From Calditrichota bacterium (lineage in GTDB: Bacteria; Zhuqueibacterota; Zhuqueibacteria; Zhuqueibacterales; Geothermadaptataceae), in contig QQUE01000007.1 in the NCBI GenBank assembly GCA_008501765.1, forward strand, positions 372,001-436,000: a stretch of DNA of 64,000 bases. Reading direction: 5' to 3'. How positions within the stretch are numbered: position 1 is the stretch's first letter; the number at the start of each line of letters is the position of its first letter. Below, piece after piece: positions 1-64,000 of the stretch. The translations under genes and the position numbers were made by a program. The notes beneath the pieces are model-generated. The model saw nothing but the letters and a program-made list of their open reading frames with translations, did not search any database and was not told the DNA's origin.

Positions 1-2
1 AA

Positions 3-332
3 AACGAAAACGGAGGATATTCCACCCGCTCGGATGCAGAAGTAGAGCAAGCTCGTCACCGTGCGTGCAATTATTTTAATTCTGCTGGAAATGAGATAAA
101 TTGGGATTTTATTCGATTCGCCTTTTCTTCCGTTGCGAATACGGCGATTGTTCCGCTGCAAGACATACTTGGATTGGGTAGTCAGGGGCGCATGAACTGG
201 CCAGGGAAACCCGATGAAAACTGGGAATGGCGATATTGTGCGGACGATATAACTCCCGCAATCATTGAAAAACTAAGAAATTTGAGCACGACTTTCGATC
301 GTGATGGGAAGGCTGAACTCTGCGACGAGTAA
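3..332 (+). CDS. malQ: 4-alpha-glucanotransferase, C-terminal 109 residues (5' truncated by window edge)
   Basis: An open frame runs from the window edge to TAA at 330-332. It ends a GH77 amylomaltase, which transfers 1,4-alpha-glucan segments in maltodextrin/glycogen metabolism in the cytoplasm. The family's C-terminal signature is visible: VPLQDILGLGSQGRMNWPG followed by NWEWR. The start and the catalytic carboxylates lie outside the window. It is followed by about 120 bp without a gene before the next plus-strand gene. The family call is firm. Confidence 0.88.
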   Translation, partial: NENGGYSTRSDAEVEQARHRACNYFNSAGNEINWDFIRFAFSSVANTAIVPLQDILGLGSQGRMNWPGKPDENWEWRYCADDITPAIIEKLRNLSTTFDRDGKAELCDE

Positions 333-456
333 GAATATTATTCGGTGCATATTAGAGTTTTGTTTCTCAGCAATACTTTAAATAGTTCATTTCGAAATTT
401 TAAAAAACCGCACATATGAAATATTAAAAAACTATTTTGCTTTCTCTGGAGGAATA

Positions 457-1404
457 GTGATAAAGCAAATTTTAGGAAAAACAGGACCGGAAGTAACGGT
501 GCTTGGTTACAGCATGTGGTTCATGCTCATGAAAGAAACCTGGCGTATTCATGACGATATAGCCATGCTGAAAGCAATCCAGACTGCTACCGAATCTGGA
601 ATAAACTGGTTTGACACCGCCCCCGTTTATGGTTTTGGTCATGCAGAATCATTGCTGGCCCGTGGGATATCACACATGCCAAGGGAAAGTTTAATTCTCT
701 CAACCAAATTTGGGATTGATTGGCAGAACAACAACCATTTCCGGTTTGCCCTTAGGCCAAGTGACATTCGCACAGAACTTGAAAATTCCTTGCAGCGACT
801 GGAAACGGATTATATTGATATTTATCAACCCTATATTATCCCGCCAAACATAGCACTGGACGAAATATGGGGCGAACTTGACCGGCTCAAACAAGAAGGT
901 AAAATTCGCCATATAGGGGCTGCTAACTTTGATATTTTGCAAGCAAGAACCAGCAGAACATTGAGTTCACTGCAATCAATCCAGCTTCCATATAGCTTAT
1001 CATTTCGAGATATCCAGGAAGAGCTTCTCCCCTACTGTGCTGAGCATAAAATTGGCGTTATAGCCTATAGTCCGGTGCTGCTTTATTATTTATTAATTAA
1101 ACTTGGGCTGGAAAAATCAAAAACCAATCACAATCTTATTCGATCTATGTTCACCCATAATGAAGACCCATCGACATCGATCAGCCTGAATAAACGCATC
1201 GAACCAATTGCCAAAAAGCGAGGGATTTCAATATCACAATTGACCATAGCCTGGATTTTATGTTTTAAAGAAATAAGCTCCGTGCTGGTAACGGCTAAAA
1301 ACGTGAAACAACTCAACAGCCTGATTGATGCAATCGATATATCACTCGATCGTGATGAAATGGCGGTAATCGGGGAACATATAGCAGAGACTGTTGGCAT
1401 ATAA
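457..1404 (+). CDS. Aldo/keto reductase paralogue with altered active site
   Basis: A 315-residue aldo/keto reductase (TIM barrel, NAD(P)H-dependent family). The GTG start at 457 is supported by GGAGG at 449-453. The Asp53/Tyr58 motif (DTAPVYG) and Lys84 (STKFG) of the catalytic tetrad are present. At the catalytic His the sequence reads DIYQPYI, so a Tyr (about residue 126) replaces it. The Gly-rich N-terminus of the intact neighbour (GLGTW) reads GYSMW here, and the cofactor-loop motif SPL..GLLTGK is replaced by SPVLLYYLLIKLG. It lies 37 bp before a canonical AKR in the same orientation, so it looks like a tandem duplicate that has diverged or lost reductase activity. Confidence 0.85.
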   Translation: MIKQILGKTGPEVTVLGYSMWFMLMKETWRIHDDIAMLKAIQTATESGINWFDTAPVYGFGHAESLLARGISHMPRESLILSTKFGIDWQNNNHFRFALRPSDIRTELENSLQRLETDYIDIYQPYIIPPNIALDEIWGELDRLKQEGKIRHIGAANFDILQARTSRTLSSLQSIQLPYSLSFRDIQEELLPYCAEHKIGVIAYSPVLLYYLLIKLGLEKSKTNHNLIRSMFTHNEDPSTSISLNKRIEPIAKKRGISISQLTIAWILCFKEISSVLVTAKNVKQLNSLIDAIDISLDRDEMAVIGEHIAETVGI

Positions 1405-1441
1405 AATCGAATAAAATCAATTAAAATTGAAAGACGAACGG

Positions 1442-2383
1442 ATGCAGCTTCTAAAATTTACGGCAAATGGGCCTGATTTATCGGTAATTGGATTGGGAAC
1501 GTGGGCAATTGGCGGGCCGTGGCAATGGGGCTGGGGGCCGCAGGATGACAATGACTCAATCAGGGCCATAAAATCATCCATTGATGCCGGGATTAACTGG
1601 ATCGATACAGCGCCTGTTTACGGATTCGGCCACTCGGAGGAAATTGTCGGGAAATCAATTTCAGGGCATAGAAATGAAGTATTTGTTGCCACAAAATGTG
1701 GCCTGGTTTGGAATGAACAAAAGAAAGTTGTAAAAACTCTAAAGGCAGGTAGTATCCGCAGTGAAATAGAGGCCAGTTTACGACGCTTAAATACCGATTA
1801 TATCGATCTTTATCAACATCACTGGATGGATGATAATACGTCGATTAACGAGTCATGGGGCGAGCTTGTAAAACTGCGGGATGAAGGCCTGGTGCGATAT
1901 ATCGGTGTTTGCAATTATGATGTCCGGAATCTGGAAAAATGTGCCAAGCTTGCAGGAATCGACAGCCTGCAGCCGCCATACAGTTTAATCGACCGATCGA
2001 TTGAAAAGGATCTTTTGCCCTGGTGTTCGAAAAACAAGGCTGCAGTGCTTGCATACAGCCCTTTGCAAAATGGATTGCTCACAGGGAAATTTAATCTCGA
2101 AAAACTGGCAGAGGACGATTGGCGTCGAAAAAGTATTTACTTTAAAGAACCAATGTACTCTCAAAATATGGGATTCGTCGAACGCCTTTCTCAAATAGCA
2201 GAGAAACAAAACATAAGCGTTGCTCAACTGGCATTAGGCTGGATCACCCATAAATCTGCAAACACGTTTGCGCTCGTTGGCGCGAGAAATGAAAAACAGG
2301 CAAAAGAAAATGCTGCTGCGGGTTCGGTAAGTCTGTCCGACGAAATCATGCATGAAATTGAAGCGATTGCGCGCAACAAATAA
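1442..2383 (+). CDS. Aldo/keto reductase
   Basis: NAD(P)H-dependent aldo/keto reductase of about 313 residues with an intact tetrad: Asp55 and Tyr60 in DTAPVYG, Lys85 in ATKCG, His127 in DLYQHHW. The GLGTW N-terminal strand, the G.CN motif and the cofactor-loop SPLQNGLLTGK are all present. I chose the ATG at 1442 because it aligns with AKR N-termini and with the paralogue upstream; a TTG five codons earlier (1427) is possible. The substrate cannot be told from sequence. It probably shares a transcript with the degenerate paralogue upstream and ends at the hairpin at 2409-2438. Confidence 0.88.
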   Translation: MQLLKFTANGPDLSVIGLGTWAIGGPWQWGWGPQDDNDSIRAIKSSIDAGINWIDTAPVYGFGHSEEIVGKSISGHRNEVFVATKCGLVWNEQKKVVKTLKAGSIRSEIEASLRRLNTDYIDLYQHHWMDDNTSINESWGELVKLRDEGLVRYIGVCNYDVRNLEKCAKLAGIDSLQPPYSLIDRSIEKDLLPWCSKNKAAVLAYSPLQNGLLTGKFNLEKLAEDDWRRKSIYFKEPMYSQNMGFVERLSQIAEKQNISVAQLALGWITHKSANTFALVGARNEKQAKENAAAGSVSLSDEIMHEIEAIARNK

Positions 2384-2408
2384 ACAGCTACACTCCATCC
2401 AAAAAATG

Positions 2409-2438
2409 AATAGCCGATCTCTTGCAAGACCGGCTATT
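2409..2438 (-). terminator. Intrinsic terminator between convergent genes
   Basis: A 12-bp stem (AATAGCCGATCT pairing with AGACCGGCTATT, one A/C mismatch) has a 6-nt loop. Read on the minus strand it is followed by CATTTTTT, a usable U-tract, so it should end the asparagine-synthase operon. On the plus strand, where it would serve the AKR genes, the tail is less U-rich. Confidence 0.65.
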
Positions 2439-2512
2439 CTTCACTCCTCCCCGTTGTAACTTTTCAAAATTAATCTCTCCAAAATTAATCCGGAATCAAC
2501 TATACTCGCAGA

Positions 2513-4438
2513 TTAAAATGCCGTTTGTTTATCGAGCTCCTGAAAATGAAAGACATCTGTATCTGGCTTTTTGCCGGCAACAAAATATTTGTACCATAAA
2601 TTAACCGTCATGATACGAGTAATCAACTGTTCCAAATCATCGTTATTTTTCAGGGCACTATTGAGCAGTTTTTTTATCTCTTCAGGCTGAAAAAGTGAAT
2701 CCGGTAGATCATCAAACAAGGTCTTTATCACAAATGCACGGATCTCTGAATTTGTGCGCAGAGAATGGGAAAAATTAAATATAAATTGCCGGTGCGAAAG
2801 ACGTGTTTTCTCGTCCTCGTTTTGAAAAAAATGTGATTTTAAAAACTGCCAGCCGCGCGATCCATATTCAATTACCGGGCTCCTGTCTAATGATAATTGC
2901 GTTCCTTGCCAAGGAATTTGGATCATTTGTGGATTTAGTTCATGGATGATTTCCCGTAAAATTGAACGATCAGCCGCTTGCCATGCCGCCGGGAAATTCT
3001 CTACAAAATCTGTGTATAAAAATAAATAGAACGGGTTGTAAACCGGAACATAATGCCTTAACAAGCCATTTATTCGGGACTTAAAGTATTGGTGATTCAA
3101 TTGCCGGTAAAGAGATGCAATTGTCTGCTGCGCTGATTCTCCTTCAAAAGTCCACGAGGCAGAAATAGATTTTAAACGATCTTCGGCAGATGCCAGATTT
3201 GCATGATGCTCAGAAAACCCCAACTCCGGAAAATAGCTTTGACTTTCATTTCCGTGGTATACAAATGGGAACAATCGTTCAGCCAGCCACAATTTTTGTG
3301 AGTTGTTCCATTTTCGTTTCGCCCACATTTTATGCTCAAACAAATAATACGGCCCGCGCACAGGCTGCAATCCTTCCAAAAGCTGTATCGGATTTTTTTT
3401 CAGACAATCGATCACATTAAGCGAGTGACTGTAAGCGCCATTCAAAAGGCCATCGGAGAGCCACACCGCCCGTTTGAAATTCTCCACAAACCGGGATGGA
3501 TCACTTGGGCAACAAATGAATTCATCGTCCGTTCGAGATGCCACTTCCCGCGCAATATTGACATCGCTTGACTGGCTATCACCATATGTGATGAAAGGCG
3601 TTTTGATACCCAACCGCTGACTGGCTGATGCTAACAAGCGTGAATCAATCCCGCCAGACAAGAGGATTCCAGTTGATTTTTCGTGAGTTAGCGCTTTAAT
3701 TCCAGTTAATGCGGCATTTCTTAATCGAGCTACAGCTTCATCTTTGTCACCTGAATTGTGCCGGTGCACCTCATTTGTACATCCCTGAAGAATATGCAGC
3801 GAGTTTTCGCTAAGATGAATAAAATGGCCGCCAGGCAACTGACGAATAGCAGTGAAAAATGTTGAGCCGTCAAAAACATAACCCAGGCGTAAAAAATCAC
3901 TGATCGCCTGAATATTCATAGGCGGTGTTTTGTCTAAAATACTGAGGATAAATTTAATTTCTGAGCCCCAAATAAATCTGGCATGATCACGCATATAATA
4001 TATCGGCCAAAATCCATTTCTGTCCCCAACGATAAAAGCCGATTTTTCAGCGCTATTCCAAATAACAATACGATAAAATCCATCCAGTTCATCAAATAGA
4101 GCCGGACCGCGCGAAAGAAAGGCGTGATGCACCAGCTCAGGAAGTGGTATTTCTTTTCTTTTTTCGGATGGGATCCGCGCCATTGCTGAAACTGACGCCC
4201 GATTCGTAATTTCGCCTTCGACAAAGACAAGCAAGTTTTCATTTTGATAAAATACATCCGGACGATTTAAGGATTGAAATCGTTCAGGAAGGCATCCTGT
4301 TCCAATCCAGCCATCGGCATACAGGCTGGCATGTTTTTTCAAAGAAGCACCGTGAACCGCAGCCATTTTCCGCAACGCTTGCCGAGGGGCCTGTTGTGCC
4401 GGTTTCGCAAAGTCCAATAATCCAAAAAATGCAGCCAT
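2513..4438 (-). CDS. Asparagine-synthase-like ATP-dependent ligase lacking the glutaminase Cys
   Basis: 641 residues. The C-terminal half has the AANH/PP-loop motif SGGIDS (261-266) typical of asparagine synthase, which adenylates a carboxylate before amide formation. The N-terminal Ntn-glutaminase fold is recognisable (EGEITNR, GDRNGFWPIYY, GSEIKFIL), but the protein starts MAAFFG where class-II amidotransferases have Met-Cys-Gly. It therefore cannot release ammonia from glutamine the usual way. The same loss is known in beta-lactam synthetase and in lasso-peptide cyclase McjC. The ATG is preceded by AAGG. It is the last gene of a four-gene operon with a secreted small protein and two polysaccharide-type proteins. 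A role in amidating a surface sugar or in modifying the neighbouring peptide are both inferences. Confidence 0.8.
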   Translation of the reverse strand: MAAFFGLLDFAKPAQQAPRQALRKMAAVHGASLKKHASLYADGWIGTGCLPERFQSLNRPDVFYQNENLLVFVEGEITNRASVSAMARIPSEKRKEIPLPELVHHAFLSRGPALFDELDGFYRIVIWNSAEKSAFIVGDRNGFWPIYYMRDHARFIWGSEIKFILSILDKTPPMNIQAISDFLRLGYVFDGSTFFTAIRQLPGGHFIHLSENSLHILQGCTNEVHRHNSGDKDEAVARLRNAALTGIKALTHEKSTGILLSGGIDSRLLASASQRLGIKTPFITYGDSQSSDVNIAREVASRTDDEFICCPSDPSRFVENFKRAVWLSDGLLNGAYSHSLNVIDCLKKNPIQLLEGLQPVRGPYYLFEHKMWAKRKWNNSQKLWLAERLFPFVYHGNESQSYFPELGFSEHHANLASAEDRLKSISASWTFEGESAQQTIASLYRQLNHQYFKSRINGLLRHYVPVYNPFYLFLYTDFVENFPAAWQAADRSILREIIHELNPQMIQIPWQGTQLSLDRSPVIEYGSRGWQFLKSHFFQNEDEKTRLSHRQFIFNFSHSLRTNSEIRAFVIKTLFDDLPDSLFQPEEIKKLLNSALKNNDDLEQLITRIMTVNLWYKYFVAGKKPDTDVFHFQELDKQTAF

Positions 4439-4470
4439 CAGTTTTCCTTAATATGAATAAAAGAAAAGGA

Positions 4471-4731
4471 TTAAAAAGCGCCTTGTTTTACACAAACATT
4501 ATCATTGATGAGCTCAATTTCCGGGAGCAAATTATTTTGTAAATAAGCCTCCGATGAAAATTGCTGTTTTTCGTTTTGCGAAACATTCCCCATTTGAAAC
4601 TCTGCGGCGAACAATGCTTTGCTTTCACTTTTCACACTATGTGCACTTGCAGATCGGTACGCGTGGATATCCGCCTTGTAAAAAAGGGATATCACAAAAA
4701 TACAGCTTAGAAAAATATTCGTTAAATTCAC
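4471..4731 (-). CDS. Small secreted protein of unknown function
   Basis: 86 residues, with a GTG start at 4731 preceded by GGGAG at 6-nt spacing on the minus strand. The first about 30 residues form a hydrophobic signal peptide or membrane anchor (LSCIFVISLFYKA, then an Ala/Ser stretch); the rest is polar and ends NDNVCVKQGAF. I recognise no family. It sits 32 bp upstream of the Cys-less asparagine-synthase-like gene and 70 bp after the nucleotidyltransferase, in the same direction. It may be a substrate or partner of that enzyme, but nothing in its sequence proves this. Confidence 0.55.
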   Translation of the reverse strand: MNLTNIFLSCIFVISLFYKADIHAYRSASAHSVKSESKALFAAEFQMGNVSQNEKQQFSSEAYLQNNLLPEIELINDNVCVKQGAF

Positions 4732-4801
4732 ATTTAACTCCCTTGGAAATTATTCAAGCATTGGTATTTTTAGCAAAACACCATTTGAAACGAGATCGAA
4801 T

Positions 4802-5935
4802 TCAAGCAAGAATATTAAGCCCTTTTTGAGATTCCGGGAACATGTTATCCCGTTTTCGTCCCATGTGCGGCGGGTAATTTTTCAGAATACTCGCCACCTG
4901 CTTAAAATCATCGAGCCTAAAATTTAAAGCATCTTCCAAAACAAGTTTGCTGACATGCTGGCTGCCTGCAGAAATTGATACATCCCGGTTCACAATACAA
5001 TCCCGTAGAATTGCTTTTTTTTGAACATGCACATTGCTGCGCAATACGGAGCGCTGAATGACCGCCTCTTCTTCGATTGTGCAGCCCCTGCCGATTATTG
5101 CCGGGCCAATTAAGATGGATTTAGGATGGACTTCAGCATGCGGATCGATATAAACTTCACCGACGCAAAACGGCGTATTTGTACTGCGTGCAGAAATGAA
5201 ATCCAGGTTGTTTTTTGAATAATAGTTGCGAACCCAGTCAAAATTGGCATGTAAAAAATCGTCTAAATTACGCACTTCCTTGCACAAATGGTCTGCGTGT
5301 TCGAGATGGACATATTTTTTGTCTTGCAAATGGGCGAAGAGAAAAGCTGCGATTGAGTTTTCAAACTTACCTGAAGATAGATCATCAAAAATGCATGGCT
5401 CCAATAAAAAAATTCCGCAGGCGTAATGATGCCAGTCATAGTTATATGGATTAATATTTTTTTGGTCGACGAGATTTGCGGTAAACAATGCATCACTCAA
5501 ACGTGTGTCGAACGGAAGTTGCCGCACACCAACCGATGCCCTTTTATTGATTTGAAGGTGATTTTTATGAAAATCATAAAGGTAATTTGTCAACAAAATA
5601 TCTGTGGTTAGAACGAAAAAGCGCCGGTCGCCAATAGCAGGTTGTAAACTTGACAAAATCGCAAGTTCTTCGAGTTCATCTTCAATCGTACAAATCTGAA
5701 TTTTTAAACCGGGAAGCCGCACCGTCTGCAAATAGGCCCGTAAAAACTCGTTGTCCGCTTCAACAGAAATCAAAATATCCCGATATCCAAAATCTGCCAA
5801 CTTCTTGAGATTGTGATAAATTATTGGGCGGTTACCAACATTGAGCAAAAGTTTGTCGGAATCTTCCGCAAGCGGGCGCAACGATGTATTGTTTCGGGGT
5901 AAAATAATCACCGGTGTATTTTGGAATATTTCCAT
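4802..5935 (-). CDS. Sugar nucleotidyltransferase-like protein with left-handed beta-helix domain
   Basis: The N-terminal half resembles NDP-sugar pyrophosphorylases (GlmU/RmlA/mannose-1-P guanylyltransferase type): LRPLAEDSDKLLLNVGNRPII, then an Asp-containing LTTDILL strand. The C-terminal part has hexapeptide-like repeats (VYIDPHAEVHPKS, GPAIIGRGCTIEEEAVI) forming a left-handed beta-helix. The nucleotide-binding signature GGxGTRL is altered to PRNNTSL, so normal activity is doubtful. The ATG at 5935 lies two bases after the stop of the upstream gene and is preceded by AGGTG; a longer frame to 5980 would overlap that gene. Translational coupling in the 6756-2513 operon is likely. Confidence 0.72.
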   Translation of the reverse strand: MEIFQNTPVIILPRNNTSLRPLAEDSDKLLLNVGNRPIIYHNLKKLADFGYRDILISVEADNEFLRAYLQTVRLPGLKIQICTIEDELEELAILSSLQPAIGDRRFFVLTTDILLTNYLYDFHKNHLQINKRASVGVRQLPFDTRLSDALFTANLVDQKNINPYNYDWHHYACGIFLLEPCIFDDLSSGKFENSIAAFLFAHLQDKKYVHLEHADHLCKEVRNLDDFLHANFDWVRNYYSKNNLDFISARSTNTPFCVGEVYIDPHAEVHPKSILIGPAIIGRGCTIEEEAVIQRSVLRSNVHVQKKAILRDCIVNRDVSISAGSQHVSKLVLEDALNFRLDDFKQVASILKNYPPHMGRKRDNMFPESQKGLNILA

Positions 5936-5937
5936 TT

Positions 5938-6756
5938 TCAATGCACCTGCGGAATAGGGATAAATTGAGAAGACAGGCATTTACCCCAAAACTCCACTTC
6001 GGTATCATTTAGTTGTGTTCTCAATTGTTCAAGCGCGTCGCCATTTTTTGCATCCAAAGTCTCGACCAGAACAATGGCGTCGCCTTTCTTTGCCCACAAA
6101 TCCAGGTTTGTATTTCCAATGAGCGGCGGCACTTCAATTATTATATATTCAAACAAGTCTGCAAACAAATCGGAGATTTCCGCGATATTTCTTTCCAATA
6201 AAACGCGGACGGCATTGTTCCGTTTTCTGCCACGTTCAAGTAAAAACACTTCCGAATTGTCAAGTCGATTCATCGTTTTCCAGACCGGTTCATCCCCGGC
6301 AAGTAAATCGGTGAGTCCCAAACCCTCCGGATGCAATCGCGTAAAACGTGTAAAACCTCTGGATTTTATATTCGCATCGATAACCACGGTCCGTTGGTGA
6401 CTCGATTTCAATTCGTTAGCCAGGTTGAGTACGAATTGTGAACATCCGGCTTTTTTACCGACACTGGCAACAAACAAGACTTGGGGGCTGCGAATTTCAT
6501 TGTTCAGAATAAGTGCCTGAACAACTTTTTTGAATTCCTGCTGATAATCATGGCTGTCCGTCAATTCGTTCGAGCGATCATTTAACTGGTTGTAAATCTC
6601 AAGAAAAGCCGGCGTTGCTGATTCATCCAAAATTTCCGAATGCCCCTTTCGTTTGAGATAACTTTCTCGCAAAAGTTCGAGATCAGCAAAAACATTCTTT
6701 TTTTCTGAAGTAGTTTCATGCATTTTTTGAATTTTTTCTACCATACCCGGCCACAT
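5938..6756 (-). CDS. ParA/CpsD-like ATPase homologue with degenerate Walker A
   Basis: 272 residues with the fold of the cytoplasmic kinase half of bacterial tyrosine kinases (CpsD/Wzc-C). The P-loop aligned with EGKST reads AGCSQ, so the Walker A Lys is Cys105. Walker A' is VVIDANIKSRG and the Walker B strand is IIIEVPP, with Glu in place of Asp. There is no C-terminal Tyr cluster. Starts at 6756 or at Met5 (6744) are both possible; neither has a strong ribosome site. It is first in an operon with a nucleotidyltransferase-like, a secreted and an asparagine-synthase-like protein. A regulatory, non-kinase role in polysaccharide assembly is the likeliest reading. Confidence 0.72.
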   Translation of the reverse strand: MWPGMVEKIQKMHETTSEKKNVFADLELLRESYLKRKGHSEILDESATPAFLEIYNQLNDRSNELTDSHDYQQEFKKVVQALILNNEIRSPQVLFVASVGKKAGCSQFVLNLANELKSSHQRTVVIDANIKSRGFTRFTRLHPEGLGLTDLLAGDEPVWKTMNRLDNSEVFLLERGRKRNNAVRVLLERNIAEISDLFADLFEYIIIEVPPLIGNTNLDLWAKKGDAIVLVETLDAKNGDALEQLRTQLNDTEVEFWGKCLSSQFIPIPQVH

Positions 6757-6982
6757 TTTTATATGGTTAATAGATTGTTTAACAATTGCCTGTTTGCAAA
6801 ATTTACCAGGTTATTGTCAAACTATATGCCAGTATTTGCAATATTTTTTTGCTGAATAAAAACAGGATGTTACCAGAAATTAAACAGGAAAGTGTATCAA
6901 AAAGAGTTGTTTAAGTATCTTGCGTTGTCTCTTTGGTGGACAGGAGGTGGGACATTTGTGTAGAAAGTGGATTAATGCAGAA

Positions 6983-8179
6983 TTAGTCCTTCTTTTTAAG
7001 GAAAACGCCGCGGGTGACAACATCCTCGCCGAAACGCTGTTTGAGCTCATCGAGCAGCTTTTCAAGCTCTTCATTATTGGCCGGTGAATCGTCAAATAAT
7101 GGCAATTGTTCGCCGCCGAGTGTATTGAGTTGCGAAACAGCGATCCCGACAAGACGTACTTTTCGCTCTTTCATCGGAAATTTACGAAATAAATCGATAG
7201 CCACAGCACGCAGGGAATCAACATCATATACAAAATCTGTTATGGTTTTACTGCGGGTGAAAGTTTCAAACCCTTCAAGGCGTAGTTTTAAGGTTATCGT
7301 TCTCCCTTTTAAACCTTTTCGCCGCATTGTCCGCGATAAATCATCGGCAATTTTAAAGAGTGTTTTTTCCACCGCAGCATAATCAGCCACATCTTCATAA
7401 AATGTGCGTTCTTCACTTATGGATTTTCTTCTATGGCCAGAACCAACCGTGCGATTATCAATTCCGTTGGCCAATTTCCAGAGCCCAAATCCCCATACAC
7501 CCAATTTTTTAGTCATAGTTTTTACATCGCAAGCAGCAATATCGCCAATAGTTTGAATCCCCATTTTCTGCAGCCTTTCTTCCGTACGGGCGCCAACACC
7601 CCATAATTTGCGAATAGCTAACGGGGCAAGGAATGCCTTCTCATTATTTTTTTCACACACCGTGAGGCCGTCCGGTTTTTCGAGATCAGAAGCAATTTTG
7701 GCGATAAATTTATTGGGCGCTAAGCCAACACTGGCACGCAATCCGGTCTGCTGAAAGATATCGTTTTTTACTTTCCTGGCAACTTCAAGAGCAGATCCGA
7801 ACAATTTCAGGCTGCCGGTAATATCGATAAAAGCTTCATCAATGCTAATTTGCTCGATCACAGGGGAATAGTTTTTAAGAATGTGCATAATCTGGTGGGA
7901 TAAATCGGCATAACGCTGCATACGCCCGCGAACAAAGATCGCGTGGGGGCATAAGCGATAGGCTTGAGAAATCGGCAAGGCGGAATGAATCCCAAATTTG
8001 CGTGCTTCGTAGCTGCATGTTGAGACAACACCTCGCCCCCGTCCTCCTTTTGGATCCGCCCCAACTACGACCGGTTTCCCTCTATATTCCGGATTGTCCA
8101 GTTGCTCGACGGCTGCAAAAAAGGCGTCCATGTCGAGATGCATAATCACACGATCAGGTATATTTTTCTTTTGTTTCAT
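6983..8179 (-). CDS. dinB: DNA polymerase IV (Y-family translesion polymerase)
   Basis: About 398 residues. The palm catalytic acids are present: Asp16 in HLDMDAFFAAVE and Asp114/Glu115 in SIDEAFID. Finger, thumb (helix-hairpin-helix GVGARTEERL) and little-finger domains follow in normal order. A textbook beta-clamp binding motif, QLPLF, occurs at about 358-362, followed by about 36 more residues rather than at the extreme C-terminus. The ATG at 8179 lies 8 nt after the upstream amidase stop; the frame stays open far upstream but that extension only overlaps the amidase. Role: error-prone bypass of lesions at stalled forks. Confidence 0.95.
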   Translation of the reverse strand: MKQKKNIPDRVIMHLDMDAFFAAVEQLDNPEYRGKPVVVGADPKGGRGRGVVSTCSYEARKFGIHSALPISQAYRLCPHAIFVRGRMQRYADLSHQIMHILKNYSPVIEQISIDEAFIDITGSLKLFGSALEVARKVKNDIFQQTGLRASVGLAPNKFIAKIASDLEKPDGLTVCEKNNEKAFLAPLAIRKLWGVGARTEERLQKMGIQTIGDIAACDVKTMTKKLGVWGFGLWKLANGIDNRTVGSGHRRKSISEERTFYEDVADYAAVEKTLFKIADDLSRTMRRKGLKGRTITLKLRLEGFETFTRSKTITDFVYDVDSLRAVAIDLFRKFPMKERKVRLVGIAVSQLNTLGGEQLPLFDDSPANNEELEKLLDELKQRFGEDVVTRGVFLKKKD

Positions 8180-8187
8180 GCCTTGGT

Positions 8188-9855
8188 TTAAAGAATGGCC
8201 TGCGTAATAGCCTGAGCTGTTTTCTGGCGAAACCGGTAATTCTTTAACAAAGCGAGGTCCTTGGAATTTGACATATTTACGACTTCGAGGAGGACGGAAT
8301 TCGGTACTTTGCTGTAGCGGACAATCGCCGGTGTCCACTTGCGGTTATTGCGGTAAACAAACGGGCGGATGGGACGCACTTTGTGTACCGGCATGCGCTT
8401 CTTTTTAAATACGCGAATTAATTCCCGGCTAAAATCATAACTATAGGAGGCCGCACGTCTGTTATCCGCTGCTTTGAATAGAATTTTTTTACCCCGACTT
8501 TCCTGGAAACGGCGATACAATGAACCGGAGGTTTTAAACTGGCCATTACGCATGTCTGCATTGGGATAATAAACCATAGCGCCACGAATATTCGGGTGCA
8601 AAGAATCCAGATGTATACTTATGAGATATATATTTTTAGGCTTCACACCCTGTTTTAATAGCCGCTGATATATACTATTTACCAAATAAACCCGCAAATT
8701 AACCGATACCCGGCCATCGGTTATCTTCCAACTCGGGCTGGTATTCAGTCGCTCTTTTTTTCCATTTATGAGCGTGCTTTTATTCCGTGGGGTCAAACCA
8801 TCGTTGGGATCAGATACTGTAAGAAAGACAGTGACACCCTTTTTTTCCAGCTCTTGTTTGGTTCGAGCGACAATATCGTACGCATATTCGTCTTCCGTTA
8901 AGCCGTTTTCCATCGTTCCCGGATCTGCTCCCCCATGTCCGGCATCGAGAATGACATAAATTCTTGAACTTTTACGTTCCCGTTGCACAGAAACGACTTT
9001 ATCCGGTGCGCCCTCACTGGCAAAATCGTCAGATAAATCTTCAAATGGAATCTTAATTTTTTTTCCGGTAGGAATTTTACGTGGATCGGATAAACCGTTG
9101 ACACGGAGTATTTTGTCAGCCATCGAATTCACGTCTTTGTGCTCAATTCGTCCTGTAAAGCGAATGACAACTGCGCTGTACAGCGCTTCCCCCCTTTTAA
9201 GTTTATATTCGGCAAACAACTGGCCTTTTTCATCCCGAGAAAAAGTCAAGTCCGGATGTTCAGGCAAATCTTCACTGAATTCGCCAGATAAAATTGAAAC
9301 AGGAATCGTAATCTTCTCCCCAATTGAAATGGCCTGTCCCTCCTTTTTTTTGCTGGCCTTTTGAATTATGGGATACTGCTCCCCTTCGCCACTGAAAACA
9401 TCGGCAATAAACCACATCGTCTCGCCACGATAAGTAACAACATGTTCCCAACCAATTGATGTTAGCTTGTCCTGGGGGAAAAGCTGTTTTATCGCTTTTA
9501 ACCGGTAACTCGTATTGAGATAATCGTATGGCACATTGATTTTTCTACCGACCTGGAGTTTTCTATTCCCGTTCCATTTTTCGAGTTTTGCCCATTGCTT
9601 TGGCTCATGGCTGATTCGAACGGCAAGATCGATAAAACCTTCCCCGCTCTGTGGAAAAACATCAACCGTTATACGTGCCCTTTTAAAATGGGCCTGAATA
9701 GCTCCATCTTTTTGAACAGGATGTTTTAACGGATAATTCGGTTGTGTATAACGTGGAGCTGACCCGGCGCAGGAGCCTGCGATAATACAAAGGATAAACA
9801 GAGAAAAAATAATTGTAGAGTTAAAAGTGGGTTTACCTGGTGTCATAAACTGCAT
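8188..9855 (-). CDS. N-acetylmuramoyl-L-alanine amidase lipoprotein with LysM-like repeats
   Basis: 555 residues. The N-terminus is a lipoprotein signal ending AGSC (Cys29). Three LysM-like segments follow (about 60-110, 140-190 and 215-270), each ending in a GxKIxxP pattern such as GRKINVPYD and GEKITIPVS. The C-terminal third is an Amidase_3 zinc hydrolase: DAGHGGADPG (His307), SIHLDS for the second His and a late Glu in LLEVVNMSN. It cleaves the amide between MurNAc and the stem peptide, in cell separation or wall turnover. It lies between a DUF5658 gene and dinB, closely spaced to the latter. Confidence 0.88.
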   Translation of the reverse strand: MQFMTPGKPTFNSTIIFSLFILCIIAGSCAGSAPRYTQPNYPLKHPVQKDGAIQAHFKRARITVDVFPQSGEGFIDLAVRISHEPKQWAKLEKWNGNRKLQVGRKINVPYDYLNTSYRLKAIKQLFPQDKLTSIGWEHVVTYRGETMWFIADVFSGEGEQYPIIQKASKKKEGQAISIGEKITIPVSILSGEFSEDLPEHPDLTFSRDEKGQLFAEYKLKRGEALYSAVVIRFTGRIEHKDVNSMADKILRVNGLSDPRKIPTGKKIKIPFEDLSDDFASEGAPDKVVSVQRERKSSRIYVILDAGHGGADPGTMENGLTEDEYAYDIVARTKQELEKKGVTVFLTVSDPNDGLTPRNKSTLINGKKERLNTSPSWKITDGRVSVNLRVYLVNSIYQRLLKQGVKPKNIYLISIHLDSLHPNIRGAMVYYPNADMRNGQFKTSGSLYRRFQESRGKKILFKAADNRRAASYSYDFSRELIRVFKKKRMPVHKVRPIRPFVYRNNRKWTPAIVRYSKVPNSVLLEVVNMSNSKDLALLKNYRFRQKTAQAITQAIL

Positions 9856-9928
9856 TTATATTAATTTTAAAATAGCTGATTTAATTGCCCGGATATTCGG
9901 TAGAAGAGTTGCAATAAAGGTAAGAAAA

Positions 9929-10402
9929 TCAATTTGAAGTAACAATAAGAAAAACCTCCCAGACGATGACCGCAGCAAACATCATCACGATGGGAAGAAA
10001 GAGATATTTTGCACGAATTCGGGTATTTAACAAATAGACATTTTTATAAATAAGCAAAAGAAGAACAGATGCACAGGTCAAAATATATTTGGCAACGAGA
10101 AATTCCAACGGTCCATATTCTAAAAAATGAGCCATGACGGGATTAATTTCAGAGGCGCCATCGCGGAGGAGCTGCAAGGTAAAAATAGCATCAATCAAAC
10201 TCATTGCCAGGATCAATAAAACGGCGGCAAATACCCTTTTGCTATACCGGTCGACAAAATAATTTTGCCAGCGATCGCCTTTTCGCCGCGGTGTTTTCCG
10301 GCTGCCATCATTGAGTGAATATGCGCTGACTGGCGGCGTCGGTTTTTTTCGCCTGTCGCGAGAATCTTTTCGTTTTTCACTAAAATGGTGCTTCTGTGCC
10401 AT
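9929..10402 (-). CDS. DUF5658-like membrane protein
   Basis: 157 residues. A basic, Arg/Lys-rich cytoplasmic N-terminus (about 1-50) is followed by three hydrophobic segments (about 57-78, 101-120, 131-153). The spacing and motif D..FTLQLL..GASEINPVM followed by a Lys-containing helix match small DUF5658 membrane proteins, which have no known function. It lies 73 bp upstream of the amidase gene in the same direction. Family assignment is from memory of the motif. Confidence 0.65.
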   Translation of the reverse strand: MAQKHHFSEKRKDSRDRRKKPTPPVSAYSLNDGSRKTPRRKGDRWQNYFVDRYSKRVFAAVLLILAMSLIDAIFTLQLLRDGASEINPVMAHFLEYGPLEFLVAKYILTCASVLLLLIYKNVYLLNTRIRAKYLFLPIVMMFAAVIVWEVFLIVTSN

Positions 10403-10513
10403 GATGGATAAAATTCCTGCGAGACAATTATTCTCAAAATATTTAAAACGTCTTTTGTAAATATCGTCACATATTTAATCCCATGCAGAAATTTTTGATC
10501 TTTAAGCATAAAA

Positions 10514-10545
10514 TAGCCTTCGGTGAAGATAATTTCAGAAGGCTA
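10514..10545 (-). terminator. Intrinsic terminator after the beta-oxidation-type operon
   Basis: On the minus strand TAGCCTTC and GAAGGCTA form an 8-bp perfect stem a few bases after the crotonase stop codon, followed by TTTTA. The loop is 16 nt, long for a terminator. Confidence 0.6.
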
Positions 10546-10551
10546 CACTTT

Positions 10552-11352
10552 TTATTCTCCGGTAAAATTTGGTTTTCTTTTTTCCATAAATGCCGCTGTA
10601 CCCTCTTTCATATCCTGCGTCCCGCTCACAATTCCAAACAATTCAGATTCGAGCGCGATACCTTGATCCAGTGGCATATCGAGTCCACGATTTATGGCAT
10701 CGATCGAAAGTTGAACGGCCAAAGGTCCTTTTTTCATAACTGTTTGCAGGAATTTTTCACATTCTGTGAGCAGCTTATCCTGCTCCACAACATGATTTAC
10801 CAATCCGTAATCACATGCATTTTTCGCATCGATCATGGCACCAGAAATCAACAGTTCGATGGCACGGCCTTTACCGATAAGCCGTGCCAGTCGTTGCGAG
10901 CCGCCGTAGCCACAAATGAGTCCCAGGTTCACTTCCGGCTGGCCGAATTTTGCATTTTGCGAAGCCCAGCGCATGTGGCATGCCATTGCCAATTCATTGC
11001 CTCCCCCCAGACAAAATCCATTTACCGCGGCGATTACGGGCTTTGGAAAGTGCTCGATATAATAAAATAAATCGGCTGTGTTTTTTGATTGCTGACGTGC
11101 CTCGACAGGCGTCATTTCAGCCAATTCTTCAATGTCAGCGCCCGCTGCAAAAGCTTTTTCACCGGCGCCGGTTAAAATAACAGCCTGGATTTCATCTTCG
11201 ACTTCGCATTCAACAAAAGCATCGTACAGCTCGTCGAGCAAATCCATGTTCAAAGCGTTTAATTTATCCGGGCGATTGAGCGTAATCGTTGCAATATTGT
11301 TCTTCGAATCGAAAATCAAGTTTTCAAACACGATTTTTTCTATTTCCGACAT
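10552..11352 (-). CDS. Enoyl-CoA hydratase/isomerase (crotonase)
   Basis: About 266 residues. The oxyanion-hole segments are present (AFAAGADIEEL and NGFCLGGGNELAM). Both Glu residues of hydratases are conserved: one in GGGNELAM, one in FGQPEVNLGL. It hydrates 2-enoyl-CoA to 3-hydroxyacyl-CoA. The ATG at 11352 is preceded by AAGGGA; an upstream TTG five codons earlier overlaps that ribosome site and is unlikely. It is last in a three-gene operon after 3-hydroxyacyl-CoA dehydrogenase and thiolase, so together they carry out three successive steps of a beta-oxidation or C4-CoA pathway. Confidence 0.93.
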   Translation of the reverse strand: MSEIEKIVFENLIFDSKNNIATITLNRPDKLNALNMDLLDELYDAFVECEVEDEIQAVILTGAGEKAFAAGADIEELAEMTPVEARQQSKNTADLFYYIEHFPKPVIAAVNGFCLGGGNELAMACHMRWASQNAKFGQPEVNLGLICGYGGSQRLARLIGKGRAIELLISGAMIDAKNACDYGLVNHVVEQDKLLTECEKFLQTVMKKGPLAVQLSIDAINRGLDMPLDQGIALESELFGIVSGTQDMKEGTAAFMEKRKPNFTGE

Positions 11353-11417
11353 TGTTATTCCCTTCAATAAAATTTAAAATATAGGCGATTGATAAGTGAT
11401 ATTTTCCCTTAATTCAA

Positions 11418-12293
11418 TTAAAGCGCTGCCACAGGTTCATCACCTGAGTAATCGTAGAAACCACGGCCAGTTTTTTTACCAAAATGTCCGGCCAGAACCA
11501 GTCTTTTTAGTAATGGGGGCGGCGCGTACCGTTGTTCGCGGTATTCATCAAACATAATGTTAGCAATAAAATAGGTGGTGTCGAGCCCAACAAAATCGAG
11601 CAATGTTAAAGGTCCCATTGGATGGCCACAGCCAAGCTGCATGCCTTTGTCAATATCTGCGATGCTGGCAACGCCATTTTCAACAGCCCGGATTGCATCG
11701 AGCATAAATGGCACCAGCAATAGATTGACCACAAATCCGGAGTTATCTTTGCAGGAAATAGGCTTTTTCCCAAGTTTTTTTGCAAAAGCAAAGGCTTGCT
11801 CAAATGTAGCATCAGTTGTCGTAATTGTCCGTACGACTTCAACCAATGGCATAACCGGTACAGGATTAAAAAAATGCAAACCGCAGAATTTGTCTGCACG
11901 ATTGGTACGCGCAGCAATTTCAATTACCGATAGCGATGATGTGTTTGTCGCGAAAATTGTCTCGGGAGGACATTCTTCATCAAGCGTCCGGAATATGGAG
12001 CGTTTCACCGCGATATCTTCACTGACCGCTTCGATGATAATTTGGGCACTTTTAAGCCGCAATAAATCACTGGTGCCGGTAATTTTTTTGAGAATATTGG
12101 CTTTATCTGCTTCTGCAATTTTTTCTTTTTTTACCAGACGGGACAAGTTTTTATCAATTTTTGCCAGTCCTTTGGCTAACAAATCATCGTTTAATTCATG
12201 CACAATTACATCAAAACCTGCCTGCGCACAAACCTGAGCAATGCCGGAACCCATCAAACCACAGCCTACAACACCAACAGTTTTTATTTCCAT
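11418..12293 (-). CDS. 3-hydroxybutyryl-CoA dehydrogenase
   Basis: About 291 residues. The N-terminal Rossmann motif GVVGCGLMGSGIAQ binds NAD; the catalytic His lies in GLHFFNPVPVMPLVE, and the C-terminal dimerisation domain has GHPMGPLTLLDFVGLD. It interconverts 3-hydroxyacyl-CoA and acetoacyl-CoA with NAD(P). The ATG at 12293 is preceded by AGGAG at 7 nt; a GTG one codon earlier is closer than ideal. It is the middle gene between thiolase and crotonase. The single-domain size favours short-chain (C4) substrates over multifunctional fatty-acid complexes. Confidence 0.93.
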   Translation of the reverse strand: MEIKTVGVVGCGLMGSGIAQVCAQAGFDVIVHELNDDLLAKGLAKIDKNLSRLVKKEKIAEADKANILKKITGTSDLLRLKSAQIIIEAVSEDIAVKRSIFRTLDEECPPETIFATNTSSLSVIEIAARTNRADKFCGLHFFNPVPVMPLVEVVRTITTTDATFEQAFAFAKKLGKKPISCKDNSGFVVNLLLVPFMLDAIRAVENGVASIADIDKGMQLGCGHPMGPLTLLDFVGLDTTYFIANIMFDEYREQRYAPPPLLKRLVLAGHFGKKTGRGFYDYSGDEPVAAL

Positions 12294-12353
12294 CACAGCA
12301 CTCCTGTTTTATAAATTTAAAATGATTGTAAATAGATTGGGATGCGGTGTTTT

Positions 12354-13541
12354 TTATATCGCTTCAATAATAACAGTCGCACCCTGTCCGCCACCAATGC
12401 AGGCCGATGCCAGTCCTTTTTTGTACTCCCGGCGCCGTAATTCATGCATCAAAGTTATCGTCAATCTTGTTCCGGTGGCGCCAAGCGGGTGGCCGATTGC
12501 AATCGCGCCGCCATTAACATTGGTAATTTCCCGGTTTAATCCCAGCTCCTTCTCAACAGCGAGATATTGTGGTGAAAAAGCTTCGTTGACCTCGATGAGC
12601 TCCATGTCCTGCAATTGCAGCCCAGCTCTTTTTAACGCGCTCCGGCTTGCCGGCGCTGGCCCGATTCCCATCAACGCGGGTTCCACACCGGCGATGCCCC
12701 AATTGATTAGCCGGGCTATGGGATTCAGACCGTTTTTCTCAGCAAATTCTCCGGTGCACATTACCATCGCTGCTGCGCCATCGACGATTCCCGATGCATT
12801 TCCGGCAGTGATGGTGCCGTCTGCTTTAAAATACGGACGCAGCTTTCCAAGCATTTCAAGCGTCGTTTCGGGTTTTAAATGTTCGTCATGTTCAAAAAAC
12901 GTTGATTTTCCTTTTCTGCCTTTCAATTCAACAGGCACTATTTCTTCCGCCAGCCGGCCGGATTCCCGCGCATCGGCAGCCAATTTTTGACTGCGGAAGG
13001 CATATTCGTCAACCGCTTGCCGAGAAATTTGATATTTATCAGCCAGATTTTCAGCCGTTTGCGCCATGGGAAGTTGACAATAGGAATCGGTTAAACTTTC
13101 CCACAACACATCTTCCAATTCGCCGGAACCCAAACGAAGTCCCCAACGTGCACCACGAATAACATGCGGCGCCTGGCTCATACTTTCAGTCCCACCCACC
13201 ACGACGAGTTCTGCTTCATCGAGCAACATCAGGCGTGCAGCCTGGATAATTGATTCAAAACCGGAACCACAGAGACGATTTACAGTCAAAGCCGGAACAT
13301 CTACCGGACAGCCGCTATGCAAGCCAATGTGACGGGATAAATAAATCGCATCCTTGGATGATTGCACAACATTGCCAAAAATCACATGATCAACCTGACT
13401 TGCAGCGGCGCCTGATTTTGCAATGGCACTTTTGGTGGCGATAACGCCCAATTCCGTAGCTGTCAAATCTTTTAAACTGCCTCCGAATGTCCCAAACGGG
13501 GTACGGACACCAGATAAAAACACTATTTCTTTTTGATGCAT
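12354..13541 (-). CDS. Acetyl-CoA C-acyltransferase (thiolase)
   Basis: 395 residues, full length. The active-site Cys is in NRLCGSGF, the His in GGAIAIGHPLGATG and the second Cys in SACIGGGQG. The ATG is preceded by AAGGAGAG, a strong ribosome site. It is the first gene of the thiolase-dehydrogenase-crotonase operon. The set could degrade fatty acids or run from acetyl-CoA towards butyryl/polyhydroxybutyrate precursors. No acyl-CoA dehydrogenase or PHB synthase is nearby to decide the direction. Confidence 0.94.
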   Translation of the reverse strand: MHQKEIVFLSGVRTPFGTFGGSLKDLTATELGVIATKSAIAKSGAAASQVDHVIFGNVVQSSKDAIYLSRHIGLHSGCPVDVPALTVNRLCGSGFESIIQAARLMLLDEAELVVVGGTESMSQAPHVIRGARWGLRLGSGELEDVLWESLTDSYCQLPMAQTAENLADKYQISRQAVDEYAFRSQKLAADARESGRLAEEIVPVELKGRKGKSTFFEHDEHLKPETTLEMLGKLRPYFKADGTITAGNASGIVDGAAAMVMCTGEFAEKNGLNPIARLINWGIAGVEPALMGIGPAPASRSALKRAGLQLQDMELIEVNEAFSPQYLAVEKELGLNREITNVNGGAIAIGHPLGATGTRLTITLMHELRRREYKKGLASACIGGGQGATVIIEAI

Positions 13542-13782
13542 GGTCTCTCCTTATTTTTGGCTTTTTCGGTACTTCGAACAATGGAGTTCATAAAATAAAT
13601 CTCATTTGTGTGTTTTCGCAAATAAAAATAATCAGGCCGGTTGTTTATTTTAAATTAACAGTTAAATTAGGTCTAAGCAATACTTTTTCCCAAAATTTAC
13701 ATTTCGATTTAAATTGCTTAAAAATTATTACTTATCTTAAAATCACAACATATTTTCAGCACGAATTTACAGGAATTACTGA

Positions 13783-14481
13783 ATGCGAATATGGGATATA
13801 AATCCGGGATATTTGAATCGTCAAAGTCTATTGGGCGAGCACCGGGAACTTCATGGCATTGTATCAATAATTGAGAATAATAAAAAAGGTTATTCCCGGC
13901 ACCCGGAAACAGTGCGCTGGGTTGGTTTCGGTTGGGCACTGAAACAGAGACATAAACTATTAGCAGCAGAAATGAAATTAAGGGGATACAATGACAAAAC
14001 ACCTGTTGGATTAATTTCAAATAAAAATAGCTGGCCAGAAAATTATATAAACACACCTTTCGAACAAATAAATATTTTATCCGATAAATATACCGGCATC
14101 GAATCCGGCCGTATTCCCCTACCCAAAAATGCCCAGCAAATATGGTCCCAACACAAATATTCAGTCATGGCCCGCGATCTTGCTGCCTATAAATCTATTG
14201 GGAAATTTGTCGCAACAGATAAAGGTAAATCGCAGTTGGAAAGCATTGCAAATGATTTAACCAAATTTCTTCGACAGCCGCCGGACAAGCGCTTAATTCT
14301 TAATACCCTCCACCACCTGTGGGGATATGTCTCGGAATACGCCAGCTTTCCGGCAAAAAACATCGAAGCAATGAACGCTATCACATTGCTGGCAACGATT
14401 CAAAAATTAGCGATGGCCAACGAAGTCACATATGTGGTGCATTCAACGGCGCTGGGCGAATTGAGCGCGTGGGATATTTAA
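13783..14481 (+). CDS. Pyrimidine-dimer DNA glycosylase domain fused to YbgA/DUF1722 domain
   Basis: 232 residues. The N-terminal about 75 residues match the T4 endonuclease V / Pyr_excise pattern: MRIWDINPGYLNRQSLLGEHREL, with Glu22 aligning with the catalytic Glu23 of T4 EndoV. The C-terminal about 110 residues resemble DUF1722/YbgA: HKYSVMARDLAAYKSIGK, then TLHHLWGYVSEYA. DUF1722 is known fused to DUF523 or near photolyase genes, so a second UV-repair link fits. Translation starts at an ATG preceded by AGGA. Its stop lies one base from the convergent oxidoreductase stop, leaving no room for a terminator. Confidence 0.72.
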   Translation: MRIWDINPGYLNRQSLLGEHRELHGIVSIIENNKKGYSRHPETVRWVGFGWALKQRHKLLAAEMKLRGYNDKTPVGLISNKNSWPENYINTPFEQINILSDKYTGIESGRIPLPKNAQQIWSQHKYSVMARDLAAYKSIGKFVATDKGKSQLESIANDLTKFLRQPPDKRLILNTLHHLWGYVSEYASFPAKNIEAMNAITLLATIQKLAMANEVTYVVHSTALGELSAWDI

Positions 14482-14482
14482 A

Positions 14483-15826
14483 CTAATACGAATCATCCAA
14501 TGCAAAAACCGGTTTGCGATTCATCCATTTTCCACGGGTAAAATTTGGAAATATCTGAGGTGCGCTTCCCTGGGCAATGGATTGTTCCGATAATGGTGAA
14601 ATTGCACTCCAGGCTGCTGCATCGTAAGCATCCAAAGGGGTATCGACCTTACGTTTTATAGATTCAACAAAGGCATGTAAAACAAACCAATCCATGCCCC
14701 CATGTCCAGCTCCTGAAGCCAACTCGGAGTATTTTTTCCACAGAGGATGATCGTGTTCAACCATATATTTATCATCGGGTTCCCAGCGGTGGGGTGGGCT
14801 AATTCCTTCCAAATAGAGTGAATTATTGAGATCCATCCACAGGCCATCAGTGCCCTGTACTCGAAAGCCAAGGGAATATGGGCGCGGCAAATTTGTATCG
14901 TGCTTCACTATGATCGATTCGTCATTCGCAGTCTTGATGACACTGGTGACAACGTCTCCCAATTTGAATCGAACGTCCGCATTGGGATGATCTTCGCCGG
15001 CAGTTTCAACGATATATTCATGTAGTCCACGGTTTTTCGATGCCGTTGCGGTGAGCGAAACAAAGCGGTTGCCCCGATTAATATCCAACATCGTTCCGAC
15101 CGGGCCGATACCGTGGGTCGGGTACAAATCGCCATTCCGTTTTACGGAATGTAAAGTCCGCCATCTGGCTTCTGAATACCCTTTATCACCAAACTCAACA
15201 GCCGGGCCTTCTTCCTGCAATCCGCTATTAAATTTTACGTTGCGTAAATCATGTTGATAGCCGCATTCCAAATGGACCAGCTCACCAAAAATGCCTTTTC
15301 GCACCATGTTTAAAACTGCCATCACATCGCGGCGGTAACAAACATTTTCAAGAATCATGCAGGGCACTTTCGTTTCTTCATAGGTATTCACCAAATCCCA
15401 GCATTCTTGCAAGGTGTTGGCTGCGGATACTTCAACTCCTGCGTATTTGCCGGCTTTCATCGCCGCAACGGCCATTGGTGTGTGCCAAAGCCAGGGCGTA
15501 GAAATGATCACACCATCGATGTCATCACGGTCCAGCAATTTCATAAATGCGTAGTCGTTTCCGGTAAAAACACGTGCTTTTTTCGCACCCGCTTTTTGGA
15601 TTAATTCACTGGCCGCATCAATAGCACTTGGGTCGATATCACAAATAGCTTTGACTTCAACATCTTTTCGCCGCAACGCCTGACGCACGTGGCTGCGGCC
15701 GCGACTACCGACGCCGATAAAACCCAATCTCGCCTTGCGATCATCTTTTCCAAAAACAAGATTTGGTGCCACTGTTACTGTTGCCGCACCTACCAAACTT
15801 GCCTGGATAAACTCTCTGCGCTTCAT
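14483..15826 (-). CDS. Tat-exported Gfo/Idh/MocA protein, GH109-like
   Basis: 447 residues. The N-terminus KRREFIQASLVGAATV is a twin-arginine signal. A Rossmann domain (GFIGVGSRGRSHV) follows, then the features of GH109 glycosidases: EVSAANTLQECWDLV, CMILENVCYRRD and THGIGPVGTMLDINRGNR. GH109 enzymes use tightly bound NAD to cleave alpha-N-acetylgalactosaminides; the exact substrate here is unknown. SD GGGAGG precedes the ATG. It lies 16 bp downstream of a sodium:solute symporter gene in the same operon, consistent with periplasmic sugar release followed by uptake. Confidence 0.83.
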   Translation of the reverse strand: MKRREFIQASLVGAATVTVAPNLVFGKDDRKARLGFIGVGSRGRSHVRQALRRKDVEVKAICDIDPSAIDAASELIQKAGAKKARVFTGNDYAFMKLLDRDDIDGVIISTPWLWHTPMAVAAMKAGKYAGVEVSAANTLQECWDLVNTYEETKVPCMILENVCYRRDVMAVLNMVRKGIFGELVHLECGYQHDLRNVKFNSGLQEEGPAVEFGDKGYSEARWRTLHSVKRNGDLYPTHGIGPVGTMLDINRGNRFVSLTATASKNRGLHEYIVETAGEDHPNADVRFKLGDVVTSVIKTANDESIIVKHDTNLPRPYSLGFRVQGTDGLWMDLNNSLYLEGISPPHRWEPDDKYMVEHDHPLWKKYSELASGAGHGGMDWFVLHAFVESIKRKVDTPLDAYDAAAWSAISPLSEQSIAQGSAPQIFPNFTRGKWMNRKPVFALDDSY

Positions 15827-15842
15827 TATTACCTCCCGATAG

Positions 15843-17603
15843 TCAATTTATTTTTTGCCACACTCGATATAAGCTAAACGCTGAAATTAGTGCAATCACT
15901 AAAAGTATTGCCGCATTATTGATCTGATTATAGATAAAATACCCTGTCCCGAATAGAACAGAATAAACAAATATTGAACCTAAAAACATGCACAATATTC
16001 CACGCGGTACATCCCACCCTGTCGATGTTTCGGCAGGCGAATAAATTTTTGACCAACCCGGGCCACCGGGATTAATAAGTTGTGTGAAGCGTTGCAAGGT
16101 CTGTTTATCACTCGGTTTGGTGATTAAAGTGACGGTAAACCAGGCGATAGTTGTCAGAGACACGCCACATAACAATTTGAATGTTGAGGTCAAAGGTGAG
16201 AATCCCATCAATTCATGGCCGATTTCAAAATACAAAGCAAACAAAAATGAAGCTGCCATCGCCGTGATTTCACTGTATGGATTTATCCGCCACCAAAACC
16301 AGCGTAAAATAAACAGCAGCCCCGTACCAGCGCCAATCTGCAATAAAATTTGAAAGGCTTGCAAAGCGTTGCTTAAAAGAAGGGCAAAAATACATGTCAC
16401 AGTCATCAGTCCAACAGTAGAAATTCGACCAACCAGGACTAATTTTTTTTCATCGGCTGTGGGATTGATAAACCGTCTGTAGAAATCGTGGGCAATGTAT
16501 GATGCTCCCCAGTTCAGGTGCGTTGAAATCGTCGACATAAACGCGGCAATTAAAGAAGCGACGACCAATCCCATGAAACCGACCGGCAGCAGTGAAAGCA
16601 TGGCTGGATATGCCAAATCATGGCCGATAACTTGGTCATCAACGGCTGGAAATGCAACTTTCAATGCCGCTAAATCCGGGAAAACAACTAAGGATGCCAG
16701 TGCAACCAAAATCCATGGCCAGGGGCGTAAGGCATAATGGGCAACGTTAAAAAACAAGGTGGCACCAATAGCATGTTTTTCATTTTTTGAGGATAGCATG
16801 CGCTGGGCAATATAACCGCCACCACCGGGTTCAGATCCGGGATACCAGACGCTCCACCATTGGACAGCAAGCGGTAAAATCAAAGCTGTGACGAGCAAAT
16901 CTGTATTATTAAAATCAGGCAGAAAACTCAATTTCGTTGCCACCTGCGAGTGAGAAAGTAAATTTTGAAGGCCACCAATTTCGGGCAAATCGAGTATAAA
17001 AATAGCAGCGCCAACAGAACCAACCATCGCTATAGCAAACTGGATGAGGTCGGTAAAAAGGATACCACGCAATCCGCCGAAAGTACTGTATAAAACGGTG
17101 ACTACCGACGCAAGTATGAGTGTTTTTACAGGTGACAGCCCAAGTAATACACCGCCTATTTTGATCATGGCCAGACAAACGGCTGCCATGACTAAAATAT
17201 TAAAAAGGACGCCAAGATACAGAGCACGAAATCCACGCAAGAATGCCGCTGCTTTGCCGCTGTAGCGGATTTCGTAGAATTCCAAATCTGTCAATACACC
17301 GGAACGCCGCCACAGGCGAGCGTAAACAAAGACCGTCAGCATGCCTGTGAGCAGAAATGCCCACCATACCCAGTTTCCGGCAACTCCATTCTGACGTACG
17401 ATATCAGCGACAAGATTTGGTGTATCTGTCGAGAAAGTGGTCGCAACCATTGAAACGCCGAGCAACCACCAGGGCATATTGCGCCCGGAGAGAAAGAATT
17501 CAGTTGCGTTTTGGCCTGACCTGCGTGAAACAAGGAAACCGATGATTAAATATACCCCAAAAAAGGACGTAATAATTATCCAATCCAAAGTCTGTAATAC
17601 CAT
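15843..17603 (-). CDS. Sodium:solute symporter (SSS family)
   Basis: 586 residues with about 13-14 hydrophobic segments. The family start (LDWIIITSFFGVYLIIGF, then FFLSGRNMPWWLLGVSM) and the core GGLRGILFTDLIQF are present. It is an inner-membrane Na+-coupled transporter; sugars, myo-inositol or related solutes are typical of this branch. The ATG is preceded by GGAG at 5 nt. Operonic with the GH109-like gene downstream, which suggests a sugar substrate. Confidence 0.9.
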   Translation of the reverse strand: MVLQTLDWIIITSFFGVYLIIGFLVSRRSGQNATEFFLSGRNMPWWLLGVSMVATTFSTDTPNLVADIVRQNGVAGNWVWWAFLLTGMLTVFVYARLWRRSGVLTDLEFYEIRYSGKAAAFLRGFRALYLGVLFNILVMAAVCLAMIKIGGVLLGLSPVKTLILASVVTVLYSTFGGLRGILFTDLIQFAIAMVGSVGAAIFILDLPEIGGLQNLLSHSQVATKLSFLPDFNNTDLLVTALILPLAVQWWSVWYPGSEPGGGGYIAQRMLSSKNEKHAIGATLFFNVAHYALRPWPWILVALASLVVFPDLAALKVAFPAVDDQVIGHDLAYPAMLSLLPVGFMGLVVASLIAAFMSTISTHLNWGASYIAHDFYRRFINPTADEKKLVLVGRISTVGLMTVTCIFALLLSNALQAFQILLQIGAGTGLLFILRWFWWRINPYSEITAMAASFLFALYFEIGHELMGFSPLTSTFKLLCGVSLTTIAWFTVTLITKPSDKQTLQRFTQLINPGGPGWSKIYSPAETSTGWDVPRGILCMFLGSIFVYSVLFGTGYFIYNQINNAAILLVIALISAFSLYRVWQKIN

Positions 17604-17707
17604 TCCATCTCCAATATATTTGTAAATCCTTATAAAACGGGATAGGCGGTAATAATATACAGCAATTGTGATATCATATTATTTGTGATTTCCAAACTGA
17701 TATTTCA

Positions 17708-18226
17708 TCATTTTTTATCTGGAAAAACTTTCGATAACCAGCTATAAAGCAATCCGGCGCAAATGGCCATGACGAGTGACAAAACGATGCGATAAATAAA
17801 GAAATTCATACCAAACAGGCCAATCTCAAAAGGAATTCGGGCCGGGCCGAATATTGTTTGACCGGTGATGTAGGAAACAAGAATAGAATTATTTATACCT
17901 TCTTTTTTTAATATCACAACGATTGGGTAAATCGCATAAACCGGCCCAGGTGTCAAGATTCCAAGAACAGAGGCGCTAACAAGGTAGATTAATTTATTCT
18001 GTTTAAGATATTTTTTGAAGTAGTCCGGAGGAATTAAAAAATGGACAATTGTGGCAATGCAGACAGCCAGCATCGTAAGCAGCAAAATTTTAATGATAAG
18101 GCCACGGTTCTGCTGCAAAACGTGTACTATGTTTTTATCACTGTAAATTGAAAGGATAATCGACAAAACTATGAGTGAAATTCCGACCTTAACTTCAGGG
18201 GACAGCTTTTTTAATCGTTCTAACAT
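17708..18226 (-). CDS. Half-permease with PGPxYxxYPI motif (second copy)
   Basis: About 172 residues with roughly five membrane segments. The core LTPGPVYAIYPIVVILKKEGI, followed by GQTIFGPARIPFEIGLFG, matches the neighbouring gene's core position by position. The layout (a Gly/Pro-rich loop, then a polar L...G loop) resembles one repeat of COG0701/PF03773 permeases, which usually carry both repeats in one chain. I chose the ATG at 18226, 4 nt after the upstream stop; a TTG at 18265 would overlap it by 35 nt. The two products probably form a heterodimeric membrane complex encoded with the TAXI-channel protein. Substrate unknown. Confidence 0.7.
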   Translation of the reverse strand: MLERLKKLSPEVKVGISLIVLSIILSIYSDKNIVHVLQQNRGLIIKILLLTMLAVCIATIVHFLIPPDYFKKYLKQNKLIYLVSASVLGILTPGPVYAIYPIVVILKKEGINNSILVSYITGQTIFGPARIPFEIGLFGMNFFIYRIVLSLVMAICAGLLYSWLSKVFPDKK

Positions 18227-18230
18227 AGAT

Positions 18231-18629
18231 TCAATCAATGATGAAGGTTGTAAGTAATCCCGCAAAAAATGTCACGAGAAGTGAAATCAGGAACCGTTTC
18301 AAAGGAAAACGATAGCCAAAAAAACCAACTTCAACAAAAAAAGTCGATGGTTCGATCAGCACATGCCCCGATAAAAGCGCGATAATAACCCCGGTGCCGA
18401 TGCCATAGTCACGCAGTGTGGCCAAAATTGGGTAGAGGATGTAACGGGGCCCGGGTGATACAAATCCAATAAGTTCAGCATAGAGAATCTGCATGGGGAT
18501 GTTTATATTTTGTTTAATTGATTCGATCAAACTATTATCAACATAACTTCCGAGGGTTAAGGCAAACAGCAGGCCAGCGCTGACAAGAAAAACAGTTTTC
18601 CAAAGTTGTGTTAGGAAGTAAGGGATCAC
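18231..18629 (-). CDS. Half-permease with PGPxYxxYPI motif (first copy)
   Basis: 132 residues with about four membrane segments. VSPGPRYILYPILATLRDYGI (motif at about 58-67) is followed by SGHVLIEPSTFFVEVGFFGYRF, homologous to the next gene. The length equals one repeat of PF03773-type permeases. It begins 58 bp downstream of the TAXI-channel-RCK gene and its stop is 4 bp from the next half-permease, so the three are very likely one transcript. I could not assign a substrate. Confidence 0.7.
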   Translation of the reverse strand: MIPYFLTQLWKTVFLVSAGLLFALTLGSYVDNSLIESIKQNINIPMQILYAELIGFVSPGPRYILYPILATLRDYGIGTGVIIALLSGHVLIEPSTFFVEVGFFGYRFPLKRFLISLLVTFFAGLLTTFIID

Positions 18630-18687
18630 AAGCTGGATTTGCGATTTATTAAATAGAAAATTCAGAATAAACTCCGGTCAAATAGAT

Positions 18688-20763
18688 TTAAAGTTTAGGA
18701 AATTTTTCCGCTAACACGACCAGGGCATCGCCTTTTTTAATATGATCAAATATTACATCTTTTGATGATCTTTTCTTTCCGGAATGCGGATTTAAAATGA
18801 TTTGATCACCTCTTTTTACACCGATTAAAATAACCGGGTTGGGTGCCTTTCGCTTCTCATTAATTTTTCGTGCCGCGTCCTGAAATGTCAATTTTTCATC
18901 ATAAAATTCTTGCGGTATATTTTTTTCAGTAACGATAAATACCGATGTTTTATTTTGTTCGTACTGCAATAATTCATGAAAAATATGACTCATTCCATGG
19001 TACAAAGCGCTTTGCAGCATGATACCTGTGCGGTAAAAACCAGCGGATACAACCTCATTGGCACCAGCCCCTTCGGTTAATTCTTTATTACTCCGGTCCA
19101 TGAGCTCCGCAATGATGTAAGGCTTGGTTTTCTTGGCCAGTTTATCGATAGCTAAACAACAAATTATCGTTTGTGGATCTGGTTTATCGTTGTTTTGATC
19201 CGAGAGAATGATGACGCTTTTTGCTTTTGTTACATTAACACATTCCAGTGCGGTGCTGTTGGTAGGATTGTCTTTCACAAACAATACATCGCGATAGTAA
19301 CTTTTTTTGCGTAATGCTGCTTCGTCCACACCCTCTTCAAACATAATTATTATATGCGCATTTTTACCGTGTTCTGATTGTCGAAGTTCCCGCACGATAT
19401 CATCACCCCGATTATTCCAATAACAAATGACGATATGGTCTTTAATATCCATGGGTATCTTATCTCCTTTCTCTCGCAAAAACATGGCGGCAAAATTACC
19501 AGCCACCGATCCAAGCACGCCAACACTGCCAATTAATATCAGAATTGAGGAAATTTTACCGCCCAAAGTAATCGGGTTGCTTCCCTCAAATCCAATTAAT
19601 AAATAAATCATTGTTATCCAAAATGAACCAAGAAAATCATCAAAATTTTCATTCACATCTTTTTCAAAATAATAGGTACCTAAAGTTCCAATGATAAACA
19701 GAGACAACAGAATAACTGTTAGGCGGAAATAAATATTGTGACGAAACAGGCGTCTGATATTTCTCTGATAAAAAACGATTAGGATCAAAACACCCGCTGG
19801 AAATCCTAAAATCACCAAAAAACTCAGCCAATCATATAATTCCCACTGATGGTGTCCATCAATCTTGTAATAGTTTTTTGCACCCGTGTGCAGTGGTTCA
19901 TTTCCAGAATAATATTGAAATTTTCCAAACAACCGGTGACCACGCGGCACAGAAAAAATTGTATTGGCGATTTTATAGATTATATGGTTCGGAACATCCT
20001 TGCGTGCTACAAATAGAGTTTGAACTGAAAGCGTGGGAATAAATAAATTCTGATTCTCGGCAAATATTGTGTCCGTTGAAAAAAAAGGGTAATTGTCAGT
20101 AAGCTGCTCAGCCATCTTTGCCTCGATGGGCAAAAGCGGAAAACCGCGTGTCATTATTTTTTGCAAAAACGGAGCATCAGGATTGGCTGTGAAAAACATT
20201 GCATCGATTCGTTGACTCTGTAGGGAATCGATCGCCGAGTTGAGTGGTAAAAAGACTTGCTGATAATGCGTTGAATCAAGACCGTATGCGTCAAGTATGG
20301 CTGCAGCATTAAAAGCTGTACCACTCTTTCGCTCACCCGTCGCAATTCTTTTTCCTGTCAGCTCAAAAACAGATTTAACTGTACTCCCTTTGGGGAGAAA
20401 AATATATATCAACTCAGAGCTCTTGAGCGCTGCGATTACGGTTAAATTTTCATAAGGCGTGCGCTGAAAATTTCGTGTACCTTTTTTAAAAGAGGATGCG
20501 ATATCCTCCTGAATTAAAGCCAATTGAACTTCATTGTTCCCCAATAGCAAAGTATTATCCATTGAACCACGAGTAGAGTCGACGATAATACTAAGGGAAT
20601 TCATATACTTCGCAGCGATCGCATTTTTTAAATCCCAACCGAGTTCAAAATAAAGACCACCTGTGGATCCGGTTGCAAGATGCAATTTTTCTTGTACCTG
20701 GGCAAAAAGTAAACATGGGGAAAAAAATAATACAATCATGCTGACAAATAACTTTTTTAGCAT
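18688..20763 (-). CDS. TAXI solute-binding domain fused to ion-channel pore and RCK/TrkA-N domain
   Basis: 691 residues. A signal peptide (1-21, cleaved near FAQ) is followed by a TAXI/NMT1-type periplasmic binding domain (about 27-300: LATGSTGGLYFELGWDL, STRGSMDNTLLLGNNEVQLALIQ). Next come TM1 (311-331), then a two-TM pore module: TM2 344-364, re-entrant loop about 379-396, TM3 402-425. The C-terminus is a TrkA-N/RCK Rossmann domain (HIVICYWNNRGDDIV, about 443-560) and a TrkA-C-like end (about 610-691). The filter that normally reads T-V-G-Y-G-D is LIGFEGS. Each domain family is known; I know of no described protein with this order, although GluR0 combines another binding-protein fold with a K+ pore. 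No TRAP permease is adjacent; two half-permeases follow. A ligand-gated channel or receptor is inferred. Confidence 0.82.
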   Translation of the reverse strand: MLKKLFVSMIVLFFSPCLLFAQVQEKLHLATGSTGGLYFELGWDLKNAIAAKYMNSLSIIVDSTRGSMDNTLLLGNNEVQLALIQEDIASSFKKGTRNFQRTPYENLTVIAALKSSELIYIFLPKGSTVKSVFELTGKRIATGERKSGTAFNAAAILDAYGLDSTHYQQVFLPLNSAIDSLQSQRIDAMFFTANPDAPFLQKIMTRGFPLLPIEAKMAEQLTDNYPFFSTDTIFAENQNLFIPTLSVQTLFVARKDVPNHIIYKIANTIFSVPRGHRLFGKFQYYSGNEPLHTGAKNYYKIDGHHQWELYDWLSFLVILGFPAGVLILIVFYQRNIRRLFRHNIYFRLTVILLSLFIIGTLGTYYFEKDVNENFDDFLGSFWITMIYLLIGFEGSNPITLGGKISSILILIGSVGVLGSVAGNFAAMFLREKGDKIPMDIKDHIVICYWNNRGDDIVRELRQSEHGKNAHIIIMFEEGVDEAALRKKSYYRDVLFVKDNPTNSTALECVNVTKAKSVIILSDQNNDKPDPQTIICCLAIDKLAKKTKPYIIAELMDRSNKELTEGAGANEVVSAGFYRTGIMLQSALYHGMSHIFHELLQYEQNKTSVFIVTEKNIPQEFYDEKLTFQDAARKINEKRKAPNPVILIGVKRGDQIILNPHSGKKRSSKDVIFDHIKKGDALVVLAEKFPKL

Positions 20764-20838
20764 AGAAAATCCCTGATCACTTAACCATCCATTTAGATCG
20801 CAAAACGAAACAAATAAAGCACAGCAATTTAAAAAGTG

Positions 20839-20844
20839 TATAAT
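20839..20844 (+). promoter_or_regulatory. Possible -10 element before the DAHP synthase leader
   Basis: A perfect TATAAT in the intergenic region. No good TTGACA lies 17 bp upstream, and a start about 7 nt downstream would place the 5' end just before the leader-peptide ATG. In an AT-rich region this may be chance. Confidence 0.3.
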
Positions 20845-20853
20845 TTAAATTGC

Positions 20854-20898
20854 ATGCAGAACCGCTGGCCATTTTATAAAATAATATTTTTCTTGTAA
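20854..20898 (+). CDS. Putative aromatic-rich leader peptide (14 aa)
   Basis: The frame reads MQNRWPFYKIIFFL then TAA: one Trp, three Phe and one Tyr in 14 residues, located 135 bp upstream of a DAHP synthase start and followed 32 nt later by a hairpin with a T-run. This is the layout of ribosome-mediated attenuation of aromatic biosynthesis. No clear ribosome site precedes the ATG, so the transcript may be leaderless or the match may be chance. Confidence 0.4.
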   Translation: MQNRWPFYKIIFFL

Positions 20899-20930
20899 AG
20901 CCCAAAGTTAATTATAACAATTATTTGCAC

Positions 20931-20967
20931 AACAAAGAATAATGTAATTTTTTTATTCCTTGTTTTT
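20931..20967 (+). terminator. Candidate attenuator hairpin upstream of DAHP synthase
   Basis: AACAAAGAATAA and TTATTCCTTGTT pair at 11 of 12 positions around a 10-nt loop, running into TTTTT. There is no plus-strand gene upstream for it to terminate. A competing pairing exists: TTCTTGT at 20890-20896, inside the end of the leader peptide frame, can pair with ACAAAGAA at 20932-20939 with one bulged A, which would act as antiterminator. The stem is AU-rich and therefore weak. Confidence 0.45.
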
Positions 20968-21032
20968 AATGATGAATATCTCGATTATTCCTGAATTTCA
21001 TTTTGAGATAAACATTTAAAGCAGGATTTTAC

Positions 21033-22151
21033 ATGTTAGTTATTCTACACCCCAATATGGATGAATCTTCTGAAGAATTTCGTCGAACGTGGGACTATTT
21101 GGAAGCACTCACTGAAATACGGACACAAAAACATATTGTCGAGGGCAACCAACAACAACTCACCGAGATATACCTTATCGGAAATACACAGAAGATTAAT
21201 CGCACAGATATTGAGTCTTTACCAGCAGTAGAGCGTGTAATTCGCATTTCTGAAGATTACCGCATTCTTGGGCGGCACAATGATGATAATCGTCAATCGG
21301 GTTTTGAATATAACGGGCTGCATTTTACCCAGCAAAACCTGCATATTTTTGCCGGCCTCTGTGCTGTCGACACAGCGGATCACGTGGAAGAGATGATGAA
21401 AGCAGTGCAAGATAATGGTCTAAATTGTACACGGATGGGAGCTTATAAACCACGTACAAGTCCTTATTCCTTTCAAGGTTATGGCAAGGAATGTCTGCCG
21501 TACGTTTTCGAATTGGCAGGCAAATACGGTATCAAAGTTATTGCAATGGAGGTCACACACGAGAGCCATGTCGATGAAATTGATGAATGTTTGCAGGCCG
21601 CAGGCAATCCAACCGGAATTATGCTGCAAATCGGTACGCGAAACACACAAAATTTCGAACTCCTCAAAGTATTGGGAAAGCAAAAGAAGTATCCCATTTT
21701 ACTAAAACGTGGGTTTGGAATTACATTAAGTGAATCACTAAACGCTGCCGAATATTTGGCAACCGAGGGAAACGCCAACGTGATTTTTTGTCTCCGGGGA
21801 ATGAAAACTTCCTTTTCCAGTCCTCACCGGAACACAGTTGACTTCTCACAGGTTCCTGTAATAAAAAGACTTACGCGCATGCCCGTTTGCATCGATCCCT
21901 CGCATTCGGTGGGCAGTCGTGATCGTGCTCCCGACGGTCTGCTTGATGTGTTTCACTGTACCGCACAAGGCGTTATTGCCGGCGCCAATATGATTTTGGT
22001 AGATTTTCATCCGCAGCCGAAAAAAGCGCTGGTCGATGGTCCGCAGGCGCTTCTTTTATCGGAACTGCCGCTCTTTCTGGCAGATATTCGCATTGCAAGG
22101 GCAGCATACTTGAAACGATTGGATTTAATTGCAGGCGCACCAGCCAACTAA
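21033..22151 (+). CDS. aroF: 3-deoxy-7-phosphoheptulonate (DAHP) synthase, type I beta-like
   Basis: 372 residues. An N-terminal about 80-residue regulatory domain is followed by the TIM-barrel of type I-beta DAHP synthase/KDO8P synthase: GAYKPRTSPYSFQG, QIGTRNTQNFELL, LKRGFG, CLRGMKTS and CIDPSHSVGSRD. It condenses PEP and erythrose-4-P, first step of the shikimate pathway. Deviations: AGPCS is AGLCA (the metal-binding Cys kept), and the EVHP segment is DFHP, replacing the Glu metal ligand with Asp. His in DPSH and the later Asp are kept. ATG preceded by AGGA at 6 nt. Probably regulated by the leader structure just upstream. Confidence 0.86.
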   Translation: MLVILHPNMDESSEEFRRTWDYLEALTEIRTQKHIVEGNQQQLTEIYLIGNTQKINRTDIESLPAVERVIRISEDYRILGRHNDDNRQSGFEYNGLHFTQQNLHIFAGLCAVDTADHVEEMMKAVQDNGLNCTRMGAYKPRTSPYSFQGYGKECLPYVFELAGKYGIKVIAMEVTHESHVDEIDECLQAAGNPTGIMLQIGTRNTQNFELLKVLGKQKKYPILLKRGFGITLSESLNAAEYLATEGNANVIFCLRGMKTSFSSPHRNTVDFSQVPVIKRLTRMPVCIDPSHSVGSRDRAPDGLLDVFHCTAQGVIAGANMILVDFHPQPKKALVDGPQALLLSELPLFLADIRIARAAYLKRLDLIAGAPAN

Positions 22152-22173
22152 ATGCGAAATGCAACTTGCATAA

Positions 22174-22228
22174 ATAATAGCCTGAATATAATTTGTTTTT
22201 GCAGAGTTTGGGCTGTTATTTTCTATTG
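22174..22228 (+). terminator. Intrinsic terminator after DAHP synthase
   Basis: ATAATAGCC and GGCTGTTAT form a 9-bp stem with one G-U pair, followed by TTTCTATT. It starts 22 nt after the stop codon; the 28-nt loop is long. Confidence 0.5.
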
Positions 22229-22456
22229 ATTCTCAAATATATCCACCCAATTAATTCTTTAAAATTTTCCTTCTCAATTGTAGTTCAAGTTGATAAACGC
22301 ATGCTTTTCCGATTTGCAAAAACCAATGTTTAGAAATCAATATTCTATCTCAAATACCGCTGCGGCCCATCGTATCTTTTTTTCCAAAAATTAATCCATT
22401 CGATGTGGCCAGAATTATTGGCACACCCGATTAATCCAACCATCCGGAGAAATTAT

Positions 22457-22525
22457 ATGCAATCGTACATAAAAAAAAGTACGCTCCTGCGGTATCTGAA
22501 AAAAAGATATTTGAATTCAGATTAA
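22457..22525 (+). CDS. Possible 22-residue basic small protein
   Basis: In the otherwise gene-free 22.2-22.7 kb stretch, an ATG with GGAG 8 nt upstream opens a 22-codon frame (MQSYIKKSTLLRYLKKRYLN..., ending in TAA). The product would be an amphipathic, strongly basic peptide. No homologue is recognised and the DNA is AT-rich, so a chance frame is quite possible. I see nothing else in this intergenic stretch. Confidence 0.22.
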   Translation: MQSYIKKSTLLRYLKKRYLNSD

Positions 22526-22693
22526 CACCGAAATCATTGGTCGATTGGTGATTGTAAATAAATATTAACAGCAAAATCACAAAATAATTTTCTATCTTAC
22601 CTTGTCTTTAACCTCAGTCGTAATATTATAAACATCAAATCCGTGTATTTTCATAAGCCATTAATTTATCTCTGTTTAACAAAAGGATAAGTC

Positions 22694-23047
22694 ATGCGCT
22701 TTGAAAGAACCTGTGATGTCTTAAAGCATGTCCAAACCATCCACCACAAACAAAGTGAATTTTATGAAAATTTAGGCGATGATACTGACATAGTAAGGCT
22801 GGAAATGTTGCTGCGATACGTGAGTCGTCGCAAGAAAAATTTGGAAGAGACTTTAGCTGGGTGCACTGAGGAAACATCAGAAATGATTCTTGAGACATGG
22901 TTCCAATATACACTCACCAAAAAAGCGGAAAAGAACCTGCAAGCATTGCTACTAAATCCACGCGTCGGATTCGGAATTTCTAACAAATTAATGAAAATAA
23001 GCCGACTGATTAGGCCGTGCTGGAACCGAGTCCAAAGCTGTGAATAG
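22694..23047 (+). CDS. Small helical ferritin-like hypothetical protein
   Basis: 117 residues, ATG preceded by AAGGATAAGTC. Residues 1-90 are alpha-helical with the pattern HHKQSEFYENL...RLEMLLRYVSRRKKNLEETL followed by ETWFQYT. It resembles a family of small four-helix, ferritin-like proteins seen in proteobacteria (from memory), without a known function. The last about 20 codons overlap the convergent response-regulator gene for 60 nt. Confidence 0.6.
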   Translation: MRFERTCDVLKHVQTIHHKQSEFYENLGDDTDIVRLEMLLRYVSRRKKNLEETLAGCTEETSEMILETWFQYTLTKKAEKNLQALLLNPRVGFGISNKLMKISRLIRPCWNRVQSCE

Positions 23048-23368
23048 CTCGTCGATGTCGAGCGGCTTGTTAAACAAGCGGGAGACACCACACATTTTTG
23101 CTTTTTCACGGTGCTGCAGATTGCAATATGCAGTAAACATAAACAATGTGGTTTCCCGGCATTGCTGATGAATTTGAGCACAGAGGGAAAGCCCGTTTAT
23201 GTCCGGTAATCGAAAATCGCATAAAACGAGGTCAAAAACATTTTCTTTGAGAATTTGCAAAGCAGTGGCAGCATTGTCGGCACCGAGTGCAAAATGATTT
23301 TCCAGATGCAACAAATCTATAAGGCCATTTAATGTATTGAGGTCATCTTCGATAACTAGAATTTTCAT
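22988..23368 (-). CDS. Stand-alone response regulator receiver domain
   Basis: 126 residues with only a CheY-like receiver. The acidic pocket (VIEDD), the phospho-acceptor Asp in LVLCDFRLPD, the Thr in FMFTAY and the Lys in FNKPLD are all present. There is no output domain, so it acts through protein contacts. A short C-terminal tail follows the receiver and is encoded on DNA that also codes for the convergent gene's end. No histidine kinase is adjacent. Confidence 0.87.
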   Translation of the reverse strand: MKILVIEDDLNTLNGLIDLLHLENHFALGADNAATALQILKENVFDLVLCDFRLPDINGLSLCAQIHQQCRETTLFMFTAYCNLQHREKAKMCGVSRLFNKPLDIDELFTALDSVPARPNQSAYFH

Positions 23369-23380
23369 AGTAGCCCCGTT

Positions 23381-23779
23381 TCAGCTCTTGACTTTTTGCA
23401 GTGCGACCCAAATTGCATTTTGCAGCACAGGGTTTGATTGTGTATAATATTGATTTTGTAGAACTTGAATAGCTGTACGATTTTTCATTTTTTCCAGCAC
23501 ATTTATTACCAACAGGCAGATTTTGGTGTTTTTTCCGGTTTTATAGATTTGCATGAGATCAAATACACATTTCGAGCCATCAATTTTATCACAATGTTTC
23601 ACTATATATTGTAAACAGGCGATTTGAGTATAGTAATCTTTGGATTTTAATTTTTCATAAATATCAACCGATGACGGTGCCTGGTTACCGCCATCTTCCG
23701 GCTTGGCGATTACAGTTTCAAAGAGTAGAATTAAAGGAACAAAAATTATAAATACCGATACCATTTTCCTGGGTACCAT
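23381..23779 (-). CDS. Secreted HEAT-repeat-like protein
   Basis: 132 residues from an ATG at 23779 that has GGGAG at 6-nt spacing; the open frame extends to 23923, but that part lacks a signal sequence or ribosome site. The N-terminus VSVFIIFVPLILLFETVIA is a signal peptide. The remainder consists of short paired helices (YYTQIACLQYIVKHC, KICLLVINVLEKMKNRTAIQVLQ) like HEAT repeats. It lies 12 bp upstream of the response regulator in the same direction. Function unknown. Confidence 0.58.
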   Translation of the reverse strand: MVPRKMVSVFIIFVPLILLFETVIAKPEDGGNQAPSSVDIYEKLKSKDYYTQIACLQYIVKHCDKIDGSKCVFDLMQIYKTGKNTKICLLVINVLEKMKNRTAIQVLQNQYYTQSNPVLQNAIWVALQKVKS

Positions 23780-24064
23780 TGAAGACTCCCATTCTCTTCT
23801 ATTGTTGTATGCGTCTACCAAATAGACGTTTTCATTTGAATAACGTTTCAATAAAAATAAATAGTTAGGCAAGTATTTATCGGTAAAAGAAAAGGGTAAT
23901 TTCTTGTGCAAATGCTGTTGCAATATCTATCAATTTACTATGCAATTTATGGAGTCATATCGATCCAAATATTGACCAATATATTATTGTGTTTTCAAAA
24001 TACAGCAGATTTAACTAAAAGAAAGTAAACCACTTACAAAAACCAATTCCACGAGGAAAATAAA

Positions 24065-24610
24065 GTGCATCCACCCTTTTTAATTGGAGAAAAAATTTAT
24101 TTACGTGCTCCCGAAGACGGTGATGAAATAAATGCAACAATTATTGAAAATCACCCTGATCCGCGAGAAACATTATTTTTCGCCTACCCTACTTCATCAA
24201 AAACGCAAAGCGAAAAATTGGAAAATGCGGCAAAAGACAGGAACACAATTCTATTCACAATCTGCACCCAAGACGCGGATAAACCAATCGGGCAGACATC
24301 TTTTATAAGAATTGATTGGGTTGGACGCATGGCAACATTTTACATTGCTATTGCCGAAAAGGAGAATTGGTCTTTAGGCTTCGGCAGTGAGACCCTCGCT
24401 CTTATGATTGACTACGGCTTCGCAACACTCAATTTGAACCGGATCCAATTGCATGTACTGTGCAGCAACACCAAAGCATTCAAAATATATGAAAATCAGG
24501 GTTTTACAATTGAAGGAACACTCAGGCAGGCAATGTACTACAAAAATCGCTATCATGATTTTTACTTGATGGCTCTTTTGAGGCAAGAATGGGATAGTGG
24601 CAAAAAATAA
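24065..24610 (+). CDS. GNAT-family N-acetyltransferase (RimJ/RimL type)
   Basis: 181 residues. The N-terminal LIGEKIYLRAPEDGDE and the GNAT core are present (TFYIAIAEKENWSLGFGSETLALMIDYGF, then LHVLCSNTKAFKIYENQGF), with the acetyl-CoA loop slightly altered. GTG start with GAGG upstream. These enzymes acetylate protein N-termini or small amines; the substrate is not predictable here. Confidence 0.86.
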   Translation: MHPPFLIGEKIYLRAPEDGDEINATIIENHPDPRETLFFAYPTSSKTQSEKLENAAKDRNTILFTICTQDADKPIGQTSFIRIDWVGRMATFYIAIAEKENWSLGFGSETLALMIDYGFATLNLNRIQLHVLCSNTKAFKIYENQGFTIEGTLRQAMYYKNRYHDFYLMALLRQEWDSGKK

Positions 24611-24806
24611 AAACGATTTTATTCTAATGGCATAAATTTAGCAGACTACTCAAAAAGTCTAAGTTTTACCATTTTAATTACGTATTTGAAAATCTATAAT
24701 CAGGATACCATCAACCCTACTGTGATAAATAACATCAAAATGTCCATATTTATCTTCAACAAAATCACAGGCCGGCAGATTAAAAAAAAGATAAAGGTCA
24801 AAATTT

Positions 24807-26198
24807 ATGAGGCTGCTTAAAACGTGTATACTATTTTTTCTACTCAATCAAAGCCACGCACAGTCGCCAAAAGAAATTTTAATTGAAGGAGAGTTCAACG
24901 TCCATCCTTCAAACATTGCCCGGTTTAATTCGCCGATTACTACAGCCAATGGCTCTATTTATATTGCATTTATCTCACCAGAATTAGAAACTGTAGTAGC
25001 ACAAAAAAGAAACGCTGCATGGCAGACTTCAATCATCGCTGAAATAACGCAGGATGACGCATACCACAACGCTCCTTCAATTGCGACAGATGAACGTGGT
25101 TACATTCATGTTCTTTATAATATGCACGCCACCCCGTGGCAATATAGCGTCTCCAAGGAACCGGAAAACATAACGTCATGGGAATTTCGCGGCCAATATG
25201 CCGGTGAAAATCCAGGTTTTCCCACAGCGGATGACTCGCAATGTGAAGGCGATTGTTACGATAATTGGATTGGAAATGGTGTTGCGGAAATTCCGGGAAA
25301 CCAGATTGGCTACATGTTTATGGGGAATGATAGAAATGGTAAATTATACGTCGGGTTTCGCGAATGTTATTATTGCGATAACAGCTACCACGAAAGGCAA
25401 CGTTCCGGAGGAATTGTTACCTACGATTCTGCAACCAAAACCTGGGAACGTGTTGGCAATAACCGTCCCTGGGCCACAGATTCGGTTTATTCAACACAAG
25501 TTTTACGCTTCTTTTTTGACCGTAGCAACCGGATGCATATTTCGTGGGTTTGGGGCCAGCACTACACCAAAGATGAGAGCAGCGATGCATTCTGGTTCAA
25601 TCCAAATTTTCCAAGCTATGCCTATTCAGACGATGGCGGGCAGACTTTTTTTACGGCCAGCGGTACTCCGCTTTCGTTGCCAATAAATTTTGCCGAATCC
25701 GGGCATATAATCGAACCAAGCTGGATTAAAACTCCGGAAGATAATGGCTATTTCTGGGGATATTCCGAAATTACAGCGATGCCGGACGGCACACCATATG
25801 TGTTGATCTTTCCGCGCTCGGAATCAAAGCCTGAGGTGCGCAAAGCCTTTTGTTCTTATACAAATGCGTGGTCGAGTCCAACAGCTTTGCCCTGGGGTGG
25901 TGAGGACATGGTTATTGATTCTAAAGGAGTAATAACAGTAATTTCCGCCGGAATTCGCATGCACCGCAGCGCTGATGGGGGAAAAATGTGGCATAATTAT
26001 GAGATTGATCTGACAGGTCCCTATGAAATTGTCGTCGATTACAATTATGCGATGCACTTCGATAGCATTCGATTTATGGCAATGCATAAAAATAGTGAAA
26101 ATCCAAAGATAAAGATATACACAGTAACATTCACAGATGGCACATTCGATACGACCGCACCAACTCCACCAAAAAATCTAAAGGCATTTGAGAAGTAA
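24807..26198 (+). CDS. Secreted BNR-4 repeat protein, possible polysaccharide-active enzyme
   Basis: 463 residues with a signal peptide (1-19, ...SHA). The body has BNR-4 features: NAPSIATDERGYIHVLYNMH, PWQYSVSKEPENITSWEF, and Asp-box-like SYAYSDDGGQTFF and MHRSADGGKMW. This propeller family includes PL24/PL25-type ulvan lyases, whose tracts around Y.MH..PW look similar. Lyase activity here is only inferred. AAGG lies 9 nt before the ATG. A small lipoprotein follows in the same direction. Confidence 0.72.
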   Translation: MRLLKTCILFFLLNQSHAQSPKEILIEGEFNVHPSNIARFNSPITTANGSIYIAFISPELETVVAQKRNAAWQTSIIAEITQDDAYHNAPSIATDERGYIHVLYNMHATPWQYSVSKEPENITSWEFRGQYAGENPGFPTADDSQCEGDCYDNWIGNGVAEIPGNQIGYMFMGNDRNGKLYVGFRECYYCDNSYHERQRSGGIVTYDSATKTWERVGNNRPWATDSVYSTQVLRFFFDRSNRMHISWVWGQHYTKDESSDAFWFNPNFPSYAYSDDGGQTFFTASGTPLSLPINFAESGHIIEPSWIKTPEDNGYFWGYSEITAMPDGTPYVLIFPRSESKPEVRKAFCSYTNAWSSPTALPWGGEDMVIDSKGVITVISAGIRMHRSADGGKMWHNYEIDLTGPYEIVVDYNYAMHFDSIRFMAMHKNSENPKIKIYTVTFTDGTFDTTAPTPPKNLKAFEK

Positions 26199-26450
26199 AT
26201 ATGCAAATGTTAAATATAAAAAAACACTGTCAAAAATTAATCAAAAACCGTGTTCACTTGGAAATGTCATTCTGGAAGAATCTATTTGATATTTATTTTT
26301 GTCTATCCTCAATTTTGTTTGGGTACTCGGAGTTTCAAATTGTTCCTTACAGGAAGATAATTTTGAGTGACATGAAAATCCTTAAGTCGAATCTACGTAA
26401 ACTTGAGGTATGATTTATAAAACCATTAAACGATATTGGAATTGGAAAAC

Positions 26451-26870
26451 ATGAGAATTTTTAGTTTCTATTTTTTGACTCTTTTCCTATATATTTTCTT
26501 GCTGGGATGTGATGATGATAATTTTATTGAAAATACCCCTGATTTAGCGAAAATAAATGTAGATTTACAGGCTGGATTTGAAGATCATTTTGTATCAGTA
26601 AAATTTAATGATGAAAGATATTTTTCTGCGGACTTGACTGAACTTGCACCACTCGCGGGTCCATTAGCAACTTTTGTCACTTATTTAAAACCAGGAGAAT
26701 ATAATTGTGAAATTTTTTGGCAGGAAAATGTTAGGCAAGTTGGCCAACCTTTTTTTCTGGATAGTACAATTATTACAATCGGAAATTTAGATGAATATTA
26801 TCTTGGTATTAGAGCATATAGTGATACTATTTCTGTTGAATTAAAAGAATCACCATTCAGTTATCTTTAA
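26451..26870 (+). CDS. Small lipoprotein of unknown function
   Basis: About 139 residues. The N-terminal hydrophobic helix ends LLGCDDD, a lipobox with Asp after the Cys; whether that Asp directs inner-membrane retention in this lineage is unknown. The remainder is beta-rich (VDLQAGFEDHFVSVKFNDERYFS, then a short Ig-like pattern). The ATG at 26451 is preferred to an upstream TTG. No family recognised. About 237 bp of near-empty sequence separates it from the BNR-4 gene. Confidence 0.55.
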   Translation: MRIFSFYFLTLFLYIFLLGCDDDNFIENTPDLAKINVDLQAGFEDHFVSVKFNDERYFSADLTELAPLAGPLATFVTYLKPGEYNCEIFWQENVRQVGQPFFLDSTIITIGNLDEYYLGIRAYSDTISVELKESPFSYL

Positions 26871-26945
26871 AAAACTAAGTATAACTCGTTGTGCAGAATA
26901 AAAATTTTTTCCAATTAAGTTGGCAAATTTTCCTATTTATTCATC

Positions 26946-27065
26946 ATTTTCGTCATTTTGCTGGCGCCGGCCTTCGGCTCCGCACGATTTTAGCGGGAAT
27001 CCAGATGGGATTAGACTGTAAAACGATGGATTCCGTCTAAAAGCATGACGGAATGACGAGAAAAG
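26946..27065. repeat. Imperfect palindromic repeat element
   Basis: The ends TTTTCGTCATT and AATGACGAGAAAA are imperfect inverted repeats. Inside are GGAATCCA (26997-27004) and its exact inverse TGGATTCC (27027-27034), plus a GC-rich hairpin near 26961-26983 that contrasts with the surrounding AT-rich DNA. This pattern matches the dispersed CGTCATTCC-type intergenic repeats of many environmental bacteria. The rest of the 26.87-27.23 kb gap shows nothing further. Confidence 0.6.
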
Positions 27066-27234
27066 GTCGACTTAGGACAGATTAGATTGAATTCTGCAGA
27101 ACGGGTTAAGTATACCCAGATAATAAACAGTACCGCTTAATCCAGAGTTTTTTTTGAGTTTGTTGTTGGTCAGAGAGTAAATATTAATTTTTTTGTTAAA
27201 CACTTTTAATCCAGCCGCAGGTTTTCTCTAATCG

Positions 27235-28404
27235 CTATAACGCAAGAGCTTCAGCCATCTTTGCAGTCATCAGTTGAATGTTCGCTTTATCGATGACTGT
27301 TTTTTGGGCGTGTTTTGCCATTTGCTGCAGTTTTTCTTCATCACCAATGAGTTCAGCTGTTTTTGCAACCAGTGCCTCGGTATCGCCTTCATTCGTGATA
27401 AATCCATTTTTCCCATCTTCCAGGTAAATTATCTCTGGTCCATGATGTTTGACATTTGTGGTCAAAACAGGCAATCCAAAACAAAAGGCATGAATTATTG
27501 CCAATCCAACTGCGCCCGGAATAACAAATAAATCAGCGATGGTAAAGTAGTGCGCTTTTAATTCATCATCAAAAACTGCACCGGTGAATGTCACGGCCCC
27601 CGGGGCAATCTCAGAAGCCAATTCCTCCAAACTAAGCCTGTTTTCACCATCGCCGATTACAATTAAATGGCAGGAATCTGCTGATTTTCGATTTAATTCG
27701 CTCACAAGACTTATGGCTGTTTCAACATTTTTTCGTTGAGTTAATCTTCCCATATAGAGCAGAATTTTCTTGTCCGCCGGAATTTTTAACCTGTTTAAAA
27801 TTTCATTTTTTTGGCCTCGATATTTCGCTGCCAGGGTACTCAATTTCTCCGTATCGAGCGTGTTCGGGGCACAAAAAACGTGTTTTGAATCGAGTCCATT
27901 TTCCAGTAGAAATTTTTTGCCTACTGAACAATAAGTAATGACGGCGTCGCCTTTTTTTAGAAAAAAGAGAGCATATTGTTGACGAACCCACTTTTTAAAA
28001 TTCGAGTTGTAAACCACAGACGGCATATGCGCATGCGTCCACCACACAAAACGAATTCCAAGTAACTTGCAAGCAACAAACGCCAAATATTCAGTGAATT
28101 GCCGCGTATCATTTTGACAGAGAACGGCATACGGTCTCTTTTTAAAAATATACCTGACCGCGCTCGGGAAAAAACCCCATTTTTCTGCAGATAAGGGAAT
28201 CCATGAACGAAATAACTTATATTTTACGACTTCATTTTCGTGCAAATATGGCTTCAACGAACCCGTTGTTAAAATCTCGATATCCACAGAAAATTTCCGG
28301 CCAAGAAAAGACAAAACTTCATTTCGATAGTCCTGCCAGGCACCGTATTTTGAGATGAAAAATACGTGCTTTTTACCGGAAGTCATTTTAGTTTTTGTAT
28401 TCAT
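27235..28404 (-). CDS. Glycosyltransferase family 4 protein
   Basis: 389 residues, GT-B fold. The donor-binding C-terminal domain has LLYMGRLTQRKN, VIGDGENR and the segment VIPGAVGLAIIHAFCFGLPVL in place of the usual E-x7-E region; this PGAVGL.IIHA form occurs in a known GT4 subgroup. It transfers a sugar from a nucleotide donor during exopolysaccharide repeat-unit assembly at the inner membrane. Its start overlaps the upstream GT2 gene by 17 nt; it is the last gene of the cluster. Confidence 0.86.
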   Translation of the reverse strand: MNTKTKMTSGKKHVFFISKYGAWQDYRNEVLSFLGRKFSVDIEILTTGSLKPYLHENEVVKYKLFRSWIPLSAEKWGFFPSAVRYIFKKRPYAVLCQNDTRQFTEYLAFVACKLLGIRFVWWTHAHMPSVVYNSNFKKWVRQQYALFFLKKGDAVITYCSVGKKFLLENGLDSKHVFCAPNTLDTEKLSTLAAKYRGQKNEILNRLKIPADKKILLYMGRLTQRKNVETAISLVSELNRKSADSCHLIVIGDGENRLSLEELASEIAPGAVTFTGAVFDDELKAHYFTIADLFVIPGAVGLAIIHAFCFGLPVLTTNVKHHGPEIIYLEDGKNGFITNEGDTEALVAKTAELIGDEEKLQQMAKHAQKTVIDKANIQLMTAKMAEALAL

Positions 28405-29302
28405 AATAAGTTATGTTAAAACAAGCTGCCAGGTGGCCCCACTGAAGGCATATACGCAGGAATTGAGCCACACCCATTTTGCTGGACTGCAGAAAACGAA
28501 GCACTAACGTTAAAGTTAGAAATAGCATAACGCTCATTGCTTTGATAAAAACAAAAATTCGATACCAGTTTCCTTTGCTCTGGAGACGAGATCGGCTGTA
28601 AGTTAATCCGGAGCGGAAACTGCGCTGAATTAACCATCTCAGTTGTGTTCTTTCTTTCGGATAGAGTTCATAAGTAATGGCGTCATCATTCCAATAAAAT
28701 GAATATCCTTTTCTCGCCATGCGTTCAAAAAAAACAGCATCCCCGCCGCCGGTCAAACCATAAGCTAAATCGAAATTATCAGTGTGAAATAATGAGGTAC
28801 GAATGAACGCGTTGCCGGTTCGCATTTTTTCCATTAGTTTTGTTCCGGTTGCAAACCGGGGGCGGTTGAAAAGCAATTTTTCATCAAACCAGTCTGGGGC
28901 GGTTTCTTCCAGCTTTGGCAGCACCGGGCCGAAATATCCATCAGCATTGTTTTGAGATTGATAATTCCAAAAATGGAGCAGCCAATTTTCATCAACTATT
29001 TCATCGTCATCGACAAATGCAACCCAGTTTCCGTTGGCTTTTTCAACTGACAAATTGCGGGCTCGTGAAATATTTTGCCGGGGTTCAAGAAAATACCATA
29101 TATTTGTCGCCAGAGTTTGATGCTTTTCAACAATAGATTTTGCACTTTTAAGCCGATCGTTATCGACCACCACAATTTCAATTGCTGCAGAGACGCGAGG
29201 TATCGCTTTTTCCAGGCTATTAAGCAATCTCTTTAATTTTTCAGGCCGCCTGAAACTGGCAATACAAATCGAAATGTCACAATGTTTTTTCGAAGAAGAC
29301 AT
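28388..29302 (-). CDS. Glycosyltransferase family 2 protein with C-terminal membrane segment
   Basis: 304 residues, GT-A fold: ISICIASFRRPEKLKRLL at the start, VVDNDR, and the metal-binding FVDDDE. A hydrophobic helix (about 250-270) near the C-terminus suggests membrane attachment. It adds a sugar to the polyprenyl-linked repeat unit. It begins 6 bp after the flippase gene's stop and overlaps the downstream GT4 gene. Confidence 0.88.
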   Translation of the reverse strand: MSSSKKHCDISICIASFRRPEKLKRLLNSLEKAIPRVSAAIEIVVVDNDRLKSAKSIVEKHQTLATNIWYFLEPRQNISRARNLSVEKANGNWVAFVDDDEIVDENWLLHFWNYQSQNNADGYFGPVLPKLEETAPDWFDEKLLFNRPRFATGTKLMEKMRTGNAFIRTSLFHTDNFDLAYGLTGGGDAVFFERMARKGYSFYWNDDAITYELYPKERTQLRWLIQRSFRSGLTYSRSRLQSKGNWYRIFVFIKAMSVMLFLTLTLVLRFLQSSKMGVAQFLRICLQWGHLAACFNITYYEYKN

Positions 29303-29308
29303 GTGATA

Positions 29309-30595
29309 TCAGCGAAACTCAAAGCTTCGCAAACCTTTCGCTATTTGAATTCGTGCAAAGTAAATCAGCAATAAAATAAAACAAAGTTCCCCCGCAATGG
29401 GTCCGAGAAGACTGCCGGGAGCATTCCAATAATGGATGCCAAACCACGTTGAAATTATAGAAACAATCGCAGCGACAGCCCCAATCCGGAAAAGTGACTT
29501 AAATTGTTCCATCACTTGATACGCGACTGTCAAAATCAGCATACAGGCGTGCAATCCAAATTTTATTCCCCACAAGGTCAATATTTGGTTGCTATCTGCG
29601 ATTTCACGATTGAATACTGCAAATGCAAAATAATCAAATGTTAATAACATGGCTGCAATATAAAACACTGCGCCGGAACATGTGAGAAACATATAATAGG
29701 CGGAAATTTTAAAAAATTTCTTTTTATCATTTGATGCGAGAATCGCAGCACCGCGTGGTTTTAAAATTGAAGAAATACTGGTCATTACAATTTGAACAGG
29801 CATGAAAACAAGCCGGATTGAATCTATATCTGCAACAGCCGCTTTATCTTTTATACCGCTGAGCAAAAACAAAAAGGCCCGGTTATGAATCCATGTAAAA
29901 AGAACACCCATGATCGCAAATCGACCGTGTACCCAGGTTTCTTTTAAAACACCCGGCCGAAATTGCAGGCGAATATTCAGTTTTTTATGGCTAATCAGGA
30001 GCGCGACAGGAACAATAATCAAACAAGCTCCGAACATGGCAGATAAAGCGAGAATAGCTGAAATTTCAAATTTATCGATGGCGATTAGAATAAAACTAAT
30101 AAAGGCAGATGCATAAATAAAATCGATCAACAAGACACTTTTAGGCCGTAAATAGTGAAAAAACAATCGGCGAAAAAATTCGCGCATCAACACAATAAGA
30201 ACGGTGGCACAAACAATTTGCACCACTGATATTTCCAATCGGCTCAAACCAATTTTGCTTAAAAGTTCTGAAGCTATAAAAATAAAAAAGATAATTGGCA
30301 GCCATATTAAATACTGACCGACGAACAATTGACCGGCAAAACGTTGGCGATCTTCCGGGTTTTTCTTGGGTCCAAGTACGGTCATTGGGGTTGTTATCAG
30401 CGCATTTTGCACGCCGACAAAAAGAAGAATCGTGGAAAAAGCCAAGGCGTAAGCCCCGTATTCACTGGGAACGGCATTGCGAATTAATAATAAATTTATG
30501 GTGAAATTTGCAGCGCTCAGTAAAGCCTGATCGATAAATGTTATAAACGTTTCTTTAAAAAGTGTATGCTTTAAAATTCGCAACAACCATTTCAT
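29309..30595 (-). CDS. Oligosaccharide flippase (Wzx-like)
   Basis: 428 residues with about 12-14 membrane segments, MATE/PST-type. The start FIDQALLSAANFTINLLLIRNAVPSEYGAYALA is characteristic of polysaccharide flippases. It should move the undecaprenyl-linked repeat unit to the periplasmic face. Its start overlaps the stop of the polymerase/ligase gene by 4 nt, typical of translational coupling. Confidence 0.85.
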   Translation of the reverse strand: MKWLLRILKHTLFKETFITFIDQALLSAANFTINLLLIRNAVPSEYGAYALAFSTILLFVGVQNALITTPMTVLGPKKNPEDRQRFAGQLFVGQYLIWLPIIFFIFIASELLSKIGLSRLEISVVQIVCATVLIVLMREFFRRLFFHYLRPKSVLLIDFIYASAFISFILIAIDKFEISAILALSAMFGACLIIVPVALLISHKKLNIRLQFRPGVLKETWVHGRFAIMGVLFTWIHNRAFLFLLSGIKDKAAVADIDSIRLVFMPVQIVMTSISSILKPRGAAILASNDKKKFFKISAYYMFLTCSGAVFYIAAMLLTFDYFAFAVFNREIADSNQILTLWGIKFGLHACMLILTVAYQVMEQFKSLFRIGAVAAIVSIISTWFGIHYWNAPGSLLGPIAGELCFILLLIYFARIQIAKGLRSFEFR

Positions 30596-31881
30596 TGCGT
30601 TTTTTCCCGGAAGGAAAATTTATTTGACTGCACACTGGAAAAAATAATGACATAAATCAGCAAATAGAGAAACCAGCCGCGTGTCATGGCGCGGCAAATA
30701 TTGGATTCCATGAAATTATGCATGGAAATGCCAACAAGAAGCAACAGGTAGGGCAAGTATTGCAGCGGGGATTGATTAACAAGTTTACCGGTTTTTATAA
30801 ATAATCCGCAAAATGAAATAAAAAACAGGGCCGCGCCGATAATCCCCAATTCATTAAGAATATCCAGATAGCCGTTATGAGCTTGAAATGTAACCCAGTC
30901 AGAATCTATTATCGTCGAAGTCCAAAACCCGTTATAACCGATACCAAACCAGGGGTGCGATTGAAACTCTTCCAGCACAATACCCCATAATTGCGTTCGA
31001 CCGGTCAGGTCGGCTGATCTTTCAAATATTTGTTGGGATAAATGATTTAACGAAATAAAGTGAAAATTAAAAAACCACAGTGTGCACAACAATAAAAATG
31101 TTCCGGTGAGTGCAATTTTTATGGACGCCGGTAAAGGAAATACCACAAAACTCCATAATGTTAGCAAAGCTAAATTGATAAGTATCGCTGTTTTTGAATC
31201 ACTTTGTATGGCTAAAAGAAGCGAAAGAATAGCCAGCAAAACAGCCAAAATTCGGGTTCGAAGCTGACCTTTCTCCAACACCGCCGGGAGCCAAACTGCG
31301 AGGGCCAATATAGTAAATGCACCCAATGAATTTTTATGCTGGAAAAAACCACGCCATGCTCCTGTTTCCGGGGTGATCGAAATCGATGGTAAAAAGACAA
31401 TCATAAATAAATTAATGAGAAGAGTCGCGCCAAGAATCAATCGCACAACTCGCAATATTTTGTGACTAAAATTATCGGATTGTACCGCATACAAGCCAAC
31501 AGCAATTAAGCCGAGAATTTGCACACATCTTTTCAATGTAATCAGCGGTACTGGAGACCAGGCAATCGATAAAAAACAATAAATTACAAACGGGGCAATT
31601 AGTGCGAGATTGGCCTGTCGATATTGTTTTTTGCTTATTTGAAGAATCAAGCCACCGACTGAAAAAATGATGGCCAGCGCCATAACAAGCTGGCGGAAAA
31701 TATTCGTGCCTTGCTGGGTATCCAGTTTATCGGCTGCAGCGACATCACCAAAATCGATCGCAGAAATATCTGTAAATATCAGGGGTTGATATAAAATAAA
31801 CGTGAGAATAACAGCCACGGGAGCCCAAAAATGCCAGGTCTGTGCTTCTTTCTCATAATTTATGCGTGGTTGCGTTAACAT
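30592..31881 (-). CDS. O-antigen ligase/polymerase (Wzy_C family)
   Basis: About 429 residues with roughly 11-12 membrane helices and one larger periplasmic loop (about 300-345) containing the typical G....W....HPWFGIGYNGFW..HN pattern. Such proteins polymerise repeat units or ligate the finished chain. I prefer the ATG at 31881 (MLTQPRINYEK); a GTG at 31908 is also open and neither has a convincing ribosome site. Followed directly by the flippase gene. Confidence 0.84.
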   Translation of the reverse strand: MLTQPRINYEKEAQTWHFWAPVAVILTFILYQPLIFTDISAIDFGDVAAADKLDTQQGTNIFRQLVMALAIIFSVGGLILQISKKQYRQANLALIAPFVIYCFLSIAWSPVPLITLKRCVQILGLIAVGLYAVQSDNFSHKILRVVRLILGATLLINLFMIVFLPSISITPETGAWRGFFQHKNSLGAFTILALAVWLPAVLEKGQLRTRILAVLLAILSLLLAIQSDSKTAILINLALLTLWSFVVFPLPASIKIALTGTFLLLCTLWFFNFHFISLNHLSQQIFERSADLTGRTQLWGIVLEEFQSHPWFGIGYNGFWTSTIIDSDWVTFQAHNGYLDILNELGIIGAALFFISFCGLFIKTGKLVNQSPLQYLPYLLLLVGISMHNFMESNICRAMTRGWFLYLLIYVIIFSSVQSNKFSFREKTQ

Positions 31882-31937
31882 ATCAAACTGCTGAACTAAA
31901 TAAAACACTTTCTACAATCCTGTAAATCGTGAGAATT

Positions 31938-32768
31938 TTAATTGTTTTTATAACGAATCATTTCAACCAGCATTTTTCCTAATTCGCTGCCGGTTCGCAG
32001 ACTTTTGTATAAAGTGCGAAAAATGATCCGTTGCTCATATTTATCTATAATTTTAAACCAGCACCGGATACCTATAATGCGTGAGCGGCTGATTGAACCA
32101 GTATTTTGGATAAAATCGACCAGCGGCGGATCTTCAAGAAGTTTTATTTTTTTGCCATTTGTCAGAAAACGCAAAAAAATATCAATATCCACCTTTCGCG
32201 CCAGCTGCACATCATAATTTCCCAGGCTAATCATCGTTTTCCGCCGAAAAGTCATTCCGGAATGTTTAAAGGGGACGATAGGCGAAAGAAATATGTGCCG
32301 CACAAAACGAGACTGATTTTCCTTTTGTGGATATCGACTGACACCCATTATTTTATTTTTAAAAATTTTCCGGTTATTGACGTGAACCAGCTCCATATCT
32401 TCATTGTTTAAAAAAATGTGCATTACCGAAGACACGGCATTTTTCCGCAGCACATCATCAGAATCGAGAATGCAAATAAAATCGCCGGTAGATTTCTCCA
32501 CTCCGCTGGCTCTGGCTGCCGCAGGTCCCTGATTTTTTTGGAAATATACATTTATAAATTTTGATAAAGATGCCAGCCGTTCTAAAAATACTTGAGATTC
32601 TTTTTCCGATCCATCGTCGATAATTACAATCTCTTTTGCCGAATAATCCTGCTGCAATGCACTTTTAATAGCCCGTTTTAACGCCGGCAAACGATTAAAG
32701 GATGCTATCAGGATTGAAACTTTGGGTAATTTATGTGCAGCAACTACAAAATTGCTTGCCTTTTCCAC
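31938..32768 (-). CDS. Glycosyltransferase family 2 protein
   Basis: 276 residues, GT-A fold: VSILIASFNRLPALKRAIKSAL, IVIIDDGS, and the metal-binding ICILDSDDVL. It adds a sugar in assembly of the repeat unit. It sits between the GT39-like enzyme (21 bp) and the Wzy gene in the exopolysaccharide cluster. Donor specificity is not readable. Confidence 0.88.
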   Translation of the reverse strand: MEKASNFVVAAHKLPKVSILIASFNRLPALKRAIKSALQQDYSAKEIVIIDDGSEKESQVFLERLASLSKFINVYFQKNQGPAAARASGVEKSTGDFICILDSDDVLRKNAVSSVMHIFLNNEDMELVHVNNRKIFKNKIMGVSRYPQKENQSRFVRHIFLSPIVPFKHSGMTFRRKTMISLGNYDVQLARKVDIDIFLRFLTNGKKIKLLEDPPLVDFIQNTGSISRSRIIGIRCWFKIIDKYEQRIIFRTLYKSLRTGSELGKMLVEMIRYKNN

Positions 32769-32789
32769 GGTGCGTTTCGCTCTGTTATT

Positions 32790-34301
32790 CTAATTCGTAG
32801 AATGACTCTTGTTTATTTTATAAAATGTAAGTTCAACACCGGTAAACTTTTCATCGATTGCACGAACAAAGAATTTATCACAATATTTTCGAATGATATC
32901 TACCTGTTTTTGATTATAATTTCTACTCAGAAATAGCCAGAAACTTTGCTGTGTTCCGATTATTTCTTTCAAATCTGCCGTGATAATTCCAGCTCGGCTT
33001 TCCATTTTATTTGGTCTGTAACCAATCAACTTAGATTCCGGGTGGTCGGTGTAGTACTGCAAGCCTTTTTTTGCGTAAAAAGCACTACAGATTACCATAT
33101 CCGCTTTCGCAGCGTGTTGCTTAAAAAAAAGGCTGGCAGCGCGATTATCTTCTTTAAAATACCGTGGATTAAAAAATAAATTTGACAGTGAAACGATATT
33201 AATCAGGAAATATAAGCCCAGCGAAAATAATTGAATTTTTTTATTACCGATACTGGCAATTGCTATAGCCCAAAGTAGTATTATTGCCGGAAAAACAAGA
33301 ATAACATAGCGTGCATTAAATGGCTGATTTGAAAAAAAAGATCCCAGCAAGGCAAAAACAGCAGGCACAGATATCCACAAAAATATTAAAATAAAATTTG
33401 ATTTGTTTTTTTTTAATTCAAAAAATCCTTTAAAAAGCAACAATGCAAAATAGCTACCGGTTGGCACAATAAATAGCAGTGAATTTTTTAAATATTTCAT
33501 GCTGTCTTGTGTATGCAATTCGGCAACCGAAGGCCCCAATGAATAGCCTGAAATAAAGACCCAAAATGTGTATGGGATGGACAGCACATTAAAGCTGCGA
33601 AATGAATCGGCAGAGCGCAGTTTGGGTATTAAATAAAGCTCTAAAATAACCGGTAAAATTAATAACCCAATAAAAGCAAATGTTGCGATCCATTTGACCA
33701 AATTTTCACGCGGGCTAAAAATCAGAGCACAAAAAAACAGCACCCCGACAAATGCGATCCCCAATGTGTGACAATAGAAAATGGAAGCTGTTGAAACTAT
33801 AAATGCGAAATACCACCATCCATTTTTATTTTCATAAACAATTTTAATTAAAATATTCAATGAGAGCAGGCTTAAGAATAAAAGCATGCTGTAAGGCCGC
33901 ATCTCCTGTGAATACCAAACATGCAGCGATGACATTGATAAAAGAAAGGTTGCGCTGATCGCCACGTCTTTTTTAAATAGTTTATTCGCGATGGTGTACA
34001 AAAGATAAATGCTTATTAATGCGCAGAATACGGATGGGATACGTGTAAAAAACTCAGTGTTATTAAAGTAAGAAAATGGTTTGATTAAATAATAAAAAAA
34101 AGGAGAAATACTGGTCATAATATAGGAATCTTTATAAATTTGTGACCAGGAACTCTCCACAATTAGGATAGATAAAATCTCGTCATGCCAAAAACTTTGC
34201 TTCCCCAATTGAAATATACGGATGGCTATGGCCGCCAGCCCGATTCCAAAAAGTGTGAAATGAATTTTTTTTAATCGAAAATATTTTAAAACGGCTGCCA
34301 T
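32790..34301 (-). CDS. Membrane glycosyltransferase, GT39/ArnT-like
   Basis: 503 residues, about 11 membrane helices. The first periplasmic loop has SFWHDE, matching the acidic motif of polyprenyl-phosphate-dependent GT-C enzymes (DE preceded by W), and RIPSV follows as in PMT/GT39 proteins. It uses a lipid-phosphate sugar donor on the periplasmic side to decorate glycan or protein. ATG preceded by GAGG. It lies between the pseudo-BY-kinase and a GT2 gene. Confidence 0.8.
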   Translation of the reverse strand: MAAVLKYFRLKKIHFTLFGIGLAAIAIRIFQLGKQSFWHDEILSILIVESSWSQIYKDSYIMTSISPFFYYLIKPFSYFNNTEFFTRIPSVFCALISIYLLYTIANKLFKKDVAISATFLLSMSSLHVWYSQEMRPYSMLLFLSLLSLNILIKIVYENKNGWWYFAFIVSTASIFYCHTLGIAFVGVLFFCALIFSPRENLVKWIATFAFIGLLILPVILELYLIPKLRSADSFRSFNVLSIPYTFWVFISGYSLGPSVAELHTQDSMKYLKNSLLFIVPTGSYFALLLFKGFFELKKNKSNFILIFLWISVPAVFALLGSFFSNQPFNARYVILVFPAIILLWAIAIASIGNKKIQLFSLGLYFLINIVSLSNLFFNPRYFKEDNRAASLFFKQHAAKADMVICSAFYAKKGLQYYTDHPESKLIGYRPNKMESRAGIITADLKEIIGTQQSFWLFLSRNYNQKQVDIIRKYCDKFFVRAIDEKFTGVELTFYKINKSHSTN

Positions 34302-34427
34302 TAGTGTTCCTCAAATACCGAATATCGTGTACCTCCAACTCCAGCCTTTTTCGTTGCGGAATAAATTTCCCCGCTGCGCTATTCTTATATATTTTCAAAT
34401 GCTTCTGCAAATCACCGGGCTGCTATT

Positions 34428-35282
34428 CTACTCAAATATTCGGTTCAATTTGGAGGGGATGGATTGCCGGAAACGATTTAATACGACACCGATATTTAGG
34501 GCGCCATTTTGTTGCAGGGTTAACTTTGTTTTAAGAATGTCGCTGACATTTGTAGACCCGGATTTAACTGTAAGAATGACACTATCAATGTAGGGCAAAA
34601 ATGTTATGATATCGGGATGAACTGATACCGGTGGACAGTCAAAAACTATTGTTTGAAACTTTTTGCGGAGCTCGGGAAAAATTTCCTTAAATCGAGCTTG
34701 ATTAAAAAGTTCTACTCCAAATTCCGATTCCCGGCCAGCAGTCAGCAATGCCAACCGATCCGGCACTACCCATTTAATCGCTTTACCCAGCGTAAGGCTA
34801 TCTTCGACATAATCGACGAGTCCGAAATCCCGGGGAACATTCATAAATTCGTGCAAGTCCGGTGAGCGGAGGTTTGCATCGACAAGCAATGTTTTTCCCC
34901 GGTTTGGCAGGACCTGCTCTTTTTTCCCACCGTTCTTGTATCGCTCAGAATACGCCGAATTGCTTTCTTCAAATTCTGCACTGCTCAAGGCATAGGCCAA
35001 CGTTAACGCATGTGCCAAGGTGCTGGAACCCTCTGCGGCAACACTGCTGCAAAAAGCAAAAATTTGAGCGTTCTCACGCGCTGGTACATAGGCTAATTTC
35101 TTTTTCAATTGTTGCACATCGTGCACAAATTGCGCTGGTAAAGATCGCAGGATTGCACCCAAATCATGTACAGAAATTGACTTTACCGCAGGCTCAAGGT
35201 CTAAAGCCTGCCGGCGTAACTCTTTTGTTAGCCGCCAGTCAAAATCCGACTTTTTAAGAGTTTTCGAGTCCATTGCCATCAT
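34428..35282 (-). CDS. BY-kinase (CpsD)-like protein with Walker A Lys replaced by Ser
   Basis: 284 residues, homologous to the kinase half of Wzc/CpsD. The P-loop reads SSVAAEGSST, so the invariant Lys of EGKST is Ser86. Walker A' is LLVDANLRSPDLHE and Walker B is IVFDCPPVSVHPD. There is no Tyr-rich C-terminal tail. ATG preceded by AAGGGA. It starts 33 bp after the GNVR chain-length gene, as expected for a split Wzc pair. The loss of the lysine suggests it does not act as a normal autokinase and may serve as a structural activator of the polysaccharide copolymerase. Confidence 0.8.
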   Translation of the reverse strand: MMAMDSKTLKKSDFDWRLTKELRRQALDLEPAVKSISVHDLGAILRSLPAQFVHDVQQLKKKLAYVPARENAQIFAFCSSVAAEGSSTLAHALTLAYALSSAEFEESNSAYSERYKNGGKKEQVLPNRGKTLLVDANLRSPDLHEFMNVPRDFGLVDYVEDSLTLGKAIKWVVPDRLALLTAGRESEFGVELFNQARFKEIFPELRKKFQTIVFDCPPVSVHPDIITFLPYIDSVILTVKSGSTNVSDILKTKLTLQQNGALNIGVVLNRFRQSIPSKLNRIFE

Positions 35283-35315
35283 TTCCCTTTATATTAATTA
35301 TACTTACAAAGAAAA

Positions 35316-36791
35316 TCATTTTGATTTTACGTTGCAATCCACAACAGTTGCCAGAACAGGCAATCCAATATAGCGTTCAATTTTTTCAGGCGTATCAATC
35401 GAATTGTCAAAATATTCTTTCAATAGCACGGTTCCAAGAGAAACAAAAATGGCCAGGAAAAATCCCAGAAACAGATTGAGCTTTTTGTTTGGTTTTACCG
35501 GAGAAACGGGTGTGATTGCCTCGCTCACAACCCGGACGGCGATACCATGCAGTCCCTTGGCCAATGAAAGCCCGGCCTCATCTCTCTGATTTAACAAAAG
35601 CGAATAAATATCACTTTTATTTTCGATTTGGCGACTAAGCTCAGTAAATGTCACTTCTTTTTCTGAAAACATCTTCAGCTCATTTTTTATCTCAGCAATG
35701 GATGATCTGAGCTCGGACTCTTCTGCCATCAGCGAGGCTACGCGGCCATTTTCCTCTTCCAATATTTGATTGACTTCATCATACATTTTTTCTTTTGTCG
35801 TATTAATTTGAATCGTCAAATTTTTAACACCCTTATATTCGGGCGTGTACTTGAGTAGCAAGCTATCGCGTTGCATTTCCAGATGCAACAATTCGATGCG
35901 AATACGGGCCCAATACATATAGCGATTCGGTGTTTCTGTGTTTTCCAAAACCGGTATATTCGTCAATCTGCCATCACCAAGACTCTTGCGAAGTATTTCA
36001 AGTCTGGCTTGTTTTCCGATGCGTTCTGTACGTGTGTGGGTCAATGATTTTTCATACTCGCTTAATTTACGGAGAATAATCTCGACCTGTTCATCAGGAG
36101 AAACTACGCCAAATTGCTTCTTAAAAGCGGCCAATTCCAATTTTTTATCCAGGAGGCCTTTTTCAGCGGATTTAATCTGATTCTGAAAAAATAGATATGA
36201 ATTGGATTCGGAATACACTTTATTGCGATAATTCTGGTAATTTTTTACAACTTCATTCAAAATTTGTGAGGCGAGTTCCGGATCTGAATTTTCAATTTGC
36301 AGGTTTATTACATTGCTTTTCCTGGGATTTTCTACAAGAAGACCTTTGCGTAAGTCTTCGATGGCCTGTAAATGGAGTTGTTCTTTTTCAGTAGGCGAAA
36401 CATCATCAGCCTCGGCAAGTTTTAATCCCGTAACGACACGCTCCAAAACGGGTGTGCTTTGCAAGATATTGATTTCGGCGATCAACCAATCTTTGAGATC
36501 CCGGACTTGCTGAGATTCGATTCCGAGAAGGACTGCTTTTTCAGTTTCTACATGGCGCTCCACAATAATTGTCGATTGAGCGCGGTAGGTAGGCGGAATC
36601 AAATAAGTAGCTAAAACAATTAGCGCAAAAATGCCAAGAAACAGGGCGAACATCATTTTTTTGTACTTAAATATAACTTGCAGCGAACGCCGCATTAGAA
36701 GTACTTGCCGCTTGGGATGCTCTTCTCGAGAAATATGAGGAAATATAATATTGTGGTCCGGGTTATGCGGTAAATCAGGTGATCTATTCAT
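35316..36791 (-). CDS. Polysaccharide chain-length/copolymerase protein (Wzz/GNVR)
   Basis: 491 residues: a cytoplasmic N-terminus, TM at about 45-66, a long periplasmic region with extensive coiled coil (about 180-420), and a C-terminal TM (about 450-470) preceded by the Pro-rich PVSPVKPNKKLN. This is the GumC/Wzc-N architecture controlling chain length and bridging to the outer-membrane exporter. No kinase domain is attached; the neighbouring separate gene supplies a degenerate one. Confidence 0.87.
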   Translation of the reverse strand: MNRSPDLPHNPDHNIIFPHISREEHPKRQVLLMRRSLQVIFKYKKMMFALFLGIFALIVLATYLIPPTYRAQSTIIVERHVETEKAVLLGIESQQVRDLKDWLIAEINILQSTPVLERVVTGLKLAEADDVSPTEKEQLHLQAIEDLRKGLLVENPRKSNVINLQIENSDPELASQILNEVVKNYQNYRNKVYSESNSYLFFQNQIKSAEKGLLDKKLELAAFKKQFGVVSPDEQVEIILRKLSEYEKSLTHTRTERIGKQARLEILRKSLGDGRLTNIPVLENTETPNRYMYWARIRIELLHLEMQRDSLLLKYTPEYKGVKNLTIQINTTKEKMYDEVNQILEEENGRVASLMAEESELRSSIAEIKNELKMFSEKEVTFTELSRQIENKSDIYSLLLNQRDEAGLSLAKGLHGIAVRVVSEAITPVSPVKPNKKLNLFLGFFLAIFVSLGTVLLKEYFDNSIDTPEKIERYIGLPVLATVVDCNVKSK

Positions 36792-36854
36792 TTTATAGCC
36801 AACTCAGGTTATTGGATAAAATTTATTAATTGAGAAAAAATGCCTATTTCCCAG

Positions 36855-37574
36855 CTACAGACGGCTCCAGAAAATAGCCCTTAAATACGAATCGATCGGC
36901 GGCAAAACTGTGCTGTAAACGTTTGTCATGAAACCTGCGAAATCCGAAATACGTGTGTTGGGCACATAAACGATATCATTTGGTTTCAGCCCAAGGGAAT
37001 GAGTCGGATCGATTTTATTTTTACGGAGATTTTTAAGATTGATATTTTTGACTTCAGGGAATGGAGAATCCGCATTGCGAATCAACAACACATGACTAAG
37101 TTTTGCATCCTTTTTCGATCCCCCCGCCGTAGCAATGGCCTGAAAGGCAGTCATACTCTTTGCAATATCATATCGACCCGGAGCTTCAACTTCTCCCAGA
37201 ACATAGAAATGGTTGTTACCAAATTCAGTGACAATTACTGTAATTTCAGGGTCTTTTAGAAATTTTGAAAATTCAGATGTGATTACAGAATCAACATAAG
37301 TGGGCGTTTTCCCATCAACAAAAACGTCACCAATTTTTTCGATTGAAATGCGGCCATCCGGTCGCACCGGCACTGTGATATTGTATTGGCGATTGTTAAA
37401 AAAACGAACTTCCACGATATCACCATAGCCAAGACGATACAGAGGCAGTTTCATTTCCTCAACAGACGGATTGATTTTTGCGAGTTCAGTTTTCTGTATT
37501 TTCTTCGTACAAGATATTGAAAATATGAGAGATAAACCCAAAAATGGAGATATAAATTTTATTATTTTCATCAA
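36855..37574 (-). CDS. Polysaccharide export lipoprotein (Wza-like)
   Basis: 239 residues with a lipoprotein signal ending FSISC. The Poly_export domain follows (YRLGYGDIVEVRFFNN, VRPDGRISIEKIGDVFVDG), then an SLBB domain (FYVLGEVEAPGRYDIAKSMTAFQAIATAGG). It forms the outer-membrane export channel of a group 1-type system. It lies 63 bp upstream of the GNVR gene in the same operon. Confidence 0.9.
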   Translation of the reverse strand: MMKIIKFISPFLGLSLIFSISCTKKIQKTELAKINPSVEEMKLPLYRLGYGDIVEVRFFNNRQYNITVPVRPDGRISIEKIGDVFVDGKTPTYVDSVITSEFSKFLKDPEITVIVTEFGNNHFYVLGEVEAPGRYDIAKSMTAFQAIATAGGSKKDAKLSHVLLIRNADSPFPEVKNINLKNLRKNKIDPTHSLGLKPNDIVYVPNTRISDFAGFMTNVYSTVLPPIDSYLRAIFWSRL

Positions 37575-37694
37575 GAAACGACATCCCTGTTTTTCATTTC
37601 CTAAAAAAATTATTTTTATTAATTAACAATACAATCGAAATTGATATTTTGCGAAAAAATGAGGAATATAAAACACAACCTTAAGCTAAAATAA

Positions 37695-38432
37695 TCAGAA
37701 ATTTCGCAAAAATAGTGCAAACTTTAACGTTTTCAGTAAAATTGTAAAATCTGTTCGAATTGACTGATTTTGTATATATTCAAGGTCGAGATGCACATCT
37801 TCGTGAATATGTTTTTTCCTCGAACCCTGTAACTGCCAAATTCCGGTTATCCCCGGTTTAACCTCCAGACGCAAGCTTTGATAAGCGTCATATTTTTGCA
37901 CGATAAACTCCAGTTCAGGACGAGGTCCCACTAAGGACATATCCCCTTTCAATACATTGATGAGTTGAGGCAATTCATCAAGACTCGATCGTCTTAAAAA
38001 TCTTCCAACACGTGTAATTCGTTCGTCGGTAACCGAAAGCGGCTTGACATCATAGAGATTTGATGAATCGACCATGCTGCGAAATTTATACATTACAAAA
38101 GGCTGCCCCTGCAAATTGACTTTTCGTCGCTCATCAGATTTGTTATTTCTCTTATATTTACGCCGATTTCTTCCGATTCGTTTTTGTTTGATAAGTATAG
38201 GGCCGGGGGAGTCGATTTTAATAAAGATTGAAATGATTAAAATAACCGGCAATTGCAGAGCAATAAAGAAAAGTGAAATACTAATATCAATAACGCGCTT
38301 GAATAAACGAAAATGAAGTTTGTGGTTTATTCTGGTTGCAGCAATTTTAACAAGTTGTGTATTCGTAAGACTGTCATTTTTAGATGATTTGAGCGTTAGG
38401 TTGTCAGACATTTTTTCCCCGATAAATTCCAT
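37695..38432 (-). CDS. Undecaprenyl-phosphate sugar phosphotransferase (monotopic PGT)
   Basis: 245 residues. RVIDISISLFFIALQLPVI is the re-entrant membrane helix; the soluble core has YKFRSMV, SLDELPQLINVLKGDMSLVGPRP (Asp-Glu catalytic dyad) and KPGITGIWQL. It starts repeat-unit synthesis by moving sugar-1-P to undecaprenyl phosphate. An insert (RNRRKYKRNNKSDERRK) makes the loop unusually basic. Two possible ATGs (38432 and 38411) each have a good GGGA ribosome site; I list the longer. Confidence 0.92.
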   Translation of the reverse strand: MEFIGEKMSDNLTLKSSKNDSLTNTQLVKIAATRINHKLHFRLFKRVIDISISLFFIALQLPVILIISIFIKIDSPGPILIKQKRIGRNRRKYKRNNKSDERRKVNLQGQPFVMYKFRSMVDSSNLYDVKPLSVTDERITRVGRFLRRSSLDELPQLINVLKGDMSLVGPRPELEFIVQKYDAYQSLRLEVKPGITGIWQLQGSRKKHIHEDVHLDLEYIQNQSIRTDFTILLKTLKFALFLRNF

Positions 38433-38495
38433 ATTTTTTCCCTACTAGAAAGTATGTATAGGTACACAATTATTTTTCAAACAGTGTGGACTTTT

Positions 38496-38524
38496 CGAAG
38501 ATTTGACCCGAGTATAAATCTTCG
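38496..38524 (-). other. Stable hairpin in the leader of the PGT gene
   Basis: CGAAGATTT and AAATCTTCG form a perfect 9-bp stem with an 11-nt loop, about 65 nt upstream of the phosphoglycosyltransferase start. It is not followed by a U-tract on the minus strand, so it is not an intrinsic terminator for the upstream gene. A second short stem (GATAC/GTATC, 38535-38553) adjoins it. Regulatory meaning unknown. Confidence 0.4.
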
Positions 38525-38601
38525 CAAGGCACCTGATACAGCCTCACCGTATCCATTCCCTGGCAAGGCTAAAGTCTAAGGGTATTGAATAATTCCTTTT
38601 C

Positions 38602-39876
38602 TTATGTAACACTAACCTCAACTAGTTTGTTTTGCTGAATTAATTGTTTTGCTATTTTGATTCCGGAACCAAAAATTTCATCAATATCCTGATGCAAAAA
38701 TTGAGCATTACGGCCAATTAAATGTAAATTAGGGTGGTCGGCGCAGAAATCAGCAATCTCATCCATTTGATTTTCATACTCTAAATCATATATTGGATAA
38801 GCCTCAGGTATTTTAACAACTTTGGTGTCAATTATGAGTTCTGGATCGATAAGCCCAATGTTCTGCAATTCATTAATAACAGCCTCGACGGAATACCCTT
38901 CTGTATTTGTTATTTCACAACAAATGACTGTTTTATCCTCAGGCAATGAATTCACCGCAAAGTTTTTAAATTCAGCAACCCGGTTAATTTTATGTTCACC
39001 ATCTGCGATATAATACCAGTGATTTTTTGTAATGCACGGTTTATTTATAAGCAGATAAGTTAAAATAGCCGGACGAAAGCTTAAGTTCAAAGTCTTCCCC
39101 AACATCTGCAGCAGAAGTGTGATTGGGAGTGAAGAAACTAACACGTCGAAATATTCTGTTGTCACCTCTTCCCCATTTTGAATTGTACAATAATATCTCG
39201 CTGAATCCGATGATTTTTCGAGGCCAACGAGGCGAGTTTCCAGCTTTACCTCGTCTTTCAAATGTGTAAACAGTGCGTCGGTGATCGCGCCATAGCCACT
39301 TTGGTCTGGATAGTAAAATTCTTTGAAATAAAGACGGGATTTCCGGCGAATGATGTCTTTTAAGCCACCAACTCGAATTTTTCTTCGTCCCCAAACTGGC
39401 GAAATTTGGTTTGCTGGCACTCCGAATAATTTCTCAGAATAGGGTTTAAAAAAGAACTCGTTCAATCCCTTACCAAATTTATTCAGCACGAGACTCTCAA
39501 AATCTGTTTCCGGATGTTTATCCCGAAATAAATAATGCCACACGATTCTCATGCTTTCACGCGGGAAAAACTTCATGACAACTTCGATGGCGTTCACTGG
39601 ATCCTGGATCCATTTGCCGCGGATATAAATTTCACTTTGGCGACGCAATCGGTGCATTGGGGTCAAAGAAAGCAGTTGCTCACGAACTTCGTCATCATCG
39701 GTAAATAAACGGTGCGGGGCAAGATCACAATCAAATCCATGCCATTTGAAACTCCTTGCGAGTCCGCCTACTTTATCTGAAGCTTCAAAAATAGTAAAAT
39801 TATTGTACCCGGCCTTTTTTAAACAATACCCTACACCTAACCCAGCAATCCCAGCACCCAAGATGCCAATCTTCAT
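38602..39876 (-). CDS. FAD-dependent amine-oxidase/protoporphyrinogen-oxidase-like protein
   Basis: About 424 residues. The N-terminal FAD-binding GAGIAGLGVGYCLKKAGY and FEASDKVGGLARSF are clear; the C-terminal HLIGRNAQF supplies the second FAD contact. It is closest in layout to UDP-galactopyranose-mutase/protoporphyrinogen-oxidase-like enzymes that often sit in surface-polysaccharide loci. The ATG at 39876 has GGAGG at 4 nt; an ATG one codon earlier is too close. It is the first gene of the exopolysaccharide cluster. Confidence 0.8.
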   Translation of the reverse strand: MKIGILGAGIAGLGVGYCLKKAGYNNFTIFEASDKVGGLARSFKWHGFDCDLAPHRLFTDDDEVREQLLSLTPMHRLRRQSEIYIRGKWIQDPVNAIEVVMKFFPRESMRIVWHYLFRDKHPETDFESLVLNKFGKGLNEFFFKPYSEKLFGVPANQISPVWGRRKIRVGGLKDIIRRKSRLYFKEFYYPDQSGYGAITDALFTHLKDEVKLETRLVGLEKSSDSARYYCTIQNGEEVTTEYFDVLVSSLPITLLLQMLGKTLNLSFRPAILTYLLINKPCITKNHWYYIADGEHKINRVAEFKNFAVNSLPEDKTVICCEITNTEGYSVEAVINELQNIGLIDPELIIDTKVVKIPEAYPIYDLEYENQMDEIADFCADHPNLHLIGRNAQFLHQDIDEIFGSGIKIAKQLIQQNKLVEVSVT

Positions 39877-39894
39877 CATTCCTCCCAAAATCAC

Positions 39895-40328
39895 CCAAAT
39901 TTTGTGAAATCAATGCGCGTTTTAAGTATATCATTTATTATATGTTGAAATAAAATATAATAGAATTCGATCTTTGGAGTTGGGAAAGGATGGCGATTCA
40001 AATTTAACTTGGATAATTTATTTTTTTTTTTGAATCATCAACTTGCAGGCCACATTTTTTCCCGTGCCGATCTACGGAAATACAATCGATAACCATTCAG
40101 TAAAAGCATATTTATATACAATCAATTCAGAGTTTTACGGAAAGGAAAATTAATAATAATGAAAAGGAAAATAATGTTTTTTAAAATCTGCATTAGGTGG
40201 GTAGGATAAATTGTACTAATTCGAGATAAAAATGGAAGTAACAGACAAATCTATTTTTAACTTAAAATAATTCGTTTTGCCAAGATTTGACAAGGGGAAA
40301 TTTGGGGAAGGAAGTTTTTCCGTATCAA
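39895..40328. other. 434-bp intergenic region without a supported gene
   Basis: AT-rich, with a 12-nt T-run near 40020. On the minus strand several TATAAT-like words near 39935-39965 could serve the polysaccharide operon promoter, but no convincing -35 element accompanies them. I see no repeat, RNA gene or plausible reading frame. Confidence 0.4.
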
Positions 40329-40844
40329 TTAATCGAAGAATTCGATTAAAATCTGATCTTTTTCAACGGATTTATTTTTTTCTACAAATATATTTTTAAT
40401 TCGGGCTTTTCGGGGAGACTTGATAACATTTTCCATTTTCATCGCTTCCAAGATCAGCAAACTATCACCCTGTTCGACTTCGTCATCAGTCTTAAATAAT
40501 ACATCAACTATCAGACCTGGCATCGGTGACAAAAGCTGCTTCGATTGTGTATCACTTGGAACGCCTGAAGATTTTTGCTGGCGTTCATAAATCCGATGAT
40601 CCATCACGGTGGATGATGCAACTTTATTCTCCAGTGTTACATTATATATTTCCCCTGATTTATTGATAAAAAACTCGGCAATATCCTCATCAATTTTTAA
40701 TACACAATGCGCTGAATCTTGTTTCAATACCTCGACAGAATAACGTTGTCCATCAATTATGGTATTGTAATGATTCGCCGTATTTTCGACCCGTAAATCA
40801 AATTTTTTGTTATCTACAGAGGTTACAAAGCGTTCAGCAGCCAC
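40329..40844 (-). CDS. Biotin carboxyl carrier protein of an acyl-CoA carboxylase
   Basis: 171 residues. The C-terminal biotinyl domain has the EAMKMEN motif (biotin on the second Lys position of MKM) inside LLILEAMKMENVI. The N-terminal part (IDGQRYSVEVLK) resembles the BT domain of propionyl-CoA/acetyl-CoA carboxylase alpha subunits. GTG start with GGAG upstream. No carboxylase or transcarboxylase subunits are adjacent, so its enzyme partner is elsewhere. An extremely acidic protein is encoded 50 bp upstream on the same strand. Confidence 0.9.
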   Translation of the reverse strand: MAAERFVTSVDNKKFDLRVENTANHYNTIIDGQRYSVEVLKQDSAHCVLKIDEDIAEFFINKSGEIYNVTLENKVASSTVMDHRIYERQQKSSGVPSDTQSKQLLSPMPGLIVDVLFKTDDEVEQGDSLLILEAMKMENVIKSPRKARIKNIFVEKNKSVEKDQILIEFFD

Positions 40845-40894
40845 AAATCTCCAATCATCTTATTCTTAAATAGTGGGTACAACGATTTTAAATA

Positions 40895-41317
40895 TCACTC
40901 CCAGTCATCCTGATTCCAGTCATCACTGTCTTCAAATGGATTCTCATCTTCGCTTTCACCCCATTCATCGTCATCATCATCATCCCAATCGTCATCATCG
41001 TCATCATCGTCATCCCATTCGTCGTCCCAATCATCTTCGTCAAGATCGTCATCGAGATCATCATCTTCTTCATCATCTAAATCTGCATCAGAATCTGCAT
41101 CTTTTTCTAAATCATCGTTGAAATCCGGCTCGGCATCTTCCCAGGAATCTTCATCAAATTCATCCGAGTCGCTACAAAGAAATCCGAAAAACAGGCTATC
41201 GAGCAGGTCATCACTATCTTTGACTACATTCGTCCCTGCGATGGTTACTAAATGATTCGGATTGCCAATAAATCGCGTATCTGTATTTATAATGTCAAAA
41301 TTAAATTTCAAACTCAT
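40895..41317 (-). CDS. Extremely acidic Asp/Trp-rich low-complexity protein
   Basis: 140 residues from an ATG with GGGAG at 5 nt spacing. Residues about 1-50 are ordinary (FNFDIINTDTRFIGNPNHLV). From about 58 onwards the chain is almost entirely Asp and Glu punctuated by Trp at short intervals (DDWDDEWDD-type units), encoded by GAT/GAC tandem repeats prone to slippage. No family recognised. Such acidic tails can bind cations or basic partners. Its neighbour downstream is the biotin carrier gene. Confidence 0.55.
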   Translation of the reverse strand: MSLKFNFDIINTDTRFIGNPNHLVTIAGTNVVKDSDDLLDSLFFGFLCSDSDEFDEDSWEDAEPDFNDDLEKDADSDADLDDEEDDDLDDDLDEDDWDDEWDDDDDDDDDWDDDDDDEWGESEDENPFEDSDDWNQDDWE

Positions 41318-41431
41318 AAGATCTCCCATAAAAACGAAGGGTGATTAAACCAAAATGTAAAACTCTCAATTAAAAATCTGGAAAAATCAAATGTTTAATT
41401 ATTGATAACGGTATAATAGAACCTGATTATT

Positions 41432-41677
41432 TTACACCAAACAAGACTCCAATACTGAATTAGAACCCAGGATTAGTTCCCGTTCTTTTTTATCGAATTG
41501 GAGCAAAAAATAATCAGAACAAAAACATTTTATTAATATAAAAACTGCTTGTAAAACAGCGTCTGTCACTGTCAGCAATTTTAAAATTTGCTGAAGAAAA
41601 TAAAAGATACACTTTTGAAAATCAAGTTTTTTTTCTCTTGAATTTAAAATTATGATAAAAGCAGAATATTTAACCAC
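41432..41677 (-). CDS. Doubtful short ORF, possible GAF-like remnant
   Basis: 81 codons from a GTG with no clear ribosome site. LKLLTVTDAVLQAVFILIKC followed by YFLLQFDKKERELI resembles the beginning of a GAF domain, which would then be broken off after about 80 residues. It may be a gene remnant or chance in AT-rich DNA. The rest of the 41.33-41.77 kb gap shows nothing supported. Confidence 0.22.
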   Translation of the reverse strand: MVKYSAFIIILNSREKKLDFQKCIFYFLQQILKLLTVTDAVLQAVFILIKCFCSDYFLLQFDKKERELILGSNSVLESCLV

Positions 41678-41772
41678 TTACAATTTAGGAGCAGGCTATT
41701 ATAAAATTCAAAATCATGTTAACATCAATTACTCTAACAGAGTATTAAATACAAAAAGAGGAATTGCAGAAA

Positions 41773-42369
41773 CTATTTATTTTTATATAAATTATATTCT
41801 TCAATAATATTTTGTATAACGGCTGGTACAAGTCCCGAAATATCATCTCCCTTGCACACCCTGTCCCTGATTTCCGTTGAGGAGATTTTTATTATCGGTG
41901 AGTTGATCGAGATGAAATCATCCTGCTTCAAAAAGGCTGTGCCCAATAAATTTTGATTTACTCGCGGATACACAGCAAGAACTGTGTATTGCGAAATTTT
42001 GTCCGCCTCGTACCACGTAGCAAAATTGATCAAACTATCTTCACCCATCAGGAAGTAAAATTGTGAATTTTTTCCCAATTTACTGCGCTTGAAATAGCGA
42101 AGCATTTCAATGGTATAGCAAGGCGTACTCTTGTTTAAATCATAACCGGAAAACGAATACGCCGGAAAAGGCGCGATTGCTTCCTCCACCATTTTCCGGC
42201 GGATATTTTTATCTGTGAGAATCTGCTTTGTTTTATGGGGTGGGATGCCGCTTGGAAGAAATATAATCTGGTCGAGTTTTAGCTGCTTTTGGGCATTTTC
42301 AGCAATGGTTAAATGCCCAAAATGGATTGGATCAAAAGTCCCCCCAAAGAATCCTATTCTTCGCTTCAT
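41773..42369 (-). CDS. nadD: Nicotinate-nucleotide adenylyltransferase
   Basis: 198 residues, full length. GFFGGTFDPIHFGHL carries the nucleotidyltransferase T/HxGH motif; FLPSGIPPHK and ISSTEIRDRV complete the active site. It makes deamido-NAD from nicotinate mononucleotide and ATP in NAD synthesis. It follows bamD by 14 bp. Confidence 0.95.
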   Translation of the reverse strand: MKRRIGFFGGTFDPIHFGHLTIAENAQKQLKLDQIIFLPSGIPPHKTKQILTDKNIRRKMVEEAIAPFPAYSFSGYDLNKSTPCYTIEMLRYFKRSKLGKNSQFYFLMGEDSLINFATWYEADKISQYTVLAVYPRVNQNLLGTAFLKQDDFISINSPIIKISSTEIRDRVCKGDDISGLVPAVIQNIIEEYNLYKNK

Positions 42370-42383
42370 TTAAATTAACACAA

Positions 42384-43157
42384 TTAATTCTTGGGCTTTT
42401 CCAAATCGATAGCAATTTTTCCTGCCAGCTCTTTTGCTTTTACCTTTAGATCTGTTTTAGGATATTTTTTTAATAAAATATTAATCGAATCCCGGGCTTT
42501 ATTCGGTTCGGCAACTTCATAATGGCAGTAGGCTTTCCAGTAAAGACTTGGTTCTGCATATTTGGTGTCATAGAATTTTTTCAAAATTTCATCAAAAGAA
42601 ATAATAGCGGCATTGTAATGCCGGCCCTTTTTATACAATATTCCCGTGGCATATTCTTTCTGTGCCAGCTTTGTCCGGCACGCCTGCAATTTATCTGTGA
42701 CATCCTTTACATGCTCACTGTTTGGAAATTCATCAATAAACTGCTGGAAATAATCAAGCGCTTGATAAGTATATTTTTGATCAAGCTGGGCTTTTGGTGA
42801 CAGCTTAAAATAGGAATAGCCTATTTTATAAGATGAGTCATCGAGATATTCGCTATTTGGATACCGGTTAATCAATCTTTCATATTCCGCTGCCGCCGTG
42901 ATATATTCTTTTGACGCGAAAAAAGTCTCTGCATAATAAAATTGTGCTTCGTCGATTATCCGGCTCCCAGGATTATTCAAAATTAATATCTGAAACTGGT
43001 TTTTTGCTTCAAAATATTTGCCATCATCGAATAGCTTTTTTGCATGTTCGAGTCTTTCCTTGACGGTCATATTTTTTAATTTCTTACTGCCACTACACGA
43101 ACTTAACGAAAATGCACTTAAAAATATAAGAATAATAAGAATAAATCTGAATTTCAT
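42384..43157 (-). CDS. bamD: Outer-membrane assembly lipoprotein BamD
   Basis: 257 residues with a lipoprotein signal (SLSSC) and TPR repeats: LFDDGKYFEAKNQFQILI, YITAAAEYERLINRYPNSEY, ALDYFQQFIDEFPNSEHV, NAAIISFDEILKKF. BamD is the essential partner of BamA in inserting beta-barrel proteins. The gene sits among other envelope genes (barrel protein, Lnt), which fits. Confidence 0.92.
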   Translation of the reverse strand: MKFRFILIILIFLSAFSLSSCSGSKKLKNMTVKERLEHAKKLFDDGKYFEAKNQFQILILNNPGSRIIDEAQFYYAETFFASKEYITAAAEYERLINRYPNSEYLDDSSYKIGYSYFKLSPKAQLDQKYTYQALDYFQQFIDEFPNSEHVKDVTDKLQACRTKLAQKEYATGILYKKGRHYNAAIISFDEILKKFYDTKYAEPSLYWKAYCHYEVAEPNKARDSINILLKKYPKTDLKVKAKELAGKIAIDLEKPKN

Positions 43158-43181
43158 GAATGACTCTGTCCTTTTAATAAA

Positions 43182-43823
43182 TCATTGGCTACGAAAATTA
43201 TACAAGAGTACAACGGAACTTAGTGCAGCACCGGCAATTATAATTGTGTGAATAATATCGGACAACTGAACCGGCTCTTTATTCATCGTATGTTTGAATC
43301 CTGCTTGTTCTGATTGCGCGTAAAAAAGTTGATCCCTGTTTTCAAATGTACGCATAGTACTATCTTGTAACGTTGTACTTAGCAATACTTCTTTTTTATT
43401 GTTCATACATAAGATATGCATCTCTGAACGAAATTTTTGAATAAATTGTTCATTTTTTTCTTTATCGACAGTCAGCGTCCATTGTTGCAACGTGCTGTGA
43501 ATATCTAAATAATCAGGATACTGTTGATCTGAGATTTCAGCCGGTGACCGGTAAATTCTTTTTCCTGATTTTAATGCAACTTCGGATAAAACATTCTGCC
43601 AGAATTCCAGTAAGGCCTCATTCCGGGGAAAACTGGTGCCCGAAAGAACAATTACATGGTAGTCATTGAGCAAATCCAAGTCAAGCAATTGACCGGCATT
43701 CACTTCCAATTGCTGTTTAATAAACTGAACATTTGTTAACTCTTTCGAATCCTGCCCGTCAGCCGAACAAACGCCTAATATAAGCAAATAAAAATAAAAA
43801 CAAAGTATCTTTCGAGCGGTCAT
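43182..43823 (-). CDS. Secreted/membrane-anchored protein of unknown function
   Basis: 213 residues. An N-terminal signal peptide (ILCFYFYLLILGVCSADG) and a C-terminal hydrophobic helix (IIHTIIIAGAALSSVVLLY) frame a soluble periplasmic domain of about 160 residues with YHVIVLSGTSFPRNEALLEFW and a Thr/Gln-rich beta pattern. No family recognised. It lies between a barrel-protein gene and bamD on one strand, suggesting an envelope-assembly role. Confidence 0.6.
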   Translation of the reverse strand: MTARKILCFYFYLLILGVCSADGQDSKELTNVQFIKQQLEVNAGQLLDLDLLNDYHVIVLSGTSFPRNEALLEFWQNVLSEVALKSGKRIYRSPAEISDQQYPDYLDIHSTLQQWTLTVDKEKNEQFIQKFRSEMHILCMNNKKEVLLSTTLQDSTMRTFENRDQLFYAQSEQAGFKHTMNKEPVQLSDIIHTIIIAGAALSSVVLLYNFRSQ

Positions 43824-43888
43824 TTATTTACTCTTTTAATATTCTGAATTCTATTTTGTGCTGTTCGTGTGTCCAGCCAAACTACAAA

Positions 43889-44953
43889 CTACAAATGAAT
43901 CATAAATGAAAAGGAATGTATTGCGAACGTTTCACCTAAAAACCGATCCACAGAATAAGCGTAATTCAATAAAAAATTGTCGTGGTTTAATTTATATCTT
44001 TGCACGTGATAAATGTTCGAATTGATCAATCCAATACCGAAAGAGTAGCCCGGTTGAGAAGCAAAATCGACAAACTTTATTCCAGTTCGAAACGCTACCT
44101 GCCCGGCTACTGTGTTTTCCAGACCAACTAAATATTTCTCCCGCATTTGGTTGCTTCCGAGCGCCAAATTCCGGATATCAAAACTCAGTGTCGTTTTGAA
44201 TGGAAAAGTGATGGCTGTCCCGATACCGATGGCTTCATCTGTCATGTCATCATAGTTTTCACGCGATTTTTCGATTTCCTTGGGTAAATTTAAAATATTT
44301 ATCCCAACACGAAAATAAGTTTTTGGTTGCATCATAATCCCATAAGAGGTCGCGTAAGAATATGCCCGTTTATTCTCAATATCATAGTAAACAAGATGCA
44401 AACCTGCACCAATTGCAACCTGATCTGCCAATTTAAAATTTACCAGCAGCGAATTGGTATGATTCGAATATAATGTTGGGGAAGAAATAAATCGATTATC
44501 ATCCATCAACTCCGGGCTTATAAATGAAGGCTCACCCAGAATTATCCCAACATTTAAATTTCGATAATTGAAATTGACAGCTTTCAATATTGAAATAATA
44601 CTGGCATAAATTTTATCTTTATCGCTGTACGTTGCATTGCCAAAAAAATCACCAGGGTATTTGAGCACCAACGCAGGCATCAGAGGAGAAATTGTTGCAG
44701 AAAAGCGGAAACCGTCTTTTGAAGAATAGAAGTCATAATTCCCCGGATTATATAAACTGGCACCAATATTATCGCGAACAGCGGTCACAGCGCCACTAAG
44801 CCCTAAAGAACGGACTCTTATGGTGTTAAATGGCAAATAAGTTTGATTTTGGCTGTAAACAGGGATTGAGAGTAGAAAAAGGGTTACCAGGGAGATTGTG
44901 GTTGAAAGTATACCATTAATTCGTTTTTCTGGCCGTTGAGTTATTTTTATCAT
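43889..44953 (-). CDS. Outer-membrane beta-barrel protein (PorV/UPF0164-like)
   Basis: 354 residues with a signal peptide ending near VYS. The N-terminal RSLGLSGAVTAVRDNIGASLYNPGNY matches the LGGA..A..D...A.YWNPAGL hallmark of PorV/UPF0164 barrels; alternating hydrophobic strands follow and the C-terminus ends FSFMIHL, a barrel-type terminal strand. The gene starts inside the end of lnt (38-nt overlap). Function in these lineages is unclear without a complete type IX secretion system. Confidence 0.75.
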   Translation of the reverse strand: MIKITQRPEKRINGILSTTISLVTLFLLSIPVYSQNQTYLPFNTIRVRSLGLSGAVTAVRDNIGASLYNPGNYDFYSSKDGFRFSATISPLMPALVLKYPGDFFGNATYSDKDKIYASIISILKAVNFNYRNLNVGIILGEPSFISPELMDDNRFISSPTLYSNHTNSLLVNFKLADQVAIGAGLHLVYYDIENKRAYSYATSYGIMMQPKTYFRVGINILNLPKEIEKSRENYDDMTDEAIGIGTAITFPFKTTLSFDIRNLALGSNQMREKYLVGLENTVAGQVAFRTGIKFVDFASQPGYSFGIGLINSNIYHVQRYKLNHDNFLLNYAYSVDRFLGETFAIHSFSFMIHL

Positions 44954-46469
44954 CTATTAAATATGTCTCAAAAAAATATGTAAATATCAAAATCAATAAA
45001 GCTGCTATAGAAACTACATTGGCAAATACATGCCCGTGTTTCGTGAAAAATGTCAGCCTGTTTCTGGTTTCAATCTCATCAATTATAACAGCTTTTTCAA
45101 AGATGCCGGTTTCTTTTCTGATGGTGCCAAACTTATCGATGGTCATGCTAATTCCGGTATTCGCGCAGCGTGCAATATCGATTCGATTTTCGATTGCCCG
45201 AAAAACAGCCATTTGCGCATGTTGATACGGTGCACCCGTTCGCTTGTACCATCCATCATTAGTTAAAATAACTATGATTTCTGCCCCTTTTTTGACCATA
45301 GTTCCAACGAACTCCGGAAAAATTGATTCAAAACAAATAACCCCACCAATTTCTATTTTCTTCCCGGAGTTTTGACGCAGCTTAATTTGAAAAAGTTTTA
45401 ACGAATCACCGGGTGAAAAATTTCCTTCGCCCAAATTGAATTTAGATAATAAAATTTTAATAAAAAAGAAAAAATCCTGATAAGGAATTCGTTCGCCGAA
45501 AGGGACGAGACGCATCTTTGAATAGACGTCAAATGGGCCTTCTTTTTTATCGATGAGCGTGATTGAATTATAAGATTTATAATTTATCTTATCAATCCAC
45601 TCATAATCCGGTGTGCCTGTAAATATGGGCGTGTTTAACTTCTCCACTAAACCGGTTACCCAAGGTAATTTCTGCCGGCTTCTTAACAAATAGGCGGGTG
45701 TTGCCGTTTCCGGCCAAATAATCAAATCGACATTGTCTTTTCCCACGGCTGTGGAAAGACTGTCGTAGATAAAAAAACTGCGCTCACGATTTTCTTTTTC
45801 CCATTTCTGATACGGATCAATATTACCCTGGATTATTGCTACGCGCACTTTCTTTGCAGGGTCCTGACCATATCCCGTATTATTGACTTTAAATAACAGC
45901 GGCACTAAAAACAGAAGCAGCAACGAAGCCGCGCCGATTGTTAAATGTACATTTTTATCGCGCTTGAGATACATGTAAAATAAACAGACGTTTATAATAC
46001 ACACCCAAAATGAAACGCCATACACACTTGTATATTCCACGTACTGTATCAACGAGGTGTAATAGGATTGAGTGTAGCCCAAACTTACCCATGGGAAGCC
46101 GAGCTCACCAAGCGATCGGATATATTCGATTGCTGTCCATAGAAATGGCACGGCGATGAGAGCAATTGATTGTGAAACTCTGATGATATGATGGTAGAGA
46201 ATCGCAAAAATTGCATAATATAACGAATGCACCAAAAGAGCAGCGATAACACCAAAGGACGTTGGGAAAACAATCCAGTAAATTGTGAAAGAACTTATGA
46301 AAAATCCGGTAATGTAGCCCCATCGAAAACTCTCTTTGAGAGAAAGATCATTCAACAGCAGGAGGAATGGAATCAGCGCTACATAAGAAAGGAAACCAAG
46401 GGGAAGGGGAGCAAACGACAAGCCGATTAAAAGGGCTGTGCTGAGCGATAAAGCGAGATTTCGCTGCAT
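44916..46469 (-). CDS. lnt: Apolipoprotein N-acyltransferase
   Basis: 517 residues: about 6-7 N-terminal membrane helices, then a nitrilase-type periplasmic domain with the catalytic triad Glu (IIWPETATPAY), Lys (SKMRLVPFGERIPY) and Cys (GGVICFESIFPEF). It adds the third acyl chain to lipoproteins. The ATG directly follows the TAA of the upstream gene, and its 3' end overlaps the barrel gene, indicating strong coupling. Confidence 0.93.
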   Translation of the reverse strand: MQRNLALSLSTALLIGLSFAPLPLGFLSYVALIPFLLLLNDLSLKESFRWGYITGFFISSFTIYWIVFPTSFGVIAALLVHSLYYAIFAILYHHIIRVSQSIALIAVPFLWTAIEYIRSLGELGFPWVSLGYTQSYYTSLIQYVEYTSVYGVSFWVCIINVCLFYMYLKRDKNVHLTIGAASLLLLFLVPLLFKVNNTGYGQDPAKKVRVAIIQGNIDPYQKWEKENRERSFFIYDSLSTAVGKDNVDLIIWPETATPAYLLRSRQKLPWVTGLVEKLNTPIFTGTPDYEWIDKINYKSYNSITLIDKKEGPFDVYSKMRLVPFGERIPYQDFFFFIKILLSKFNLGEGNFSPGDSLKLFQIKLRQNSGKKIEIGGVICFESIFPEFVGTMVKKGAEIIVILTNDGWYKRTGAPYQHAQMAVFRAIENRIDIARCANTGISMTIDKFGTIRKETGIFEKAVIIDEIETRNRLTFFTKHGHVFANVVSIAALLILIFTYFFETYLIDDKNNSTARKTN

Positions 46470-47489
46470 TTAAAGCAGAACCTCTCTTCCCTCACGCGCT
46501 GATTGATAGATGGCTTCAATAAGCCGTAAACGTGTTGCTATTTCTTCACCGCTTGCAAGCAAGGTTGTGTTTTGCAGGAGGCTGGTAATAAAATGTTTTA
46601 ATTCATTTTGGTAAGATCGAATGTAGCGTTTTGTGCTGTTCTCATCCTTTGTTGGGACTATATTTGTCAAATTCCCATGCATTTTTTTATAAACAGATAA
46701 TGGGTTAATTTCGGCAGTTGCATCTGTTCCATAAAAACTTGCTGATAGCTTTTCTTTTTCTGACAAAATTGACCAACTCGCATCCATATTAAGAACGCTG
46801 CCATTTTTAAACTCAATCATACAGACAGCCGTATCCTCAACATCGATCTGTGATGAGTAATTAAATATTTTTGATTTTACTGATGCCGGTTCTGCATTTC
46901 CCAAAAGCCACCAGGCAGCGTCAAGCATTTGGATTCCAAGATCCATCAGAACCCCGCCGCCAGAAATTTCCTTATCGGAATACCAGTATTTTTTTAACTT
47001 TGACAAATCTCGGTTTTTAAACCATGTTGCATCGCAAGAATAAACACGCCCGAGTTGGTTTCCCTCAATAAAGGATTTCAAAGTTATAAATTCATTGCGG
47101 AATCGAACATTCATCGCGACCATGAGATGGCGCTTGAATTTTTGACTCGCCTGCACCATTTTTAAAGCATCGGCATAAGTTGAAGCGAATGGTTTTTCAA
47201 CGAGAACATGCTTTCCTGCGGAAAGTGCATCAATGGTCAGGGCTTTATGGGATTGTGTGTCCGTACAAATATCAACAGCATCTATTTCCTGATTGCGAAA
47301 CAACTCTTGAGGATCACTGCACCAGGCTTTTACGCTGAATTTTTTTGCGACATATTCAGCAGTTGATGGCTGAATATCACAAATTGATACAATCTCCGCT
47401 TCCGGTATATTCTTCCATTGCGGGATATGGGCGATTTGGGCAATTTTACCTGCACCGATTATTCCAATTTTGATCTTATTTTTATTCAA
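46470..47489 (-). CDS. Gfo/Idh/MocA-family oxidoreductase
   Basis: 339 residues. An NAD(P)-binding GIIGAGKIAQIAHIP, EKPFA (active-site Lys), and a C-terminal alpha/beta domain with GGGVLMDLGIQMLDAAWWL (the His of the usual HD..D is Gln) are present. No Tat signal, unlike the GH109-like homologue at 14.5 kb. Substrate unknown; a cytoplasmic sugar or inositol dehydrogenase is likely. The TTG start overlaps the TGA stop of ruvX. Confidence 0.84.
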   Translation of the reverse strand: MNKNKIKIGIIGAGKIAQIAHIPQWKNIPEAEIVSICDIQPSTAEYVAKKFSVKAWCSDPQELFRNQEIDAVDICTDTQSHKALTIDALSAGKHVLVEKPFASTYADALKMVQASQKFKRHLMVAMNVRFRNEFITLKSFIEGNQLGRVYSCDATWFKNRDLSKLKKYWYSDKEISGGGVLMDLGIQMLDAAWWLLGNAEPASVKSKIFNYSSQIDVEDTAVCMIEFKNGSVLNMDASWSILSEKEKLSASFYGTDATAEINPLSVYKKMHGNLTNIVPTKDENSTKRYIRSYQNELKHFITSLLQNTTLLASGEEIATRLRLIEAIYQSAREGREVLL

Positions 47490-47938
47490 TGTATCTGACG
47501 ATCCAAGTATCCTCTAAGAATGAAAGACGCTGCTATTTGATCTACTTTGCCTTTTGCACGCACCAGTTTCGTCCCGGCTTCTTGAAGAACACGGTGTGCC
47601 TGAACGGATGTTAGCCTTTCGTCAAGCAGCAGAACAGGCGCTTGAAATGTTCGGCGCAATACCTCCGTGAATTGTCTCACTTCCTGTGCCATTTCTCCTT
47701 CGGTCCCATCCATATTTATGGGCAAACCAACGACAATTCCTGCAATATTTTTTTCATCGCATATTTTTTTTATTCTATCTGTCAAATCATCAATATTGCG
47801 ATATTTTTCAATGGTAGTAAATGGCTGAGCGGTTATCTGTAGTGCATCTGACACAGCAATACCGACGCGCACTCTGCCATAATCCAAAGCCATTAAACGC
47901 CCGGAATCAGGCAGTTTTTCCTGGGTGCCAGTAGCCAC
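47486..47938 (-). CDS. ruvX: Putative Holliday junction resolvase / pre-16S rRNA nuclease YqgF
   Basis: 150 residues, RNase H-like fold: MALDYGRVRVGIAVSD (catalytic Asp), VVGLPINMDGTEGEM, LLDERLTSVQAHRVL and a C-terminal DQIAASFILRGYL. YqgF processes the 5' end of 16S rRNA and is homologous to Holliday junction resolvases. GTG start; it follows the HU gene by 2 bp and its stop is shared with the next gene's start. Confidence 0.92.
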   Translation of the reverse strand: MATGTQEKLPDSGRLMALDYGRVRVGIAVSDALQITAQPFTTIEKYRNIDDLTDRIKKICDEKNIAGIVVGLPINMDGTEGEMAQEVRQFTEVLRRTFQAPVLLLDERLTSVQAHRVLQEAGTKLVRAKGKVDQIAASFILRGYLDRQIH

Positions 47939-47940
47939 TT

Positions 47941-48255
47941 TTAATCGTTATTTAAGGGCTTTTTGAGCACTTCTTTAAGAAGTTTCCCTGCTTTGAAATG
48001 TGTTTTTCTACGCGCCGGGACATAAATGATCTCACCCGTTTTTGGATTACGTGCTTTGGGCTTGGGTTTTGTAGTTTTTACTTCAAATACGCCAAAATCA
48101 CGAATTTCAATACGGATTTCAGGATCAGCCTCTTCCATAAATTCCCGCAATGCTGTAAAAACTCCATCAACGATTTTTTCGGTTAAATAAATCTTTTCTT
48201 CGACTATCTTTGCTGTGCGTTTTGCAACATCTTTTTTGGTAATTGTGACCTTCAT
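47941..48255 (-). CDS. HU/IHF-family DNA-binding protein
   Basis: 104 residues. TKKDVAKRTAKI, then RIEIRDFGVFEVKTTKPKPKARNPKTGEIIYVPARRKTHFKAGKLL carry the beta-arm Pro/Lys signature of HU/IHF. It bends DNA as a dimer. Good matches to GRNPKTG are seen, with ARNPKTG here. It lies just upstream of ruvX. Confidence 0.94.
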   Translation of the reverse strand: MKVTITKKDVAKRTAKIVEEKIYLTEKIVDGVFTALREFMEEADPEIRIEIRDFGVFEVKTTKPKPKARNPKTGEIIYVPARRKTHFKAGKLLKEVLKKPLNND

Positions 48256-48345
48256 GAAGAGCTCCTTCTGTTTTCGTTGATCCTTCTGATTACCACGTTA
48301 AACATTTTAGTATTAGTAATTTATTATAATTTTATTTCGGTTCAA

Positions 48346-50514
48346 TTAATAATTTACTGTCTCACCTGATCCATTTAATCGCTCGACGCTAATAACCCCT
48401 TTTACTTTATTGATTTTTTTGATGACCATAGTCAAATGCGATAAATTCCGTACCTCAATTATCAGATTACTATTTACAACATGGTCTTCCGATTTCATGT
48501 TGATACTTATGATATTGGTGTTTGCGACGCTGATTGTCTCGCTTATATCGCGTAGATAATCCTTGCGGTCCTCAGCCAATATTCGAATTCGTGCAATAAA
48601 ATGTTTATCCTTGTCCACATCCCATTCGACATCAATTTTGCGCTCGGGCGATTCCATTAAATAGGTTAAGTTTTTACAATCCGTTCGATGAATCATTACA
48701 CCATTTCCCCGTGAAATAAAGCCAATGATATTATCACCGGGAATTGGCTGGCAACATTTGGCGAAAGTAAAAAGTAAGTTATCAATTCCTTGAATGCGAA
48801 CACCTTTTGCAGAGCGACGAGCGCGTGAAATGAATTTCTGCAATAATGAATCATCCGGTATTGCATCTTTTTCTTCCGGAACGATTTTTTTCCGGAGACT
48901 CTGCATCGAAATATCGCCACTGCCCAGGGCAGCAAAAAATTGCCGGATATCTTCAAAGCCATAACTCAATGAAATATCCTGTATACTCTTGTCATCGTAC
49001 TTTAAGTTGTATTTTTTCAGTTTTTTATGAAGAAGTTCTTCTCCAAGTTTTAAACTTTCGTCAAAAAGGGACTCTCTCAGCCAGCGTTTTATCTTACTTC
49101 GGGCTTTTGAAGTTTTTGTAAATTTCATCCAACCAGGGTTGGGATTTTGATTTGCAGAAGTCAGAATCTCAACTGAATCACCACTTTTAAGCTGATAATT
49201 CAATGGTACAATTTTACCATTCACTTTTGCGCCGATGCAGTGCAGCCCAATATCCGTATGCACCGCAAAAGCAAAATCTACCGGCGTGCTGCCGAGAGCC
49301 AGTTTGAAAAGATCACCGCGGGGCGTAAAAACAAAGACTTCATCATGAAACAGATCGATTCGCAAATTTTCCATGAATTCAACCGGATCTTGCGTATCAT
49401 GCTGCCAGTCGAGCACTTCTCGAAGCCAATTCAAATGTTTATCAAGATCATCAGCACGAGTTTTGCCCTCTTTGTAGCGCCAATGAGCCGCAATTCCCTC
49501 TTCTGCCGTTCTGTGCATCTCTTCCGTCCGAATTTGCACTTCGACTTTTTTGCCTTCATTACTTATTACGGTCGTGTGCAAAGACTGGTACATATTGGAT
49601 TTTGGCGTCGCAACATAATCTTTGAATCGCTCCTGAACCGGTGTAAATAAACTGTGAACCAGACCCAATGCAAAATAACAATCTTCCATTTTTTTAACGA
49701 TGATGCGAATTGCCAGCAGGTCATAGATTTCTTCAAAAGTTTTTTGCCGGACTTCAATTTTTTGCTGGATGCTATATAAGTGTTTCGGCCTGCCGGTTAT
49801 TTTTGCGCGGATGTTTGCATTTTTTAGTTCTTTACGAATTGGAATCGTTACCGAACGGATGTATGCTTCTCTTTTCTCCCTTGAATCTGCTACCGATTTG
49901 GAGAGGTTCCAGTAAACATCCGGCTTTAAAACTTTTAGCGCTAAATCTTCAAGCTCCCATTTTACTTTTGCTATACCCAATCGGTGCGCCAAAGGTGCAT
50001 AAACATCGCGGGTCTCAATTGCAATTCGTCGCTGTTTTTTCTCGGGCAAATAATGCAGGGTGCGCATATTGTGTAATCTGTCAGCAAATTTGATCAAAAT
50101 AACCCGTATATCCTTGACCATCGAGAGAATCATTTTTCGAAAATTTTCAGCCTGCCGCTCTTCAACACTATCAAACTTAAGCTCACTGATTTTAGTGACG
50201 CCGTCAACAAGAAGCGCCACTTCTGCGCCAAATTCATCAGAAACTTCATCGACCGTAATGCCTGTGTCCTCAACGACATCGTGCAAAAAACCGCCTGCCA
50301 CAGTGATATAATCCATTTTCAATTCAGTTAATATCTTGGCTACTTCGAGGGGATGATCAAAATAGGGATCACCCGACTTCCGCAACTGATTTTTGTGGGC
50401 CTCTTTTGCATAAATAAAGGCCTTCTCAACCAGCGGTTCATCCACTGTTTTGAGGTAACGCCGCAACCGACGCACGATAAAACCGAGAATTTGTTTATCT
50501 TTTTCTTGTAACAT
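48346..50514 (-). CDS. rel: Bifunctional (p)ppGpp synthetase/hydrolase
   Basis: 722 residues: HD hydrolase domain (FDHPLEVAKIL, GFLHDVVEDTG), synthetase domain (GRPKHLYSIQQKI, then ERFKDYVATPKSNMYQSLHTTV), TGS (VFVFTPRGDLFKLALGSTPVDFAF) and C-terminal ACT. The RFKD motif is the RXKD form found in bifunctional enzymes rather than the EXDD of RelA, and the intact HD residues agree. It controls the stringent response. It lies 15 bp after dnaB. Confidence 0.95.
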   Translation of the reverse strand: MLQEKDKQILGFIVRRLRRYLKTVDEPLVEKAFIYAKEAHKNQLRKSGDPYFDHPLEVAKILTELKMDYITVAGGFLHDVVEDTGITVDEVSDEFGAEVALLVDGVTKISELKFDSVEERQAENFRKMILSMVKDIRVILIKFADRLHNMRTLHYLPEKKQRRIAIETRDVYAPLAHRLGIAKVKWELEDLALKVLKPDVYWNLSKSVADSREKREAYIRSVTIPIRKELKNANIRAKITGRPKHLYSIQQKIEVRQKTFEEIYDLLAIRIIVKKMEDCYFALGLVHSLFTPVQERFKDYVATPKSNMYQSLHTTVISNEGKKVEVQIRTEEMHRTAEEGIAAHWRYKEGKTRADDLDKHLNWLREVLDWQHDTQDPVEFMENLRIDLFHDEVFVFTPRGDLFKLALGSTPVDFAFAVHTDIGLHCIGAKVNGKIVPLNYQLKSGDSVEILTSANQNPNPGWMKFTKTSKARSKIKRWLRESLFDESLKLGEELLHKKLKKYNLKYDDKSIQDISLSYGFEDIRQFFAALGSGDISMQSLRKKIVPEEKDAIPDDSLLQKFISRARRSAKGVRIQGIDNLLFTFAKCCQPIPGDNIIGFISRGNGVMIHRTDCKNLTYLMESPERKIDVEWDVDKDKHFIARIRILAEDRKDYLRDISETISVANTNIISINMKSEDHVVNSNLIIEVRNLSHLTMVIKKINKVKGVISVERLNGSGETVNY

Positions 50515-50529
50515 GCTGTGCTTCGTTGT

Positions 50530-51900
50530 TTAAAAGGGTTGTGCGTCTTTGCCAAAATACATTTCACCATCTTGACGTGATAAGTTAGCGAATAAGACAA
50601 ACTGCTTCAGGAATTGCAATTCGACAGTTCCAATCGGCCCGTTGCGCTGTTTTCCAATTATGATTTCTGCGCGGCCATCTGTGTTTGATTGGTCATAAAA
50701 TTCATCCCGATAGACAAACATGACCACATCCGCGTCCTGTTCGATGGCGCCTGATTCCCGCAAATCCGAGAGCATCGGCCTTTTGTCCGTTCGTGCTTCC
50801 ACGGCACGGGATAGCTGCGAAAGAGCGATAACCGGGATATTTAATTCTTTTGCCAACGCCTTCAACGATTGTGAAATCATCGAAATTTCATGCTGCCTGC
50901 TTTCCGTTGTCGGCCCATGGATTAACTGCAAATAATCGACTATGAGCATGCCAATTTTATGTTCGGCCATCAACCGCCGTGCTTTTGCCCGAATTTCAAG
51001 AATACTTATTCCAGGGGTATCATCAATAAAAATAGGCGCGCTTGATAATCTACCAGCAGCAATACTCAATTTTTTCCAGTCATCTTTTGGCAGCATTCCC
51101 GTTCGCAACAAATGGGCATCGACTTTCGCTTCCGCCGTTAGAAGTCGCATCGTCAGCTGATAGGCGGCCATTTCCAGGCTAAAAATCCCCACACCGACAC
51201 CGTGATCAACCGCGGCATTTCTTGCCATATTTAAGCCAAGGGCTGTTTTTCCCATCGAAGGTCGGGCCGCAAGAATGACAAGATCTGAGTTTTGAAACCC
51301 TGAAGTTTTACCGTCAAGATCTTTGAACCCGGAGGCAATACCGGTAACCGATCCTTTTTGATTATGGTAGCTTTCAATTGTCGTAAACGTATCTTTTAAA
51401 ACAGGTTCAATATGCTGAAATCCTTTTCTTAAACCACGTTCAGAGAGTGCAAAAATCTTCTGCTCTGCCTTATCGATTAAATCCGAGGCCTTTTCTGAAG
51501 ATTCATAAGACATCTGGCTGATTTCAGTGGAAATTGAAATCAATCTTCTAAAAAAGGATTTCTCCAATACAATGCGGGCGTGATATTCGACATTTGCCGC
51601 GCTGGGAATTGCGTTTGACAATTCAGTCAGGTAATAATTGCCACCGACTTCATCCAGCAGATTCTGGCGAGAAAGTTCATCGCTGACTGTTAGCATATCA
51701 ACCGGGTCTGTTCTGGCAAACAATGTCAACATCACCTTGAAAATTTCAGCATGTCCGCGTTTATAAAAATCATCCGGCTGCAATATTTCCAGCGCTTTTC
51801 CGACGGCGGCCTGTTCGATAAGCATGCTGCAAAGTACGGCACGCTCAGCTGTCAGATCCTGCGGGGGGAGCCGATCAATTTGTGGTTGCTTATCGCTCAA
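50530..51900 (-). CDS. dnaB: Replicative DNA helicase
   Basis: 456 residues. N-terminal primase-interaction domain (LPPQDLTAERAVLCSML), then the RecA-type motor: Walker A ARPSMGKTALGLNMA, Walker B LIVDYLQLI, and LSQLSRAVEARTDKRPMLSDLRESGAIEQDADVV. It unwinds DNA at the fork. The start is TTG with AGGTGA at 8 nt; no better ATG exists. Intein-free. Confidence 0.96.
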   Translation of the reverse strand: MSDKQPQIDRLPPQDLTAERAVLCSMLIEQAAVGKALEILQPDDFYKRGHAEIFKVMLTLFARTDPVDMLTVSDELSRQNLLDEVGGNYYLTELSNAIPSAANVEYHARIVLEKSFFRRLISISTEISQMSYESSEKASDLIDKAEQKIFALSERGLRKGFQHIEPVLKDTFTTIESYHNQKGSVTGIASGFKDLDGKTSGFQNSDLVILAARPSMGKTALGLNMARNAAVDHGVGVGIFSLEMAAYQLTMRLLTAEAKVDAHLLRTGMLPKDDWKKLSIAAGRLSSAPIFIDDTPGISILEIRAKARRLMAEHKIGMLIVDYLQLIHGPTTESRQHEISMISQSLKALAKELNIPVIALSQLSRAVEARTDKRPMLSDLRESGAIEQDADVVMFVYRDEFYDQSNTDGRAEIIIGKQRNGPIGTVELQFLKQFVLFANLSRQDGEMYFGKDAQPF

Positions 51901-51935
51901 TAAATTTTCACCTGCAATAATCTAAATTTTAGTTG

Positions 51936-52688
51936 TTATTCCATGGCGGGTTTGCCGCCAATTTCCCGATCAAATATATTTCGAAACAATTTCATATCTT
52001 CAAATGCTTGCCAAAAAAGCTGCTTGTCTTCGACAAGTTGTGCTGGCGAAAAACTCACGATAGTTTTAATACCGTGAAAAGAGTGCGGTCTGCCGCGCAT
52101 CTCTTCAAGTTTTTGTTGGTTAGCAAACAATGTTTGCGCCGCCTCGTTTCCAAGGCAAAATATATAACGTGGCTGGATAATTTTTAGCTGCTCTATTAAA
52201 ATATTCTGCGCCAGGCTAACCGCCGTATCGCGTTGAGAATTGCCTGGAAATTTATAGGCCGGAGTCAGGTAAATTTCCTCAAGCGTAAATCCAAGTTTTG
52301 TAAGCATACGCGAAAAAATGAGTTCGTTCTCGCCGAGGAATATTTTATTTTTAGCTATATTTTCCTGCTCAATGCTACCGGCCAGGAACACGACTTTTGC
52401 ATTCAAATTTCCCTGCCCAAGCAACGATGCTTCCTCATAATTTTTCAGCCGACCAGCAAAATCTTTCATCTGACTTTGTTTGTCCGGTATAGCAGGGATT
52501 TTGAGTCGTGGGCCTCCCTTTTTATCGCTTGATTCAATTATTGGGATTTTCTGAACGTTATCCACCGGCGATTCGAACTCAACTTTTGGCTGTTCGATGC
52601 CCAGCATCAAAATTGATTCCCCCCACAAATCTTTTTGCTGCAGCAGAAAATCTTCAATATTTTCGATATTTGATTGCAATTCAGTCAT
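51936..52688 (-). CDS. Uracil-DNA glycosylase family-4-like protein lacking Fe-S cysteines and catalytic motifs
   Basis: 250 residues. The UDG fold pattern survives: AKVVFLAGS, LGENELIFSRMLTKLGF, PRYIFCLGNEAAQTLF and MRGRPHSF. Motifs are lost, though: GEAPGxxED is AGSIEQEN, KCxPPxNR is KFPGNSQR and YHPA is FSPAQ. None of the four Fe-S cysteines of family 4 is found. An about 75-residue N-terminal extension precedes the domain. It is probably a non-catalytic or differently active relative. It sits between coaBC and dnaB. Confidence 0.68.
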   Translation of the reverse strand: MTELQSNIENIEDFLLQQKDLWGESILMLGIEQPKVEFESPVDNVQKIPIIESSDKKGGPRLKIPAIPDKQSQMKDFAGRLKNYEEASLLGQGNLNAKVVFLAGSIEQENIAKNKIFLGENELIFSRMLTKLGFTLEEIYLTPAYKFPGNSQRDTAVSLAQNILIEQLKIIQPRYIFCLGNEAAQTLFANQQKLEEMRGRPHSFHGIKTIVSFSPAQLVEDKQLFWQAFEDMKLFRNIFDREIGGKPAME

Positions 52689-52696
52689 AGCATAGT

Positions 52697-53899
52697 TTAT
52701 TTGTTATTTAACAACTTAGCTGCATGCTTCAATATTTCAGCGGCAACATTTATCTTTTCCTTTAGCGGCAAATCAATAATTTTTCCATCTGCAAACATAA
52801 GTTTGACTTTATTTGTGTCGACCGCAAAACCAGCCCCATCCTCAGCGGGATTATTAACAACAATAATATCCAATCCCTTTTGAACTATTTTTTTTGCTGC
52901 GTTTTCAATCTCATTATTTGTTTCAAGGGCAAATCCAACATGGATCGAGTTCGTTTTTTTCTTTTTAAGTTCAAACAAAATATCTGGATTTATTTTGAGC
53001 TTTAGAGTTAAGTTGTTTTTATCCTTCTTAATTTTTGACTGAGAAAATTCAGCTGGACGATAATCTGAAACAGCCGCAGCGCCAATTAAAATTCCTCTCT
53101 CGGGGTAATTTTCATGGGTTGCTTCCATCATCTCATGTGCTGATTCAACTTGTATAACATCAATATCCACAGGTGGTTTTAAAAAAGTTGGACCATGAAC
53201 AAGCGTCACTTGGGCGCCCATTGCCGCCGCTATCTCTGCTAAGGCAAATCCCATTTTACCAGTTGCATGGTTGCTAATAAAGCGAACAGGATCAATTTTT
53301 TCGATTGTACAACCTGCAGTAATCGTAACCTTTTTGTTTTCGAGGGATTTTGTTGGCCATAGAATGCGGAACAGATGGGAAATTATAGTCCTGTTTTCAG
53401 GCAACCGACCAAATCCTGCGCCTTCAAGACTGGTTGCCATAGGCCCATATTCAGGATCGACAACAAAATATCCACGATTTTTCAGCAAAGAAATATTATC
53501 CTGTGTTGCAGGATTTTGCCACATACCTGTATTCATGGCTGGAGCCAGAAGAATCTTTGCCCGGGTTGCCAATAGTGTTGCTGTGACAAGATTATCTGCC
53601 AGGCCGCTCGAAATTTTCGCAATGGTTGTAGCTGTTGCTGGCGCAATGGCGATGATGTCTGGCCATGTTGCCAATTCTATATGTTCGATTTCATTGACTG
53701 AAGATGAAAATAAATCAACAGATGCGGGTGCGCCCGTGAGAGATGCAAAAGTCAAAGGTGAGATAAAGCGCGTCGCATCAGGTGTGAGCATCGTTCGGAC
53801 AATCGCACCTTTTCTCTGCAATTCACGGACGAGCTCACACACTTTATATGCAGCAATTCCTCCACATATACCGACAAGTATTTTTTTTCCGGTAAACAT
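52697..53899 (-). CDS. coaBC: Phosphopantothenoylcysteine decarboxylase/synthase
   Basis: 400 residues. CoaC half: GICGGIAAYKVCELVREL, IEHIELATW (active-site His) and LLAPAMNTGMW. CoaB half: ITAGCTIEKIDPVRFISNHATGKMG, KGLDIIVVNN. It makes 4'-phosphopantetheine in CoA synthesis. It lies 10 bp after rpoZ, the usual order gmk-rpoZ-coaBC. Confidence 0.96.
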   Translation of the reverse strand: MFTGKKILVGICGGIAAYKVCELVRELQRKGAIVRTMLTPDATRFISPLTFASLTGAPASVDLFSSSVNEIEHIELATWPDIIAIAPATATTIAKISSGLADNLVTATLLATRAKILLAPAMNTGMWQNPATQDNISLLKNRGYFVVDPEYGPMATSLEGAGFGRLPENRTIISHLFRILWPTKSLENKKVTITAGCTIEKIDPVRFISNHATGKMGFALAEIAAAMGAQVTLVHGPTFLKPPVDIDVIQVESAHEMMEATHENYPERGILIGAAAVSDYRPAEFSQSKIKKDKNNLTLKLKINPDILFELKKKKTNSIHVGFALETNNEIENAAKKIVQKGLDIIVVNNPAEDGAGFAVDTNKVKLMFADGKIIDLPLKEKINVAAEILKHAAKLLNNK

Positions 53900-53909
53900 A
53901 AATCAGGAA

Positions 53910-54194
53910 TTATTCAGCATCCTCGGTGAGTTCAATTTTGACAATTTCACCATCTAAAAATTCCTGGAGTGCGATCGTATGCGGTTTGGGCAGATGGGTA
54001 GTTTCGATAACAATTTCTTCCGGTTCATAATCATCATCAAGGAAATCATCGCTGGACTCATCGTAAAAGTCCTTCTCAAATTGTTGTTTTTGCTCATTAT
54101 TGATTTGTCGTGCACGCCGGGAAATCATAATAATGGCTTCATAAATGCTTTCAGCGTGATTGGTTAAGTCTTTCATTACAATTGTGTCTACCAT
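53910..54194 (-). CDS. rpoZ: RNA polymerase omega subunit
   Basis: 94 residues. SIYEAIIMISRRARQINNEQKQQFEK matches the conserved helices of omega/Rpb6, and LPKPHTIALQEFLDGEI the C-terminal pattern seen in FCB-group omega proteins. An acidic linker (DESSDDFLDDDYEPEE) separates them. Located between gmk and coaBC as in many bacteria, which strengthens the call. Confidence 0.88.
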   Translation of the reverse strand: MVDTIVMKDLTNHAESIYEAIIMISRRARQINNEQKQQFEKDFYDESSDDFLDDDYEPEEIVIETTHLPKPHTIALQEFLDGEIVKIELTEDAE

Positions 54195-54211
54195 GGGTGT
54201 TTCTCCGTAAT

Positions 54212-54784
54212 CTATAGTTCATTGATTTTTTTATCTATTTCTGACAATACCTGTTTAATGGTGTCCTCTAATTTATCATTAATAATAATTGAATCATACT
54301 CTTTGGCATACTTCATTTCATCGAACGCTGCGCTCAACCGGCCTTTGATAATTTCATCAGAATCCGTTTTTCGATTGCGCAAACGAGTTTCCAACGATTG
54401 CATCGATGGAGGAGCGAGGAATATCAAAAACGCTTCATCACCAAGCTGTTTTTTTACTTCAATTCCACCTTGAACATCAATATCGAGAAGTATTATTTGT
54501 TTATCAGCAATACTTTTTTCGATGGCCTTTCGCGGAGTTGCATAATAATTTCCGTGCACTACAGCCCATTCAAGGAATTCATTCGCATCGCGTCGTTTGA
54601 AAAACTCGTCCCGGGTTAAAAAAAAATAATCTGTGCCATCCACTTCATTTCCGCGTGGTGCACGTGTCGTCGCAGAAAGTGAATACTGATATTCGTTTAC
54701 TTTTTGCCGCATCACTTCCTGAATCACTGTTGATTTCCCGCCACCCGATGGAGCCGAAAACACGACCAAAAGACCTCGTTTCAC
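54212..54784 (-). CDS. gmk: Guanylate kinase
   Basis: 190 residues. The P-loop SAPSGGGKST, the GMP-binding TTRAPRGNEVDGTDYFF, and the lid and LLDIDVQGG strand are all intact. It phosphorylates GMP to GDP. It directly follows yicC (4 bp) and precedes rpoZ. Confidence 0.96.
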   Translation of the reverse strand: MKRGLLVVFSAPSGGGKSTVIQEVMRQKVNEYQYSLSATTRAPRGNEVDGTDYFFLTRDEFFKRRDANEFLEWAVVHGNYYATPRKAIEKSIADKQIILLDIDVQGGIEVKKQLGDEAFLIFLAPPSMQSLETRLRNRKTDSDEIIKGRLSAAFDEMKYAKEYDSIIINDKLEDTIKQVLSEIDKKINEL

Positions 54785-54788
54785 TCAC

Positions 54789-55667
54789 TCATTCCACGTT
54801 TTGTACTTGTTCGCGCAACTTCTCGATTTCTTCTTTAATCCCGACAACGAGGTGAGAAACAACGGCATCATTGCATTTGGCGCCGATGGTATTGGCTTCC
54901 CGGTTCATTTCCTGCAATAAAAAATTCAGTTTTCGCCCGGCAGATTCCGATGAGGCCAGCGCCTCATTAAATATTAAATTGTGGCTTTTCAGGCGGGTAC
55001 ATTCTTCTGTAACATCCAATCGATCTACGAGCAGAGCGACTTCAAGCTCAAGGCGGCTTGCGTCCAGTTCGCCAGAAGCAATCATCGATTTTACGCGATC
55101 ATACAATTTTTGAAATTCATTTTTTGACCGTCCAACAGTTTTTTCCTCGATCTCCAGAACCAATTCATCGATGATTTGAACACGCTGCTGCAAATCTTTC
55201 TCAATTTCGACACCTTCTCTTCTGCGCATTTCATTCATCGCGAGAATGGATTTTTCGACTGCTGCTTCGATACAATTCCACACATCATCCTGAAAATTAT
55301 CATCATCCTGTTCCAAAAAAATATCCGGCAGAGTGAGCATGTGTGATAAATTTGGCTTTTCATCACTGCCTAATTTGTTGCCCAAATCGGCCAACATCTT
55401 CTTGTAACTATTGATCACACTGTTGTTTAGCTGCATGCTGGCAACTTCATCGTCACGCCGCCGCATGGTTATAGTCACGGTGATGCGCCCACGCTCCAGG
55501 TGCTTTTTCAAAATTTCGCGTATTTTATGTTCCCGATTTTCGACAGCCCGAGGGAGTTTAAGAAACAGGTCCAGGAAACGGTGATTCAATGATTTGGCTT
55601 CAACTTCAACTTCGAAACCGTTATAGATATGGCTTCCTCGGCCATAACCAGTCATACTGATAATCAT
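54789..55667 (-). CDS. yicC: YicC/YloC-family endoribonuclease
   Basis: 292 residues. SMTGYGRG at the start, EVEAKSLNHRFLDLFLKLP in the N-terminal domain and a C-terminal DUF1732 segment (REANTIGAKCND) make this a full-length YicC. E. coli YicC is reported to act on RNA. An ATG four codons later (MTGYGRG) is an equally good start. Confidence 0.93.
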   Translation of the reverse strand: MIISMTGYGRGSHIYNGFEVEVEAKSLNHRFLDLFLKLPRAVENREHKIREILKKHLERGRITVTITMRRRDDEVASMQLNNSVINSYKKMLADLGNKLGSDEKPNLSHMLTLPDIFLEQDDDNFQDDVWNCIEAAVEKSILAMNEMRRREGVEIEKDLQQRVQIIDELVLEIEEKTVGRSKNEFQKLYDRVKSMIASGELDASRLELEVALLVDRLDVTEECTRLKSHNLIFNEALASSESAGRKLNFLLQEMNREANTIGAKCNDAVVSHLVVGIKEEIEKLREQVQNVE

Positions 55668-56034
55668 ACTGGTGACATCCTTGTTGTTAATCTATGATTA
55701 AATCTGCATTCCATTTGAGCAGGTTATTATGATCCAATCTCCAATCATTTCGAGCGACTCATCTGTTCCTGTTCCACTTAAAGGGAAGAGCCAATAACAG
55801 GTTTTAGGTCGAAATCTGGCTCAAACCCAGCCCTGTTGAACCTGCAATTTTTCATGCAGTAAGTCTTGGATTACATTTGGCTTAAATAATAAGTATTATT
55901 TGGCGAAGAGTCAAACTCTTTTTCACAATTATTTAGAGCTAACTCCAATAAAATAAATAAGCTTCAATGTTTGTATCAATTTGTTTCAATTTTCGGGTAA
56001 AGTGTTTCAGAAAGAGATAGCTTTGAATTGGATT
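55668..56034. other. 367-bp intergenic region without a supported gene
   Basis: This separates the yicC-gmk-rpoZ-coaBC operon from the PorV-like gene. On the minus strand a small AAGAGT-TTG-ACTCTT dyad lies near 55904-55918; otherwise AT-rich. The yicC operon promoter should lie here, but I cannot point to a convincing -35/-10 pair. Confidence 0.35.
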
Positions 56035-57063
56035 TTACGGGCGGCGATACCTTTCTTTTTCAAGCGGCAGTAATAATGAAATTCGGTGGGTTTCCTGCAA
56101 ATCAGCATGATTCATAAAAGCATAGTCCAGAATAAAACTGTTGAAGTGGATTCCAGCGCCTGCCGTAAAATTCCCGACATCAGAACCCAACCGGGCTGCC
56201 AAACGGTCGTGAAACGCATATTCCAGGCCAAGGTGAAAATCAAAACTCATCGCACCGGCGGAAGCCTGTGCAGCAAATTCCCGTCCTTCAAAGCGAATAT
56301 CAACATCGACTAAAGGCATCAATTTCCCGGGAAGAATCTTCATTTGATATGGGAAAGCAGCTCCCATTTTCAACGTCGGCACGATCAATTCTTTGGTGCC
56401 GGTATCCCATGCAAGAACTGTGGTGGTAAAATCCTGGAGATTGGCTCCCAGCAAGAAGTGGTTGTTAACCTGGTATTGCACGGCAACGTCAAAGCCAATG
56501 CCGTAGGCGGTGTTTTCATCGAAACTTTTATACAATGTTTTGATGCTCGCTCCGTAAAACAAGCGCTCAGATTTCTTTTTAGAATAAGAAAAGAAAAAAC
56601 CCCATTCGGAGTTCGAAAACGAATAATCTTCAACCGGGGTGTTACGAAACTGACGGCCTTCGTCCTCATAAATATCCCCCAAACGCAAGTCCGGTCGGGG
56701 AAGTTTCGTTCGAATAATATCATCGATCCCCAAACGAATAATGCCGATTCCAAGACTGGCGTCCTGGCCGAAGGGTCTGGCAAAAGCAGCGAAATTATAC
56801 TTTATAATTCCCGAGAAACGTTGCGCATGCATCAGTGTTGCTTCGGGAAAATTAAGATGGCTCAGGCCGGCGGGATTCCAATAAATTGCAGTGACATCAT
56901 TGGCCAATGCCGTAAAACTGCCACCCAGGGCTAAGGCCCGGGCACCAGCGCCTGTGCTGAGAAATTCGCCAGCATATTTTGCTTTTCGTGTTTCACCGGC
57001 AGATAATGAAATCTGGAATACCATCAAAAATAAAAAACCGACTATCGCTCTTTTATTGGTCAT
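56035..57063 (-). CDS. PorV/PorQ-family outer-membrane barrel
   Basis: 342 residues, signal peptide ending near SAG. FLSTGAGARALALGGSFTALANDVTAIYWNPAGL is an exact fit to the PorV/UPF0164 hallmark. Barrel-type alternating strands fill the rest. In Bacteroidota PorV shuttles type IX secretion cargo; in other FCB lineages this family occurs without T9SS and its role is unclear. A second, more diverged member is at 43.9 kb. Confidence 0.85.
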   Translation of the reverse strand: MTNKRAIVGFLFLMVFQISLSAGETRKAKYAGEFLSTGAGARALALGGSFTALANDVTAIYWNPAGLSHLNFPEATLMHAQRFSGIIKYNFAAFARPFGQDASLGIGIIRLGIDDIIRTKLPRPDLRLGDIYEDEGRQFRNTPVEDYSFSNSEWGFFFSYSKKKSERLFYGASIKTLYKSFDENTAYGIGFDVAVQYQVNNHFLLGANLQDFTTTVLAWDTGTKELIVPTLKMGAAFPYQMKILPGKLMPLVDVDIRFEGREFAAQASAGAMSFDFHLGLEYAFHDRLAARLGSDVGNFTAGAGIHFNSFILDYAFMNHADLQETHRISLLLPLEKERYRRP

Positions 57064-57103
57064 ATTATGAAATCTTCCTGAAAAATTAAACCTGCTGTTC
57101 CAA

Positions 57104-59719
57104 TCATTTACTCACTTTTTCTTTCAATTTGATTAATGCCTGAAAAGCCTGCATCGGCGTCAGATTATCCATGTCCAACATTTGCAATTCTCGAATTATT
57201 TCATTGTTCATCGATGAGAAAAAATCCAGTTGTTGAATTTCATCTGTTTCCTTGCCTTTTCGAGCAGCGATTTTCGGTTTGTGATTCGGTGTAAGCGCAT
57301 TTTGTTCCAAATTGCTTAAAACCTCCCTCGCCCGTTGAATCACTTGTGCCGGAATACCGGCCAATTTAGCCACCTGGATTCCGTAAGAATGATCTGTACC
57401 GCCTGCAACGATTTTACGCAAAAAGATAATTTGCTCGCCCCACTCTTTAACTGCCACGTTGAAGTTCTTTACACGTTTAAAAATCATTTCGAGTTCCGTC
57501 AACTCATGATAGTGGGTGGCAAACATAGTTTTTGCAGCGATATTTTTATTTTCGTGTAAATATTCAACAATCGACCAGGCAATGGAGAGGCCATCAAAAG
57601 TGCTGGTCCCCCGCCCTATTTCATCCAATAAAATTATCGACCGCGGCGTTGCATTATTCAAAATATTAGCGGTTTCATTCATTTCAACCAGAAACGTGCT
57701 TTCACCAGCCGCCAAATTATCCGATGCCCCGACGCGGGTGAATATTTTATCAACTATACCCAATTTGAGCGATTTTGCAGGCACGAACGAACCAATTTGT
57801 GCCATTAAAACGATGAGGGCAACCTGCCGGAGATAGGTCGATTTCCCTGCCATGTTGGGGCCGGTTATGATCTGAATTTGGGATTTCTTGCAGTCTATAT
57901 TGGAGTCATTGGGTATAAAATTCTCGCCAAAAGGCAGTAAAGTTTCGATAACCGGGTGGCGACCGTCTTCGATCACAAGTTCTGTAGATTCATTAACATG
58001 GGGTTTACAATAATTCAAACTCACAGCGAGCTCAGCAAAATTTACGAAACAATCAAGCTCTGCGATAGCGATCGCATTTTTTTGAATTGCGGCAGCAAAA
58101 CTGGCCACGCGCAGGCGCAGGTTATTAAATAATTCATATTCAATCGATACTATTTTCTCTTCAGCACCGAGAATCTGCTCCTCATATTCTTTCAATTCCG
58201 GGGTAATGAAGCGCTCAGCATTGACCAGGGTTTGCTTTCGAATATAATGCTCCGGAACCTTTGGCAAATTCGGTTTGGTTACTTCAATATAATATCCGAA
58301 AACTTTATTAAAGCTGACTTTAAGAGACGGGATTCCAGTTTTTTCGCGTTCGGATTTTTGCAACTGCAATATCCAGTCTTTTCCAGAATACGCAATTTCC
58401 CGCAATTTATCGAGCTCAGGAGAACATCCTTTGCGAATCACTCCACCATCTGTAATTGCAAGTGGCGGATCATCGACAAGGGATTCTTCAATTTCAGTGA
58501 TCAACTCAATCAAAGGATCGAGCGTGTCAAACTCATTTTTTAATGCCTGCGCTTCCGTATCGGCGAGTACTTCTTTTAATGGCTGAATTTTTCTCAGGGA
58601 TTTTGTTAATGCGATGAGATCACGTGCATTGGCTCTTAATGTTATTATTTTGGTTATTATGCGCTCAATATCCCCAATTCCACGCAATTGATCCTGAATT
58701 TTTTGCAGCTTATCTTTTTTCTGCACGAATTCATCGACCGCATCGAGGCGATGATTGATAGCAGCTACTTTATTCAAGGGTCGAACAAGCCAGTTTGCCA
58801 ACAATCGAGCTCCCATGGGTGTTGAGGTTTTGTCGAGCACGGAAATCAGTGTGCCATCCCTGCCTCCGCGCAGCGAGCGCACGATTTCAAGATTTCGTTG
58901 GGTTGAAAAATCAATCCCAACAAATGTATTATCATCATCCCGGACGAGCAGATTTATATGCTCAAGCTCATTTTTTTGATTTTCCTGCAAATAATAGAGC
59001 GCAGCCCCGGCAGCGCCAATTCCTGCAGTAAGGTCTTCACACCCAAAGCCTTTTAAAGTCAATGTTTTAAAATGCTGTGTTAGCTTTTCGTAAGCAAAGT
59101 CAAAGCTAAATACCCAACCATCACGGGAAGTGATCACGGTTTCAGCCAGGTTTTTCACAGTTTCATTGAGTAAAGGCACTTGCTCTTCAGCGATTAGAAT
59201 CTCCGCCGGGTGAATCAAATTCAAATGATCAACAATGGCAGCTCGAGGAAAATCACCAGCACGAAATTCGCCTGTGGAAATATCGACAGTCGCCAAACCG
59301 ACTTTATTTTTTTCGAAATTGATCGAACAAAGATAATTATTGCTGCGGCTGTCGAGTAAATCGTCAGTGAGGACTGTACCCGGTGATACGATTTGTGTGA
59401 CTGCCCGTTTAACGATGGTCTTGGCTAATTTGGGATCTTCAACCTGATCACAAATGGCCACGCGATATCCGGCTTTCACCATTTTTGATAAATAAGTGTC
59501 GAGGGCATGATATGGAAATCCAGCGAGTGGTACACTCGCGGCAGCTCCATTGCCACGCGAAGTCAAGGTAATTCCCAGAACATCCGAGGCAATTTTGGCA
59601 TCATCATAAAAAAGCTCGTAAAAATCCCCCATCCGGAAAAATAAAACCGAATCTTCGTTTTGAGATTTAATATCGAGGTATTGCCGCATCAGCGGTGTTA
59701 ATTTTTTATCTTTTGCCAT
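57104..59719 (-). CDS. mutS: DNA mismatch repair protein MutS
   Basis: About 871 residues. Mismatch-binding F-x-E is DSVLFFRMGDFYELF. ATPase: Walker A TGPNMAGKSTYLRQ, LLDEIGRGTSTFDG, then TMFATHYHEL; all intact. A short C-terminal extension follows the ATPase (about 815-871). The ATG at 59719 overlaps the nadK end by 14 nt; the frame continues upstream to 59743, but that would overlap more. It recognises replication mismatches. Confidence 0.96.
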   Translation of the reverse strand: MAKDKKLTPLMRQYLDIKSQNEDSVLFFRMGDFYELFYDDAKIASDVLGITLTSRGNGAAASVPLAGFPYHALDTYLSKMVKAGYRVAICDQVEDPKLAKTIVKRAVTQIVSPGTVLTDDLLDSRSNNYLCSINFEKNKVGLATVDISTGEFRAGDFPRAAIVDHLNLIHPAEILIAEEQVPLLNETVKNLAETVITSRDGWVFSFDFAYEKLTQHFKTLTLKGFGCEDLTAGIGAAGAALYYLQENQKNELEHINLLVRDDDNTFVGIDFSTQRNLEIVRSLRGGRDGTLISVLDKTSTPMGARLLANWLVRPLNKVAAINHRLDAVDEFVQKKDKLQKIQDQLRGIGDIERIITKIITLRANARDLIALTKSLRKIQPLKEVLADTEAQALKNEFDTLDPLIELITEIEESLVDDPPLAITDGGVIRKGCSPELDKLREIAYSGKDWILQLQKSEREKTGIPSLKVSFNKVFGYYIEVTKPNLPKVPEHYIRKQTLVNAERFITPELKEYEEQILGAEEKIVSIEYELFNNLRLRVASFAAAIQKNAIAIAELDCFVNFAELAVSLNYCKPHVNESTELVIEDGRHPVIETLLPFGENFIPNDSNIDCKKSQIQIITGPNMAGKSTYLRQVALIVLMAQIGSFVPAKSLKLGIVDKIFTRVGASDNLAAGESTFLVEMNETANILNNATPRSIILLDEIGRGTSTFDGLSIAWSIVEYLHENKNIAAKTMFATHYHELTELEMIFKRVKNFNVAVKEWGEQIIFLRKIVAGGTDHSYGIQVAKLAGIPAQVIQRAREVLSNLEQNALTPNHKPKIAARKGKETDEIQQLDFFSSMNNEIIRELQMLDMDNLTPMQAFQALIKLKEKVSK

Positions 59720-60608
59720 TTTCACTCTGTCGAATATCATCACCCCAGTTCAATTTTGCCCGTAGAATATCAAAAAAAGTACGATCTGCCCGGTGTAAAA
59801 GAGTAATATAATTTGCCGACTTTTGAATATGCAATTGCTGGTCGCCGGCCAATTGCGAAATTTCCCTGCCGTCCGCATTTATAAAAAGCGGCCTTTTTTC
59901 ATCGTCTGCAGGACAAATTTTTATTTGCGCGCTGCCATCGACGACCAATGGCCGGGCCGTTAATGTGTGTGGGCAAATCGGTGCGATTATCATAGAATCG
60001 GCCGTTGGCATCAGCAAAGGGCCGCGTGCTGCAAGTGAATAGGCGGTCGATCCCGTTGGCGTTGAAATCAAAATTCCATCCGCAATGTAAGTACTCACAT
60101 GGTTGTCATCAACCCACACATCGACACGGGAAACTTGGCCAATATTTCCACCAACTACCGAAAATTCATTCAGTACGCTTGTATTTTCACCTATTTGTCT
60201 GCCTTGGCCATTCTCTATTCGGCCTTCCAGCATTAAACGCTTTTGCAATTTCCATTTTCCAACAGAAATTTCATCGATGGCTACTTGAAATTCCTCCGGG
60301 CTGATTTCAGCAAGAAATCCGAGCCCGCCAAATTTAACACCCAAAAGGGGAATATCTTTACCCATGACGAGTTGCGCTGCCCATAAAATCGTACCATCGC
60401 CACCAAGGGAAACCAACAAATCACAATCTTCGCAGAGTTCGAATATTTCATCAACCAACTTGATATTTTTAAAATTTTGACTATAAATATCAGCCAGATC
60501 CTGCGTCATTGTGACTTGATGACTATTTGCTTCTAAATACGACACCCACTGCGGCAAAAACCTGGCTATCTCATCCTTTTCGGGATTACCAAAAAAGCTG
60601 ATTTTCAT
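59706..60608 (-). CDS. nadK: NAD kinase
   Basis: About 300 residues. SLGGDGTILWAAQ is the GGDG motif and TPTGSTAYSLAARGP the substrate loop. It phosphorylates NAD to NADP. The ATG is one base after the stop of xseB, indicating coupling; it precedes mutS with a 14-nt overlap. Confidence 0.95.
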   Translation of the reverse strand: MKISFFGNPEKDEIARFLPQWVSYLEANSHQVTMTQDLADIYSQNFKNIKLVDEIFELCEDCDLLVSLGGDGTILWAAQLVMGKDIPLLGVKFGGLGFLAEISPEEFQVAIDEISVGKWKLQKRLMLEGRIENGQGRQIGENTSVLNEFSVVGGNIGQVSRVDVWVDDNHVSTYIADGILISTPTGSTAYSLAARGPLLMPTADSMIIAPICPHTLTARPLVVDGSAQIKICPADDEKRPLFINADGREISQLAGDQQLHIQKSANYITLLHRADRTFFDILRAKLNWGDDIRQSENGKR

Positions 60609-60609
60609 T

Positions 60610-60840
60610 TTACATTTTCTCAGGATCAAGGAAGTTCAATTGTAAACCATCTTCTGTTTTGACCAGTTTCCGGATTTTTATTTCCGCAGCATCCAGTTGC
60701 TTATTGCATTTTTGCACCAGCTGCAATCCTTCCTCGAAAATCTTTATCGAATCATCGAGATCTGTTTGTCCCTGTTCCAGGGCATCAACGATTTCCTGTA
60801 AGCGCCTTACAATGGTTTCAAAATTCTCTTTGGGGGCCAT
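60610..60840 (-). CDS. xseB: Exodeoxyribonuclease VII small subunit
   Basis: 76 residues, all-helical: FETIVRRLQEIVDALEQGQTDLDDSIKIFEEGLQL followed by CNKQLDAAEIKIRKL, matching XseB. ATG preceded by AAGGAT. It binds XseA to form the single-strand nuclease. XseA lies about 230 bp upstream, separated by a palindromic repeat. Confidence 0.93.
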   Translation of the reverse strand: MAPKENFETIVRRLQEIVDALEQGQTDLDDSIKIFEEGLQLVQKCNKQLDAAEIKIRKLVKTEDGLQLNFLDPEKM

Positions 60841-60916
60841 TTTTAATCCTTGCACTATGCTTTCTAATTTTATTAGAAATAACTTTCAATCCTGATCGAT
60901 TCATAAACTGATAAAA

Positions 60917-61006
60917 ATGTGCCTGGCACTTCTACAAGTTATGAAAGCCATTAAAAGCTACTTTGTTTAGCTAAATTTATAAAAATCAACTAAGTGCCAG
61001 GCACAT
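60917..61006. repeat. REP-like element with 15-bp perfect inverted ends
   Basis: ATGTGCCTGGCACTT at 60917-60931 and its exact reverse complement AAGTGCCAGGCACAT at 60992-61006 flank 60 bp of AT-rich DNA. Each arm is itself a palindrome around GTGCC-N-GGCAC. It lies between xseA and xseB. The arm resembles the AAGTGCCAGGCACTT-type ends seen near REP-associated transposases in various bacteria (from memory). Confidence 0.7.
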
Positions 61007-61068
61007 CCACTGCGCTTTATGAATTATTCAGGCAATATACGTATTTTTCAAATATTATTAACTCTTTT

Positions 61069-62292
61069 TTACTTATCAGAAATTTTTGCCCGGCTCGTTC
61101 CACGTGCGAACTGGATGTTAATTTCCTGCTCTAATTTTAGCGTTTGGCTATCACGAATTATCGCTTCTGTTTTTTCATCGCGGACTATTGAAAAACCACG
61201 ATTTAAAATGCTTTGGTGGCTTAAACTTTTTAGCTGTTTTGCCAACGCCTCAACACGGTTTTTTTCTTTCTCAAGTTTAATTCCTGCCAGATTTTGAATT
61301 CGATACTGGAGTTCGTCAACAGTTTGCCGGGATTGTTTTAACAACTCAAATGGTTGGCGAAATCCATAGCTTTTTACAATAGTTGTAAGTTGTTGCCGAG
61401 CCTGGAAAACAGTTGACTCTGTCTGGCGAAAAATCCGGGTGAGGAGACTGGCAATTTGCTCTTTAATTTCTCCTGATTCCGGAACAACAAGTTCTCCAGC
61501 CACTGAGGGGGTGGGCGCTCGCAAATCGGCCACGAAATCTGCAATGGTATAATCAATCTGATGGCCGACTGCAGACACAACAGGAATTTTTGAATTATAA
61601 ATAGCCCGAGCAACAATTTCTTCGTTAAAAGCCCATAAATCTTCCAACGAGCCGCCACCCCTGCCGACGATTAAAACATCCGTATCACCAAGTGTATTAA
61701 ATTCATCGATCGCAGCAACGATATCGGTTGCGGCGGTTTCGCCTTGAACCAAAGCCGGGCGCAAAACCAGTTCCGTTGCAGGCCAGCGTCTTTGAATTAC
61801 CGAGATAATGTCCCGGATTGCCGCGCCTGTTTCCGAGGTAATAATTCCAATCCGTGCCGGGAAAAGCGGAATGGTTTTTTTTCTGCTTTCATCGAATAAT
61901 CCCTCCGCATCGAGTTGAATTTTCAACTTCTCAAAAGCTTCCTGCAATGGGCCGATGCCTGCTGGTTTCATGGTCATTACATCAAATTGATAGGCACCGC
62001 GTCGTTCATACACAGTCACCCGGCCTTCAACCCGGACTTTTAATCCATCCACAGGCTTGAAGCGCAACGTCGAATTTCGTCCGGCCCACATAACGCAGGG
62101 CATCTGTGCTTTTTTATCTTTGATCGAAAAGTACATGTGGCCGGAATTGTGGTGCAGAAAATTGGAGATTTCGCCTTCGATTTGCAATGGCGGCAATTCG
62201 GTCTCAAGTATAAATTTTATGCGCTGTGTGGCCTCAAATACCGAAAGGCATTCTTCGCTATTTTGTGTTAGAAAATCTTCAAAATCATTCAT
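61069..62292 (-). CDS. xseA: Exodeoxyribonuclease VII large subunit
   Basis: About 407 residues: OB domain (LQIEGEISNFLHHNSGHMYFSIKD) and catalytic core (IGIITSETGAAIRDII, ILIVGRGGGSLEDLWAFNEE, VVSAVGHQIDYTIADFVADLRAPTPS), then coiled coil. ATG one codon inside a TTG. It degrades single-stranded DNA with XseB. The ribosome site is weak. Confidence 0.95.
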   Translation of the reverse strand: MNDFEDFLTQNSEECLSVFEATQRIKFILETELPPLQIEGEISNFLHHNSGHMYFSIKDKKAQMPCVMWAGRNSTLRFKPVDGLKVRVEGRVTVYERRGAYQFDVMTMKPAGIGPLQEAFEKLKIQLDAEGLFDESRKKTIPLFPARIGIITSETGAAIRDIISVIQRRWPATELVLRPALVQGETAATDIVAAIDEFNTLGDTDVLIVGRGGGSLEDLWAFNEEIVARAIYNSKIPVVSAVGHQIDYTIADFVADLRAPTPSVAGELVVPESGEIKEQIASLLTRIFRQTESTVFQARQQLTTIVKSYGFRQPFELLKQSRQTVDELQYRIQNLAGIKLEKEKNRVEALAKQLKSLSHQSILNRGFSIVRDEKTEAIIRDSQTLKLEQEINIQFARGTSRAKISDK

Positions 62293-62445
62293 CAATCATA
62301 TTCTGGTAAATTAAATTGTGGTATTTTTATAGTGGCAGCCCGAAAAACGATCGGTTAAATTTTAGTTGGAATGAACCCGCATAAATAATGTTGGCTCTAT
62401 TTAAATAAATATTAAGGTGATTTATAGCCTGATATCATTCTCTCG

Positions 62446-62515
62446 CAGAGAGCCGCAGAGAATGACTTAAAGATATTAAAAATAAAACTCTGTGGGCTCC
62501 GTGGCTTTGTGAGAG
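62446..62515. repeat. Imperfect palindromic repeat (CGCAGAG type)
   Basis: TCTCGCAGAGAGCCGCAGAGA on the left and CTCTGTGGGCTCCGTGGCTTTGTGAGA on the right form an imperfect dyad about 70 bp long, unlike the surrounding AT-rich DNA. Similar CGCAGAG...CTCTGCG intergenic elements recur in many environmental genomes; only one copy is seen here. The rest of the 62.3-62.77 kb gap holds only the terminator at 62729. Confidence 0.55.
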
Positions 62516-62728
62516 TTGTTGCCTGAATAATATTTCATTCCAGGCTGTTGGATAATTCATACCGATTCTTTAACAGCACGATAATGTTTCGATTCAGCTA
62601 AATTTATTAAAAGTTAAGGCATTTACAATAATGAATTGATTAATTCCAAAAAAACTGATCTTGATGTTTAAAGAATTGAATTCAGGAATGGGTGATACAG
62701 AAATTTTTAACAGGATGACCGGAAAAGA

Positions 62729-62752
62729 AAAAAGCGACCGAAGCCGCTTTTT
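62729..62752 (-). terminator. Strong intrinsic terminator with UUCG tetraloop
   Basis: On the minus strand AAAAAGCGGC, TTCG loop, GTCGCTTTTTT: a 10-bp stem (one G-U) with a UUCG-type tetraloop and a T-run, 18 nt after the response-regulator stop. The A-tract opposite makes it usable in both directions. Confidence 0.85.
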
Positions 62753-62770
62753 GGATAAAAATGAGCCAAA

Positions 62771-63136
62771 TTAATTTGCGTTGCGTGGGAGAAATTGTTG
62801 AACTGTCTTTTTAAGCTCGGTCAGGTCGGAAGATTTAATAATGTAGGCATCCGCCATTTTTCCACGAAAATTATCCTTCCATGCACTATAGGCTGAGTGC
62901 AAAATGACCGGCATATTTTTATCAATTTGCATGAGTTGTCCCATTAAATCCAGCCCATCCTCACCGGAAAGACGGATGTCAAGAATCGCTAAATCAGGCT
63001 GATGTTCTTTGACAACATCGATAGCCTGATGGCTGGTTTCGACATCAAAAACAATGTATCCGTCATCGCTTAAAACTTGTTTGTACAAAAGTCGCTGGCT
63101 ATTTTCATCTTCGACAAGTAAAATTTTTGCCTTCAT
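62771..63136 (-). CDS. Response regulator receiver protein
   Basis: 121 residues, receiver domain only. LVEDE, the phospho-Asp in LAILDIRLSGEDG, Ser in ILHSAYS and Lys in YIIKSSD are present. It follows the histidine kinase by 27 bp, so the pair is one two-component operon ending at the terminator at 62729. No output domain. Confidence 0.9.
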   Translation of the reverse strand: MKAKILLVEDENSQRLLYKQVLSDDGYIVFDVETSHQAIDVVKEHQPDLAILDIRLSGEDGLDLMGQLMQIDKNMPVILHSAYSAWKDNFRGKMADAYIIKSSDLTELKKTVQQFLPRNAN

Positions 63137-63163
63137 CTAAGTTCTCCGTCATCATCCTCTGAT

Positions 63164-64000
63164 TTAAACAATCACAGCATTTACAACACTATTTTTGTTC
63201 TCCTGAGTTCCGGATCCGAAATTTACCGGCAATAAAATATCGAACCGGGTCCCCTGTCCCAATTTAGTTTTTACCCGAATTTCCCCTCCATGGCCATGGA
63301 CAATTCGTTGTGATATTGCCAACCCCAGGCCGGTCCCATGTTTTTTGGTTGTATAAAATGGATTAAAAATATCAGTTAACATATCGGATGCAATGCCCGG
63401 GCCGTTATCTTCAATTCTGATAAGAACGATTTCATTTTCCAAAAATGAAGTGATGCGGATAATACCTGGTTTTTCAAAAGATTGCTGGCTATTCTGCAAT
63501 AAATTTATCAGCACCTGCTTCAATTGCCCCTGATCAAAATATTGATCCGGGCAGTTGCTTTGCAAATTGGTTTGTATTGTAATTTCGCTATTCTCGAGCA
63601 CAGGTTTTATCTGTTCAACAACGTCTTCAATCAATTTATTGATATTGTTGATACTTGGCTCCGGGTCAGGCAACTTAGTAAAGTTAAGGACATTTTCAAG
63701 GATTTTCTCAAGTCGCAGGACCTCGTCAGCAATAATCTGAGCAGGATTGGTCTCATTGTTTTCAAAATTTGTTTTCTTTTGCAATTGCGATGCAAATCCA
63801 CCTATCGTCACCAACGGGTTGCGGATTTCATGGGCAACATGCGCAGCCATTTCACCGATTGCAGCCAATTTTTCAGCATGTACAAGCTTCTCCTGTGCAC
63901 GATGTAATTCATCGTAGGCTTGTTCAAGTTTTTGTTTTTCTTCGTGTAATTGCTCGTAAGAATGCGCTTTTTCAATGCCGTGGGCAGCTTGTGATGCAAT
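63164..64000 (-). CDS. GAF/HisKA/HATPase sensor histidine kinase (5' truncated by window edge)
   Basis: The open frame continues to the window edge. Its first visible residues (ASQAAHGIEKAHSYEQL) look like the last helix of a GAF domain, followed by coiled coil (QKLEQAYDELHRAQEKL), then HisKA with the phospho-His (AHVAHEIRNPLVTIGG) and HATPase (N-box INLLQNSQQSF, G1 DNGPGI, G2 GTGLGLAI). It probably phosphorylates the receiver protein encoded next. The sensor part lies outside the window. Confidence 0.9.
   Translation of the reverse strand: MASQAAHGIEKAHSYEQLHEEKQKLEQAYDELHRAQEKLVHAEKLAAIGEMAAHVAHEIRNPLVTIGGFASQLQKKTNFENNETNPAQIIADEVLRLEKILENVLNFTKLPDPEPSINNINKLIEDVVEQIKPVLENSEITIQTNLQSNCPDQYFDQGQLKQVLINLLQNSQQSFEKPGIIRITSFLENEIVLIRIEDNGPGIASDMLTDIFNPFYTTKKHGTGLGLAISQRIVHGHGGEIRVKTKLGQGTRFDILLPVNFGSGTQENKNSVVNAVIV

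Follow-up and report, generated by a model that had tools for sequence, protein, structure and literature searches.

A TAXI-type binding domain fused to an RCK channel, beside a pair of half-size permeases, in Calditrichota: a candidate ligand-gated channel

The window, that is the whole stretch of 64,000 nucleotides analysed here from contig QQUE01000007.1 of a Calditrichota bacterium, contains a gene in which an exported binding domain, an ion-channel pore and a cytoplasmic RCK domain are joined (Table 1). On the minus strand, positions 18688-20763 form one uninterrupted open reading frame of 691 residues (N-terminus MLKKLFVSMIVLFFSPCLLFAQ), and the opposite strand of the same segment has many stop codons; inspection of the reading frames upheld the coordinates of a preliminary description of this DNA and placed the gene on the minus strand. 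The order given in that description, with a signal peptide followed by a TAXI domain, an extra transmembrane segment (TM0), a two-TM pore and an RCK domain, agrees with the domain searches, the alignment with MthK and the hydropathy profile. The neighbours of the fusion gene are a divergent DAHP synthase gene, two genes for half-size permeases, a sodium/solute symporter-family (SSF) gene and a gene for a Gfo/Idh-MocA-type oxidoreductase.

Table 1. Positions in the window of the fusion gene, its parts and the two adjoining permease genes
Feature	Residues or size	Position	Strand	Basis
TAXI-TM-pore-RCK fusion gene	691 aa	18688..20763	minus	single ORF; same architecture in G002, G075 and own-genome paralogue
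Signal peptide	1-21	20701..20763	minus	hydropathy peak 5-23 after KK; AQ cleavage-like site; read by eye
TAXI-type periplasmic binding domain	24-303	19855..20694	minus	TIGR02122, NMT1_3, 1us4/8s4j alignment, conservation
Extra transmembrane segment TM0	about 310-333	19765..19836	minus	hydropathy peak 2.74 at 313-331
Pore TM1	344-366	19666..19734	minus	MthK alignment; 65-74% identity to homologues
Pore helix and filter loop	380-398	19570..19626	minus	MthK alignment; pore-only profile match to K+ channels
Non-canonical filter GFEG, replacing GYGD	391-394	19582..19593	minus	alignment; invariant in three fusions
Pore TM2	399-430	19474..19569	minus	MthK alignment; 62-84% identity to homologues
RCK N-terminal (TrkA_N/Slo-like) lobe	440-575	19039..19446	minus	Pfam; MthK alignment
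RCK C-terminal lobe	576-691	18691..19038	minus	weak Castor_Poll_mid similarity; MthK aligned to residue 672
Half-size ArsP_1-like permease subunit 1	132 aa	18231..18629	minus	Pfam ArsP_1 1.4e-4
Half-size ArsP_1-like permease subunit 2	172 aa from ATG 18226	17708..18226	minus	Pfam ArsP_1 4.2e-12

Two further genomes of the phylum encode homologues of the fusion. In a member of the same genus (G002), residues 5-488 lie on one contig that crosses the TAXI-pore junction, with 55-56% identity, and the remainder lies on another contig; a member of another family (G075) encodes a full-length fusion of 711 amino acids with 36% identity. A frame error or misassembly joining two genes, named as a possible source of the fusion in the preliminary description, was tried as an explanation and rejected: independent full-length homologues exist, and in these separate assemblies the same fusion is contiguous over the junction and free of stop codons, so that the probability of a chance or assembly artefact is close to nil. 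Single-sequence AlphaFold predictions were uninformative for both the whole protein (pLDDT 37) and the pore segment (pLDDT 63), and nothing was concluded from them.

The exported part of the protein is a TAXI-type periplasmic binding domain, as the preliminary description had proposed. The NCBIfam model TIGR02122 (TAXI) scores 159 bits over residues 1-300 against a cutoff of 84.35, and Pfam NMT1_3 matches residues 29-300 (1.6e-43); NMT1 and Phosphonate-bd were the other Pfam matches of this domain, and the Pfam search returned no match to SBP_bac_3 in the fusion protein. Among the adjoining genes examined, a TRAP membrane component of the DctQM type was absent. The closest solved relatives are TtGluBP (1us4/1us5, the former deposited under the title 'putative GluR0 ligand binding core') and VcGluP (8s4j), which have the glutamate-site residues in common with the fusion; these are, however, soluble and unfused binding proteins of TRAP transporters, whereas the TAXI domain described here is fused to a channel.

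The glutamate site of VcGluP comprises Y45, S75, Q93 and E125, of which Y45 and Q93 weigh most in binding (PMC11574862). In an alignment with 1us4 and 8s4j these positions correspond to Y38, S67, Q85 and E117 of the fusion, and all four residues (YSQE) are kept in each of the five fusion TAXI domains. Glutamate at first appeared to be a strong candidate for the ligand, but the case was weakened once the same residues turned up in 22 of the 33 unfused TAXI proteins compared; the remaining ones lack them and include seven proteins that form a clade and read F-T-N-N or F-T-N-V instead. Because the four residues are also common in ordinary TAXI proteins, they prove neither glutamate binding nor gating, and a glutamate-like outer ligand is probably a reasonable first guess and no more. 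Other arrangements of TAXI domains were noted in the same searches. Proteins of about 430-450 amino acids with a TAXI domain, one C-terminal TM segment and a cytoplasmic helical tail, which also occur outside the phylum (L092 3528-4844, L030 1919-3241, L034 1547-2899, L033 2251-3549 and L091 1722-3002), are possible TAXI-based membrane sensors. A 545-residue reading frame (L089 3193-4827) carries the TAXI domain at its C-terminal end (residues 226-537), and this elongated TAXI protein resembles BP0403.

The hydropathy profile contains, besides the signal peptide, membrane segments at residues 313-331, 344-362 and 398-425. The first of these is the extra TM segment previously placed between the TAXI domain and the pore, and equivalent peaks are present in all homologues. 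The loop between TM0 and TM1 (YQRNIRRLFRHN) is positive, with four Lys/Arg and no acidic residues. Since the loops follow the positive-inside pattern and the number of TM segments is odd, the simplest topology would have the TAXI domain outside, three TM segments and the RCK domain inside; the signal peptide, the TM count, the positive loops and the C-terminal RCK domain would all imply a periplasmic P-loop. The two-TM pore with its re-entrant loop, also part of the preliminary description, is recovered by alignment, although Pfam Ion_trans_2 stays below its cutoff both in the whole protein (0.17) and in the pore alone (0.021). With phmmer, MthK aligns colinearly across TM1, P-loop, TM2 and RCK (residues 330-672, E 4e-17), and a pore-only profile, built from six related pore segments with the RCK part left out, matched K+/cation-channel pores in all of the best 60 of 263 PDB matches (best E 5e-7).

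The selectivity filter differs from that of K+ channels. The MthK sequence TVGYGDYSP is aligned with LIGFEGSNP of the fusion, in which the TVGYG signature is absent, and G391, F392, E393, G394 and P397 are invariant among three fusions; the unfused relatives have GFEE (G077), GEYGD (G046) and GEYPD (G127). Because the filter is GFEG instead of GYGD, the fusion is not a canonical K+ channel and K+ selectivity is unlikely; a non-selective or divalent-permeable pore would be the more likely state. To our knowledge, no characterised channel has a GFEG filter. An RCK channel without TVGYG, CASTOR, conducts Ca2+ and requires an acidic residue in its filter (PMC6697748). By analogy, E393 may favour cations generally or divalents, although acidic-filter permeation of the CASTOR kind is a guess.

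For the cytoplasmic part, Pfam assigns residues 440-573 to Slo-like_RCK (4.5e-15) and TrkA_N (2.1e-11), in accordance with the TrkA-N/RCK domain first proposed; Castor_Poll_mid in the C-terminal lobe (E 0.0036, 17.7 bits) is below its gathering score of 26.7. Gating from inside by a nucleotide-binding domain, another element of the preliminary description, found no support. Dinucleotide-binding RCK domains carry GxGxxG, and the fusion, which has VICYWNNRGDDIV at this position, is without the motif, as is MthK with VICGWSESTLECL. As to Ca2+, the binding residues of the MthK RCK domain are, in the numbering we take to apply, D184, E210 and E212; in the alignment read with this numbering, the fusion has kept one Asp and, within IIAE, the first Glu, and has Met for the second Glu.

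Conservation along the protein is uneven. Identity to the window protein in G075 and G002, respectively, is 31 and 52% in the TAXI domain, 17 and 27% in TM0 and the linker, 65 and 74% in TM1, 47 and 79% in the pore loop, 62 and 84% in TM2, and 43 and 60% in the N-terminal RCK lobe. The pore helices are the best-conserved part of the fusion, and therefore the pore is under selection for more than a role as anchor; it forms the core of the protein, which speaks for conduction over mere membrane anchoring. The poor conservation of TM0 and the linker is unexpected for a finely tuned coupling element and counts against the channel reading. It is conceivable that the protein is a non-conducting transmembrane receptor with a degenerate pore, in which occupancy of the TAXI domain is relayed to an RCK ring that controls a partner, for example the permease or another channel subunit. 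The filter without a K+ signature would fit such a receptor, RCK rings serve as regulatory subunits of other transporters (TrkA, KtrA), and the TAXI-TM-cytoplasmic-helix proteins of the same phylum suggest that TAXI domains may act as plain sensors. However, the filter loop is conserved rather than decayed, with GFEG invariant in three fusions, TM1 and TM2 are the most conserved regions, and CASTOR conducts despite its acidic, non-TVGYG filter (PMC6697748), and we consider the non-conducting receptor rather improbable.

A second, distant fusion of 773 amino acids is encoded in the same genome as the window, on contig C4 (L022 4581-9134). It belongs to a three-gene cluster with a 452-residue channel-RCK protein (filter SGFD) and a 284-residue RCK-only protein that passes the Pfam cutoffs of BK_channel_a and Castor_Poll_mid, and the cluster looks like a channel with additional RCK rings supplied in trans. 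The pair of SGFD channel and RCK-only protein was also found, with no TAXI fusion upstream, in G001 and G017 (L028 5819-8084, L029 5760-7888), and again in G041 and G061 (L015/L050, L016/L046). In G060, a fragment at a contig end is 58% identical to the TAXI domain of the C4-type fusion. Of the 82 genomes searched in the phylum, four have one or the other fusion type. A search for the architecture elsewhere, suggested in the preliminary description, recovered it in G002 and G075 and in none of the genomes searched outside the phylum. These were about 300 genomes, together with overlapping sets of 391 relatives of G127 and 382 of G199; in all of them the best few candidates were scored, so that a miss is possible. 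A single-protein scan of genome contigs returned only a plain two-TM GYGD channel from a Bdellovibrionales MAG, a tblastn search of plasmids gave only TAXI proteins among the matches listed and no place with 80% query coverage, and a search of viral contigs found no relative.

In the channel tree, the window type forms a group with channels of G077, G046 and G127 that lack a fusion (100/99 support), and the C4-type fusion falls elsewhere, as do the ordinary GYGD channels of the same genomes. The separation of the two types implies at least two gains or losses of the TAXI fusion, within the limits set by the long branches of the trees; the TAXI tree neither supports nor excludes a single source of both (58/79). 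Repeated pairing of TAXI domains with different RCK-channel lineages suggests that the combination may be useful in itself. Among unfused proteins, the closest relatives of the window channel are the GEYPD channels of the G127 group and the GEYGD and GFEE channels of G046 and G077, respectively. In G127 the unfused RCK channel is a 356-residue reading frame with the filter GEYPD (L084 8157-9227), and channels with this filter also occur in its relatives G423, G522, G392 and G456 (loci L117-L126); phycobilisome genes near the G127 locus, read by eye, suggest that this group is cyanobacterial.

The two genes that follow the fusion constitute the main addition to the preliminary description, which had missed them. 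They encode half-size ArsP_1-like permeases, of which subunit 2 scores above the ArsP_1 cutoff of 32.3 bits (46.3) and subunit 1 below it (21.5). The two subunits share homology, and the CSCG motif of full-length ArsP_1 relatives is replaced in them by TPGPVYAIYP and SPGPRYILYP. Subunit 2 starts 4 nt past the stop of subunit 1 (the ORF lister gave TTG 18265 as an alternative start). Half-size ArsP_1-like permeases of about 180 amino acids, with PGGPYVSLP replacing CSCG, are widespread (L100-L109), and overlapping pairs of such halves of about 180 amino acids occur at L110 and L113. Counterparts of the window pair are located in the same place in G002 (79% identical for subunit 1, 69% for subunit 2) and G075 (59 and 51%), and in G075 the fusion stop and the permease start overlap in a 4-nt ATGA. 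Among the 82 genomes, a close pair (>50%) is confined to the three with the window-type fusion, the next best being at 30-34%, and no comparably close pair was found without the fusion. This conserved linkage is strong evidence that fusion and permease pair have a function in common.

The linkage also raises a serious alternative to the channel reading, in which the locus would encode a binding-protein-dependent transporter: the TAXI domain would hand its ligand to the ArsP_1-like permease, and the channel-RCK part would serve as an anchor with a regulatory role or as a supporting ion pathway. The association in all three genomes, the ATGA overlap and the higher conservation of the permeases (79/69% and 59/51%, against 55% and 36% for the fusion in G002 and G075) all favour such a transporter, and TAXI proteins are already known to serve, and to be fused with, a non-TRAP transporter. 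The latter is TAXI-GltS of Bordetella and Lachnospiraceae, a proposed binding-protein-dependent transporter in which a TAXI protein recruited from TRAP systems, with glutamate as its ligand, is joined to another membrane protein by fusion or translational coupling (PMC12344293); its partner is a Na+/glutamate symporter, whereas here an RCK channel and ArsP_1-like half permeases are involved. Nevertheless, the TAXI domain is covalently attached to the channel and not to the permease, the pore is conserved beyond the needs of an anchor, and the C4-type fusion has no adjoining permease and is accompanied instead by a second channel and an RCK gene. A transporter of this kind thus appears unlikely, if less so than the non-conducting receptor.

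Ionotropic glutamate receptors (iGluRs) are usually explained by an inverted K+ channel that splits a binding protein. In iGluRs and GluR0 the pore is inverted and inserted within the binding domain (PMC6385376, PMC2950845), and the likeness of the fusion to GluR0 and other prokaryotic iGluRs (surveyed in PMC2950845) is that a bacterial substrate-binding domain is joined to a two-TM P-loop pore. The idea behind GluR0, that an amino acid in the periplasm gates the pore by way of a Venus flytrap, is proposed here too. GluR0 had been cited in the preliminary description as an example of the general idea, and this stands as far as a binding protein fused to a pore is concerned, but the build is different. 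The binding domain of GluR0 is split (S1-M1-P-M2-S2), whereas the TAXI domain of the fusion is N-terminal and contiguous (29-300) with the pore afterwards at 344-430; it is of the TAXI family and not SBP_bac_3/Lig_chan, it is attached via an extra TM segment, and the fusion adds an RCK ring, a GFEG filter and a pore that, from the predicted topology, would be non-inverted as in K+ channels. With the flytrap at the filter end of a pore oriented as in K+ channels, the gating geometry would therefore have to differ from that of iGluRs.

Two other groups of channels are relevant for comparison. MthK-type RCK channels have TM1-P-TM2 followed by RCK in one chain, as does the fusion (E 4e-17), which differs in having GFEG for GYGD and, in addition, the exported N-terminal TAXI domain and TM0. 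The plant channels CASTOR/POLLUX/DMI1 (PMC6697748) resemble the fusion as RCK channels without TVGYG whose filter region contains an acidic residue, and there is a weak Castor_Poll_mid similarity; however, CASTOR and POLLUX have four TM segments and a long soluble part with a tandem RCK ring, whereas the fusion has TM0 and two pore TM segments, one RCK domain and an extracellular binding domain, and the relation is too distant for Castor_Poll_mid to reach its Pfam cutoff. The preliminary description knew of no earlier account of the TAXI-channel-RCK order, and our literature search, which covered few subscription journals, likewise found no paper describing it. The fusion is probably a type of ligand-gated channel that is undescribed in the literature covered.

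The best explanation of the locus, and one that we consider fairly likely to be correct, is that four copies of the protein would form a cation channel, with sensors both outside and inside the cell, that works with a heterodimeric permease. A TAXI 'Venus flytrap' on each subunit would bind a small carboxylate or amino acid in the periplasm, L-glutamate or a near analogue being the most likely ligand, and its closure, in the direction of gating presumed here, would be relayed by TM0 and by the short loop that joins TM0 to TM1 in the cytoplasm, and so reach a two-TM pore that is MthK-like and non-inverted. TM0 would connect the flytrap to the cytoplasmic end of TM1, the RCK ring would connect to TM2, and both would act on the same pore, which the intracellular RCK gating ring would set or co-gate and which, with its GFEG filter, would be non-selective or divalent-permeable rather than K+-selective. 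The channel would act with the downstream heterodimer of half-size ArsP_1-like permeases, probably as parts of a single complex or of a common response pathway. The ligand-gated channel of the preliminary description thus remains the best reading, stripped of nucleotide gating and of a GluR0-like build and with a permease-linked module or transporter as its serious rival. In a more specific version, the three genes would encode a receptor-channel-transporter complex in which TAXI and RCK jointly gate an acidic-filter, non-inverted GFEG pore physically coupled to the permease heterodimer; this is possible, and we put it forward tentatively.

If such a three-gene complex exists, it would represent a ligand-gated channel design distinct from that of GluR0 and the iGluRs, and, from the channel tree, TAXI domains would have been joined to RCK channels more than once. 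The fusion would be an independent joining of a bacterial binding protein with a P-loop channel, with another fold family, an intact binding domain, a pore oriented the opposite way and an RCK ring. Being small, the protein may lend itself to tests of how a pore can be gated by a flytrap on its filter side, and GFEG may offer a new filter sequence for testing the rules of selectivity. If this interpretation is true, binding-protein-gated channels would have been invented more than once, and ligands from outside and from inside the cell would control one bacterial pore.
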